From contig JAULSN010000007.1 of the NCBI GenBank assembly GCA_033439765.1, forward strand, positions 682,001 through 746,000: DNA of 64,000 nt, given 5' to 3'. Origin of the DNA: Lasiosphaeria ovina (lineage: Eukaryota > Ascomycota > Sordariomycetes > Sordariales > Lasiosphaeriaceae). A model generated the notes under the pieces. The model was given only the letters and a program-made list of their open reading frames with translations. It was not told where the DNA came from and did no database searches. The position numbers and the translations under genes were made by a program. This document shows positions 1-64,000 of this stretch, piece after piece. How positions within the stretch are numbered: the stretch's first letter is position 1; each line of letters begins with the position of its first letter.

Positions 1-2838
1 CGAGCAGCAGCAGCGGCGTGCCTCCTTCGTCCACTATTATCGTGAGCTCGACCTCGCTGCCACCGGCGTCGAGCGCGCCCCCGGACCCCACCTGCAGCTT
101 CACGTCGGTGACGTGCGTGACCACGACCACGGTCGACGTCATCTTCCGCCGCGGCGTCGTCACGAGCTGCGACACGTTCTGCTACACGCCCTCGTCGTCG
201 GTTGCCGTCACCGTGGTGTCGAATTCGTCGTCGAGCAGTGCGGTCCCGTCGTCTGTGTTTTCGTCGGTGTTCTCATCGGCGCCGCCGAGTGCGGTTTCGT
301 CCAGTGTGGTTTCATCGGCGGCTTCATCTCTAGTGTCGTCTTCCTTTCCAACATCTTCGTTATTTTCTTCGGTGTTTTCTTCATCTGTGCCAGCGTCGTC
401 TTCGGCATTTTCTTCATCCTCGGTGTCGTCATTCTCAGTGTCGTCGTCGTCATCATCAGCGTCGTCCTGGTCGTCCTCGGTCTCGCCATCGTCGTCCTGG
501 AGCTCATCGACCACACCAATTGTATCAACATCCTCACCAAGTTCGAGCACGGTTTCTTCAAGCCAAGCACCGATCATCAGCTCAACTCCAAGTGCACAAA
601 GCAGCACGACAAGTAGCACGACGAGTACCACGTCTAGCTCCAGCTCCAGCTCCAGCTCCAGCTCCAGCTCGAGCTCGGTGGTCACAACGCCTGGCACCAC
701 GACAACCCCGACCACAAGCCACAGCTCAACGGCGCCAACTTCAGCAGCATCAACCACATCTATCTCCTTGACCCCTCCAGCCAAAGTCCTGGTCGTCTCA
801 TCGTCACCCCCGAGCTCGACGGTGACTCTGGTCTCCTCCACCGCCAGTAGCCACAGCGCCAGCAGCACCAGCAGTATCAGCGGCACCACCAGCAGCACCA
901 GCAGCACCAGCATCAGCCCCAGCAGCAGCACCCACAGCACCACCTCACCTTCCAGCTCAACACCAACCTCCCTTCCCCCCACCACCACAACAACAACACC
1001 ACCCACCACCCACGCCATCCCCACCGTAGCCTTCGACTCCGCCGCCCCGTCCAGCACCACAGCACCACTAATCGCCATCGTTGGCAGCAACACACCAAAC
1101 AACACCACCAGCAACACCCCGCACGCCAACCGCGAAGGCGACTTCGCCATCTGGCCGTCGGGCTGGGGCGCGCGGCAAGCGATCGCATCCAACTTCGCGC
1201 CCGTCATCGCCGCGCGCGGCGCCACGCTGGTCCTCGGCGCGCTGTACAGCCAACTCGCGCTGCACGAGCCGGTGCGGCAGCTCGTCTCGGCCTCCGGGAT
1301 CTCCGGCGGAGCCCTCGCCGGCTCTTCCGGGTCCTGGTTCGGCGCGGCGGCGGTCGTGACGCAGCTCGGCAGCGCTTTCGCGGGCGGGGCATCGTTTGTC
1401 GACACGACGTATTGTCAGAGTGGTCCAGGATCGGGGGGCGACCTCAACCCGTGCGTGCCGCGCGTCAGCGTGAACCGCTGGGTGCTGGACGTGCTGGTTG
1501 TAGTGTGTGTGGTGCAGCTGGGCGCGCTGGCGGGGGCGGTGGCCAAGTGGTTCCAGAAGCCCGGCGGGCTGGCGGCGGACCCGACGACGATCGCCGGTGT
1601 CGCCGTCGTCATGGGCCATCCCGAGGTCGAGAGGTTGTTTGCCGCGCTGCCGGGCGACGCGTCGCACCAGGAGCTCAAGGCGGCGCTGCGAGGCCGCCGG
1701 TTTCGGTTGGGCGCTTTTGTCACCGAGGCCGGCGTGGAGAAGTACGGGATCATGCCGGTGCCGGAGGAGGAGCTGCCCAAGAAGAAGAAGGGTGGGCCGT
1801 GGGTGAGCGTTGGTGAGAGGCTGGCGGGGGTGCGTGAGAGGCTGGCACTGTTCGAGAGCTGGCAGCACAGCCGGCTGTTTGTCGATATGCTATTCGCGGC
1901 GCTGCTGCTCGCGCTGCTGGGGCTCGCGCTCGCGGCGCTTGCGAGCGTCGACAACCCGCAGTCTGTGTTCTTTGCGGCCGAGTTGTCGGCCGGCGGGCCC
2001 GGCGGCACGGCTATGAAGATCCTGTTTGCGCTGCTGGGCGTCGCCGTGTCGGCGTACTGGGGCCGGCTGTTCCAGGGTGCGTTGCCCCCCCTCCCCCCCC
2101 CCTTTCTACTGCGTACAATGTAAACTGAATAAATGACTTGTTGGTGTAGACACGCAGACATTCACGCCGTACTTCCCGCTGCGCGAGGGCGAAGCGCGGC
2201 CGGCGCCGACGATCCTGCTCAACCGGCACACGAGCCCGCTGTGCGCGCTGCTGCCGCTGGCGCGCAACGGGCACGTGGCGGCGGCGTCAGTGGCATTCAC
2301 GGGGCTGGTGGCCGAGTTCCTCATCATCTGTCTGTCGGGGCTGCCGTACCGGCCGGGCCAGCTGCGGAGTGAGTTTGTGTTCTGCGGCGCGGCGAGCGCG
2401 GGCATCCTGTGCCTGATGCTCGCGCAGTTGGCCCTCGTGATGCTGTGGCGCCGGCGGCTGCCGCACCTGCCGCGGCGGCCCGACTCCATCGCCGCCGTCA
2501 TGACGTACGTGGCGGGCACCGCCATGGTGCGAGACTTCTGCGGCCTCGAGAGTCTTACTACCCGCCAGCGCAACAAGGCCATCCGCGACATGGGCAAGGT
2601 CTATGCCTACGGCTGGCGGCGCGAGGCTGGCGAGGATGGGCGTGCTATCGTGCGCTGGGTCGTCGACGAGGTGCCCGGCCAGCAGCTCAAGTTGGCCGCT
2701 GACAGCTGCGGCATGTCGGCTCGCTCGCGTCTTAGTGTTGACAGGCCCGAGAGCCGGGACAAGCCTCCCCTTCCCCAGGCCCAGCAGCGCGAGTACGCTC
2801 CCGCGCATGGGTACTACGGCTACGAGAGGCCGGTGTAG
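1..2838 (+). CDS. Ser/Thr-rich multi-pass membrane protein, DUF3433-like (5' partial)
   Basis: Seen: the frame is open to the left edge, so the start lies outside the window. Exon 1 ends at 2076 and exon 2 runs 2150-2838; intron 2077-2149 is GT-AG with a C/T-rich middle and a CTGAAT branch-like site, and splicing keeps the frame. The N-terminal ~360 visible residues are almost only Ser, Thr, Pro and Val, as in O-glycosylated cell-surface stalks. Then come several hydrophobic segments (around 'VLDVLVVVCVVQL', 'FAALLLALLGLALAAL', 'MKILFALLGVAVSAYWG' and, in exon 2, 'FTGLVAEFLIICLSGLPY' and 'AGILCLMLAQLALVMLW'). The exon-2 part, with PYFPL, a conserved NRHTSP-like stretch and the paired membrane segments, resembles the fungal DUF3433 membrane family. 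Inference: plasma-membrane or wall-associated protein with a mucin-like ectodomain; function unknown. Odd: family members usually carry two DUF3433 units, but here the front half is low-complexity. Confidence 0.75.
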
Positions 2839-3638
2839 ATGGATGACACGTAGTTGGAGTCTTGGATTTTTGTGTAGATGAGTAATGGACAAATGATTTA
2901 CAATTCTTTTGGCTTGTCGTGTATGTTTTAGATGGATGGCTTAAGCCAAAGAAAAAACAGGATACACAGCTTTCCGTTACCTCAGTGACAGGCGACCAGT
3001 CAAACAGTCAGCCCCGCCACTCAGTTTCTCATGGACTTCGATGTAGCATGACCGGCGCGTTCTTCATTCTCCTTACTTTGCTCGGTGTGATGGGAAAGAT
3101 GTCTACCTTGTTGTTGGTGGGTGGGACTGAAGCGAAGGAGCCGGTTTTGATTGGAAGGGCCAGGGGGTGTATTTACATCTATCTCCACCACATATTTGCA
3201 CTCGCTCTAGTCTATCGATATCAAGTCTGAAGGAAACAGGGCTAAGGGGGCGAGAGGGGAATGAAGGGGAAGAGGAAGCACCGATGGGCAATTACAATAG
3301 CAATGAGAGGCGGTGTTGGAGAGGGCAATTAAGGGGGCAAGGGCAAGGGCAAGGGGGATGTGATGTGGAGGGGATGTGGAAGGGAAATACTAGTGCAAGG
3401 GATGTGTGAGCCCGGGGAGTGTACAGAGACAAATCAAAGAACAAAAACCAGCCCTATTAAATACAACGCCAAACCCTCAAGGCCCAGTCCTAAAAGACAA
3501 ACCCCATCTCAACTTCACAGAAATCTCGACGTCATTCAAACTAAGAAAATGGTCAGCCACACCACCGTCTCACTCATACATCAAAGACACCACTCACCGC
3601 TCGAGTCTGTCCAAACAAGCTCACGCACACGACGAGAC
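2839..3638. other. intergenic, no gene seen
   Basis: Convergent spacer between the membrane protein and the minus-strand microprotein. It holds purine-rich GGGCAAGGGCAAGG repeats near 3330-3360 but no frame with homology or coding character that I can defend. Confidence 0.5.
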
Positions 3639-3833
3639 CTAAAACTTGATCCCGCCGACAGCGCCACCAACCTGGCCCGCAACACCGCCAGCCTGACCCC
3701 CCACATTGTTGCCTGCGCCAACCACGGCTCCCGCGCCCTTGTTCGCCACATTGCCGGCCTCTTTGCCGGCTGTACCGGCGGCGCCCTTGGCAACGTCCAT
3801 GGCAATATCTTGCTTGGAGAAGCAGCTGCCCAT
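3639..3833 (-). CDS. 64-aa Gly/Ala-rich protein with N-terminal lipidation signal
   Basis: A single-exon 64-residue frame starting MGSCFSKQ. Gly2, Ser6 and Lys7 fit the N-myristoylation consensus, and Cys4 is a likely palmitoylation site, the dual-lipid pattern of many membrane-anchored signalling proteins. The rest is Gly/Ala/Val/Asn-rich with repeated GxxxG-type spacing (AKGAAGTAGKEAG..., VGGQAGGVAGQVGGAVGG), which could form a glycine-zipper helix or stay disordered. I do not recognise a named family. A 23-base G run (C run in sense) lies about 110 nt upstream in the probable leader. Inference: small peripheral membrane protein on the cytosolic face. The first-residue pattern and unbroken frame argue for a real gene; the short length keeps doubt. 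Confidence 0.6.
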   Translation of the reverse strand: MGSCFSKQDIAMDVAKGAAGTAGKEAGNVANKGAGAVVGAGNNVGGQAGGVAGQVGGAVGGIKF

Positions 3834-3944
3834 CGTGATATTTGTCGTGTGCGTGTCGTGTGCTGGGGGAGTTGGCCGAGGGCCTCTGTCGGGGCAATGA
3901 CTGGGAGAGTGACGTGCAAGGGAGGAGAGTCAACGAATACAAAA

Positions 3945-3967
3945 GGGGGGGGGGGGGGGGGGGGGGG
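3945..3967. repeat. poly(G) run, 23 bases
   Basis: Uninterrupted G homopolymer, on the template side of the probable 5' leader of the 64-aa protein. It may be a sequencing or assembly weak point, or a G-quadruplex-prone tract. Confidence 0.9.
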
Positions 3968-5266
3968 ACCAATGAACTCCTTGGCAGAGGCTGAGACCGC
4001 AACAGGGAATGATTGGATGGTGTTGTCATCAGCAGAGCCAAGACCGCCTCGGCAAAGACAGCACGCCGCCGGGTTTATATGCGCCGCCGTGCCACTGCGC
4101 CAGCGAAAGAAATCATCAGAACAGCGAGAAGAAAAGGGGTCGGAAGAAAAAAGGCGCGTTTTGCTGTGCACCCCCCGAGACCTGGCCAGTGGGATGAAAG
4201 AGGCCACGCCAGGCCTAACAGGCCAGAGAGCAGCAGACTTTGACACACCACACCGTTTCTCGTCGAGTCTGTTGCACTTACAGTTTGTGTGTGTGACTGC
4301 GGCGTGAGGAGAAGTCCTCCCAATTCTCACCACACGGCAAGAAAAGGGGGAAAAAAGGAATAGAAAGCAAAAACGGCTTCCGTCCAGCACGCAGCCAGAG
4401 CGCGAGCGCAAGCGCAAGCGTGACAAGAAAAGACCGAAACACAATGGAACTGGGACCAACGCGGGATGTATCAAATTAAACCCTGAGAGCGGCAATTTGC
4501 AAAACAGGCGGCCGGAAATCGCACCCGGCCTCTGAGTGCGCGGGCGGCACACACGGCAACTCAAGCCGGCCGAGACACGTCTCGGACGGTGCCCTTGGGA
4601 TGGGGGACGGGAGGGGGGCGGCGTCGAACGGCTACGCCGCACGGCAAATACTGAAACGCAAAACACACACACACACACAGCCCAGCATACCTAGGTAAAT
4701 CATCTGATGGACCCCTTGAGACGAGAACGCGCCGCCAACCCACTTGCCTACCTAGGTACATTGCTGTTTGTTTCGGGACGAACGCGGGCCGGACGGAACT
4801 GACGAGTCTTGCGACTTGCGACGGGTCGTTGGTAGCGGTGGCAGTGACACGGAGCGGCGCGACTGTGCATGCATGCATGCAAAACCGAACAGGCGTGCAC
4901 CTTGATTGGAGACTTGTTTCTTGTCTCCCCTCTGGGTGGCACAAGCTCGCCGTTGCCACGGCCGGGGTGTGGTCCTGTGGTTGGTTTTGTTTCTCGAGCT
5001 GAGACGGACAATTTGTTTCGATGAAATGATTTGGTGATTGGTAGACGCTGTGATGAGCTCTTCGAAACGGGAGTCAAAGTGGACTCAAGACAGTCAACCA
5101 TATTTTGACACCTGTTTTTAAATCATATTGATTACACTTTCCGGTCTGCCCTTTTGTAGTTCCGTTCTCACATGTCCTTTTCCCTATCTCCCCGCTGCCT
5201 TGCCTCGACAACCCTTTGATTGCATTACCTTGCCAAAACTTCAACCCCGGCCATACACCACCCAGT
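3968..5266. other. intergenic with simple repeats and CCTAGG palindromes
   Basis: No gene supported. It contains an (AC)n run near 4663-4679, a (TGCA)n run near 4866-4880 and two copies of the palindrome TACCTAGGTA at 4688-4697 and 4749-4758. Confidence 0.5.
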
Positions 5267-7813
5267 CTAGTCGACAACGCCCTTTGGCAGTATCGCGACA
5301 TAGTCCAGCGGCGCCGGCTCGTTCCCGTCGGCCAGGCCAATGATCTTGAGCACGTCGCCCCGCTTGACGTCGACGTCTGGGATGGTGATGCGGGTGGCCG
5401 AGTGAGCGTCGAGCTTGGTCGAGAATTCGTGGCCCAGGCGGTCCTCGAGATCGCCATACCACTCGTGCAGCGGCTCGCCGTTCAGGAAGGCACCGTAGTG
5501 CGCCCGGCCACCAGCAACATCGAAGTAGCCGACGGCGACGTCGTACGTGCCCGAGGGGAAATCCAGCACCGCTGCGGCCTCGCCTGACCCATTATTGTTG
5601 GGGCCCGAGCCGACGACGATGGCGGTGAAATTCGACGCGGCCTCGAACGGGTCGACGGCCACGGGCCGGTAGCCGCCGCTGAGCGCCATGCTCTCAGCCT
5701 CGATGCGGTACGGGTGGTGGCCGACGCGGCCGGCCTCGTCGGCGATGCCCGAGAGGTTGTAATAATAGCCGGCAACGGCGTCCCGCCACACGAGCGCGTG
5801 ACCCGCCTGGAACCGCAGCTTAAATAGCACGTCGTCAAACCGCTCCCCGTCTACCTTGCCCTGCAGCGACTGCCACGCCGGCACAAACGTCTGTGCCGTC
5901 GCGGCGCCGTCGTAGTGGGCGTCGTAGAAGTGCTGAATCACTGTCTTGCCCGAGTGCAGGCGGTGCGTGTAGTTAACGTGATGGAACCACAGAAGGAAGT
6001 TGTCAGGAGTCGTCTCGAGATTCTCAAACACGGCGGCCACCTCGGGAGGATACTGGCCCGAGTTGCCGGTGCCGTTGGACACGGTTCTGTCCATGCCGAT
6101 CGTGCTTTTGTCGGCACGCGTCCACTGGCCCCATCGGTTCTCTTGGCACTGCGGACAGGGGCCAAAGTGTGTGTAAAGAATGTCGGTCAGCGTCTGGATG
6201 CCGAGGTTGCCCGTGTAGTTCTCATAGGCTGGCCACGACGCCATGGAAATATCCGTGATGACCTTGACCACGCTCGGCTCCGACCCAAACGTGAGGCGGA
6301 TCCAGTCCTGCAGAAGAGACTGAATATCTCCCGTGGGATCCCAGGCCAGGCGGCCGTAGGCGTACAGATTCGACATGGCGAGGTGGCTGCCGAGCCAGTT
6401 CGGGTTGGTTCCAACGTTGACGACGCCGGCATACCCGCCGAGGGTACGGCTGAAGCGCTGACCCGAGACAATATCGCGGACGAGAGAGGGCTTGCTGCCG
6501 ACCCTCATGTCAAAGTCCAGGATGGTCTTCCACAGCGGCGGTATATACACCAAGTGGTCCTGCTGACCTAGATATTCCTGCGTGATCTGGAGCTCGATGG
6601 CCGTGTTGGTGTTTGGCAGGTGGGCAAACAACGGCGACGCTGGCTCTCGGACCTGGAAGTCGATGGGCCCGTACTTGATCTGGACGATGACGTTGTCGAG
6701 GAACTCGCCGTCCAGCTCCTTGAAGAAGTCGTAGGCAGCGTTGGCCCTGTCGTCTTTCCACACGGCCGGGTTCATGTTGGAGTTGTAGACAAAGGCCCTG
6801 AACATGATGATGCCACCGTGGGGCCGCAAAGCCCGGGCGAACAGATTCGCGCCGTCAGCGAGCGTGCGGTTGTATGTCAGCGGCCCGGGCTGCCCCTCGG
6901 AATTGGCCTTGACAAGATATCCCGCCCAGTCTGGAATTTGCTGATAAATCTGATTTGTCTTTGCTTCCCACCAGGCAATTACGGTCGGGTCCAGAGGGTC
7001 AAAGGTGGCGGTTTCTTTCAGCCCGTCAGGCCCCGGAGAAGCAAAGTTGAGCGAGATGCCCACCCTGATCCCGTATGGACGCATGGAATCAGCAATCCGC
7101 TTCAGGCCGGCAATGGTCTCGTTGGTCAGCATCCGGGGGTTAGCGTTGACGTTGTTGACGATAATGCCGTTGATGCGAACTGAGGCGAGCAGGCGGGCAT
7201 ACTGCGACACTCGGGTCAAGTCGGTGGCGACCGAGCCGTTGGCAAAGAAGATCGAACGTCCCGCGTAGCCCCTCTCAATGGTGCCGTCCATGTTGTCCCA
7301 TTCGTTGACCCAGCGGATGGGAGCGTCAGGGTTTGATACAACGTCGGCATCGGCAAAGTTTCCCTGGGCGATCCTCGACAAGTACTCGAACGCCCCGTAC
7401 AGCGCACCCCGCTCATTCTGGCCAACTATGGTCACAGCGCCGCCCTTGATGTTGAGCCAAAAGCCATCTGGTGCAAAATCGGTGCTGAGGCTCTGGCTAC
7501 CAAGTTTGTTGTATGCCGAGAGCGTGCCGACCAAGACAAAGGACGAGTTAGATGAAGTCGAGGTCGAGTGCTCGTGTGAAATCTCGAGCTTTCGCCCCAA
7601 GATCCGTTGGATTCCGTCCTGAAGTTCCTGTCCGGCCGTATAGACGGGACTCGTGCTGGTCGAGTTCAGGGCGACAATGAGGGGCGGAAGTGACGATGCA
7701 TATTGCTGTCGCTGACCGTCAGGCAGCGATGCGTATCGCAGCCAGCCACTGAGACCGTTCTCGGCAACCGCGACGCCAGCCACGAGAGCCAGCAGTCCCC
7801 AGCGAGCTCTCAT
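5267..7813 (-). CDS. aguA: Secreted alpha-glucuronidase, GH67
   Basis: Intronless, 848 residues, the usual length for fungal GH67 enzymes. It removes 4-O-methyl-glucuronic acid from the non-reducing end of xylo-oligosaccharides, working with xylanases outside the cell. Seen: an N-terminal signal peptide (hydrophobic core ALVAGVAVA, likely cut near residue 17), the catalytic-acid motif ANSEGQPGP with Glu306, then GPIDFQVRE with Asp385 and ITQEYLGQ with Glu413. The 306/385/413 spacing matches that of characterised bacterial GH67 enzymes (acid Glu plus an Asp/Glu pair 28 residues apart), so the active site looks intact. Many NxS/T sequons fit a secreted glycoprotein. The ATG at 7813 is chosen because the signal peptide follows directly. 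It is divergent from rpt4, sharing a ~1.2-kb intergenic region with a TATA box and XlnR/CreA-like sites. Confidence 0.95.
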   Translation of the reverse strand: MRARWGLLALVAGVAVAENGLSGWLRYASLPDGQRQQYASSLPPLIVALNSTSTSPVYTAGQELQDGIQRILGRKLEISHEHSTSTSSNSSFVLVGTLSAYNKLGSQSLSTDFAPDGFWLNIKGGAVTIVGQNERGALYGAFEYLSRIAQGNFADADVVSNPDAPIRWVNEWDNMDGTIERGYAGRSIFFANGSVATDLTRVSQYARLLASVRINGIIVNNVNANPRMLTNETIAGLKRIADSMRPYGIRVGISLNFASPGPDGLKETATFDPLDPTVIAWWEAKTNQIYQQIPDWAGYLVKANSEGQPGPLTYNRTLADGANLFARALRPHGGIIMFRAFVYNSNMNPAVWKDDRANAAYDFFKELDGEFLDNVIVQIKYGPIDFQVREPASPLFAHLPNTNTAIELQITQEYLGQQDHLVYIPPLWKTILDFDMRVGSKPSLVRDIVSGQRFSRTLGGYAGVVNVGTNPNWLGSHLAMSNLYAYGRLAWDPTGDIQSLLQDWIRLTFGSEPSVVKVITDISMASWPAYENYTGNLGIQTLTDILYTHFGPCPQCQENRWGQWTRADKSTIGMDRTVSNGTGNSGQYPPEVAAVFENLETTPDNFLLWFHHVNYTHRLHSGKTVIQHFYDAHYDGAATAQTFVPAWQSLQGKVDGERFDDVLFKLRFQAGHALVWRDAVAGYYYNLSGIADEAGRVGHHPYRIEAESMALSGGYRPVAVDPFEAASNFTAIVVGSGPNNNGSGEAAAVLDFPSGTYDVAVGYFDVAGGRAHYGAFLNGEPLHEWYGDLEDRLGHEFSTKLDAHSATRITIPDVDVKRGDVLKIIGLADGNEPAPLDYVAILPKGVVD

Positions 7814-7914
7814 TGTTCCAGCTTGCTACTTACTGGTAGCCGTCAACCCAGAACCAGATCCTGACATGGATCCTCACCTGGCTGTTTCTCCCGTCCAACA
7901 ATGGCACGTTTCTG

Positions 7915-7921
7915 TTTTATA
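7915..7921 (-). promoter_or_regulatory. TATA box of aguA
   Basis: TATAAAA on the minus strand, about 100 nt upstream of the aguA start codon, a normal place for a core promoter element of a fungal inducible gene. Confidence 0.5.
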
Positions 7922-7984
7922 CACCATGGCACCTCGCCCTCTTCCCCTCAAATCTCCACCCGAGAGCCGGCCTTGGCCCATTGA

Positions 7985-7990
7985 CCCCAG
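7985..7990 (-). promoter_or_regulatory. CreA/Cre1-like site (CTGGGG)
   Basis: Matches the SYGGRG consensus of the carbon catabolite repressor, about 170 nt upstream of aguA. A six-base match occurs often by chance; it is listed because of the gene it precedes. Confidence 0.3.
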
Positions 7991-8054
7991 GTCCCAAGAC
8001 CGAGTAAAGCAGTCTTTATTTCTTCCGCCCAGCAGCCAAACCGTCCAGTGTTCA

Positions 8055-8060
8055 GGCTAA
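8055..8060 (+). promoter_or_regulatory. XlnR/Xyr1-like site (GGCTAA)
   Basis: GGCTAA, the core of the xylanolytic activator site, about 240 nt upstream of aguA. Together with the CreA-like site it suggests xylose induction and glucose repression. Inference only. Confidence 0.35.
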
Positions 8061-9045
8061 CAGACCCCGGCAACCCCAATCAGCCTGAATCATGGGCAAA
8101 GAGCTGCGCAATCGCCGTGGACCGCCGAACAAGACCTTCCCGGCCCGGCGTCCGACATTTGGCAGGTGAGCCGCGCCTCGCCCATGACTCGGCGAGCCTG
8201 CCCGGCCGAAAACGAGGTTCTGGACCTGGTGGCCTCTCGCGCCATTCCCGTCGAGCATTTACCCGAGCCGCAGACTCGGGCATCAGCCACTGATTACGGC
8301 GGCCGCAATGGAATCTGGTGCCAATATTCAGGGCTGTAATTATTCTCCCACCTCGTAGTCCCAACATGCAAGTCCTGTTTCTCAAAACTGACGAGTGTGA
8401 ATTCATGGTCACCCTTGCACCAAAGGGAGGAAGAAATGAAAAAAGAAATTGTGAGAATGGTTCTGGCTTCACAAGGTTTCATGAGCGTTGCAATTCCAAC
8501 TTAGGTCCTGCCGTGACAGACCTTGCCTACCGAGGTAAGGTAACGGCAATTGAAACAAATCCGAGTTTATAATTTATTTACATCGAGTGGATTGTTGTAA
8601 GTTTGGCAGATCCGGAGACGATGTTGGGCGGGAATTTCCGTCTCGCCTTGGAGCAATGGCCCCACACTTCGGGTGCGGAAAATCTCAGTGGCAGCCACAC
8701 TTCCCCTTTCAGCCACACAAGCCCAAGCCGGCTCAGCTAGGACCCGCTTTTCGCAAGGCAACAGGAGCTTGAGGTAAGCTCGAGCGAGGCCGGCGTCGTC
8801 ACGAACAAACGGCCTAAATCCAAACCAAGCCCAACAACACCAAACCACCGCGCACCTCACCCCATCCACAAAATCACATCCGTCGGCAATCGACCGCCCC
8901 GCGAGAAGCGACAAACAACGACCCTCTCTCCGCACCCACCAATTCTCTCCGCCGAGCGATCGACCAAAATCGCCATTCGCCGCGACTTTTGGCCAGCGTG
9001 TCGCGCCGCCCCTTCAAGCCTCCTCCACACCCACAAACCAGCGCC

Positions 9046-10460
9046 ATGGCATCAGACCAGGAGCGCAAGCACGCTCTCTCGTCCTTCAAGGCGAAGCTGA
9101 TTGAGTCGCGCGAGTGGGAGGCCAAGCTCAAGAATGTGCGGCTGGAAATAAAGGGCCTGCAGAAGGAGTTTGACCAGACAGAAGAGAACATCAAGGCATT
9201 ACAAAGCGTCGGTCAGATTATCGGCGAAGTCCTCAAGCAGCTGGACGATGAGAGATGTGCGTATCCCTCTCCCTGATCCCAATTCCACATCTTTCCCGTG
9301 CTTGCTTTTTCTACCAAGGGAAAGCAGAAACGCTGACTCTGTCCCCTCCGCCACAGTCATCGTCAAGGCCTCCTCTGGCCCCCGTTACGTGGTCGGCTGC
9401 CGCTCAAAGGTTGACAAGGCCAAGATGAAGCAGGGAACACGGGTGGCGCTCGATATGACGACGCTCACCATCATGCGCATGCTCCCGCGGGAAGTCGACC
9501 CGCTCGTCTACAACATGTCGCTCGAGGACCCTGGCCAAGTTAGCTTTGGCGGCATCGGCGGGCTCAACGACCAGATTCGCGAGCTGCGAGAGGTTATCGA
9601 GCTCCCCCTCAAGAACCCGGAGCTGTTCTTGCGCGTCGGCATCAAGCCGCCCAAGGGCGTGCTTCTCTACGGGCCGCCCGGCACCGGCAAGACGCTGCTT
9701 GCCAGGGCCGTTGCTAGCAGTCTGGAGACAAACTTTCTGAAGGGTGAGTCCACATCCCGGCTGGCATTGACAAGATCTGGCGACTTTTGTGCTTTTAGGC
9801 CTCTGCTGACCTTCCCGCCGTTGCAGTTGTCTCGTCGGCGATCGTCGACAAGTATATCGGCGAGTCCGCACGCCTGATCCGAGAAATGTTTGGCTACGCC
9901 AAAGAACACGAGCCCTGTATCATCTTCATGGACGAGATCGATGCCATTGGCGGGCGCCGCTTCAGCGAGGGAACTAGTGCTGATCGCGAGATTCAGCGCA
10001 CGCTTATGGAACTCCTGAACCAGCTCGACGGTTTCGACTACCTCGGAAAGACCAAGATTATCATGGCAACGAACCGCCCCGACACGCTGGACCCGGCGCT
10101 GCTGCGCGCTGGGCGGCTGGATCGCAAAATCGAGATCCCGCTGCCCAATGAGGTGGGCCGTCTCGAGATTCTCAAGATCCACGCGGCGGGCGTGGTCCTA
10201 GAGGGCGATATCGATTTCGAGAGTGTCGTGAAGATGAGCGACGGTCTTAACGGTGCCGATTTGCGGAACGTAGTTACGGAGGCGTAAGTTATCACATTTA
10301 CTATCAATGCAAGGTTCTCCGCTAACATTTGGCTTGCAGGGGTCTTTTTGCCATCAAGGCCTACCGCGACGCCGTCAACCAGGACGACTTCAACAAGGCG
10401 GTGCGCAAGCTTGGCGAGGCAAAGAAGCTGGAGGGCAAGCTCGAGTACCAGAAGCTGTGA
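9046..10460 (+). CDS. rpt4: 26S proteasome regulatory particle ATPase Rpt4
   Basis: Four exons: 9046-9256, 9357-9743, 9827-10283, 10340-10460; three GT-AG introns (100, 83, 56 bp). The frame and family alignment agree at each junction. The product is 391 residues, close to human PSMC6 (389). Domains: N-terminal coiled coil (~15-68, with the signature [16 protein letters not shown]), OB fold (~70-125), AAA+ domain with Walker A GPPGTGKT (176-183), Walker B IIFMDEID (about 231-238), the second-region motif [18 protein letters not shown], and the arginine-finger region [18 protein letters not shown]. Role: one of six ATPases of the 19S base that unfold substrates and open the 20S gate. Closest by eye to yeast Rpt4 (Sug2/Pcs1). 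Essential housekeeping gene with no lesion seen. Confidence 0.97.
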
Positions 10461-13400
10461 GGGTAATTGTTTTCAGCGTTTGGGAGGGGAAGCGGCATGG
10501 AAAGCCATATACAAAGAGACTGCAGACCTGAGCCTGGCAGCCGGCTCGCTCCTCGCGAGCCTCGTTGTAAAATTGTAACATTAGCGAATGACTATACACC
10601 AGCTGTTGGAGAGGCTCTCTTGTGGTTACCCGGCACGTTGCTGATCTACCTGACGTGTATGCAAACTGGGGCGGTCGCGAAATGTTGCGTTTCCAGGGTC
10701 AGGGTCAGGGTCAGGGTTGTTGGCTAACCTAAAAGGAAGCAACATGCGATTGCAGCGCCCGCAACATCTGCAATTCCTCTGTCAGTATTATGACGCCGTT
10801 TGTGGCGTCCTCGTCATCATTGTCGAATTGAACGTGTCGCCTGCGCTGGACATGGTCGTGCTGGGTGCACCGCGCCGATTGCACTGTCCCAGACAACCAA
10901 TCCCTCACGGCCCACTGAGTCTTCCGCTGCAATTCTCTTCAGCCTACCCCGCTGCCTAGACCCCACTTTGAGGCTCTGGCATGCGTTCTCTCGGCTGCGA
11001 ACGCAGCAGTACCGCGCCTAGTTAGCAAGTCCAACCACTCCCATCCAGGACACCCGCGCAGTAGGCGCAAGGGAGGAGCTTGGATATATCACTGCCTCAT
11101 AAGCTAGCTCACAGCGCGACGGCCCCGGGACCCCCAAGGTGAGCATCGCTGGCTGACGGCAGTTGTCCCGATTCAGTGCTAACACTTTTCGAGCAAGCTC
11201 ATCAGCAGGGCATCGATTCTAGCAGCCGACAATCGCTCTCACTCCGCCTACCGAACACTGGCGAGCTCGCTCTCCGACACCTTCATCTTGTACGATCACC
11301 TCAGATAGGGACCCGATCAAAACCGGGCCTCACCGTCCCTACCATGACAACCGAAGACTAGGTTATCCTACCGCCGCCGCCGCGGTACACCTGAAGCTCG
11401 GCGGCGGCGGACCTGGAATTTCGCCTACTCCATCCCGGTCCTCGCAACCGTCCTTGCCCATGACAGCCCCTAAGCCGCCAGCCCTTCCTCCCCGCCGAGA
11501 TTTAAGCCGTAACCGGCGGCGCCCCCTCGAGCCCCGGGATACAATAGCTTCTACAACTGCTGAGACCACTCCGCCCCGCTACACCGCGGCGAACGGCTCG
11601 AGCCCGCAGTTCCCCTGCGGCGGGCCAGGGGAACCCACGACAAGTTAGTGGGCCGACGCACCTCCCTGATCCAGGGACCGGACAGGACCCGGAAGCTTGC
11701 AGAAGATTGGATGGCCACCACGATGGAAGCAGAGGCCGCCCTACGATGCTGCAATGATCACCATGACCAAGATGCGAAGGAAGACAGATTTGCAGATTTC
11801 GCAATCTTGTTAGAATAGTCTAATCACCCCCAGTTCTCCCGCACCAAAATGGTGACAACGATGGCAGTGAGGAGTTCGCGGTTTGTCGCGCATCAGACCG
11901 CAATGTGGCGCAGCCTCCGCGTAGTCGCCAACCCAGCCATGATGTACACAAAAACGTTCTCCGACCGTCCACACGCGAGAGCCGTGAACCGACTCCTTCC
12001 GCCAGAACAACGCGTAGCGCGCCGGTCGCCGCCACCTCCCACCGCCTCCATCCCGTCCCAGATCGGCCGACTGCCGCAATCGAGAGCTGTCTTGAGAGAG
12101 TCAGCCACTTTGGAAGAGGCAAGCGAGGCCTAAGGTCGTCCTAAAAGCCACCAATACCACCCTTTCACCGGCCCGGAACGCCGATAGGTAATTGGAAATT
12201 CAGGAGGCCGGGATATCAGCAAATTTAGCTAGACGGGGAGGTCAACCCAGTTGAGTAGCCTTTCCAGTCCTCGGCCGTATTCCCAGCTCGGCATACTCAG
12301 TCCTCGGACACCTGTCCCTCAGCCCTAGTACATAGCCCATATCTTGTCGACGTCCGACCTGCTCCTACTGTTTTGTTGGGTACTGAGAGGCGTAGCCGGG
12401 TTCCCTCTTTTCGAAATCCCCGCGGGCAGGTGTGCAGCGTGCTGCGTCGCTAGATCGTCCTTGTTTTCCTCAGTCCCTGTCTGCCTCCATTCCAGGCCCA
12501 CTATCCTCCTTATTTTCTTCCCAGCGTCGCCGTGGCCCTGTTCATCCCTTTTACTTTCACCTACTGGCGACGCTTATTTACTACTCGACATTGCCGTCTG
12601 GGTTCCTGAGTTCGTTTCGGAGGATGGGAGTGGCTTCCGGTCTGACTGTACGCATAATCAATAATAGGAACTGGCTTATGTAGGCTGCAAACTGGCTTAT
12701 AGAATAAACCTCGGCTCGGATGGGGAATTGCGCATTATATGCCTTAGCTCTTGAGATGGTTGCCTTCCATTCATCTACGCGGGAGTGTACGTAGTCGACA
12801 TGGGATTTGCCCAACATGGCAGGCTTCTTTCCTCTGAATGCAGAGACCGAACATCTGACATGGTCGGGATTGTTGTAGTCAAAAACATATGGACTTGACG
12901 GTCTGTCTTGGAGGTACCAAGATGGATGATTTGCCGCGGGTCTAGGTTCTGACGTTTGGCGAACTCCTCGATAATCTGAGTGTCGGTTTTTTGTTTGGCA
13001 TCGAATGAACGCCTACGATATGATATCAGATATCGCAGAGGGACAGGGTCAGACTTGGGTTTGCTTGTGTCAATAGACTGATTAGGTAGCATATTGGCAT
13101 GGACGAGGCGGGTAAGGAGGAAAGGTCGTGGCGAATCGAGCTGGCCTACAGGCTGCAAACTGCGGGGTCCCCAAGAATGCGGGGCTCAGTGCAGGGCCTG
13201 CCGAAAATACTCACGACTCCCCGCCACGCGTGCACCGGTATTTGGCGATAGCTCGAGCAACACTCGAGGCGCACAGTGCTGGTGCGGTAGGCGGTTGCGG
13301 GACGGATCGCCCCACTATTGCCGCCTTCTGGTGGGCACTGCGCTTCTCAATGCAGATTGTGGCGGACAAGCGCAGCATGCATGTATGAAACATTTCCCAG

Positions 13401-14825
13401 TGATGCGAGAGACACATGGTCAACAAACACGTAGCATTTTACTCGCCCTCAAGCTACGTGACGAGCCGCTCAAAGAGCAGACAGCATGGCGATGACTAGG
13501 GTTAGCTAGCCGACCGCGGCTCGAAAGATCTGACCCGAAGCCCGAGAAGGGCGCCTACACGTGCGTCCTTGCCAGTACTCCACATGTTGCCCACAACTCG
13601 GCCGCCATATCGCTCTAAATACTGTGACAGCGTCTATTACCTGCCTCGGGGGGCTGCGCACTGCCGAGACCTAGTGGCGGAATGCTCGTGACGGAGCGCT
13701 TGTAGGGGACTAGAGACGAGGCTGCGATGTTCAACTGGGAAAGGCCGGGATTGCAAATTGCGGATGATTTCGGGTTACCACCTAACCTACCTTTACCAAC
13801 CCAACTTGCCTTGACCAACCTTCCTTTCCTGCTTGGCGCAGCCTTTCTTATCCGCAAACCATCCCCGCATCCATTACGTTGCCGGACTGCGGTTTGTCTC
13901 GGTTGTTAGAGATTGGTGACGTAAACTGGGCAGAAATGTCGAAGTGCTTGTAAAATAAAAATCGATCTTGCTCTTGCTTGTGTCCTTAGTTGGTACTACC
14001 AGCGACGGGGCGTTTGAGGGGTGGTTGTGTTCTAGCCGAGCACCGGCGCGGTAGGATTCGCAGGCGGCAGCGTATGGGCATTTGTCGAGGCTGTAGCTCA
14101 CGGATTGCTCGTGGGAGTTGTCGTCGTAATAGTCATCGGAGATGCGTCTAAGGTCGCGGTTGTTAGCTCTCCTATCGGGCTCGGTATGATCTTGTTGCCT
14201 CAACAAACTCTATAATGCACGAAATGCTGCTGTCTTGGGTGCGTCTTGTTGCCCGCGACTACGCAGCCATGCCTCCTTTCCCTCGACCCTGCTTCGGGGT
14301 CAAGGACGTTTCTGGGTTCCCTTAGTATGGCGATGAGGCTGTTGGCTGGTACTGGCCAAGCGTTGGCACTGCATATCCCGTCCACTTGCCTTCTGGCCCG
14401 CCTGCTTTCCTAACCTGCCCCTAACCTACCTTGGGCCCCGTGGTGGGAGCGAAGACAGGGCTCGGAAATGCAAGAGGAGAGTCTCTGTTGGGAAGAGTCG
14501 AAGACTCGAGGAAAAAAGCGGGATGCGAGCGCGCCATTTTAACTATTGACTGTGAGAGCTAGAATTGGCGGTCGAGAGGAAGGGTGTCGAAAGGGAATTG
14601 AGGAAAAGAGGCCATGGCCGGAGCAACATTTCTCGTTTGGCAGCCCCGCCGTACGGCGGGACTCTAATAGTGAGCCCGCGCACGTGCCCCCCCTGGCAAC
14701 ATGCCGGCCTAGCTTGCATTCAGCGGGTCGCTCTGAATGTCAGCCATCAAATTACTGCCTAAACGATCCGCAGTTTCGCGGTTATCAGTGAACTCGACGT
14801 AATCGCGACAAGCCAAGTAGTCTTC
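10461..14825. other. 4.4-kb stretch with no convincing gene
   Basis: Only short, overlapping, family-less frames on both strands. The longest (minus 12775-13158, plus 13094-13495, minus 13874-14206) overlap or lack codon regularity. CCTAACCTACC/TTACC-type strings recur near 13785 and 14410. It could be decayed coding or repeat DNA; I recognise nothing. Confidence 0.4.
10695..10716. repeat. AGGGTC tandem repeat
   Basis: Three and a half copies of AGGGTC downstream of rpt4. Similar to but not the same as the TTAGGG telomere unit. Confidence 0.7.
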
Positions 14826-14972
14826 CTAGTCCAACTTAGACTTCTTGATAAAACGTGGTAGGTAAAAATAGGGCTCGAGACGCAGCGATTTCTCCTCTTT
14901 CTCTGCCTCTTCTCGCGCCTTGTGGGCTTTCTTTTCGGCCTCGTCGGCTTCTTCGTCTGCCTGCGCGAACAT
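14826..14972 (-). other. 48-codon charged ORF, possible C-terminal exon remnant
   Basis: A minus-strand frame of 48 codons. It begins in an Asp/Glu/Lys/Ala helix (EADEAEKKAHKAREEAEK) and ends LEPYFYLPRFIKKSKLD then TAG. The sharp composition and clear end look like the tail of a real protein. A CTGAC branch-like site and a CGCAG acceptor-like site lie just upstream, so it may be a last exon whose earlier exons were lost to the neighbouring pseudogene region. I do not recognise the family. Confidence 0.3.
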
Positions 14973-15009
14973 GCCGCTGATGACCACCAGTTGTCAGAAA
15001 GATCGGCTG

Positions 15010-18000
15010 CATCCCCGCCGCCATCTCGGCCTCTCCCAGTTGCAGCTGTCATTCGCTAATTCCTGGAACATCTTGGCCAGAGCCGGCGTGAAGCTGCCAG
15101 CATCTCTGCGGCAATATTCGACGCTATGAGAGATGCTTAGAGTCATGCCATCAGCGCCGGCGCTCTCCCAACATGGCTGCCGGCACTCTCGCCCATTTTC
15201 CTTCTCGAGCGCCTGTCTCGGAAAAATCGGCCCAAACTGTCGGAAGAATGGCGGCGATGTCTAGTCGACTACGCAGTTGCGTTGACGACGCTCCAGCTAG
15301 CCGAGAGGCTACTTTAGGCGCTCGACAACGGTGGTGAGAAACGGGTAATAGAGGAGCTCCGCAACGTCGGCCACCAGGACTGGTGCCCTATGGAGTTCCC
15401 AGATTGGCTGCTGTTCGAGGTGGATTACGGGTTCCTTATCATCCGCCCTGGCCAAGCGCGCATCGCACTCTCCATGATCAATCTGCCCGGTGGACGCAGC
15501 TGCGTCATGCAGCTCAGCATGGGAGAGGGCAAATCGTCCGTTATCATCCCCATCGTGGCCGCCGAGCTTGTCAACGGGCCTCGCCTAACCCGCGTCATCG
15601 TGCCCAAGTCGCAGTCGAGGCAGATGATGCATACATTGGCATGTGCCCTGGGTGGTTTGTTGGATCGACAGATATATCGACTACGCCACTCCCGGGACAC
15701 CTGGAGTTCCTTCTACTACAGGAGATGCGCGGGGGCATAGTCTTGTGCGAACCCGAGAGTCTATTGTCGTTCAAACTGTCAGCCCTAGAATCTACATTGG
15801 GCGGCAAGGATGAGGCCACTTCGGTCCAAGACCACTTCCGGTCCATTTTAGAAACGCAGTACCTCTTTGACAAGGATTCGAGGGACGTCATCGACGAAAG
15901 TGACGTCGTCTTCAGCACCAAGTCGGAGCTCACATACACGATGGGACAAAAACAGACGGCCGATTTCAGCCCTTGGAGAAGGCGTCTGATCGAGAGCATC
16001 CTCGGGCTGGCGGCCGAGACAATCCCGAAGCTCTCCCAGCAGTATCCTGACAAGTTTGAGGCGGACTCCAAACGCATCAGAGTCTTGGATAGGTCGGCAT
16101 CTCGGATGCTTGCGGAGCAGCTTGCGCAGCGCATCCTCGATGGGGAGCTCCCGGAATTCTCACACGTAACAGGCCAGGAAGCACACATCCGGGAGGCGAT
16201 GCTACAGTACGTCCTGGAGGCCGAGCCGGCAGCGGACGCCATCGCAACGGTGGAAGAGTCATTCCGTAGGGCCCACGGCAACCAAATACTCTTGCTCCTC
16301 CGGGGCTTGATCGGCCGTGGGGTTCTCTCGCACTCGCTCCGGAAACGGTAGGGTCGACTACGGTCGAGCTCACGACCGGAGCCCGCCTACGGGGCTAGCA
16401 GTCCCGTACCGGGCCAAAGACACACCCGCCCGGCAGGCCGAGTTCAGCCATCCCGACGTCGTCATCATCCTGACGTACCTAAGCTACTACTACGGCGGCC
16501 TGAGCCCCGCCGATCTCGCATCCGTACTCGAGTACCTTTCTGCATCCGCAGAAGGCAAGAACGAGTATGCATCTTGGATGGAGTCGGCACCCGGCAGGAC
16601 CGTCCCCGAAAAATTCCGCGGACTAGACAGCATCACCACCGAAGACCCAAGTCAGTACGAAAATGATGCTTTCTTTGCCTTACGTTACCTTAGGCCGGCA
16701 ATCAACTACTACTTGTCTGAAATGATCTTTGCCAAAAAATTGCTAGAGTTCCCCCAAAAGTTGTCCGATTCGCCTTGGTCTATAGCCGTGACCAAATCCC
16801 AGGGTCATCCAACAATAGGCTTCAGCGGCACCAACGACGCCAATCGCCTCTTGCCCCTGGGGGTTGAACCGATAGGTCTGGGGGAGCAGAAACATACCAA
16901 CGCTCTGGTGCTCAACTGCCTGCTCCACCCCGACAACGAGGTGCAAGACATTCGCGAGCCGTTACCAGCCGTCGGCCCCCGGTCATCGCCGCACCACAGC
17001 GGCCCACCGCCGGCCAACGAGATCCTCCACCACGTTGCCAGATTCAAGCCGAAGATTCGCGCCATCCTAGACGCCGGCGCGCAGATCGTGGGGCTAGGGA
17101 ACGGCCAAGCCGCGCGGTGCTGGCTGGAGCTGGTGCCAGACGAGGACATCAGAGCCGCCATCTTCTTCAACGCGGCCGAGGACTTGTGCGTCGTGGAGCG
17201 GGACGGCACTACCGAGCCGTTTCTGACGTCCTCGTACGTAACCAACACAGCCGCTTACATCGTCTTCCTCGACCAGGCCCACACCCGCGGCACCGATCTG
17301 CGCCTACCTAACCACTACCGTGCGGCCGTGACACTCGGACCGGGGCTGACGAAAGACAGGCTGATGCAAGGTGCGTAGCCATTCCCCTTTCACTATAACC
17401 CGACCCTACGTAGTGCCTGCCTTACCTTGCCAGAGGTGCGGTAAGGTACTAGTATCTTGCTGATTCGCTGGCTAAACGCGAATTGCCTTACCTTAGCATG
17501 TATGCGTATGCGGCAGTTGGGCAAAGACCAGTCTGTGGTTTTCCTCGTGTCGGCCGAAATGCGGCGAAGCATCACCCGGCTCTGCAATATCAATGAGAGC
17601 AGCGAAATCAAGGTGGCAGACGTGCTGTACTGGGCCGTGTGTGAGACGTGGCGGGAACTCGAAAGACTCGCGCCGCTGTGGGCTACGCACGACATACGGC
17701 GCCAACGCCAGCAACTCCTCTGGGACAGAGCCGGTACGGACAGGGACAAAACCTGTGATCCGGACCGGCGGTATAGGTTTGAACCCCGGACCGCGGCGCA
17801 GTTCCTCGAGAGCGAGTCCCAGACACTGCGAGAGCGCTACCACCCCAGCCAAGAGCAGGCACGGCCGACCCTTACCGGCGAGATTGCTAACCTGGATGCT
17901 GCTCTCGACGCGAAAGGCGCCGAGCTGGCCCAGATTCGGGAGCGATGCCTCGAATTCGGAGTCGACAGCCTGGCTACCTCGGCTTCCCATGAGGAGCACG

Positions 18001-19030
18001 AGCACGAGCACGAGCTTCAAGTGCAGCGCGAGGAAGAGCGCCAGCACGCGTCCCAGGAACTAAAGCCGTACCAATCGTCGCTGCACCAGGATGTCGAGGC
18101 ATTCGTCGTGACTGGGGTGATTCCAGTCCGGTTCGACAGCTTTTATGCCCGCCTTCAGCGTGCTGGCCGACAGCAGCATCAGCCCCCCCCTCAAGCACCC
18201 CGGTCCCTCCCGTTTGACCTGCTCGCGACCGTCGACTTTACCCGCACCGTCCACCCCCCCGAGCCTGCATCGGCCGGCCCCGGGTGGGTGTCGGACGAGT
18301 ACCAGCGGCCGGTGCAGTAGATCGCCACCGCGCCCGCACCAGGGGGAGCAAGCACCAGTGTTGGAATAACGCGCTAGTCAGCCACAGAGGTGGCGGTGGA
18401 GGCGTAGTTCAGGACCCCCAGCTACATAGAGCGGTCTTCGACCACCGAACCTCCCCTACTACACACACATCTACAATCCATCACTTGAACCACCAGCTTT
18501 AGGCGTGCAGTAACGCCCTGTTGATTCCAGTACCGGTACCCTAGTGATTCCAACAACCAGAGGCCAGAACGCAGTCACGGCCGTGCTTCTCAGCGCCTGG
18601 GAGGCCAACGCCCTCATGCCAACCTTCCGTTCCACCGGCGCCGCCACCGCCACGCTGCATTTGTTTGCGCTGCGCACAATCGCTCGGTCGAGGATCTCCT
18701 GCTGTACACGACCCCGGCCCTGCCACCCGACTAGGCTGCCCCGCCTGCGCTGGTCGGACTGTTGGTCCTGTTCTCGGGTCAGCTTTATCTCGGCTCCTAT
18801 GCCGGCTATGTCGAGATATGCCGGTTGCTCGGGGTGCCCTACGGCACCAGCGACGATCACAATGGCAATAGCAATGGCGTGTTCAGTCCAACCACGGTCA
18901 CCTTCTTCCGCGGCTTGTTCAGAGAGATCCGCCACCGTCACAAGGACATGTCAAAAACACATGGGGCGAATCCTCAACGGCGATATCTTGCTCCAAGAAG
19001 ACTTTATATACCAGCCCGGTGGCAATCCCT
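15010..19030 (+). pseudogene. DUF3638/DUF3645 giant-protein pseudogene (C-terminal part)
   Basis: Fragments in all three forward frames follow in order the C-terminal third of the ~3000-residue fungal DUF3638/DUF3645 family, annotated in databases as ubiquitin-peptidase-like. Seen: ALSPIFLLERLSRKN (about 15180), the hallmark MGEGKSSVI (about 15520), HPDVVIILTYLSYYYGGL (about 16450), LDQAHTRGTDLRLP (about 17270), ACMRMRQLGKDQSVVF (about 17500), and GRILNGDILLQEDF (about 18970). Intron 17371-17496 still splices in frame. Lesions: TGA 15127-15129, a frame change near 15150, TAG 15315-15317, frame changes near 15700 and 16345, TAG 18318-18320 where the family has Trp, and more frame changes from 18340 to 18970. 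The N-terminal two thirds are absent. The stops fit C-to-T or G-to-A changes. Confidence 0.85.
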
Positions 19031-20466
19031 GTCCTGTTTGCCAGGTGTGCCTAGACTCTGAGTGTCACGGCTTGAAGCCGAAAATCCGGTAGCCCGGCTG
19101 GAGATTACCATCCTCCCCCAGCTGAAGGCGACGGGGAAGAGCAGGATGAGGAAGATGATGCGCGCCCCCCCGCCGCGCAAGCGCCGAAAAATAGACGCCC
19201 CTCAGTAACCGACTCTCGACAACAGCGAGACACGGCAACTCGATCAACACTGCCGATGTGGATGAAGCTGGCAGTAGTAGAAGGCATGTAAAAGATGGAA
19301 TGAATTGTATATCGAAGTAGTCGTTAGATAACACAAGGAGCGAGAGAGCGCGACTACTCATAAGAAAAGAGAGTGTGTGTGTGGCAAGGGAGAGTGGTGC
19401 CCGCAGGGTGCCACGCTCCCAAGTGTCTAGAACTGCGGCCGCAGGCCCACTGTTTCCAGTGCGAGAAGAACAGATTTCTATGGTTGGAGATGCAACAACT
19501 GCATCGCCGAGGGTCGGGATTGCGCATTTGGGTTGTCGGGTCAAGATGAGGGTGCTGTTACCGAGCTGGGTCCAGAAGGGGATCCTCGCAACTCAATACA
19601 CCCGACTTTAAATCACGGCAAATATAGCCGGGCCAAAACCTGAACTCACCTCGCTCAGGCAGACCCTCACTTTGCCTCACCCCCTGCTCAGGCTCTACAA
19701 CTAATCCGGACTTTATCAGAAAACTTAGGTACTTTGGGGGGTAAGTATAGAGGTAGTGGGTCACTTTAAAAAAAAAACCGAAAACGTCTCATCCTGGATG
19801 GTTAGGCCACCACGCTGGCAAGGATTGTGTCCGCACCAAAGTCGTCATGGTGATGTTGACGGAGCACGTTAGTCCGCCAAGCACGGTCGTCAGCTCTGGC
19901 GAGTGACGGAGTCTCGGGTCCTGATGTTTCCAAGACTGTCTCGAAGGGCGAGGAGACGATTGTCGACATTGTGAGTCCGGTCGACGGGGCGGTTGCCAAA
20001 CTATAAGGCGCGGGGGATCCTCTCTCTTGCGGTTCACGGGGGTAGACTCGGCCGTCTAGCTGAGTAGCCCTGGCCATAGTGCAAGAGATAGAGAAGTAGA
20101 AAGTCAATGTAGAAAAACTCAGTATATATCAGAATGTGAAATGGAAATGGAAATGCAAAGAATGTCGAGATGTGGGAGATGTCATTAAGAAGTGCCGGCA
20201 CTCCCTGAGCTGTCTCCTGAGAAGTGAAGAGGAGCCGGCCAGGTCTGTGATGAGTGTGTTCTTGATGGATTCTTATGTTGGCAGAGAGGAAACAGCTTGC
20301 CCCATAAAAAAATTCTCGTATCTTCAACAAAGCGAGTCAATCAACATTCTTCTCGTATTTTCATCACAACAGGCGACTGCCCGGATACCTTACCATATGC
20401 ACCGTGCCAACGCTGCCTGTCTGTACAGAAAACCCCACCACTGATACGACAGCGCGCGGCTCAAAC
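19031..20466. other. intergenic, no gene seen
   Basis: No recognisable frame. It includes the probable 3' region of the minus-strand AA9 gene near 20400-20466. Confidence 0.4.
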
Positions 20467-21663
20467 TCAGAGACACTGGGAGTAATACGCATTAGACACG
20501 GAGCAGCTCGAGCCGCTCGCACACACAGTGCACCCAATGTATCCGCTGCCGCCGCACTGGCCGTACTTGGCGACGACGCACGTCACAGGTGTCGTGGTCG
20601 TGCTGGGTGCCGCAGAGCGCGTCGACGTCGACAGCGTCGTGCTGCTGGAGGTGGTGGCGGGCTTGGCGGTCGAGGTCGAGGTCGAGGTCGAGGGCTGGGC
20701 GGTTGTCGCCCCTGGCGTCGTGACCGGGTTGCTGCCGGAACTTCCGCAGCTCCAAACGGCGGGCCCCGGTACTGTGTAGTTGTTGAAGTTTGTGTAGATC
20801 TGTGCCTGGCGTGTCAGTGCATCTGTGGCATGGCTTGTTTTGAGATTGGTAGCTGTTAGTGGCTCACATTCACCGTGTAGCCTGGGTCCGTGTCTTTGAA
20901 GGCGCCGGGGATGAGAACGGTCGGACCTGGGGCTGCGCTTCCTCCCCCCGTCACCGTGATTTGTGCGCACGACACGTAGAACTGCGGGATTCCGGCCGGC
21001 CACGGGTTGTGGATGGCAAGGGACTGGATGCGAAGAAGGTAGTCCCCGTTTGCGAGGCAAGACGGAATGTTGTACGAGTAGGACCCTGCAAATTGGTGAG
21101 CAAACGACAATAGTAGAGAGAGTGCGACGCGGGATTGTCTGTCTCACCGGCCATGTTCCATGTTGCTGATCCGCCGCTGAAGCTGGGGCCTGTTTTCTGT
21201 CAGCAAATGCCATTCCCTGCGGCGCCGGAAGAGCAAACAACTCACCCCAGTCGTAGATCTTGAACCAGCCCCCGCTTCCGTCATAGTCTGAGGCAGCACC
21301 CGGAGCCTTGGACATGTATCTGATTTGTGTTAGATGCCCCCTATTCAGCGACTAGTTACTGGGGCGAGGTGGCACCAACAGTGAGACGGGGCCTTGGTGA
21401 TAGACGGGCGTGTCCAGATCAAAGGTGAACTTGTCGCCCGCCTTTACTGTGACGGTGTCGGTGACCTTGCCGTTTGCGCCCACATTGCATCTCAGATCGG
21501 TTGAGTTTAGTTCGACAACCGGCTGGTTGAAGTTTGAGTTTGCTCGGATGTACTTTTCAACGGCGTATTTGGCTGAGCCAATGGACAGCTGCTGGAAGAT
21601 GTAGTGGGCCGAGACCTGGCTGACGGTCAGTGACAGGGCCGCGAGAGGGGTGATTTTCTTCAT
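20467..21663 (-). CDS. AA9 lytic polysaccharide monooxygenase with CBM1
   Basis: Five exons read right to left: 21380-21663, 21246-21319, 21148-21189, 20868-21085, 20467-20799. The introns (60, 56, 62, 68 bp) restore the family alignment; the first donor is GTTGGT. Product 316 residues. Signal peptide residues 1-19 ends VSA, leaving His20 as the mature N terminus; with His89 in YHQGPVS this gives the copper histidine brace, and Tyr170 in QFYVSC is the axial Tyr. The catalytic domain is about 20-230, then a Ser/Thr linker, then a C-terminal CBM1 (about 284-316; [10 protein letters not shown]...[12 protein letters not shown]) with paired Cys and aromatic residues. It cleaves cellulose oxidatively with a reductant and peroxide or oxygen, outside the cell. 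No lesion seen, although both neighbours toward the left and right are pseudogenes. Confidence 0.95.
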
Positions 21664-21831
21664 GGTGATGGACTGCAGGGTTTGTTTGACTGGCGAGACT
21701 TGGTCTGTTGTTTGACACTCGAGAGGTGGGCCCTCGATCCTAAGTCTTTGGCAGAGCAATGAGAAACTAGGACAGATATGAAGTCAAGGAAGCTGCCAAG
21801 CAAAGTCCGCCGAATTTCTGGCAGCTTATGA

Positions 21832-21838
21832 TTATATA
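21832..21838 (-). promoter_or_regulatory. TATA-like element of the AA9 gene
   Basis: TATATAA on the minus strand about 170 nt upstream of the AA9 ATG. Confidence 0.35.
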
Positions 21839-22689
21839 GGTGCTTAGATAGTCCATCCACTAGCCTAATATTGACATCGGACGTGGAAAACCAAGGCGAC
21901 GGCTGCATCGGGCAGGTTACAAGAATTACTACCCGGGAAGCAGGGAGGAAGGCAGCCATGGAGGCGGACTCTCCGTCGTGGCGTTGCAGCGATGGCAGCC
22001 TTCAGTCTGGGCGGGCCGGCATCCGAACCCACTTCCGCGGATCTTGGGGCTGTTGGCCCGCGTTGAAGCCCGATCCAGGGCCCCTGATCCCTCCCGACCG
22101 GGCAAAAAATGCGGATGGGTCGGTCCGGACGCTCAAAACAGCAAAGCCGGCTTCGCCCTGTGGCCCCAGTTGGTCTTGAGTTACATCCGGCCCCACGATT
22201 ATCGAAGATGCGCCGCCATGGAACTCTTGATCGCCCAGGCTTGGCGATACAGAAGATTTTGAAATCTACGCTCAACTTCAATCTGACTTCAATGTCCTCC
22301 CAACTTCCATCGTCTTCAGCCATCCGTTTCTCAGAACCGCCAGCCGTCAGGTGGAATATGGCCGAATAATCTCATGTCGAACATAAGATGGCAAGCAAAC
22401 CTTTGATCACAAAATCTCCAGAGTTCCATGTGACCTGACTGAATATGAGAGGGTGGGGAAAGGCGCTGGTACTTAGCAGTTGTTGGTAATGGACTGGTGG
22501 TGCACAGTTTAAAAAGTGAAACAGAGGCAAAGCAAACATTTCCTCCTGGTCAGGGGCCCAAATTCAAAACCAATACTGAGTTAGTGTTCTGTATGCATTT
22601 AGCACACAGCCACAATATCCTTGGTAAAGCGGTTAATTCCTGGAAATTTGGTCAATTTTGTCTGCTTGCCGACCTGGCAGCGCATTTTC
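21839..22689. other. divergent spacer between AA9 and GT15 relic
   Basis: Apart from the AA9 upstream region nothing is recognised; short frames on both strands lack family signals. Confidence 0.4.
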
Positions 22690-24146
22690 ATGGCCCTGTT
22701 TCGCTATGTGCGCCGGCCACCGCGGCTCGTTAAGACGCTGTTGAAGACTTGTCCTCGGCCTCGCAAAGGCCGCTCTGCCGATCAAGCTGCTCCTCGCCTT
22801 GGAACTAGCCCTGCATGTCCACTTCAACCGCACCCCGACACCGTCCCAAGACCTCGACCGGCCCTTCTCCACGCAATGCCAGGACCCTCTGCTCGCCGCT
22901 GCACAGCCACGCGAGAGCGCCACCTTTGTCATGCTCGCTCGAAACTCGGAAGTCGACCAAGCCCGCATGGCCATCGACAATATTGAGCGCCAGTTCAAAA
23001 CATGGTTTCACTACCCTGTGCTCTTCATCAACAACAAGCCGTGGGATGCCGAGTTCGTGCGGGTAGCGGAGAGGCTAGCTTTCATGTCATTCCCGACGCC
23101 GACTGAACGTTTCCCGACTGGATCGACCCACAACAAGCCCGGCAGTCCATGGCTTGGCAAGAGGAGCACAAGGTGTGGAACGGCGGCAAGGAGTCGTACC
23201 ACCACATGTGCCGGCTCTACTCGGGGTAATTAGACTTACTACAGTCTACAAGGACAAGGACCTAAGAAGAGAGACCAAGTGCTGACCAAGCGGCCATGCA
23301 TGGCAAAGGAAGTTCTACGATCTGTAACCCCTGCAACAGTACAAGTGGTACTGGCGTCTAGAGCCCGGCGTTTCGTTCACGTGCGCCATACCCTACGACC
23401 AGATGGCACGCTACGGGAAGACGTACGGCTCCACCATTGCCCTCTGGGAAGAGCCCAACACGTGCCCGGGCCTGTTCCGCGCCGTCGACGACTTCCGCGT
23501 ACGCAAACATCTGCCCGCAACGGCCATGTGGAAGGTCATGTTGGAAACATCCTGGTGGCCTTGGCACATCAGGCAGATCCCGGCTGGCTGCGCCTCAAGC
23601 ACCACGACAGGACTGGCGACAAGTGGAATTTGTGTCGCTACTGGTCAAATTTCGAGATTGCTGATCTGGACTTCTTTTCCGCGGCAAGCTGTACCGGGAA
23701 CTGTTCCAGCACCTCGACCGCCACGAGGGTTTCTATCACGAACGGGTAATAATTACGTCTTAATCCACCCTGCGTTGAGACGTGAGCGCAAATAGTTTGG
23801 GGATGAGCCTGTGCACAGTCTCGCGGTGCACCTGCTGCTCGAGCCCAGCCAAGTTCACCACTTTGCAGACAATGCCTACCATCACGAGCCGTGCCCGGGA
23901 AACGCCCCTGGCGGCCAGCTGCACAACACCACGGCCCTTGGCACCGGCGACTACTCTCCGGAGACGCCCGGGGCCATTGGCTGCCGCTGCAAGTGCCTAG
24001 ACGACCGCCAGAGAAACAACAGAGGCACCTGCCTGAGCAAATTGCAGTCCCCGGCGGCAGCCCACTACCCGAGCTTGTTGCAGCGCATCAGGGAACATTA
24101 TCCATACTCGATCAATGTTCCATGCTTCAACTGCGGGTTTAGCTGA
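22690..24146 (+). pseudogene. GT15 (KRE2/MNT1-type) alpha-1,2-mannosyltransferase pseudogene
   Basis: Ordered fragments of the GT15 family in changing frames: start MALFRYVRRPPRLVK, then a signal-anchor-like stretch LPIKLLLALELALHV one frame away, ATFVMLARNSEVDQAR with FHYPVLFINNKPWDAEF (about 22920-23060), FPDWIDPQQAR (about 23110), WYWRLEPGVSFTCAIPYD (about 23350), WNLCRYWSNFEIADLDFF (about 23620), GDEPVHSLAVHLLL (about 23800), and a Cys-rich end closing at 24146. Lesions: a frame change near 22790, another near 23083 followed by TGA, TAA near 23228, and frame changes near 23545 and 23680. Intron 23746-23795 is still usable. The intact family works in the Golgi on N- and O-linked mannan. 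Too many lesions for sequencing error alone. Confidence 0.85.
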
Positions 24147-24569
24147 TGGCTTGCTTTCTCCTATTCCACGGTCCTCATTCTACCGGTTCTTTGAGTTATT
24201 TTATAACTGGCTTCACCCCTTAACTATTTTCAGATATAATTAGGCGGAAAGCGCGTCATCTGCCATGCAAATACGTCATACCTTTCTCGGTACTGAAAAT
24301 CCGATATTTATTTAATGGTATAGACATAGTGTCTTCGCACAGTGTGCAAGTATAACCTTTTCCTAATACAATCCGAGTAGACGCTCTGTACAGCCCGAAA
24401 ACACATTCTCTATGAGATATGCAGACGAATCAAACCATGATTACCAGTACCGTAAAATGACCGTGATTTCCCCCGCTCCATGATACCTTTTAGAACCCAT
24501 GACAAAATACAAGAGACGAACAAGGATGGGTGCTTGACAGCACCGGTCCGACCATGCTATATCCCACGA

Positions 24570-25833
24570 CTATCTCGCCGATGATGCGGCAGACGTCGAC
24601 CCCTGAAAGCTTCCATCCCACAGAAGGCGCTGTGGCTTGAACGACGAGTCGGGCATTGTATACACCTCGCCCAATCCTCTTTCTGCTGGGTCAAATTGGG
24701 GAAAGCCGAATCGACGGTGGAGGAGTCGCTCGATGGAGGACTTGAGCGGCGGCGCGCACGCCCCGATGATAAGCGTGATCTCCTCAACGCGGATCCTGCC
24801 ACGCCACCAGTGTCAGTTTAGCTTCGTGCTTGGGTAGGGAGGGAGAGGGTTTGGCATACCAAATGAATGCGTTCATTATATCGCGGCTTGCGTTGGGCGA
24901 GAACGGATCCCACGACTTCAAGATGACCAACTTCTGCACGCCGCCGATGCCAGCCAGCAGGCCCAACCCCAGCAGGATGGACACGAGGATCTTTTCGACC
25001 ACAGAGCGGCTCATGCGCCAGATGATGAACATGGGCAGGACCGCGCACACGACGTCGCCCGCTGTGCCGATGCCTAGGGAGGGAAGTGGATAAGAGAGTC
25101 AGCCACACCACTGCTTGCGTTGTCTGGGAAGCGAGTAGCCGTCCAACTCACCTGCAAAAAAACAGACGACGATCCACACTTTGTCCGGGTTCAGGCAGCG
25201 CGAGTTGGGGACGACAGCCCACATGGCACGGATGGGGCTGCATTGGACCAGCTCAATGATGTCGAAGGCGGCGAGGGTGAGGGCCTGGATGACAATGAAG
25301 CCCCAGAGCACGATCCTCCAAGCCCTTTCCTGCGCAATTTTGAGCAGCAGGCACGAGACGGAGATGCGCGCAAATGCCGATGCCCATAGCGCAATCATAT
25401 AGACAGCGAAAGTGGTGCGGCCCACGATCTCGGCGTTGCCGGGCGAAATCGAGGACTTTGGCAGCCCGTAGCCACGTGCCACGGCGACGGCCGTCAGGAC
25501 AAGCACGATCGTCTCGGCTAGCTGGGACGTGCGGGGACGGGTCAGCCCGCAAGCGCGAAATAATTAGGTAGTATAGCGGGTGATATGACAGGGGAAGGGG
25601 ATAGCGGGAAGAGGATAGCGGGAAGAGGATAGCGGAAAGAGGATAGCGGGAGGAGGGGGACCCACGACAGCAACCGACACGGTATAGTCCGAGGCGTTGA
25701 GGCGATACTTTGGCCTAGCTCTGGTCCAGATGCGCAGGGCGTAGACGGCAAGCGCGAGCGCGAACAATGGCACTAAGATGGCCATGGCCCGCGGGCCTTC
25801 GCCGAGTTTGGGGTCTGTTCCCTCGTTCGCCAT
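24570..25833 (-). CDS. Fungal rhodopsin-like 7TM integral membrane protein (PTH11-related)
   Basis: Four exons right to left: 25666-25833, 25152-25521, 24860-25073, 24570-24795; three introns (144, 78, 64 bp), all GT-AG, frame kept; 325 residues. The start MANEGTDPKLGEG is the first ATG of the frame and precedes the first membrane segment. About seven hydrophobic segments are visible (AILVPLFALALAVYALRIW; TIVLVLTAVAVA; VYMIALWASAFARISVSCLLL; IVLWGFIVIQALTLAAF; VWIVVCFFAG; VVCAVLPMFIIW; ILVSILLGLGLLAGIGG), in the order of the fungal rhodopsin-domain family with its QCSPIRAMW and C-LNPDKVW loop and a cytosolic tail. Relatives include PTH11-type sensors and members near secondary-metabolite genes. 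The ligand is unknown. Intron 1 carries a 14-bp tandem repeat. Confidence 0.85.
25600..25655. repeat. 14-bp minisatellite, four units, in an intron
   Basis: Four exact-length units of GATAGCGGGAAGAG with one or two substitutions in the last two, inside intron 1 of the rhodopsin-like gene. Confidence 0.9.
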
Positions 25834-27224
25834 GACATTGACAAGAGGCAGCGTTGACACATTATTGTCATGCTAGGTGAGGAGGATTGAACGGGCTAGC
25901 AGACAGGAGGGGCAAGAAGCAGACTAAAGTAGGCTATCGTTGGTCGCCCCCTTTCAGCGAGCGCGCTGGCGAAGGAACTCTTCCCCGCGATGATTCCGAA
26001 ACCCTGGAGTTGGAAAATTTGGCAATGGCAGGAGCGACGCCACATTGCGGGCTTCATCTCTCCTGCGGAGGTAGCGATTGGCCGGGCTGGACGGAGCACT
26101 CGCAAAACCGCACTGCATTGCCCAAAGCGGCAGCTTCCATTGGCACACCGGCCACCGGGTGTGCCTGCCGGAGCGCATTGAGGTAATGAGCTAGGCCGCC
26201 GGCACCAACTGGCCTATCGGGCCACTCCAGGCCTTCCGGTGACAAGGGTGGCCTCAGCTGGGGTGTGCTTGCCTGTTGGACAGGGAAGGTTCTGAAGCGT
26301 TTTAGTGCAAGCCGTGCGCACTCTCCTATTAGTAATTGTCTGATTATTATTCGGATAAGATTAGGAGCCTGCCACCCATTTGCACCCTTAGACAGGGGCC
26401 TTGGAGCCTTCTTCATGAACACTCTGAAACCTGGATGCATCCCTAGTTGACCTCGAACGGGGTGTTTCCGCATTTCTATCTCTTGCTTCTTCTGCTTCTT
26501 CTTCTTCTTCTTCTTCATCTCCGTCTCCGTCTCCGTCTTTTTCTTCTTTCTCCCCCCATTTCCATTTCTCTCCGCCTCTTCGTCTTTGTTCATGCCTTTT
26601 CTCCTCTTATCTTCTCTCCTTTCCTCGGATTCCACCCCCGGCTCCCCCGCCATTCTCTTTTTATGAGGCTCAATGAATGCACGGACACCGGCAGGCTACT
26701 GGCCACCCTTTCCGGAAGAGCTGGAAACTGCTAACTCTTCGAACGCTCAAATGGGATCACTACTCCTCCACGTCGATGCCAACCCCGCACCGACCGGCCG
26801 GGTCCATTGGCTTTGGAGGGTTGTGGTTCGGCGGTGAAGGCCCCGTGCCGACGCCACCGGCAACCCGACAAGCTTCGTCGAATGCAACAGTGCGCTTTTG
26901 GCCAATTTGCACCCAGTTCATGCATGCCAAGCCTCCATCCGACTAACGTCCCAACAGCGTCGGCCAATCGCTGCCGGAACCCCCCAGGCTGACCCTACCA
27001 AGGACGCAGTATTGCCTCCAAGGGGGCCGCTCCTCGGAGCCGGGGCCTACTTTTGAGCGCGCGGAGTCCTGGCATGCATTGCAGCCATAATAATAGGCCA
27101 TCGCCATCGTCAGCCTGCAATGCATTGTCTTTCCCAGTCTCTCGGCTCGCGGTTCTTGTCTCCTGCGCAGCTTTCGGTTTGCCCGGCAGATTCTTCGCTC
27201 CCAAATCGCTGACAAGCTGCCATC
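25834..27224. other. intergenic with (CTT)n and (CTCCGT)n simple repeats
   Basis: Divergent spacer. Pyrimidine simple repeats span about 26484-26555 and give rise to false Lys/Glu-rich frames on the minus strand. No gene seen. Confidence 0.5.
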
Positions 27225-29442
27225 ATGAGAGCCGCAACTCTAACGCGACGATTGCTTCTCGTGCTTGGCAGCGGTGCTCTCGCCGAGGACTTCCTTGTTG
27301 GCTATGGCAACTATCCCTACGACCCTGTTTGTGCTCAGTCGTGTCTGCAGGCCTTCCGGCCTTACCTGCTCAACTGCTCCAACTTTGAGGCAGCCAAGAA
27401 GCCCTTCGATCCGCTGACGCCGGCCACGTCCCCAAGCTGTTATGCAAGCGACGCGCCGTTCTTGACGTCGGCCGCGTGGTGCCTCAACACCAAGTGTCCC
27501 GACGAGAGCATTGCCAAGCTCGAGGCTTACTGGCAGCAGGGCCTCAGCGGGCTCAAGACGGTGCCTCCCAGATGGGCCTACTCGGTCGCCTTGGACAAAG
27601 TCAACCCCAAGCCGCCGACATACCAGCTGACGTTCAAGGACGTACTCCTCAACCAGACCTCGCTCGTCGTCGAAGCCTCGTACCTGAGCAGCTGGAACGG
27701 TATGACTGGCTTGTATAACGAGGAGGTTGACGAGTCCAAATTTGGGTTAGCTACTCTACTCTCTGCCACGCGCAAGCCCCCCCCCCCCCCCCCCCAGCGT
27801 TGCTAAACCAAGAGCAGCATCATCATCCTCGTCGTCGCTATTGGCCTCCCCGTCGTACTGACCTGGGTCCGCGTACTGCCATTCGCGCAAGCCATTTTAG
27901 ACCGGGTATGTTGACCTCTCCAAGTCCACCACGACAGCCATTGAAGGCCATCATCTCTGACTCTCCCAGATAAACCCCTACCTTGTGTATCCATCCATCT
28001 TCGGCACTTTCCACACCCGTCCGCTCCCCTTCCTCCTCGGCAACGTCCCTACCATTGGCCAGTCCCTCTACCTTGCCGTCTTCATCATCCTGAACGTTTT
28101 GCTGAGTGCGGTGGACTACAAGTCGCTGGAACCCAACGCCTTCTACCTCACGCAGTACAAGGAGGTGGTTAACTACATTTGCATCCGGACCGGCGCCTTC
28201 GCTTTCGTGCTCATGCCGGTGCTGCTACTCTTCTCGTCGCGCAACAATGTGCTGCTCTGGCTCAGCAACTGGCCGCACTCGACCTTTGTGCTCCTGCACC
28301 GCTGGGTTGCACGCCTGTTCATGGTCTACGCCATCGTTCACTCCATCACGGCCCTGCGCATCTACCGCGCCTTCGAGGAAACACCCTGGTGGTACTGGGG
28401 CATCGTCGCAACCGTGTTGACCGTCGCCCTAAATGTCTTCAGTGGTCTGTACATCCGCCGCTCACAGTATGAGCTCTTCCTCATCTCCCACGTCGTCCTG
28501 GCCGTGCTTGTCATGGTTGGCAGCTGGTATCACCTCATCGGCTGGTATGCGTACCTAGGCAAGACCATCGCGAAGCACAATACGTTGGGCTACGAGCTGT
28601 GGCTGTACTTTGCGGCGGCCGTGTGGTTCTTTGACCGCCTGGTCAGGGTTGGCAGAATTTTGAGATGGGGCCTGCAGCGGGCGCGCGTCACCGAGCTCGG
28701 TGGCGGTTACCTGCGCGTCGACCTTCCCGGCGTGCGCTGGGGCGCGGAGCCGGCCAGGCACGTGTTTGCCTACTTCCCGACGGCCCGCCCGTGGACGCCG
28801 TGGGAGAATCACCCGTTCTCGGTCGTGCCCACCAGCTTTCTGCAGGGCGTGGTTGTCCCCGTCCCCAAGGCCGCCAAGCCCGAGCCTCATGCGGGCGACG
28901 AGGAGAAACAGCTTGCGACCTCGCACGCGTCATCAACAACCCCGCCGCCGACTGATGAGGCTGGTGTCGCTACCGGGATCACGCTATTCGTCAGGAAGTC
29001 GGCAGGCTTGACAAGCTACTTGAAGCCGAACTCAAGTCTGCTCACCCTTCTGGACGGCCCGTACGCGAGCAGTGGGTCTACTCGTGAGGTTCTGCAGTGC
29101 GACCGGGTGCTCATCATTGCAGGCGGCATTGGCATCACTGGCGCGCTGCCGTGGGTACACAGCCACCTGAACCTGAAGCTGGTCTGGAGTGTCAAGGAGA
29201 CAGGGCGCGGCCTGGTGGATGCGGTTGACCTGGGACGGGTGGCGACCAAAGAGGTCAGGATCGGATCGCGGTTCGACCTGGATGCGCTGCTTGCCGAGGA
29301 GGAGAGCGCCGGGTGGGCTCGTGTGGGTCTTGTCGTGTGCGGGCCGGGCAGCCTCTGCGACGATGCGCGGGCTGCTGCCGTGGCCGCGGGGAGACGGGGC
29401 AAGACTGTCTTTGAGCTCGAGGTTGATGCGTTTTCCTGGTAA
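27225..29442 (+). CDS. Ferric/cupric reductase transmembrane component (FRE family)
   Basis: Three exons: 27225-27745, about 27818-27905, 27970-29442; about 693 residues. The first acceptor may instead be 27814, since both keep the frame. Signal peptide ending near residue 20 (GSGALA|EDF), then a Cys-rich extracellular domain (~25-170), then the ferric-reductase membrane domain with both bis-heme pairs: LHRW...IVHS and ISHV...YHLI, each His-x13-His. The FAD site HPFSVV and NAD(P)H motif GGIGIT follow, and VCGPGSLCDDAR is near the C terminus. Role: passes cytosolic NADPH electrons over FAD and heme to reduce Fe3+ or Cu2+ at the surface for uptake. Length and motifs are typical. Intron 1 contains a 19-base C run. 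The stop is directly followed by a (GT)n run in the 3' region. Confidence 0.93.
27777..27795. repeat. poly(C) run in ferric-reductase intron 1
   Basis: Nineteen consecutive C, just upstream of a TGCTAAAC branch-like site, so it may serve as an extreme pyrimidine tract. Confidence 0.9.

Positions 29443-29445
<3 letters not shown>

Positions 29446-29483
<38 letters not shown>
29446..29483. repeat. (TG)n microsatellite
   Basis: About 19 TG dinucleotides starting four bases after the ferric-reductase stop codon. Confidence 0.95.
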
Positions 29484-29485
<2 letters not shown>

Positions 29486-30866
29486 TTGAGTACCTATCTA
29501 TAATAGCAGCCGAGAATAGCAACTGGAAGGTAATTACAAGGAGCGAAGAGTAATCCGTGGGTGCAAGGATTAAGCATTGCCTGTTCTTCCTGCTGAGCGG
29601 GCCGGTGGATGGGCCCACTTCCCCGGATTTTAGTAAAAAAGCCGTTAGGCCCCCAATGGTAGTTTGTGTAACGGTGTGCCGTTACGCCAGCAGACAAAAC
29701 GGATACCTGTTGCTTGTACTCTTGGCAACAGCAACTATATGGAACCAACCCCCACCACAGCAGTTTGTATTAGTAGGTGGGGTGTACGTAAAGACAGGGT
29801 GGGTGTCTCCCTTATATTATAACATGGAGAGTATAAACCGGCCCCGATATTCGTTTCGTCCCTGCTTCTCATGCTTTACATTATCACGATGTCAGCAGCG
29901 CGAATCCTCACTCATTGCACGTGATATACCCAGGTACGAGGTGGAAGCAATTTTGTGGTACCATGGGCGAGAGAGATAAGGAGTGAGTGCTCCCTTTCGG
30001 TTTTTCTATCCCACAACCTAGCAAGGTAGCTAATTCCAATTCCACCAAAAATTCCCCAAACGAACCCTCCGCAACACACTTCTATACACCAATCCCGAGC
30101 TCACCTGAAACCCGACGTCATCCTCGAGAGGCCGTCTACCTGGAGCTCCTTTGTCCCTGCCGGCCGGCGGCGGCGGCTGGGGTGAAACGATGGCAGACTC
30201 CGAGTCAAGTTCAAGCGTGTCAAGGGCAATGCCCCCAAGTCCCTAACCAAACCTCAGATGCCGCTCAAACCGATGTGTTGGGACCAGTGCGACGCGCGCT
30301 CGCCAAATTCTGGATGAGTCCTCGGACTTTCGAAACGCCCAAGGAACAAGAAATTGGGAGGCGAAGAGTGGCATGTGGAGCGTCGGCCGTTTCCAAGCCA
30401 GCCCCAGGAAGCGGCGTCATGGCCGACCATCCACCAAGAACACCACAAGCTGTCAGGCTTCTAAGTCCGAGGATGAGTTGGCGGCGGGTCGGCTGTGGCT
30501 AACATACCTTTGATGTTTCTGTTTCGTTCCGTCGTTGCCACCGGGAGCGGTGTTTCGATCGATGCATCATTGAATCGCAGCAGACATGGGTGCCGGACTA
30601 ACCAAAGGCCAACCAGCCGTTCAAATGTTGGTTGGCCATGATGACGAGAAGGAGGGGACCAACGCGCCCTTCTTCGGAATTTTTTCGAAGTGTATAAGAG
30701 CTGGAATCGGGTCTACCCACAACTATTCGTTGCCACGGTCATCCAGAACACATATCCACACACACACACCCAACAATAACAATCAGTACCTCTTCGTCAA
30801 TTCCTCGACTTTGATAGCTTACTTTGTTCCCAACTTCCCGTCGAAACCCCCCACACAACTACAGCC
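29484..30866. other. intergenic, promoter of the small Cys/His protein at the right end
   Basis: No gene supported. A TATAAG element near 30692 and a CA-rich leader (30750-30865) precede the ATG at 30867. Confidence 0.4.
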
Positions 30867-31139
30867 ATGGCTGATAACGGATCATCAACATCGGGATCGG
30901 CTACTAACAGCCGGAAGAGCTCGACTTCTGGGGCTTCGCAGTCGTCGCGCTCTAGCGGCGCCCCGGCATCGATTTATTACATCTGCGGCGCTTGTCAGGT
31001 GACAAACGAGGTTGTCTTTGACGCCAACGACAACCCTACCGCCACCCAATGTCGCGGGACTACGACTGCGGCCGGCCATGTGGCCTGCACCCATTCCTAC
31101 TGCGGCGATGACAACCATTGCCAGATCCAGTGGGTCTAA
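30867..31139 (+). CDS. 90-aa small Cys/His-rich protein
   Basis: Single-exon frame of 90 residues with a good start context (CAGCCATGGC) and a CA-rich leader. The first ~35 residues are Ser/Thr/Gly-rich and disordered. The remainder holds CGAC at ~41-44, then Cys in ATQCRG, and a cluster HVACTHSYCGDDNHC. The Cys/His spacing suggests a small zinc-binding module. No signal peptide, so probably intracellular. I cannot name a family. The separation into a disordered head and compact Cys/His tail, plus a clean leader, favours a real gene. Confidence 0.55.
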   Translation: MADNGSSTSGSATNSRKSSTSGASQSSRSSGAPASIYYICGACQVTNEVVFDANDNPTATQCRGTTTAAGHVACTHSYCGDDNHCQIQWV

Positions 31140-32012
31140 TTAGATCTAGTCCTAGAGTACTGCTCACTGCCAAGGAGAAGCTCTGAGAGTGAGCGGGCAG
31201 AAAAATACTAGGTCCTTTGGACAAGTTTTTTGCTAGTAACGGCCTCCTGTTCTTTTTCGAAGCCGCACACTGTCTTGGTAGGGGGATGGGTAGAGAAGCA
31301 AGGTAGAATGGGGGGGATGGTTCTCGTCTTTGTTTTTTTTCCGTTTGTCTTTATTCTTTGCTGTTCTATTCCGCTGGACGGAAAAGCTATCATGTTGATT
31401 TCATAATCCGCTGGACGGAAGAAGCCATCATGGTCCGCTGGGAGGAGGACGGCCGAGAGAGCTGGAGGGATCTGTCAGAGTCACTGGGCAGTCGTGCTCT
31501 TAATGTCGCGTTGCCTCATTGCCAAGACTTGGTGACGAAGACAGCATGCAGAGCCTAGCTCAACGTTCCTTAGAGGTTACGTTGGTCAATCTCAATCAGG
31601 TTACATCCAGATCACTTGCATTCTATCCCTGTCAGTTTCCAGGGCAACAGTTGAGTAGGTATTCTGTAGTCATGCTGTAATTATCGTAAACGCGGGGAGG
31701 TGTTTTTGGAAACAAATGATTCTAGAGGAGCCCTAGATAAGTAGTCACAAAAAGATGGTAAAAAGGTGTGTGTATTCGTGAAGGAAGGCAAAAGTGGAGA
31801 ATGCACTGCTTATTGAACTACAAGCGTTGCTTCGTAACATGTAAACCCTAGTCTAGCTAGGTGTGGATCAACGCTTGTCAACGCGCCAGTCCAAGGTTGC
31901 CTAGGTAACCTAGCTGGTAAATGGTAAATAATTGGCAAGCCTCGCATGATCGCGTCTACAAAGACACAACAAGTTAACACAACAGATATTACACGACAAG
32001 ACCAGCCCTGCA
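31140..32012. other. intergenic with a short direct repeat
   Basis: A ~24-bp direct repeat (CGCTGGACGGAA...ATCATG) occurs at about 31372-31395 and 31409-31432. No gene seen. Confidence 0.4.
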
Positions 32013-32591
32013 ATGCTAAGCGGAACTGCAATCATCAAGAATGGCATCGTGCGCAATTTGCGCTCGGTCAGCGAGCAGCTCCAACCGTGCGGCATCGATC
32101 TCTCCCTGTGCCGCGTCCTCGCCTGGACCTCGCCAGCCACCATCGACTTTGACAATTCGAGGCGACAGGCTGCGGGCGCCTCGGCGCTCCCATTTTCAGA
32201 GCCCTCGACCGATAGCACGACGTCCGACGTGATCCAGCTCGCCCATGGGGCATACCTGGTCGAGTTCAACGAGACAGTCGACATCCCGCTGGACTGCATG
32301 GGCCAGATATTTGTCCGCTCGTCTCTGTGGCGGTCGGGCGCAACCATTACGGCCGGCGTGGTCGACGCCGGGTACCAGGGCGCTCTGGGAGCGCTGCTGG
32401 ACGTGAGGAACCCGGCCGGCATTGTGCTCTGCAGAAACGCCAAGCTGGGACAGATCACTTTGCACAGAATGGAGGAGAAGGTGGCAGGGTATAGTGGCAT
32501 CTATCAATTCTCCGCCGACAGCGTGGGCCGTAACGGACAAAGCACGCCATCTGTCTCAAATATTGAGGACACGGGGAACCCCCAACCATAG
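32013..32591 (+). CDS. dUTPase/dCTP deaminase-fold protein
   Basis: Intronless, 192 residues. Seen: QPCGIDLSL near residue 25 (motif 1), GQIFVRSSLWRSG near 95 (motif 2), AGVVDAGYQGALG near 113 (motif 3, with the Asp expected to act in catalysis), and LGQITLHRM near 145 (motif 4). These are the ordered motifs of the trimeric dUTPase/dCTP-deaminase fold. The C-terminal Gly-rich motif 5 of canonical eukaryotic dUTPases is not visible, and the layout is closer to the dCTP-deaminase-like branch. Likely role: hydrolysis or deamination of a pyrimidine deoxynucleotide in pool sanitation; the exact substrate cannot be read from sequence. The tail after ~155 is variable. No signal peptide. Confidence 0.75.
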   Translation: MLSGTAIIKNGIVRNLRSVSEQLQPCGIDLSLCRVLAWTSPATIDFDNSRRQAAGASALPFSEPSTDSTTSDVIQLAHGAYLVEFNETVDIPLDCMGQIFVRSSLWRSGATITAGVVDAGYQGALGALLDVRNPAGIVLCRNAKLGQITLHRMEEKVAGYSGIYQFSADSVGRNGQSTPSVSNIEDTGNPQP

Positions 32592-33080
32592 ATACCTATT
32601 TGCATAAAGAAGGGCAGGGTGCCGAACGCCTGGCACTTCTTTGGGAGACTGGGCCGTGTTCTAGCTTGGTGTAAATTTATTTTCGGCCTGGAAGACGAAG
32701 ATAGGGCCAAATACATCAGTCAATATATCCTATATTAACAACAGGTACTACGGAATTAGCACCTCGAATAGTAGAGTTGTTATAGAATTGACAGTTGCTG
32801 TTAGTACATACGCCTCCTAGCATCGGACACACCCGATTATGCTGGCAACAGCTTGGGGCGATAATCACATTCTCGTATTTTATTGGCTGGAAGTTGCCGT
32901 CTGCAACCACACCATTTTCTTTTCTGCCCAACTTTGCCCGATTCCATTTTCCCTACGAATATACGACGCTTAAATCCCCTTGGGTCTACCTAGGTAATTA
33001 GGTACCTTATACCGTTTGGTTGAATATTGAGCCATAATTATTACCTCCTTAATTTCCCGCAGCTCTTTGAACTTTCTCAA
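32592..33080. other. intergenic, no gene seen
   Basis: Spacer with a TACCTAGGTA palindrome at 32987-32996, about 90 nt before the next start codon. Confidence 0.4.
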
Positions 33081-33521
33081 ATGTCTTTCGGCTGGTCTGC
33101 GGGCGACGTCGTCGCCGCATTGGGGGTTCTGAACAAGGTGCGCAATGCGCTTAAGGAATCTAGCGGAGCCTCGTCGGACTACCAAGGCGAGGTACAATGC
33201 CTCCGCACTCTGTCGCTCACCATCCAGAATATCGACAAATTACCTCTCGACTCGCTGAATCCCGAGCTCTCGAGAAACGTGCAAGAATACTGCAAGCAAC
33301 TCAAGGATCCGCTTTTTTCGTTCATTGACCGCATCCAAAAGTGCTACGAGACCACCATTGGCCCGGCTTCCACAACACCCCGTTTGTTGTCAGCCCCAAA
33401 GAAGATACACTGGGCACTGTCGACCGCAAAGAAAGTCAGGGAGCTTCGAGATAAGGTTGCAGGCCCTCTCTCAGCAAGTTGCCAGCTCAGCTGTTCACCT
33501 CGACTGGAACTGGGATCGTAA
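33081..33521 (+). CDS. Orphan fungal STAND/NLR-type N-terminal helical domain
   Basis: The start MSFGWSAGDVVAALGVLNKV (ATG 33081) is the usual opening of the helical domain that caps many fungal NACHT, ankyrin or ubiquitin-like-domain proteins; an in-frame ATG 54 bases upstream is possible but gives an atypical start. The frame has 146 codons and covers the whole helical domain to KKVRELRDKVAGPL. It then reads an unrelated tail (SASCQLSCSPRLELGS). Continuing the domain needs another frame (SQQVASSAVHLDWNW) that also stops soon, so a one-base frame change near 33475 is likely. No nucleotide-binding domain or repeats follow. Either a truncated allele or a short stand-alone domain gene. Confidence 0.55.
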   Translation: MSFGWSAGDVVAALGVLNKVRNALKESSGASSDYQGEVQCLRTLSLTIQNIDKLPLDSLNPELSRNVQEYCKQLKDPLFSFIDRIQKCYETTIGPASTTPRLLSAPKKIHWALSTAKKVRELRDKVAGPLSASCQLSCSPRLELGS

Positions 33522-35156
33522 CACAGGGTTGCTGTAGTGAACTAGATACTAGATACTACAGCTGGGCATAGCGGAAGCGGGCCGTGCAGAGTAGGTCCGA
33601 GTGAGCCAAAGCACTGGTTATAACAGCAGGGTGGAGGGAAGCAAGACGACTTGCTCTGTGTGACTCTGCCACAGAGACTGGACTATAGGGAACTATGCCC
33701 CCTGTAGTCGACCTCACCAAGACCGTAGGTGTAACAGGCGGTGTAACGGGTTGAGCCCTACAGTGGCCTTGGCAACCCACGGCCGTGGCATCGTCATGGG
33801 AGGGTGGGGAGACGCACAGCAAACCCCTGATGAAGCTATTCCCATTGTGCGCGTCGCGCGCGCCAACTGTCGGAAGAAGCCGCATTTGAGCCACATGTGG
33901 GCGTAGGTGGCGTATATGCTAGACCACCTACGGCCTAAGCTATGTAAGCCAAATGCCGCACATACCTACAGGATCTAGGCTATGCCCACCTTTCTTTCTT
34001 CTTCTTAATACAAGCACTCTTTTGCCCTCATCATGCATACCGTTGTATGTGACACCAACCGACCCCGGCAACACGCCCGGACCACTTCGTTTCCTCTGAT
34101 CAGAGGGCGAGTGCCGCTCGGTTCCATTTTCTTCTTTTCTCTTCCTCATGTTCCGCGTACTCGTTTCATTATAGTGTGCAAACACCGGTTTCTCGTTGTG
34201 CCCAGTCAAAGTATCCTATTGAATCCGAGGCTTATTCAGGCAAGCTGAAGCGGTCTATTTGCGGAGACCTGAGAGAACTTGAGCGAGAAAGTCATCCACA
34301 AAGGACACTGTGCAGGTGCCTGATGACCGGCTTGTATAATTTAATAACGTAAGTTGCTATTTTTGGGCCCATTAGTCCGAGTTCTACCCTCCCTAAGATC
34401 GGGGAAGGCGTTTCCTCACCCCAGATGGACCGGCTCGTATTTGGTATTAACTATACCCTCAGGCTGTGTCTCGGTAGATCGCAGGCGATTGAAGCCTTAC
34501 ATACCTCGGACTCTTCGTTGTTTGCTCATGAGTGAGCGGTATTTGCCGTCTGCCACCGTACAACTCGTCCGTGTTATCTAAGTGTGATAGTGTGGATAGC
34601 TCAGCCATGAAACAACAATGCTCATCCCCGACGACGGACTTGCGCTAGTGATAAAAATAGGTAACCAGCACTCTTTGACGCCCAATCACTGCCATAAACA
34701 ACCATAAGCATAAACTTTGAAGGGGTTGTCTTGGCGGGAGCCTAACAGAACTCGAAATCCCGACAGTGGGAGGCTACCGAAACTATTGGGCATCTGGTGA
34801 CTCTTCGGCGTTCTCCCCGTCCAGCCGTATCCCGTCCAGCCGTACCCCGTCCTCAGCCGTACCCCATCCTCAGCCGTATATTCTTGCAACGCATGATCTC
34901 GCTATCGTACAATTATGGCTGAAGCTAACAGCCACTCAGAATACCCTCCCCTCCCCCCCCCTTTTTTTTTTTTCCTCGGTGAGACCGTAACAGTTAGTGA
35001 TGGTCTTGAGTCTTCACAAATGAAGACTGCAAGAAGAAAACCTAAAACCTATAAAGATGTCCTTTCAAGACACCCAGCTTAAACAATTTGGATGCACCAT
35101 ACTCAGTACAATCATCGGTAGTCTCTATTTGGTAACCTCTCCTAGCCTAAGCCAAA
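33522..35156. other. intergenic with minisatellite, no gene seen
   Basis: No family-bearing frame. It holds a tandem repeat at 34816-34879 and a T run near 34962-34973 close to the promoter of the VWA gene. Confidence 0.45.
34816..34879. repeat. 15-17-bp tandem repeat, four units
   Basis: Two units of CCCGTCCAGCCGTAY followed by two of CCCRTCCTCAGCCGTAY. Confidence 0.85.
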
Positions 35157-37241
35157 ATGCAACTGGCGCTCGCAATTCTCCTCATGCTCCCCTTCTCTTT
35201 TGCCCAGCCTGCAGAAGAGAAGCAGGCTGTGGAGCAGTGGTTACTCTAGCCGCTTGCGAGCGTTGATGGCTTATTCCCCCAGCCATGGATGTGCGGCGGG
35301 GTGTCGCCGAACCCGCAGAGCATCCTCCAGTTGCACGAAAACTGGCACTGCACCAACAAAAACGGCGTTCCCGAAAATTTTGGCAATCGTTTCTTCGGGT
35401 TCCACAAGCAGTTCCTCCAGGGCTTCAATACCTTCCGTGCTTCACATGGCTATCCTCTTGTCCAAGCCTGGGAACCCTATCAGGGGGCTGTCATCCCTAT
35501 AGGCCATAAGGGTCGGCCCGATGGCGCGACCTGCGGCACATGCATCCCACGCCCCCTAGAGTTTAGGGCGCCACCCCAAGGAACACTTGACACATGGGCA
35601 ACGCTAGACGCCCTGGGAAACGCCATCATTTCCTGGCACGACGGGAATCACGGCCGCCTCGCGGCTGCCGGCGGATCAGGGAACTGCGACGGCGGCGGCC
35701 CTGATATTGGGTGTCCGGCTTGGGCGCCTGCCGACCCCATCTTGTACCCGTACCACCACATCTTTGACGAGATCCAAGACGACTGGCGCAAGCTGAAGCC
35801 GGCCGATGTGGCGATCGTCCTGGACCGCTCGGGAAGCATGGACCTGAAGTTGAAGGACACTACACGTCTCGAGGCTGCCAAGGCGGCGGCTGGCCTGTTC
35901 GCCGACCTGGTTGACGAGGACGGCGGCCACAAGGTCGGCATGGTCTCCTTCTCGACGCAGGCAAGCAGCACCCCGGACATGCCGCTGACGCCGGCAGCCG
36001 CGGCACCTGCCGCCCTTGCCGCCGCACTCTCGGGACTCGTGGCATCGGGACTGACGAGCATCGGCGACGGCTTGATCAAGGGCCAGGGCCTGGTCGACAC
36101 GGGCGCTGAGGCGCGCAAGGCCATCCTGCTTCTCACCGACGGCGATGAGAACCAGGGTCCCAAGATTGTGGATGCGTACAAGGTCCTCGGCGACACGCAC
36201 GTATGCTCGGTCGGGCTCGGCACGCCCATGACGCTCAACGGACCCAAGCTCCAGCAGCTGAGCGAGCGCCAGGGCGGCATCTACATCAGCACGCCCGACG
36301 ATCTCGCGCTGAAAAAGTACTTTGTCTTTTGCTTCGCCAACATCTTTGACAGCTTCGTGGCCGAGGACCCGCTCGACACCTTGGGTCCATCGGAGCTCGT
36401 GTCGCCGCCGACCGTCCACCGCGCCCAGGGCGACGAGAAGATCACGTTTGTCCTGGGCTGGAGCGGTGGCAACAATACAGCGTCCGACGGCCTGCGCTTA
36501 GCCATCACGACGCCGTCTGGCAGCGTGCTCGACCTCGACGGCCGCCCGGGCGTGACGAGCAAGATCGGCCCGTCTTGGCATGTCGTCAAGGTCAAGACGC
36601 CGTACGACGGCGAGACGGACGGCGACTGGGTCGCGCGGGCGGTTCGGCCGGTGCACGCGTACGTCAACGGTTTCACCTCGCGCTCCTTTGTCAACTTTAC
36701 CCAGGGGCTCGACCTGTTCCGGTTCGAGCTGTCGACCATCTGCGGCCCAGGCTACGTCCGGTGCCGCAACATCTTGTACTGGGAGGACCTACCACCGCCG
36801 CCATTCTTAGCCTTCTCCCGCCTGTCGTTCGAGTCGCAGTCGTCCATCTATGCGGCGGGCCTGCTGCAGATGGCCGGGCGCGGCATCCTAGGTAATGTGA
36901 CCAAGCCGCAGAGCGCGACCGAGTTCGCGCGGGCGCTGGGCGACGTTGAGAAATACGACCTGGTCGTGTACAGCTCGCAGTTCACCAACGAGTCGCAGCC
37001 CTATGACGGCCCGCTGGCCGACGCGCTCTGCTCCAAGCGCGTCCGGGCCATCGTCAGCGACAACCGCCGCACGTCAGGGGCCGCGCGCATTCTGTCTTGC
37101 AACCACTCATTCCCGAGCCTGCGATATACCCTTGAGAGGACAAGTCTTTTCAATCACCTCCCGGATAGAAGCTCTAACCATGGTACGCGTTTCATGACCA
37201 AACTCAGCAGCTGTCTACTGGGAGAGTCGCTTGGAAGGTAA
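35157..37241 (+). CDS. Secreted protein: tyrosinase-like (type-3 copper) region fused to VWA domain
   Basis: Proposed exons 35157-35228 and 35283-37241. Exon 1 encodes a signal peptide (MQLALAILLMLPFSFA|QPAEEKQA). The 54-bp GT-AG intron 35229-35282, with a TTGAT branch-like site, removes an in-frame TAG and keeps phase 0. Product 676 residues. The N-terminal ~150 residues show HENWHC, FFGFHKQFLQGFN, SWHDGNHG (HxxxH) and DPILYPYHHIFDEIQDDW, in the order of the CuA and CuB histidine sites of tyrosinase-like proteins. A VWA domain follows directly with MIDAS DRSGSM, SGLTSIGDGL and LLTDGDENQG, then a ~350-residue beta-rich C-terminal part (no clear family). Known: VWA binds ligands through a metal; type-3 copper sites bind oxygen. 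Inference: extracellular metalloprotein. The exact copper ligands are uncertain, as one CuA His is not obvious. An alternative reading of the TAG is a Gln-to-stop mutation. Confidence 0.75.
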
Positions 37242-37390
37242 ATCATGGCGAGATTGTGCTTTGGTTTTGCTCGTATTGCTCGTTCTCGTTTACCTTGCCT
37301 TGTCTTGCCGCATTCCCTTCTCCGCGCTGTGGATCGTGTGCACTCCGGGTCAGGTTAGGTAGGTGCAGGTTACAGAACGAAAAGCTAGGC

Positions 37391-37520
37391 GAGATATTGT
37401 ACGAGCGCCCCCAGCCTGTTCCCGGCCTGGAAGCGCTTCCGTCCGAGCTCATCCTCTGCATCCGGGACTTCCTCCCACCCGCCTCACGAGTCGCCCGCGC
37501 GCTCACAAGCTCAACAATCA
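37391..37520 (+). pseudogene. F-box fragment
   Basis: The frame reads LEALPSELILCIRDFLPPAS then RVARALTSS, a match to the fungal F-box pattern (LPxEI...I..FLPPxS...LxLT). It is followed by sequence without the usual F-box-protein body, and frames shift. Probably a decayed F-box gene; the fragment is short. Confidence 0.45.
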
Positions 37521-37991
37521 TGAAATTTGAAAAAGGCACGAGAAATCGCGTTGGAGACTGGTACAACAGCCACGATCGTGACCCGATAGGCGACGACCAC
37601 CCATCTCACTCGGACCGATTCAAGAGCGCAACTCGACATTTCTCGTCCGCTGCGATAGCTGCGAACTGCTCCACAGCCCGCCCTACACATTGCACAGTGT
37701 ATTCGGCTCCCGTCATGACACCCTCCTCGGAATGGTATACACCATCTGTACCCTGTCCTCCTACAATCAATGGTCCGCGCCGCTGCCAAGAGACACCGGC
37801 TCGGCTTTCCGAATGAAGTCCTCAAAAATGAACCCCTAAACCGGTCTACGCGCTGTAACGTGCCCGGCTCCCAGGTTCGTCGAGTATAGGTCCTCCTAGG
37901 TCAAAGTTATCGACGGTTGCACCCTTGTCAAGCAAGAGATTATCATCCGACACCAAGATATATCCCCGAGACGCCTCTGGTGGGATAGCGA

Positions 37992-38708
37992 GTGGAAGCT
38001 GACGTCGCGAGACCTGCCCGACCCGATCGACTCCTTGCTGATATCACGCGCGACGGCGGCTGGGTGCGGCCAGCCGAGCTTTACATCCCCCTGGGAAGCC
38101 TCGATTACATGCAGACACCAGAGTGTCGTCTAGATGGGACGAAGGGACATGACGACAACCGAAGATGGTGTGCTGCCCACGAAAGACAGCCGATTGACAA
38201 ACACTTGTGCTTTCCGGACGACGAGTCATTGTCCTGGCTGCCGCGGCACCATTTGGAATGTTTCCTGGCTCACGATATTCCCCGCGAAAAGTGGGTTACC
38301 TCGCAGAGCAGAACCTGCAGCGAGAGCAGTGGGAGGATCAAGGGTCATCTCCAAACTCATCTAGATTTTATCTACAATATCATGAAAATGAAACTGGAGG
38401 GGGGCCGGTTTATCCAGGCTATAGCTATCACAGTCTGGTATGGGTTCGGAAATGGTAACGCGTTGCTGGATCCGATTTGGCTGTCACAAGTCTGGGGCTC
38501 AAGGGGTTCAAGGGAAAGTTGGGGTGCTGTGCCGGGACGCGGGATGGTCGATTGGAAGCCTACTCGTGATCGTGTCGGTTCCGTTTTCGAGGTCCACGAA
38601 GGCGTTGCAGAGGGCATACATGAGTATGCCCCGGACCTGAAGGGAATAAAGTCTGACTTGCAAGCGACTGAGGTGTATACCAGCCAAGCGGGCCTTCAGA
38701 CACCTTGA
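37992..38708 (+). other. 238-codon ORF of unknown nature
   Basis: The longest frame between 37.3 and 40 kb. It has no recognised family, signal peptide or clear domain; it may be a decayed body of the F-box-like gene upstream or chance. The CpA-rich composition is not RIP-like. Confidence 0.25.
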
Positions 38709-40011
38709 GATTCCAGGGAGTGTCTAACAGACTCTTTGGGATTTTCTTTTCAGTGATAATACGAACATCATACATACACGTTTCTTACATGTATTTTACC
38801 TACCATGAGCTGCAACTGAGGACTTGTCGCAGGATGCATCTTTGCTTGTGATGTCTAAGCCATGATTATGCACGTCTGACAAGGCAGACAGAGGCCGCGA
38901 CATAGCGCAGAGTCTCCTGCCCACCCCAAACACTTCGGAGCGTTTCTCCCGGACATGCAGACTTGATTTCTCACTCGAAACGGCTCGGTTGAAAGTCAAT
39001 TAGCTTCATTGTTTAGACCGATGAGAACATCTTTTGTTGCATCCCCTGCACCGACGGGATCGCGGCCCCACTCCCCCAGCATTTCGGGAACGAGCTGGCC
39101 GCATATCTCAAGTCTTGGCTGAGATCATGATTCATCAGTCTGCGTGCTGCTCCTGTCGATTCCCCTTTGACTGCTCGCTAAACCGTCACTTATGAGACAG
39201 TTAGGTATTATGCGGATATGCATTCGGAACACGATGTCGAGATTGGGATTTAATGGTGGTGCCCTCACTTGGCCAAATGCTTAACTTCGGTGCATTGACT
39301 AGTGTTACAAATCATGAGATCATCTTAGTGTTTCATTTCTATAAGCCACAAGGAGAAAAAACGCCTTGATGATACAGCCCCACGAATCCATTGCAAGTCA
39401 TATCTCATCTCCGCTTCACTTCGAATCCTTGCTAAAGAAGGCACCCTCGCCTCCAAGCTCCTTGGGGACTTGGAGTGTTCCTTGGACTGCTCGCTTGTGT
39501 ATTTTTTCCTCGTCGGCATCTTCACGACGGTCAGGGCAGTAGGGCTTCACATATTGGGGTTGCTCAGGTTGGCCTTGTGGCCCCGCGCCTGGTTGCTAAC
39601 CTCCTCGGGGGTGTCCTTCGCACCTTCGAGGGCGGCGTCCTGTTATGTTGCGCTAGGCGAGATCGGGGCGAAGCTCGGGCATGATGGCAGTTGTGAAGTT
39701 GAGTGGATTGTTCAGGTGTCGTTTTGGAAATAGCTCGTGTGCTTCAGATTTGCAGTGATCGATGTGGCTTAAAGTGAAAGATGTGAAGGCTCGCAGGGAT
39801 GATGGATCGTCGACCCTTGACGCAGCCCTTGACCAAATTGTTCTGGTGAGACTCGAATGAAGGTGGCAGCAAGCCACGGGGAATCAAGAACGAATGATTC
39901 ATCTGAACAGACGCAAAGAAAGTACCTGATCCTGCCGCATACCATCCCTCCCAAGAGAAGCCGTATTCAAGGAAACTAAACCGCATCGCGATTACCCCAC
40001 CGGAAAATCAT
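38709..40011. other. no gene recognised
   Basis: Short frames only on both strands. Nothing with family support. Confidence 0.4.
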
Positions 40012-40386
40012 CTAAACTCGGCTCGCCACCACAGCCTCAACCACCCCCTCCATATCCCCATCATCAGGCGACTCCCAACCTTCATAGCCCTCGATCCCCA
40101 CAGACTCCGCAAGCGCAACCCACTGCTGCTTCGAGCGCTGCATCCCCGCAAACTCAAGCATCACGGTGATGTCCGCCGCCACAAACAACGGTGGACACTC
40201 CGTTTCTGGGACCACCGCTTCATTTAGCACCGGGCGAGAGTGCCTAGCTTCATCGCAGCTGCGACAGCACGCAAGAATGTGCGGCACCGTTCGTTGATGA
40301 AGTCGTGTAGGACGTAGTGTGTGTAGTACACGAGTGCGCCGATGATTGGTTGGCAGAGATGTCGTGAGCCGTGGGGCAGATTCCCG
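40012..40386 (-). pseudogene. O-methyltransferase C-terminal relic
   Basis: The minus strand reads YYTHYVLHDFINERCRTFLR and, after a frame change near 40225 (TAA at the junction), LNEAVVPETECPPLFVAADI, TVMLEFAGMQRSKQQW and ends DGDMEGVVEAVVASRV. These are the successive end motifs of plant/fungal secondary-metabolite O-methyltransferases (LHDW, LFAGMxRSxxQW, GDGIVEA-like). The N-terminal two thirds and the SAM-binding glycine motif are missing. Confidence 0.7.
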
Positions 40387-41300
40387 GACGGAGATTCTCG
40401 AGGGATGTGACTGTGCGAGGAGCTCGCAAGTTGGTCGTCGTCTCAGCCGGCGCCATCGCCTCGCCCTTGATTCTTGAGCGGTCTGGTATTGGCAAGCGCG
40501 ACATTCTTGAGAGAGCTGGCGTACCCCTTGTGGCAGAGCTACCCGTAGTAGGACACGACTACCAGGACCACATCATGAGCACGACGCTGTACTCGACAGC
40601 GCTAGAGCCTAACGTCACAGTCGATGTTTTTGCAAGCGGGCGTCAGTCTGTGGAGGAAGCCATTGCAAACAAGCATCCGATGCTCGGTTGGAACGGCGTG
40701 GATGTGGGCCTCAAGATTCGACCAACCGAAGCTGAAGTCGCGGCTCTTGGGCCGAGTTCCGCGCCGTTTGGGATAGGGATTTCAAGAACAATCCGAATAG
40801 GCCGCTGATGCTGACGTGCGTTTATAACGGGTGAGTGACGAACCTGGGCTTCCCCATTCCCTGTCAGGGTTGACACAAGGAAAGAAACCTCGTTTTACTA
40901 ACCTCCCCGCCCGACCAGTACGTCACGATATGCAACATCCTACCCTACCCGTATTACCGCGGCCACGTCCATATCACCGGTCCCGAGCTGGCCGATCCTC
41001 TGGACTTTGACGTCGGCTTCTACACCAAAGAGAACGACTCCGACCTTAAGGTGCAGTGGTGGGCATATAAGAAGCTGCGCGAGCTGATGCGCCGCACCTA
41101 CTTCTTTCGGGCCGAGGCCGCCACAGTCTATCCTCGGTTCCCAATACCGCGCTCGTGGTGGGCGGGAAGGGAGCCGACATTATTGCGAGGGAGCTGGGCA
41201 TGTCTCTGTCGCTGGAGGGGAAACTGGTCTAGCGAAGTCGAAGCTCTAACACGGAAATTGGTGTTAGCTCCTGGACGAAAGAAGGGATGGTATTGGGCAA
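40387..41300 (+). pseudogene. GMC (alcohol-oxidase-type) oxidoreductase relic
   Basis: Frame 40371-40808 reads ARKLVVVSAGAIASPLILER then SGIGKRDILERAGVPLVAELP and VGHDYQDH, the central FAD-binding motifs of GMC oxidoreductases. Further on (about 40920-41120), after a stop/intron-like gap, come PYPYYRGHVHITGPELADPL and DFDVGFYTKENDSDLK, the alcohol-oxidase-like C-terminal part. The N-terminal Rossmann motif is absent and the final catalytic His region is not found. It abuts the O-methyltransferase relic head to head at about 40386, the sign of a rearrangement breakpoint. Confidence 0.75.
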
Positions 41301-41789
41301 TCGTCGTGAATTTGATGTAGGCTCGGTCTCGTGAAGGATTGGTGCAAAATTGAAGGTGGAAATCGTCCATTAGAGTACGCTACCTGCCCCAGGGTTCTAG
41401 CTTGAATGGATCGTGCGGAGAGCAGCCGCGAGAATTTGCGAGCTAGGGTAATGTTGCGACTTCCCGCCCATTCTCTGTCGGTTCTGGTGTCGTTGTACTT
41501 GGCCGTTAGGAGCGACTGTAAACCGAGGGCCACTCTTGGCTGTGTTTCCAGTTCGCTCAGACTCCAACAATTTCACAGATCTTTAATTCCACTGTCGTCA
41601 CCGGAATTACCCGACTACCTCGAACATTCGCATATCCTGCTTGGCTTGACAAGATGTATCTCGCCTTTTTGTCCACAAAACCTGGAGTCTACCCCAATAG
41701 TAAAATTTCAGTCCATATTTTGCAGACATAAGGTTTAGAGACAAAAACAACAGTGCCAGACTCAGAGCTTAGATGCCGCGCGACCAAAA

Positions 41790-43740
41790 GGAGATGCAGC
41801 CCTCGTCATGGTGCCACCGGGGCATCACATCCGCACCACTTTCAGTCGCTGGCTTCAAGTCCGTACGGTTGCCCGGTAAGAGTGTTATTTGTCTTGGCAT
41901 GTTAAGAGGGAGGACTCTATGCTGACGCTGTATCAAGTGGCCTATTCCGACCACTTCGTGAGCGGCTTACCGAGCTGGACAATCAACTCCATATGGCTAT
42001 AGCGCGTGTCTGATGTGATTGGTATGGCTACGTCTCGAGGATTACATGTGATTATGAACATGCATTACGGTACCATCCCTTTCATTCTCGCTGTGGCTAT
42101 ATTAGTTTTCCGGTCTCTAACGGTTGACGAGATTCCTGGGTATGGGCGGACGTATCGTAGGTAAATGCCAATCAGACGATGATCCAGGAAAAGTTCTACG
42201 CCGCTTGGCTCTAGATTGGCGACAAGCTCCGCTGCAAGTCTTCGCTGGTCGCGTTCGAGCCTATCAACGAGCCGCCGGGCAATAACGCCGCCGACGGAAC
42301 AAACCTGATGAAGCTGAACGACCTCTTCCTCTAAGCGCTGGCAGACTCCAGCGGATTCAACGCAAAGCGCGTTGTAACGCTGTCGGGGCCTGGCATGAGC
42401 GCCGACAAGGTCCCAATGGTTCAAACGCCCAGCGAACATCACAAACCCTTGGGCTTTCCAGTTTCACTTTTACTCGCCTTATGACTTTGTCTTTGGCGCC
42501 TGGTAACTGGTTTCGTGCTAGATAAAATGTTGATCAAGTACTGAGAGTTTTTCCAGGGGCAAAATAATCTGGGGTTCGGACAGTGACAAGGCGGCTGTGG
42601 ATGCCGAGCTTGGAGGTGTCAGGGGCAACTTTATTGACGCTCCAATCTCGCTGGGCGAGTTCGGCGCGTCATAGTTGAGTTGCGAGGCAGCCGCGCGGTG
42701 GAAGTGGTTTGACTACGTAATGCGCAAGACCACCGCCCTCGGAATAACCACGATGCTCTGGGACAATGGACTTGACAACTTGGCACGCGAGAGCGGCACT
42801 TGGCGCGACCGCATAGCCGTCGATATTATTACTAATACCGTCAGGGTCGTGAATAACTCACTCGCCGACAGCACTGTCGATGCATCTACGACCAGCCAGA
42901 CCAGCTCCGCCTACATCTTCAACAAGGTTGGCAGCGACGTGACGAACCAAACACTTCCGTTTATGCTGAACGGAAACTCATTCAAGTCGCTATCGATGGG
43001 CGGTGTGGCGCTGAGGAATGGGGAGGATTATGTTGTGTTCAGGTCTTCACTCATCTTTAAAGAGGCTTTTCTGAAGAATTATCTCTCGGCTTCCGCAACG
43101 CCAGGTACCAAGGCCAACGTCACGGTCGAGTTCTCAGCTGGAGCAAACTCCCAGGTTGAACTCGTGCAGTGGGACGCCCCAACCCTTGAGTCTTATTCAT
43201 CGGCTGCCGCGGACGCCCCGGCCGAATCTGACCTGCGTATCTCGATTGTATGGAAGGGTCTCTACAAGGTTGCTGCCGCCAAGATCACGATCAGCGACGG
43301 AGCGTACCTGGTGGACGATTGGACTAAGTGGTTGCCACCACTACAACAGGGTCGAGGGGTGCGTTTTAAACCATTACATTTCTAGTCCGAAACTCGCCAT
43401 AGACTAACCTTTGACCGTGAACACGGACATTTGGCAGCCAGTGGAACTTTGACTTTGACCACTTCATCATTAACCGGGCAGGGACTGACGCCGTCATCGC
43501 CGCGGGAAAGAACACCACGTTTACCATCGAGTTCTATCCCCATGTTGCGGGGAATGGCAACAGTGTTGACTATGTTCTAACCGTAAAGTTTGTTGGGAAA
43601 TCTTGGGTAAGGTACTCGGTCTTTCTATCTGCATACAGAGTGATTAAATCAAATTACTGAGCCCTTTGCAGTACGTTCTTAAAAACAGGTTAGGAGTTGA
43701 GTTCAAACGCTTGAAATGCTTCATTTTACAGTGGCATAAG
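41790..43740 (+). pseudogene. GH5 endoglucanase with CBM_X2 module, pseudogene
   Basis: Ordered GH5 motifs: VAGFKSVRLP, DHFVSGLPSWTINS, MATSRGLHVIMNMHY, acid/base motif EPINEP (about 42260), FQFHFYSPYDFVF, SDSDKAAVDAELGG, nucleophile motif LGEFGAS (about 42655), and MLWDNGLDN. A CBM_X2-like module follows (TLPFMLNGNSFKSLSMGG to FSAGANSQVELVQW, about 42950-43175), then a last exon (WNFDFDHFIINRAG). Introns still spliceable: 41876-41937, one after MHY near 42070-42130, one after FGAW near 42503-42558, and one near 43358-43438. Stops break the frame at several places, among them TAG at about 41997, 42155, 42213 and 42672 and TAA at about 42332. The family has Gln at most of them. Both catalytic Glu remain, so inactivation looks recent. 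The intact enzyme would cut beta-1,4-glucan outside the cell. Confidence 0.85.
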
Positions 43741-43827
43741 TTTTCGTGATCCAACATACTTGCACTAGAAGTTTAGTCGGCTATCATTGTATCTAATACG
43801 TTGACTATTCTTGAGATTTGAACCATC

Positions 43828-44253
43828 TCATAGGCTACCATTAAACATTGTCTGCCCCCCACTCGGAACCTGGAGCCGCACAATAGGATCTACCTTTGGG
43901 GTAGTCGTGGTGGTTGGAAGATGTCTATGATGTACTTGAGAATCAGTGTCGTCAAGACTAAAAGGTTTGTGTTTACCCGTCGTAGGAGTAGAGTCACCGT
44001 GGGAAGAAGACTGAGCTAGGAGCGAAGGTCCAATTTTCTTGATTTCGGCAGGCTTGCCTCCGGAGGTGGAATCAGGTGAGGATACGGTAACAAGGTCGGT
44101 CGGCGTGAAGCCTCGGGAAGTACCAGTGTCCTTGGGCTTGGTAGTATCGCCCCCAGTAGCGAGCCTGCTCGCGTCAAGGGGGGATACGGGTATCGACAGG
44201 GATAGGAGAGGAAGCCCTGCTTTCTTGGGCTTCTGGATTGAATGCAAGTTCAT
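43828..44253 (-). CDS. 141-aa disordered hypothetical protein
   Basis: The frame extends upstream to 44502, but ATG 44253 (MNLHSIQKPKKAGLPLLSLS) is the likelier start. The product is Ser/Thr/Pro/Lys-rich with no membrane segment, signal peptide or known domain. It is flanked by pseudogenes, and it may itself be non-functional. Confidence 0.3.
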   Translation of the reverse strand: MNLHSIQKPKKAGLPLLSLSIPVSPLDASRLATGGDTTKPKDTGTSRGFTPTDLVTVSSPDSTSGGKPAEIKKIGPSLLAQSSSHGDSTPTTGKHKPFSLDDTDSQVHHRHLPTTTTTPKVDPIVRLQVPSGGQTMFNGSL

Positions 44254-44949
44254 GATGCCTAGGTAGACGGTCTTATGTAGAGTGGGAGGACGCTCACGCT
44301 TTGTATTGCTTAATCGACGGAGCGGTGGGAGACTTAAGAACGGGAAATGATCGCGAAAGAATTCGGTTTTTGTCGGACAAGGACTAAGGTACTGAAGCTT
44401 TTTGTGGACGAGAAAAAGAACAAAAAGATAATGCTCAGGAAACTGTGTGCGAGGGTTTTTATTAAATACCTGGGTATTAAGATAATTATCACCCTGTTCC
44501 ATTTGTGGGGACCTTTATTATCATGCCCAAACTCGTCATCTTGTCTCAGCCGAGTGTGTCTCGACCGAAGTCCCGGAGAGTCGTGTGTGAGAGGGCTTCA
44601 TGAGACCAGCCATGGTCCCGAACACTTTGGGACGAAGAACAGACTCGGCGCGGCCCATCCTAGGCAACGGCCCGAGCTTCAAAATGCGCAGGGGACAAGT
44701 CCTGAAACAAGGTTAGCCAGCCTGCTTACTTTCTTCAGAATTTGGAAGGGTTTTGCACTCAGGCCCAAGGAGTGTAGCGCAAAAGAGGGGACTGAGATTT
44801 GGTGAGGTACCTAGCTGGGCAGCTTATGCGGTGTAGACCTAGGCATGATGTCTGAGCACCGATATAGGAATATATCTCAGCTAACTCCCAGCTGCATGTC
44901 CATTTTCACCGGAGGGACATTTGGCGAGCATCTTGGTCGGTACTTTATA

Positions 44950-45760
44950 CGATGAGATACTACAATGTCGACGGGTAGCTAGGCCTGGGGCGACGTGGCC
45001 CACACGGCCGTGTTTCACCATGTTTTGCGCGCGCCGTCCGGGGTGATGATGGCGTGTGATGCGTTGGCCACGTTCTGCTGCGCCACGATTGCCCCCGATA
45101 CGAGCTGTACTCGTATTTCGGCAAACACTGCCGGTACGGCTGCCCAGGCAGCTGCGTGGCGCGTAATTGGTCCGTAAGGACGATGTTGCCGCAAGTGCCG
45201 TCTGCACGAAGTAGCCGTGTGCCTGCGTGTCGGGCCGCGTACCGACACGTTCTGGGAACAGCGAGATGGCGTGTGGTTGAGCGCGCCCCGCCCAGGTAGA
45301 TGAGCTCAGCGCTCCACAAGTCGCCCGGCTCGAAAGCGACCAGATCGAACCGCGAAACTGGCTTGCATCTGTCCCGCAGCGCCCAGTACAAATCGAAAAT
45401 GCTGGTTGGCGACGTCTCGATAATCTTTCCCGACGCCGCACCACCTCGTAACGCCGCACGTTATCGCACACCAGCCCGCGCATGCCCGAGAAGAACGAGA
45501 TCCCCCCGCCCAGCGCTAGGCCGCCGATGCCTACGTTTCGGGTCGCGCCCGGCGACAACGGCGAACCTGAAAGGATCTAGTGCTTCTGAGACCTTGATCC
45601 ACCGGTTGCGATGGACACGGTTTTGCGGTCGGCGGCGACGGTGATTTGATCGAGCTGGAACAGGTCAATGGTTACGCTGTTACGATCCTGACTCAGGTGT
45701 GCAGGAGGCTCCAGAAAGCCGACTGTGATTGGTTGGTGCAAGCAGGAGGGGCTGAGTGTT
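44950..45760 (-). pseudogene. FAD-linked (BBE/PCMH-type) oxidoreductase relic
   Basis: Minus-strand pieces in order: NSVTIDLFQLDQITVAADRK (about 45690), RWIKVSEALDPF one frame away (about 45595), NVGIGGLALGGGISFFSGMR then GLVCDNVRRYEVV (about 45530-45440), and YWALRDRCKPVSRFDLVAFE then PGDLWSAELIYLGG (about 45390-45290). These are the FAD-binding PCMH motifs of berberine-bridge-like oxidases. Frame changes separate all pieces, and the N- and C-terminal ends are missing. It lies directly beside the RIP-affected island. Confidence 0.75.
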
Positions 45761-45811
45761 ACGAATCCCTGAAGAGATGCACGATAGTGGGGCACACCCT
45801 GTTTGGTGTCG

Positions 45812-45926
45812 ACCAATCAGGAGTGTCCCAGCATCCCGAGTGTTTTCTTCGGGATCCCGGGATAGGGAGCGAGTGGCCGAAGCCCGGCTTCAGGCCCTCG
45901 GGACCATGGGACACCATTGATTGGTT
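45812..45926. repeat. imperfect 29-bp inverted repeat (hairpin)
   Basis: Arms 45812-45840 and 45898-45926 pair at 23 of 29 positions, including ACCAATCA, GTGTCCCA and TCCCGAG. It lies at the edge of the transposon island; it may be the end of a repeat. Confidence 0.6.
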
Positions 45927-46176
45927 CCCCTAGATAGATATATACGATGACCGTAGCCACGGTCTTAGATAGAGCTTACTTGGTTCCTCAAGTAAGCAAT
46001 ACATATTCACTATACTCATACACTTTGAGTGGCAAACCCAGTTTGACTATATTACCCGTATAATAAGAGCTTACCCTTTGTTCATTCTTCATAACTACTT
46101 ACCCAGCAGACCCATAGTGCTACTGTACGATACGAACCTTAACGTATATAGTCGAGCGGTTTGTAATAATAAATAT
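45915..46176 (+). repeat. left copy of a ~260-bp inverted repeat pair
   Basis: The reverse complement of this segment recurs at about 54556-54832 with many C/T and G/A differences. Shared landmarks: AGTTCCCYTAGATAGATATATACGA-type end, ACCGTRGCYACGGT, TAAGCAATACATATTCACTA-like middle and GTCGAGCGGTTT at the inner end. This left copy keeps more CpA/TpG, so it is the less mutated copy. Confidence 0.8.
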
Positions 46177-46339
46177 TTATAATTATTAATTAATTTATTA
46201 ATAAAGGTTTTCGACTTACTTTATAATTTATTTATATTTAGAAGATAATAATTTCTAATAAATTCTTAAGAGTTTTAATAGTTTATTTATAAAATTAAAG
46301 ATAAATTAAAGTCCTTAATTATTAATTACCTTAAAGGGT
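46177..46339 (-). mobile_element. RIP-mutated Gypsy integrase fragment (part 1)
   Basis: Aligns by eye, base for base, with about 59953-60120 of the Gypsy element further right (integrase region on the minus strand), with most C and G positions turned to T and A. It resumes after the Copia element and after the DNA transposon (54155-54262), so all three pieces were once continuous. Confidence 0.75.
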
Positions 46340-46344
46340 AATTT

Positions 46345-46643
46345 TGTTGGAATGACAAGGTCATTCATAATAGTCACTATAGTAACCGTTGCGAAAGGTA
46401 GGGGTGGTGATGTGGTTATATTCTGCTCTGTTCTATTCACTAGGGTTACAGGGTGCTTGGTGTTTTTGGGGGAGTGGGCTGTCCATAGGGTGGATGGTCC
46501 GTACACACTAAGGTCATATGCTAGGGCAGGTGACCCGTATGTCCGGGCCAGGCCCACTATTCTTCCTAACTGACCAATCAGGGCTATGCGGCCCGCCGAG
46601 CCGCCTTAGCCTCCGTAACTCTGATTGATCGGTTATTCCTATA
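46345..46643 (-). repeat. Copia 3' LTR (299 bp)
   Basis: Same length as the other two copies but the least mutated: it keeps many CA/TG dinucleotides that are TA in the 51982-52280 copy. Confidence 0.92.
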
Positions 46644-49600
46644 CTGGTAGTCTTTTCTTCCTCTATAAGATCCTACTCGCTATAGTCCTTCTTATTCCGC
46701 TTTACGGAAGCCTGAATCCTGACCGTTAACGTATTATTGTTAATAAGGGCCTATAGGGCCATATTAGGTGATGACTTCGTTATCGTATCGGCCGGGTTGT
46801 CGTTTCCGTTAATCCATCGGACTTCGAAGATCTCCTGCTTCTCGTATAACTACCTTATGCTCATAATATCGATTATAAGCCGCTTTTCCTTCGTTGTGCC
46901 TAGTTTGACTAAGTATTCGTAGAGCGAGAAAGAGTCGGTATATACGATTATCGGGATATTCGGGATACCTAGCTTGGCCAGGATTATATTGATCGTTACG
47001 TTAAAACAAATACCTATATTAACGCCGTTAGCTATAGCGTAGATCTCTAAGGCTAGGATGTTTCGTATAATCCGCTTGTATTTGGTAGATGACTAGTAGA
47101 TTAGGTTCCCTATTATAATGAAGCTTCCTTTATCTATCTCTTCGTTCGCTAGGAAGATCACGTATCCGATTTATGAGCTTAAGTCCTTATTATTAGCGAA
47201 TAACGCGTCTACGTAGATAAACAGCCTAGCCGTAGGTAGGTCGAGGGGGATATAGTTAATACCTCGGTTAACGTGCTCTATCTACTATTTAATACGCTTA
47301 TTCATCCTGGCGATATCTTCTTTTATTAGTTCTTTGTGCTATGCTATAGCCGATAGGTCGAACGCGGCTTTAGGCTGATAGGTCGAAGCGATATAGGTAC
47401 CGCGTGCCCGCTATTCGACGTATTCCTAAGCGTTGGTCGCGATTATGAGCTTCTCGCCCTGCTTCTTCTACTTTAGGGCTAGTATACCGTCCTCTTGGAA
47501 GGTTAAGATATATCCGTTGAATACGAGCGGGTTAGCCGGGGTTAATTTCTATTTCGGTTTGGCTATGAACTTGGTTTCCTTAATCATTTACTCCTCTAGG
47601 GCTTTAAACCCTGTATTAGTAAGGCCGATCGTATCGTTAGTCTATATACCGACGACTATAAAGTACTCTAAGTCGTTCGACGTAATTAATAGGTATGGAT
47701 CGTAGGTCGATATAGTTATATTTAGCCGGTCCTGGTAATACTTAAAGTAGGTTGCTTACTAGTATGTACCTACCTCGGCTATACCGTATAACGGCTTAAC
47801 GACTTCTATTATTATCCCTTTCGGGTAGTTATGACGGATTTGCTTAGGTAGGTAGGCTATAATCGTTCGCTAAAGCGTTATTATAGATTATATATATACC
47901 TACGTAATATCCCGAATCTATAGTATCATTCCCTAGCGGATGAGCGAGGGTACTAGGGCTATTAGGGTCCGTTGGCTCGCTCGTTAGATCGTAGGGCTCT
48001 ACGTTAGTACTAGTTCTTTACCCTAATCGCTATGGCCTTGGATTATAAGCCGGGACTTCTCGTACGGAGAGTCCGTTTCCTTACCCTTAACCTCGCGGAC
48101 CATACGCGATTTGAAGATACGGATATTTCTGTACCTCTCCGGGTCGTACTTCTGGAATATAAAGACTCCTCGGCTAATAAGGGCATCGATTTCCTCTTAA
48201 TCGGAGCGGGAGAAAGGCTCGCTATCCGTTAGAATCTTCCCTTCCTAGCGAAGCCGTATCGCTAGGTTATAGTCCTCTACTTCCTTTACCGTTAGATAGG
48301 CTATTATAAGGGTCGCACCCTTAGTCATCGCCGTATCTATAGTAGGGCTCGGCTTCGGCTTATTCTTTAATCCGGGCGGCCGTCCTCGCCGTCTTAATAC
48401 TCGGGGTTCTTCCTATAGAGGGGTCCACTCGTCGTCCTTATCGGCCTCGTTATAAGGGAGCTTTCCACTCTCTCCAAGAGCCGGGGTAGCCGTTGAATCG
48501 TCACGGTAGTATGGCTTGACTACTACGATACGAAAGTTCGTAGGCTTACCGTTAACTTCAACCGTATAGGTCTTTCCGTTACGTACGAGTAGTATATATA
48601 GGCCGGTCTACTTCTCGCCTTCTCGCTATACCTTTACCTCGCTTTAGAGAGGAAGGTTAAGGGTATTAAGGTTATTCGGGCCGTTACGTATACCTAGGGC
48701 ATTAGAAACCTATCTCTTTGCCTTAAGGGTATATATCTCTATTATCGCTTTCCGTACTACTCTCGCGCGGGCTTCAATAGAGGGAGATTAAGGCGATAAT
48801 ACGGTTATCCTAGGATACGTTCCGAATATAAGGAGGGTAGGGACTAGGCCGTCGGGTCCTATAGTATCGTTAACTACCTTAATAGCTATTTGAAGGGCTT
48901 AATCTACCGTTACGTTAAGGCCGTATAGGTCTGCCGTAATGACTTTATAAGCTCGGCGGAGCGGTCCGTAATACCGTTCTAGCTTACCGATCGAGTTGTA
49001 GGCTTCTACTAGGACTTCTATAATCTCGATCGATAGGTTACGGGCGTTATTGACGAATTCTTCTACCGTGAAGTTGGTTCCTATATTAGTAACGATAATA
49101 TTAGGTAGTCTAACGTAGGTATCGATCTATATCGTTCGGATTATATTCTAGGTTGCCTTTACCGTTATATTCTAGAGGAATCGTACGGCCTAGAAAGAGG
49201 TCGCCTTATCGATAGTATAGATAACTAGTTTTCTATCGAGATATATAATATCTACTAGCATACGGTAGTTAAAGTCGATATCGTTATAGAGGGTAAATCT
49301 AAATCTACTAGGATTACTACTATATAACTAGTATTAATAGTAAAACTTATTAATCTTCTCGATAACTTCGTACTCTAGATCATTATAGCCTACTCGTATA
49401 AGTACCTTATATAGGCGTTCTACCGCCGGGTAACCGAATCGTCGGTATAGTTAGCGTAGCTCTATTTCCGTAAGGTAAGACTATACGATAGTACTCTCGG
49501 GATCGTTTAGTAGGAGCTAGGGATAGCCCTATTTCCGTACGATCGGGTAGCCCTTTCCTTAATAAACTAGGAGATTAAGGATATTATTAAGGTATACGCC

Positions 49601-51981
49601 GTATTTATCCATATTAGAGAGATATAATAGAAACGGGGTATTTGCCGGGACGACTTAGAAGTCGATCAAGCCGAACGGGGTCTCTACGGATACCGTTCCG
49701 AGAGATATACTCTCTAGGTTATTACCGAAGCGTACGCGGTGCTTTCCGGCCGTTAATATATCGATCTTAGTACCCGGGATCTCCTTCTATAGTACCTTAA
49801 CTTAGTTCTTACCGGCTATTAATATACCGGCTACGCCTATATCGGGTATAATGCCTTGGAAGATCTCTAAGTTATAGCGGCTTTTGAAGTAAAAGAGTAA
49901 TACGGGCTCTTCCGGAGGTTATATAAACGGGTTGGCTTCTATTATCGCGTATATCGTCGCCTGGTTATTTAGGAGGTTGGCCATCTTAATACCGTTAACT
50001 ATACCGTACTCTATAAAGAAGCTCTTAAACTATAGTTTGGATATTTGGGGTTCCTCCGCGGTGGCCTATATATCGAAGTCAGTCTCGAAGTCGCCGGGGT
50101 CTATACCTTCGTAATCGAATAGGAATAATATAAAATCATCCTCTTCTTTATCGTTCGCCTATATATATCGTCGCTACTGGTTATGCCTTAATCGGCGTTT
50201 AGAAATCGGGTGCTTTTTCGACTAATAGCCCTATTTTCCGTATACGAAGTACTTCTTATTACTATTATTAAATGGTCTACGGGGGCCGTTATTACGTAGT
50301 CCATTATATGATCCACCGCTCCGAGAGCTCGTTCGGGAGCCTCCTCTACTAGACCGTCCGCCTTTATATCGTCGATTAACCTAGTATTAACCTAAGTCTT
50401 CCTCGTTAACGTTATACTACTATAGGGTAGTCTTCTTAAAGCGTATATATATACCTATAGCGTTCCTCAAATCGGAGATAACGCTCTCGAAGGTGGAAGC
50501 TGGTTTTATCGATACTAGCTTATATACTTTAATACCCTGATATACGTTGAGTAGCTATTCGGCCAGATCTTTATCTATTCGGTATATACCTACGGGCGTT
50601 CTGCCTACGAGCCCTTTAAAGATCTTCTATAGCTTATTAACGAGGATATCGAAGCACTATAATAGATCCTTATCGGGGTTCTCTTTAATAATACGAATAA
50701 AGGTCGTAGATCGCTACTCTTGGAGGTATATCTAACGATCCTCTATAGAGTAGAAGAATGCTCTAGTTTAGTTAATTATCTCGTTAAAAGTAAGGTTCTC
50801 CTATATTAACCGGTCGAAATAGAACTATTTAGCTCTATCCTTGAGTATAACTAAGTATACCTTATAGTATAGCTATTAAGGGATACCGATGATCTAATAG
50901 TACGCTCCGAAGATCTTAACTTTCGAGTCCAAAATATCGTAGTGTTCGCCTCCAAACTTATCTTCGTCGGTATATATCTTTATAAGGTCTATTAGTATTC
51001 GCGATAGCGGTAGTAGTGCCGCGTTACTCAGGTATGGAGGTATATTAGCTATATCGAGTGGAGGTATATCGGGGTTATCTTTATTAATCGAATTCAGCTT
51101 ATTAGTTCCTGCTAGTACGGGGGCCGGGGTTATTAAGCTTAACTGGGCCCTGGGGGTGCCCTTTAACGGTACCGAGGTTCTTACGGGGTTTGCTAATAAT
51201 CCGGAAAAGTACGGGTTCTATTTTGACTAGAACTTCATTCCTCTCTCCTCGCTATATAGTTCAACCTCCTCTTCTGGCTACTCGGGGGCCTTCTTACCCT
51301 AGGCTAGTATAAAGAGCTGCTATAATATAATGCCTTCGTTATTAATATAGATATTATGATCTTTAAGGAAGTATTTAAGGTTGGTACGGAGGGTCTTATC
51401 GAGGGTTTTGAAGTGGGCTTCGGTCTAGTCGATGAAGTCGGTCCGGAAGGCTACGAATAAGGTTTGGTCTCGTAGTTCCTGGTTATCGTAGATCTCGATA
51501 TAGTCGATCAGGTAGGTGTTGAGCCTCTTTGGCGTAGCCTGTTATTCATCTATAGGGTCGAAGTCCTTTCCTTCCTAGGTCGGGTCGGTAATACTAATGA
51601 CGCGGGCGCTAGTACGTAGGCTCGTTATCGTACTTGTCTTTGTCGAGGGATATAGATAGCTGAGTAGGGTTAAGCCTTTCTTTCTAGCTGATCGGATCCT
51701 TCGCGAGGGGTTGGTTACGTAATGGACGTAGATAGCTAAGTAGGGCGTAAGGCCTTTCTTTCGACTACCCTTAAGGTCTTCGTCTCGGTTGTCCCGTACG
51801 TTAAAGAGTCTCTCTCGCGCTCGTAGTCCTACGTTCAATTGAGCTTTCTACGTATTTAGTGCTCTCTCGAATATAGTCCTTCGTACCGCTTCCTATCCAG
51901 CGATCGTGGGGACTATAATTACTACCGCTATCGGACTCCTTGCTATTCTACGGTTAACCTGGTCGGTTAACCACTAATTAG

Positions 51982-52280
51982 TATTAGAATAATAAGGTTA
52001 TTCATAATAGTTACTATAGTAACCGTTGCGAAAGGTAGGGGTAGTAATATGGTTATATTCTACTCTGTTCTATTCATTAGGGTTATAGGGTGCTTAGTAT
52101 TTTTGGGGGAGTGGGCTATCTATAGGGTGGATGGTCCGTGCATACTAAGGTCACGTGCTAGGGTAGGTGACCCGTATGTCCGGGCCAGGCCCACTATTCT
52201 TCCTGACTGACTAATTAGGGCTATGCGGCCCGCCGAGCCGCCTCAGCCTCCGTAACTCTAATTGATCGGTTATTCTTATA
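51982..52280 (-). repeat. Copia 5' LTR (299 bp)
   Basis: Partner of 46345-46643. It carries more C-to-T and G-to-A changes; a TTAGTGGTTAACC-like primer-binding region lies on its inner (left) side. Confidence 0.92.
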
Positions 52281-52292
52281 AATTTAAATATA

Positions 52293-52339
52293 ACGTGTGT
52301 GATAAGCGAGCGCCGCAGACAAGCGAGCGCCGCACTTTT
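52293..52339 (+). repeat. pogo-like left terminal inverted repeat
   Basis: Begins ACGTGTGTGATAAGCGAGCG; contains the 14-bp motif twice. Confidence 0.92.
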
Positions 52340-52381
52340 CACCACCCTACCACATCTATCCTTAATTACATAACCACAACA

Positions 52382-54072
52382 CTAGGAAATAACAATAACT
52401 GAATCAGAAACAGATGAATCAGACGATTCTGCAGCCTCCTTGCACGTGCGTGCATTATGGCCAGGCTTACCACAGACACCACAACACCGAATCTTCGTAC
52501 GAGACCCCCCTGTACCACCACCATTTTGTCGTATTTCCTAGGCTAACTGCTCACCCATAGCCTTCTGATCCAGTAGATCCTGTGCCTCTTGTACAGTAAG
52601 TGACCCTCCAAGCCGTACACGTGTTTTTTTTGGCTCTCCGTCGCTTACTAAGCCCCTCATTGGCCTTTCGTAGTACTGAGACCTCCGAACGTAGAAGAGC
52701 CACCTCGTACATTATAGCCATTATACCTTTGGCTAATCGATCCATAGTAATCAGTATCGGGGTTGGAGAGCTGCCCTAATAGTTGGAAATTCGAGTTTTG
52801 ATAAATACTGATTATGAGGTGGCCTCTCGAGGGTTGTGTGGCGTTTGGGAGGCCCAAGGTAGTGCTATGGTTAGGCTTGAGGCTGGGGGTGTTAGGGTCC
52901 GAATACGCATATCCAGCTTAGATATTACCCTCTCTAGGTCGTACGGCATAAGGCCAGCTCCGGTAAAACCCCCCTGGATATTCTTTTCTATGATCGAAGT
53001 AAAAAACGCCTGTCTAAATGTATAAAGAAACTCCAACTTGCTGATATGTGTGATGTTCATCCGTATAAACTGCTCAATTTGGCGGTTATACGCCTTCTTC
53101 AAAGGCCCAAAATAACCAATATCTAAAGGCTGGAGTATATATGAAGAGTGTGGAGGTATATAAAGTATAATAATGTTATGCTCTTTATAATAGTTGTTGA
53201 ATTCTTTAGAGTGGTGGCTTTCATGGCCATTAAGGATTAATAACCGGTATATACCCTTTATACGAGATGCTATATGGAAATCGAAGTGACGAATCTAATC
53301 TATGCCTTTCTTATTCGTAGTCTAGCCATTATCGGTTGTTACGATACGCCAGTCGGCCGGGAGGTTACATTCTTCATACCAGTTAGTAAGGTGATATTAC
53401 CTAGCTAAGATGATAAATGGTGGGATGGCCCAGCCTAGAGTATTTACTCCTTGGATAACTATAGCCTACTCTCGATTACTAGGCTGGGCCTATTTAGCCC
53501 TACTACGCCCCTCTGAGGTAGTAACTACTATAGTGGCGATAATAATGCCCATTATAAAGCCGGTCTCGTCGAAATTATAAATATCGTCGTTAAGGATACC
53601 GTATTTGACCTTAATATTATACATAAGGGCAAACTACTCGCGAATAATCGTTAGATCTTCGTATTTAGCCCTCTGGTAGTCGTATTTACGCGTAAAACGC
53701 GTCCGAAGTTCTGGCTGGCGCTTGACGAAGTTATGAGCCCATCGTACGCCGATAGGGGGCGCGTCGCGTTCGCGTAGTAATCGGTTGGCCATATCTTCCA
53801 CGTATAAAAGCCGGGGATGAAATGCGCGTACATATAGCTTAGTAATGTATTGAATAATCGTTTTCTCTTCCAAATCCGTAAGCTTGCGTGAGTTGGCTGG
53901 AATATCGCATCGTGCAGGTGTGCCGGCAAGTCGACGGCGAATAGTTCTATTATTAACCTCGTAGATTTTCGCTACGGTTCGTTTGCTTAGCTTTTTGTTG
54001 TTTTTAATAGCTTCGGCGGCCAGAATTACTCTGGCTTCTTTGGAGATGGAAGCTATGGTTTTTGGTTGAGAA
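52382..54072 (-). pseudogene. pogo/Fot1-type transposase (CENP-B HTH, DDE_1, zinc knuckle), inactivated
   Basis: Read right to left in one main frame: N-terminal helix-turn-helix (IASISKEARVILAAEAIKNN, KLSKRTVAKIYEVNNRTIRR), CENP-B-type domain (GVRWAHNFVKRQPELRTRFT), then the DDE_1 core with YNFDETGFIMG, LLILNGHESHHSKEF and ILQPLDIGYFGPLKKAY. A heptad-rich stretch (MAIMYEVALLRSEVSVLRKA) follows, then a C-terminal CCHC knuckle (CGVCGKPGHNARTC). The middle catalytic Asp of the usual L-D-G-H motif is Asn here (codon 53229-53231, a G-to-A change). Several TAG/TAA stops replace Gln or Trp, no ATG is evident at the front, and a one-base shift lies in an 8-base A/T run at about 52623-52630 before the knuckle. 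Clearly dead, but far better preserved than the surrounding elements. Confidence 0.88.
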
Positions 54073-54107
54073 ATGGAGTGTTGAAGCTGGGGGGTCGCGA
54101 CGCGTCA

Positions 54108-54154
54108 AAAAGTGCGGCGCTCGCTTATCTGCGGCGCTCGCTTATCACGCACGT
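54108..54154 (-). repeat. pogo-like right terminal inverted repeat
   Basis: Reverse complement begins ACGTGCGTGATAAGCGAGCG; two T/C differences from the left end. Confidence 0.92.
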
Positions 54155-54262
54155 TATAATATAATTCTTTATAATATATTTAAGCTATATTAATTATTAT
54201 AATAATAATATAATATAATATATATTAAGAAACGTTATTTAAATAATTAATAATTATAAACT
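54155..54262 (-). mobile_element. RIP-mutated Gypsy integrase fragment (part 3)
   Basis: Continues the 46177-46339 fragment after removal of Copia and pogo: aligned with about 60130-60242, sharing TATATATTAAGAR, TTAATTAATAATTATAAA-type landmarks. Seven bases (52286-52292) form the middle piece. Confidence 0.7.
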
Positions 54263-54264
54263 TA

Positions 54265-54555
54265 ACGTACGTAATAAGTAAGCGGATTAATTTCTACTAC
54301 CCTATTATAACTATCCTTAATTATATAATTATAATATTAAGAAATAATAATAATAGAATTAGAAATAAATAAATTAAACGATTCTATAGCCTCCTTATAC
54401 GTACGTATATTATAGCTAGGCTTACCGTATACGCCACAGTACCGAATCTTCGTACGAGACCCCTCTATACTACTATTATTTTATTATATTTCCTAGACTA
54501 CCTACTCGCTTATAGCCTTCTAGTCTAGTAGATACTATACCTCTTATATAATAAG
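54265..54555 (-). mobile_element. Second, truncated and heavily RIP-mutated pogo copy
   Basis: Begins ACGTACGTAATAAGTAAGCG after TA, a mutated terminal repeat, and matches 52340-52610 of the better copy with nearly every CA/TG changed to TA. It has lost the rest of the element. Confidence 0.8.
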
Positions 54556-54832
54556 TAATATTATAAACCGCTCGACTATATAGGTTAAGGTTCGTATCGT
54601 ACATAGGCACTATAGGTCTAAAGGGTAGGTAGTTATAAAGAATGAATAAAGGGCAAGCTTCTATTATACGGGTAATATAATTAAACTAGGTTTATTACTT
54701 AAAGTATATAAGTATAGAGAATATATATTACTTACTTAAGGAACTAAGTAAGCTCTATCTAAGACCGTAGCTACGGTCGTCGTATATATCTATCTAAGGG
54801 AACTAATTAATAAGGGAGCGTCTACTCGGACC
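54556..54832 (-). repeat. right copy of the ~260-bp inverted repeat pair
   Basis: Inverted, more RIP-mutated partner of 45915-46176. Confidence 0.8.
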
Positions 54833-57267
54833 GTAGGCAACGTCTTCTACACCGTAGGTACATCGCGCGCTGGCGCCAAGCTACTAAAAACTGACTTTTC
54901 GCATTAAAAAACACATTAAATCCTAGGATGAAGCTAGCGCACCCAAGTTCAGATTAATTATAATAAATCAATCGCGGTCGTATTATAATTATACAACTAC
55001 GTCGCCGTCACCAACGTTAATATACTTCCAAATATAGTAATTATCACTCAAGGTAGTAGATTCGCTCAAATCGTTCATTTCTATAGTAAAACCCGAGTAC
55101 CCGGTATATATTATTACTTACGTAATATACCCAAAATATAATAAAAACCTACCCTGCCTACGCATCGTCAAGTTTATCAGTTCGTTATACCTTAAATAAT
55201 ATAGCCAAGGCCCTCATAGTCCGGCGAGTCGATATACTACGTATTAATGCCTTTATAATGCCCCCTCGGGCCCTATATGCCGTGGGCGGTGTAGCCTACG
55301 TACCAGATGAAGCCCGAGGTGTAGATTCCCGTAATACCGAGGCAATACGGCCGCCCCGGCTGCCCGCACTACCCTTCTTTACCCGGGATCCGCCGCGACC
55401 GCCGTGTCCGCCGCGACCGCCACGAGTAGGCGGGGGCGGTATAAGGCTATTCATAGTACGTAATACCCGTATAGGCGCGTTATCCCTAGTGTTTTCCATA
55501 TCCCTACGATCTCTATTATCTTCCTATTATAGGTTAATACCCTCCTATTATAAGGCATTCCGTCGAATAGATAGATTTAAGCCGCTGGCCCGGCTAGTTA
55601 AGGTGGCTACCGGGGTCGATATAGCTACCGGGGTCTATATCGGTGCCGGTGTTACCGGCTCTATTAATAACGGAGCCGTAGACCGAGGAGCCTAAGTGTC
55701 TAGGGCAAATACGGTTGAGCCTCGCGGTCTACCCCGTAGGCGAGTAATACGGTCGAATTCGTAGAACCTTATATACTAGTCCTTATTACGTATAGACCTC
55801 TCTAACTATTAATATAGGTGAAAATCCAGCTTATTAAGGACTAATTTACCCTCTATACCCCTCTTAATACGAGGCCGGCTATCTATATATCGTTTAAGAA
55901 GGTTATAACTATATAATATACCGTACTACGTACTAAACTACCCGGTATAGGGCTATAGGGGGGCCGGGGCCGGCTTTTCCTATATAGGCGCGGTACCGAG
56001 TATAATCCTATATTATTCGGTAATCTTTTTTATCGCCTTCCTTATAATATCGAGGGTAATATCGCCGATTTATTATTTACCTAAGTAGTTACGCCTAAGG
56101 TTGAATTTCTCGTTCTTCCGGGTATTAGTAATAGTCTCCTTTATCTCGTCGACTATTTTGAAGGATTATATAACTATATTAAGAATAGTACTATTACCTA
56201 TAATAATAAAGCTCTTAAAGAAGCGATTAATCGCTTTAACTAGTAATATAATTTAGTAACCGAAATTAAGGCGTTTATTTATATAATAAGTTATCTACTC
56301 TCAAGCGATAAGTATATAAGTCTCCTTAATATAATTAAGTATTTTTACTTATTAAGGAAAAAATACCTTTATCTTTTCGTATACTAAGTTAAAGCCCTCG
56401 AGGGTCGGGGTATAAAGGATATACTCCTAAAGCTTATAAATCCCGGCCCGAAAGTACTTAATAATATTAGGGATAGGTCTAAGGTCTTAATCGGCTCAGC
56501 GATTAAGTTTATTAATAATATTTTAGTTATCTTTATCGCGGTTATTATTAGGGTCGTTATTATTAATATATTAGTTTCTATCTACCTAGCTAGCTTAGGT
56601 ATTTTAAGCTATATATATAGTATTTACCTACGCCGCGGCCTACTTATCCTATTTACGTTTAACTTATAGGATTATATTCTTATTAATATAGAAAATATAG
56701 ATTTAAGGGTATATATTAAGGTAAATACGAACTACCGTATTCTTTATCGCGTTATCGAAGTCGGTTAAAGTAACTACCGGTTTACTAGCTCCGATTTCCT
56801 TATAACGCTTATTAACTTTATCTATTAGCTAATTAAAACCTTCTTAACGCTTATTATTAATAAGCCCGAATATATAGCTAAAGACCTTATTAAGGCTATT
56901 AAGGTTATATATTTAGAAGAAAGCGAGCCCCTTATTATTCGTCTTATATATATTATTATATATCTAAACCTAGGGATATAACTTCTATATCTTCTCGGAC
57001 TAAGGATTAGACTAAAATAAACCCTCTAGCTTTATCTTTTCTTTATCTACTTATAGGCCTTTATATTATATTCCTTTCTTATTAAGTATCTCTATTATAG
57101 CCTAAAAAGGAAGGTGGCCGCCGAGACTATCCTACTTTAAGGTATAGCGAAGGTTCCGGAGTTATCTAGTAGTAAAGGTAAGGCCGGGAAAACGCTTCCG
57201 TATTTTAATCTCAATATTACGATTCGTAATACTCGGCTTATTAAGGAAGGTTAATATAAATACCTTC
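54833..57267 (-). mobile_element. Unidentified RIP-affected repeat-like DNA
   Basis: AT-rich with stops in all frames. The only low-RIP part (55250-55500) holds a 67-codon minus-strand frame 55296-55499 (MENTRDNAPIRV...PPPPTRGGRGGHGGRGG) with an RGG-rich, nucleic-acid-binding composition, upstream of which a decayed frame continues. Possibly a gag or LINE ORF1 remnant; I could not assign the family. Confidence 0.4.
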
Positions 57268-57566
57268 TATAGGAATAACCGATTAATTAGAGTTACGGAG
57301 GCTGAGGCGGCTCGGCGGGCCGTATAGCCCTGATTAGTCAGTTAGGAAGAATAGTGGGCCTGGCCCGGACATACGGGTCACCTGCCCTAGCACGTAACCT
57401 TAGTATGTACGGACCATCCACCCTATGGACAGCCCACTCCCCCAAAACCACTAAGCACCCTATAACCCTAGTGAATAGAAGAGAGTAGAATACAACTATA
57501 TCACCACCCCTACCTTTCGTAACGGTTATTATAATGACTATTATAAATGACCTTATCATTCTAATA
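57268..57566 (+). repeat. Copia 5' LTR, third copy (299 bp)
   Basis: Inverted relative to the other two LTRs; the same primer-binding-region sequence follows on its right side. Confidence 0.9.
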
Positions 57567-58772
57567 CTAATTAGTGGTTAACCGACTAGGTTAACCGTAG
57601 AATAGTAAAGAGTCCGATAGCGGTAGTGATTGTAATCCCTATAGTTACTAGATAGGAAGCGGCACGAAGGACTATATTCGAGAGAGCACTGAATACGTAG
57701 AAAGCTTAATTGAACGTAGGACTACGAGCGCGAGAGAGACTCTTCAACGTACGGGACAACCGAGACGAAGACCTTAAGGGTAGTCGAAAGAAAGGCCTTA
57801 CGCCCTACTTGGCTATCTACGTCCATCACGCAAATAACCCCTCGCGAAGGATCTAACTAGCTAGAAAGAAAGGCTTAACCCTACTCAGCTAATTAAGGTC
57901 CCTCGATAAAGACAAGTACAATAACGAGCCTACGTACTAGCGCCCGCGTTATTAGTATTACCGACCCGACCTAGGAAGGGAAGGACTTCAACCCTATAGA
58001 TGAATAATAGGCTACGCCAAAGAGGCTTAATACCTACTTAATCGACTATATCGAGATCTATAATAACTAGGAACTACGAGACCAAACCTTATTCGTAGCC
58101 TTCCGGACCGACTTTATCGACTAGACCGAAGCCTACTTCAAAACCCTCGATAAGACCCTCCGTACCAACCTCAAATACTTCCTCAAAGATTATAGTATCT
58201 ATATTAATAACGAAGGTATTATATTATAGTAGCTCTTTATACTAGCCTAGGGCAAGAAGGCCTCCGAGTGGCTAGAAGAGGAAGTTGAACTATATAACGA
58301 GGAGAGAGGAATGAAGTTCCAGTTAAAATAGAACCCGCACTTTTCCGGATTATCAGCAAACCCTATAAGAACCTCGGTACCGTTAAAGGGCACCCCTAGG
58401 GCCTAGTTAAGCTTAATAACCCCGGCCCCCGTACTAGTAGGAACTAATAAGCTGAATTCGATTAATAAAGACAACCCCGATATACCTCCACTCGATATAG
58501 CTAATATACCTCTATACCTGAGTAACGCAGTACTACTACCGCTATCGCGAATACTAATAGACCTTATAAAGATATATACCGACGAAGATAAGTTTGGAGG
58601 CGAACGCTACGATATTTTGGACTCGAAAGTTAAGATCTTCGGAGCGTACTACCAGATTATCGGTATCCCTTAATAGCTATATTATAAGGTATACTTAGTT
58701 ATACTTAAGGATAGAGCTAAATAGTTCTATTTCGACCGGTTAATATAAGAGAACCTTACTTTTAACGAGATT
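57268..58772 (+). mobile_element. Second Copia copy, opposite orientation, 5' part only
   Basis: LTR 57268-57566 (299 bp, TATAGGAAT...ATTCTAATA) followed by the leader and gag start, collinear in reverse with 51982 down to about 50790 of the first copy. The gag-like region from about 57990 is readable but has many stops. Similarity ends abruptly at about 58772, next to the Gypsy LTR. Confidence 0.88.
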
Positions 58773-58793
58773 ATCACCGCATAGTCGATTTAA

Positions 58794-61700
58794 TGAGACA
58801 GGGCTACACTAATCATCGCTGTATTCGTAGAATCTAAAGCTAAGGAAAGAAAAAGAAAAGAAAGTTTCAAAAGGCTACGCGGTACGCGGAGAAGTGGGCT
58901 AGGTTTTGTGGGTTACGTAGTAGGACTTAGTACGGGCTACTAATAGCGGGGTTGCTTAATCAGCTCGAGTCGTATAGCGTACAACCGATTAGGGCCACCC
59001 TAATATCCTTCGCACCTACCGTAATACTACCCCCGGGTTAGAAAAAAGCTTCGCCTTAAAGCTTAACCCCCCCTAGCTTATCGACGTCGGGTTATCCTAC
59101 GTAGCGGATAACCTTTTACTATAGGTTTATTATCGTCTTAGTATAGTTCTTCGAACCTATCCCCCTTAGCTACTTATAGCCACTTATCGAGCCGTATAGG
59201 CGGTCCGGCTTTATCGAGGTAGGTATCGTAATATTCTTTTAGGAGAATTAGGGAGTTCTTGAAGTCTTCGGCGTAATACTAGGTAGTATCGGGAGCCTAC
59301 CCGCGCTATTGAACTTGGTACTAGAGTTTTCTATAGTACGACCGCGATATTAATACCTATTCTACGATCTATTCTTACTTATTATTAATCGTCTCTCCTT
59401 CCGGGTTTGAGTCCTCCTAATTAAGTAGTAGGTTATTTAGGTATAAGCGTAGGCGGTCCGCGTAGAATATATCGGTCCCTCATTATCCCTTAGGTATTTC
59501 TAGTTTATAGTCGTACCCGTTAGGGCCGGACTTCTCTAGAACCTTAAAGTATTATTATATTAATAGGAAGTCTAGTTTTAAGCTAGGCCGATCGGTCGAC
59601 TATATCTTTTTAATTATATAGACTTAGTTATTAATATCGAAGTCGGGTATTTAATAATACTTATTAGCTTCTTAGGTTTAGTACTCTTATACCTTTATAA
59701 TAGTATCCTTTATAATATTAATATATCCCTCTAGGGTTTTAGCCATTTCCTAGGCCTCTTATCGGGTTATCTTCTCCGATTACTAGAGGTCGGGGTCGGA
59801 GAGGTCCGTTCTTCTTATCTAATTATAGTATATTAGTATAGGGAAACTAAAAAGGACCTCGTACGGCTAGAGTTCTATACTATCTTAAGGAGTTGAATTC
59901 TAGACCGCGTCTATAGCCGGTATAAATTTCGACTAATTATCCTAATAGTAAGAGATAAATATTCGTAATCGTTAATCGATCTACTAGTAGAGGTTTTCTA
60001 CTTATCTTACGGTTTATTTATACCTAGAGGATAATAATTTCTAACGGATCCCTAGGAGCTTTATTAACTCGTCTATAAATTCAGAGATAAACTAAGGACC
60101 TCGATTATTAATAACTTTAGAGGGTAACCCGAATATACGATATAGTCCCTTATAGTATATATGGACGACCTCGACTATTATAATAATAGAATAATACGGT
60201 ATATATTAAGAGGCTTTACTTAAGTAATTAATAATTATAAAGAGGTTATTATACCCGTATTTATCCTTTAGTAGAGACTTGAAGTTAACGACTAATCCGC
60301 TCTAGATTCTCTAAGGTAGCGGAATCGGGTATAATAGACTAGGAGTCTTATCTCGTAGGACTTTAGCGGACGTATATTTATAGTTAGCGACGAATCTATT
60401 TATATCGGTACTTAGACCCGCCTACTAGTAGAGTTCCTTTAATATTTTCCGTATTTTATTCCTTCTAGGGTAGACTAAGGGAAGTCGGGAATATATTTTA
60501 TCGATAATTCGAGTACGTAGTTACGCTACGTCTAGTACAACGAGCCTATCGTTCCTAAGGAGGAGGCCGTTACGAGTTATCGATAGCTAGTTACCTTCCT
60601 AATCTTTAAGTACCTTTATACGATAGACCGATAGGGAATCGTCGGATCTATTAGCTTCGAGTAGCTCGTTAAGGAGTTTATACCCTAAAGACGACGGTAT
60701 TTCTAAGATTAGGGCTATTAACGGCGTTACCTCTACTATCGATAAGTACTCCGTCGTCTTTACTAGTACGCCGTCGTAATCCTACTAAAATATCTAGATA
60801 GTACGATAGGCGTCCTATCGTTCCTTTTGAGTCTTTAGCTCGTAAGAGCGTCGGGTTAGGGCGTCTACCGTAACGTTTAGCGCTCCCGGACGATAGAGTA
60901 TTCGGAAGTAGAAACTAGTAAGTTCTTCTACCTAACTAGCCTACCTTATATTAAGCCGTTATTTAATTATAAAGTACTTAAGTATATCGTTATCTAAGAA
61001 GATAATAAATAACTCTTTATATTATAGGCCTACTAGCTCGCTCCGCTAATATTAGAGAGATCGGATAATTACTAGTAACTCCTTATCGTAAATAAAATAG
61101 TTAAGTTCGGCCCCCTTTATTATTTTAGAATAAAAGGCTACTAGGTACTACTCGTCTCTATATTTCTAACTTAAAACTCCGGTAACTACCCCTCCCGAGG
61201 AGTCGGTCTTAATACGGGTTTGCCGACCGTATTCGAAATACTTTAAGACCGGTACTAATATTAGACGGGCTTTTAACTCGTTAAAGGCTAGTTAATAGTC
61301 GTCGTTCTATCTAAATACTTCCCCTTTCTTCGCTAGAGCTACGAGCGGCTTCGTAACCTAACTATACTTACGAATGAATCGGCGGTAGAAGTTATAGAAT
61401 TTAAGGAAGGATTATACTCCCCTTAGATCGTTCAGCTCCGGCTAATCTCGTATAATATCCGTTTTAGAGGGATCGACTAATACCTTATCGACTCTAATAA
61501 TAAAGCCTAAGTACTTAGTTTCCTTTATATAGAATTCGTACTTATTTATATTAGCCTATAGGCCGGCCTCCCGTAATCGTTATAGGATAAGTCGTATATA
61601 ATAGACGTACTCTTCCTCGGAGTCTAAATAGACTAAGATATTATTAAGGTAAGCGCTATAGAAATCGTCGAGGTAGCCTATTAAAGAGTTATTAATAAAA

Positions 61701-61858
61701 CGTTAAAATATTACTAGATTATTAGTAAGGCTAAAGGGTATAACCTTATAGCTAAAGGTCCTATAACGGGTATAAAACGTTATTAATTACTCGTCGTCTA
61801 AATATATACGGATTCTATAGAATACTTAGCGGATATCGATCTTTATAAAGATACGGGC
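58794..61858 (-). mobile_element. Gypsy (chromovirus-type) element A, 3' part, RIP-degenerate
   Basis: Minus-strand coding order, right to left: reverse transcriptase (about 61850-61380; KIDIR, FLKFYNFYRRFI, and the active-site box reading YLNNIL at about 61636-61650 where YLDDIL is expected), RNase H, integrase (about 60600-59950; GLPSKVINNRGPQFISEFID near 60100) and a C-terminal chromodomain-like part (about 59460-59150; LILLKEYYDTYLDKAGPPIR, LDKWL). A probable 3' LTR starts at about 58794 (TGAGACAGGGCTACACTAAT on the plus strand); its inner limit is not defined. The element is cut at 61858 by element B inside the RT domain; its 5' half must lie beyond the window. Confidence 0.85.
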
Positions 61859-64000
61859 TGTGACAGCGGTCAATAGCAACTAGGAAAAGGATCGCTAATA
61901 TAGCTATACCATAGTCTAAGGATTCTAAGGTGAAGAAGAAAGGAAGAAAATCTATAAAGGTGCGATTATAGTCGCGGGGTAAGTATGGGCTAGGGCTCAG
62001 GGAGCACGGACCTCTAGGGCTTACGGGAGGTCACGTACGACTAATCCTAATCGGGGCTAGTAATGAGCTTAAATCCGTGGTGGGGCCTTAGCGCTAGTGC
62101 CGACCGTAATATCACTCCCCCCTTCCGAAAAAGGCTCGCCCTCGAGTCCTTTATATGAAAAGAAAAAAAAAAAATTTATAGCCACTAATAGTAATCGAAC
62201 AAGTAACCTTCTAGAATAAACCGCTTTATTTCTTTCGTATTAATCGGCGTATACGTATAACTCCGGAGTCCATCGCTATATTATCGTCTTCGTAAGGTGG
62301 ATCAATTTCGTCGCGCTCGTACGCCTCGCGCTACTATTATAGTCGCTTCGGCGGGCCTATATTATCGGGGTATTAGTTATGGAAGTCGGCCAACTTTAGG
62401 GGCGTATTCTTGAATCCTAATATATCGTACTACGTTGGATCTGGATCCCATCCGCGCTATTCCACCTAGTATTAGAGTACGTTTCCGTTTATTCGGGAAG
62501 TAATAATCTTATCTACTTCCTATTCCTCCTTATTATTAAATAGCTCTCCTAGCGGGTTATCGTTAGCCTATCCCGGTACGGGGTTATTTAGGTACTTCCT
62601 TAGGCGATCGGCGTGAAATACTAAGGAGCCCTTCTAATCGTCCGGGACTTCTAGTTAGTAGGAGTGTCCTACTATACTAAGGATCTTATAGTGGCGGCGT
62701 ATTAACGGGTAGTCCAGCTTATCGCTCGGGCGGTTAGTAGATTAGGATTTCTTAATAATAAAGACGTAGTCGCCGGGACCGAAGTCAGGTTCCCTACGAT
62801 ACTTATTAGCCTACTTCGCCTACCTCTACTATACTAAACGTATCGTATCTTTAGCTAAGTTGATAAATCCCTATATACGTTTCGCTATATCCTAAGCTTC
62901 TTATCTATTAAGCCGTTCGCGGTAGGGAATAGTAGTATCGAGGAGGGTCCTCGCGCTCTAGTCGAACGGTAAGTTTATCGGGAAACCCATTAGGACCTCG
63001 TATAGGGATAGTCCTATACTATTATATGGTAAGGAGCCTACTACGGCGTCTATAGCGGGTATCGCTCTAGACTAGTTATCCTAATAATAGTTAACGAAAG
63101 GTCGTAGACGTTAGTCGATATATTGGTTTATAATTTCTACTTGGCCGGCACTCTAAGAGTATCTAGTAGAAGAGAGCTTCTACTTAATCCCGAGTAGTCT
63201 AGATATTTCGTCGGTAAAGTCCGCTATGAACTAGGGTCCTCGATCCGATCCGACTTTATAAGGTAATCCGAATACTCGATAGGGTCCCTTATAGTATATT
63301 AGGGTAGCGTCCTTAGCCGTAGCGTTCTTATAATAGGGGATATATTAGGGTTACTTACTAAGTCTATCTACTATTACGAGAATATTATCGAATCTATATC
63401 GGTCTAGGGGTTGGCTTTTAAAGTTAATAACTATCGAAGACTAAGGCCGGAGTAGAATAGGTAAGGGATATAGTAAACTAGGGGTCTTATCCCTAGGGTG
63501 GCGTACTGGTTAGTAGGCTATATAGTTCGTAACGTATTAGTTAGAGAATATCCTTATTTCGGGCTACTAATAGTATAGCTTTAAGAGTTTAAAAGTTTTA
63601 TTACGCCCGGGATAAGCCGTAATAATCCTATTATAAACCTCTTTTATAAGTAATATCCGGAGGTTATCCTTTCCTAAGACTACCAGTTTTCTATCGCGCG
63701 TAAGGAGTCCTAATTCGGATAGGGCGAACTTGGTATCTCCCTATTACGCTCTCTCTCGTTATACGCTTATCTCCGGATCCTTATAATTAGCGGTAATAAT
63801 CTCGTCGATAACTTCGATACCTAAAGGTTAAGCTAGCGGTTCGTCGTTCTTTAGGAGGGAGATCTTTAGGGCTAGCGTACTAGTCTACTCCGGGGAGGGG
63901 AGCTTATCTCCTTTATCCTAGGCTAGTATACTAATTTGTCCCTCTAGTAGCTTAAAGATCCGTATATAACGTTCCGCTTTACGCTTCGCTTTAATAGTAA
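61859..64000 (-). mobile_element. Gypsy element B, inserted in element A (partial, runs off the edge)
   Basis: Starts TGTGACAGCGGTCAATAGCA at 61859, the outer end of a probable 3' LTR. Further right on the minus strand: chromodomain-like part (about 62660-62430), integrase with RFDNILVIVDRLSK (about 63380) and upstream pieces to the edge. The LTR differs from that of element A, so this is another family or subfamily. It interrupts the RT of A between bases 61858 and 61859. Confidence 0.8.

Follow-up and report, generated by a model that had tools for sequence, protein, structure and literature searches.

A predicted phenoloxidase/hemocyanin-like copper domain joined to a VWA domain in bacteria and fungi, with a probably decayed copy in Lasiosphaeria ovina

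Does the wood-inhabiting fungus Lasiosphaeria ovina encode a secreted enzyme in which a type-3 copper domain runs directly into a VWA domain, and where would such a protein come from? The window, that is the whole 64,000-nucleotide stretch analyzed here, corresponds to C30:682001-746000 of the 51.7-Mb genome in 32 contigs. A sequence-only reading of the window assigned positions 35157-37241 to one secreted, tyrosinase-like copper-VWA protein. Translation confirms that the motifs it quoted (HENWHC, FHKQFL, HDGNHG, DPILYPYHHIFDEI, and DRSGSM) share a single reading frame. The frame itself is interrupted, codon 31 being TAG, and its open part covers 35289-37241. Secretion, the other part of the proposal, is suggested by a putative signal at the start of the frame beginning at 35157, and comparable hydrophobic leaders open many relatives, both judged by eye. 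The features of the locus are the following, in window positions.

35157..35207 (+), putative signal peptide MQLALAILLMLPFSFAQ, judged by eye from the translation
35229..35282 (+), 54-nt GT...AG segment omitted from the annotated L. ovina protein P0001, reading VEQWLL*PLASVDGLFPQ
35247..35249 (+), in-frame TAG, the single TAG inside the genome match, from translation
35289..37241 (+), open reading frame of 650 residues
35283..35807 (+), hemocyanin/phenoloxidase-like type-3 copper domain, from conservation, predicted fold, and alignment
35334..35348 (+), CuA ligands H1 (35334) and H2 (35346) in HENWHC, spaced H-x3-H, from alignment
35403..35405 (+), CuA ligand H3 in FHKQFL, from alignment
35637..35651 (+), CuB ligands H1 (35637) and H2 (35649) in HDGNHG, from alignment
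35754..35756 (+), CuB ligand H3, the first His of YHHIFDEI, from alignment
35805..36275 (+), VWA domain, PF00092 match, residues 173-329, from Pfam and the fold of the relative P0002
35823..35840 (+), MIDAS motif DRSGSM, from sequence and alignment
36276..37103 (+), remaining VWA and region homologous to the beta and alpha/beta domains of the family, from homology
37104..37241 (+), tail without homology, from alignment to the family
37358..37813 (+), last exon of P0001 as annotated, matched at 100%, which does not align with the family C-terminus

Homology to the family ends at about 37103 (one estimate gives 37100-37115). A 17-bp tandem repeat (3.5 copies, 34815-34878) precedes the gene by about 280 bp. 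The neighbours are ordinary: a GH67 alpha-glucuronidase (5267-7813, -), DUF3638/DUF3645 pieces (15383-17378, +), a protein with the fungal cellulose-binding domain CBM1 (20467-21315, -), and a ferric reductase (27985-29442, +).

All six copper histidines are present in the window domain and are kept in each of the 62 relatives that cover them in the 68-row alignment A2, the six other rows being incomplete in this region (four keep the CuB half and two have neither half). Homologues without conserved histidines, which would have refuted the sequence-only reading, are thus not what the alignment shows. Because of this conservation, loss of copper in a structural surface protein, the other option offered by that reading, is improbable for the family. 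Chance resemblance of motifs is ruled out: tested with a profile built from 42 relatives that lie outside the fungal clade, the 178-residue N-domain of the window reaches 217.7 bits and the best of 1000 shuffled versions 6.9 bits. Position HisB1+1 is mostly Asn (45 of 66 rows), otherwise Gly (16), Asp (four), or Val (one), and the consulted part of a study on tyrosinases describes an Asn at this position as an activity controller (PMC10526336).

Structure prediction and fold searches assign to the N-domain the type-3 copper four-helix core, and this part of the earlier proposal stands. Its label "tyrosinase-like" fares less well, since alignment to 3hhs_A and the fold searches place the domain closer to arthropod phenoloxidase/hemocyanin. 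In that alignment CuA displays H-x3-H, as in Manduca phenoloxidase, and the same spacing occurs in 62/62 rows. The shifted second CuA histidine is therefore shared by the family and the beta subclass (arthropod PPO/hemocyanin), whereas tyrosinases (PF00264, alpha), which have the type-3 copper core in common with the family, place it elsewhere. The alpha subclass is defined by CuA H1(n)H2(8)H3 in the consulted part of a type-3 copper survey (PMC3658974), and a His at that position is found in 2 of the 62 rows. A regular-expression control for the alpha pattern matched one of eight control loci in its strict form and four in a looser one; the other four contain no CuA candidate, possibly owing to introns.

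Could the domain instead be a drifted ordinary alpha-type tyrosinase, without any special relation to phenoloxidase/hemocyanin? Pfam speaks for it, as the tyrosinase model matches more relatives than the hemocyanin model does: PF00264 hits 12/12 A3 members at E up to 1 (best 8.8e-8), some relatives passing its cut-off, against 3/12 for PF00372 (best 0.0025). In addition, three hemocyanins of 3300-3400 residues, which we take to be of the mollusc, alpha type, have the lowest whole-sequence E-values, although each of these adds up eight or nine weak repeats, none above ~14 bits. The copper part of the window (35289-35810) stays below the PF00264 cut-off (E 0.12, 13.2 bits for 22.6 required) and its fold score is lower for tyrosinase than for phenoloxidase/hemocyanin. 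Of the Pfam pair named by the sequence-only reading, the window thus retains the VWA half (PF00092) and misses the tyrosinase half. We regard an alpha-type origin as quite improbable. The predicted closeness to phenoloxidase/hemocyanin has its own bounds. The core of the family comprises only about 180 residues, hemocyanin N and C domains were not found in the copper-VWA protein, and neither PF00372 nor PF03722 and PF03723, presumably the accessions of those two domains, match the window ORF at E up to 1. The family also differs from arthropod prophenoloxidase/hemocyanin (PF00372) by its putative signal peptide, its VWA chassis, and its bacterial members. Indeed, the consulted part of the survey describes the beta subclass as devoid of a signal peptide (PMC3658974), in contrast to the hydrophobic leader seen by eye in the window and in relatives.

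What the site would do is a separate matter. Five of the fold-search matches, one of them so named, are taken to be hexamerins/storage proteins devoid of copper. Moreover, AsqI, a fungal hemocyanin-like cyclopenase, is a biosynthetic enzyme with zinc at site A only, and no VWA is reported in the consulted part of its description (PMC6053404). With such a zinc enzyme at hand, the fold alone is no proof of copper chemistry. The family might accordingly be seen as a non-oxidase metal enzyme or a silent O2/metal binder, holding Zn or Cu for Lewis-acid chemistry or storage and leaving the main task, adhesion, to the VWA. AsqI keeps a single site, though, and here both triads are complete in 62/62 rows, which matches the expectation for a working di-copper site; we consider this alternative unlikely.

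The claim that a VWA domain with an intact MIDAS is fused directly to the copper core is borne out. The window ORF exceeds the Pfam cut-offs (PF13519, 2.2e-11; PF00092, 1.7e-9), and the MIDAS residues DxSxS (as DRSGSM), T, and D are present and nearly invariant in A2. Full-model fold searches with the relative P0002 return almost solely VWA matches, and so bear on the VWA rather than on the C-terminal domains. Calcium-activated chloride channel regulators (CLCA) consist of a secreted enzyme domain followed by VWA and beta domains, and the copper-VWA family follows the same overall plan, with profile similarity in the VWA (6pyo, 1.2e-13; TIGR00868, 1.7e-10). The resemblance to the full CLCA model TIGR00868 is confined to the VWA part, P0002 reaching 39.4 bits where 900.85 are required. 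The N-terminal enzyme of CLCA is a metalloprotease, whereas that of the family and its relatives is the copper domain or a trypsin-like protease.

With E up to 1e-3, 78 proteins come out of the database search; the profile search gives 455, and many family members comprise ~985 residues. Among the best 120 of these 455, a trypsin-like protease (PF13365) is present in 44 of the 47 rows P0098-P0144. Scanning genome contigs with VWA patterns yields at least 80 loci, and the three best, which were read, are all of the protease type, a trypsin-like protease joined to the related VWA unit.

L010:6933-9878 (+), protease-VWA, Chitinophaga
L011:4296-7244 (+), protease-VWA, an actinobacterium
L012:2043-4376 (+), protease-VWA, Planctomyces

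A second VWA gene (616-3786, -) lies beside the actinobacterial one. Four of the eight genomes behind the VWA-pattern loci match the copper-VWA protein P0033 (E up to 1e-10), only outside its copper domain (query residues >=242). Pfam reports an additional C-terminal thioredoxin/DsbA-like domain in P0087 and P0091, two copper-VWA proteins of about 1400 residues. The copper domain, for its part, occurs in two proteins in which Pfam finds no VWA: a 1199-residue frame (L096:8163-11762, -; from L090, a genome of the phylum search that started from a Caldilineaceae genome), which also contains Ig-like, SdrD_B-like, and TSP3-like regions, and a protein with an IPTL-CTERM sorting signal (L095:8485-11121, +; from L093, out of the search around a Thermoanaerobaculia genome). 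Therefore, the copper domain and the VWA unit each occur in other combinations. The A3 protein search returns 16 proteins of 112-389 residues; of six inspected, two run into VWA and four are short, cut, or frame-shifted pieces, so that these six show no free-standing copper domain. One match, P0158, is a 112-residue Fusarium oxysporum fragment close to the start of a Thelonectria protein, perhaps another decaying copy. In one Myxococcota-labelled genome (L097:1697-6782, -), two same-strand genes come after a copper-VWA gene, one YtkA-like (assigned with a score under the cut-off of Pfam) and the other for a di-haem cytochrome c peroxidase/MauG, a possible operon that would give a redox setting at this single locus. 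The sequence-only reading knew of no described fungal protein of this architecture, and the partly covered listings of the open-licence literature searched returned no paper on copper-VWA fusions or bacterial beta-type copper domains; the architecture itself had already been labelled automatically in a database, on the metagenome protein P0010.

Is the L. ovina copy intact? Its frame is shorter than intact relatives (650 versus about 985 residues). Relatives align through the TAG position as coding, with a variable residue (Gln in 14 of 68 rows, Leu in 24, and a gap in 10), so only the coding status of the position is common to them. The surrounding 54-nt segment is likewise coding in relatives, e.g. 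WLLQPLSSVDGFFPQ in P0002. One protein search of the genome, in which the best candidates were scored, found neither the last third of the family (P0002 residues about 651-985) nor a further copy of the gene, the match being single. The public annotation P0001 adopts the 54-nt segment as an intron, the splice preserves the reading frame, and of 123 strongly conserved positions 119 survive in what is left of the protein, all of which observations favour an intact spliced gene whose short C-terminus is a functional new end. We find this rather unlikely, given that the skipped piece aligns with coding sequence of relatives and holds a stop, that the annotated C-terminus has no family match, and that the genome search did not recover the missing third. 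The two lesions rather suggest that the copy is probably a pseudogene, and probably a recent one because so many conserved positions are still kept. A short form may be expressed.

In an 89-row tree, the nine named fungi all group within a single clade of 26 rows (SH-aLRT 100) that holds 17 further rows without organism name and no named bacterium; the Podila record P0055, one of the nine, is partial and lacks the copper region. The named bacterial copper members, five in all (from Nitrospira kreftii, Caldilineaceae, two Deinococcus, and a Sphingomonas MAG), branch successively outside. In a 44-row tree, selected from the same set with P0159 and P0161 added, the fungal clade obtains UFBoot 98 and three successively larger clades adding bacterial-side rows obtain 99, 97, and 99. 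A fungal invention is rejected on this nesting among rows whose named members are bacterial. The fungal copies were most likely acquired from bacteria; with most tree rows lacking an organism name, a single transfer from bacteria to fungi, with subsequent loss or spread, is the simplest reading. As the named relatives outside the fungal clade are bacterial, contamination or a vector-like artefact in the assembly was also considered. It is rejected as extremely improbable: the genome match is single, each flank also matches once, the neighbours include the cellulose-binding-domain protein, and nine named fungal records share one clade, six of them on contigs >2 Mb.

The copper family is rare in the genomes searched: 0/46 in the family of G001 (protein query, E 1e-40, without positive control), 1/6 among individually chosen genomes, and 1/400, 1/377, and 2/396 in three phylum searches, which are lower bounds because at most eight candidates were scored per genome; the 1/377 match is the same genome as the 1/6 match. 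Plasmids yielded two records, both with the VWA part only, viral contigs 32 pattern matches but no relative, and BFVD no match at E up to 1e-3. In the L. ovina genome, PF00372 has no match at E up to 0.1, in a search that introns weaken and whose control matched 1 of 14 control genomes, below the cut-off.

Taken with the modularity and the two lesions, the conservation, predicted fold, and phylogeny point, with reasonable probability, to a secreted phenol oxidase with two coppers, carried by a VWA chassis, of bacterial origin and passed to fungi, of which L. ovina probably keeps a pseudogene. In such a protein, a compact phenoloxidase/hemocyanin-like four-helix core at the N-terminus would hold two coppers and use O2 to oxidise phenolic substrates, while the protein-binding VWA, through its metal-dependent MIDAS, and the C-terminal beta domains would fix the exported enzyme to a target surface or matrix. 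The same scaffold appears to accept other N-terminal enzymes, the trypsin-like proteases, in related proteins. The architecture would have arisen in bacteria before reaching the ancestors of its present fungal carriers.

The 2013 type-3 copper survey, in the part consulted, reports that the bacteria and archaea it examined have the alpha subclass only, and places the origin of the beta subclass (phenoloxidase/hemocyanin), without signal peptide, on the unikont stem (PMC3658974). A bacterial family that combines a beta-type CuA with a putative signal peptide challenges that origin, and it allows ideas on how hemocyanin-type copper sites arose to be put to the test. Because putatively secreted bacterial members carry its hallmark copper site, the phenoloxidase/hemocyanin branch might, as a tentative and rather doubtful extension, stem not from early unikonts but from modular surface or secreted oxidases of bacteria that entered eukaryotes more than once. 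If true, the ancestry of the insect melanising enzyme and of the crustacean blood protein would be bacterial. The family also offers a minimal hemocyanin-like core of about 180 residues for biochemistry, an enzyme-VWA architecture for which the literature searched held no report, and an example, well supported, of a gene passed from bacteria to fungi. Limnoria hemocyanin modifies lignin, according to the consulted part of its report (PMC6277391), and phenol oxidation by the copper-VWA family, if true, would be relevant to the turnover of lignin and humus.
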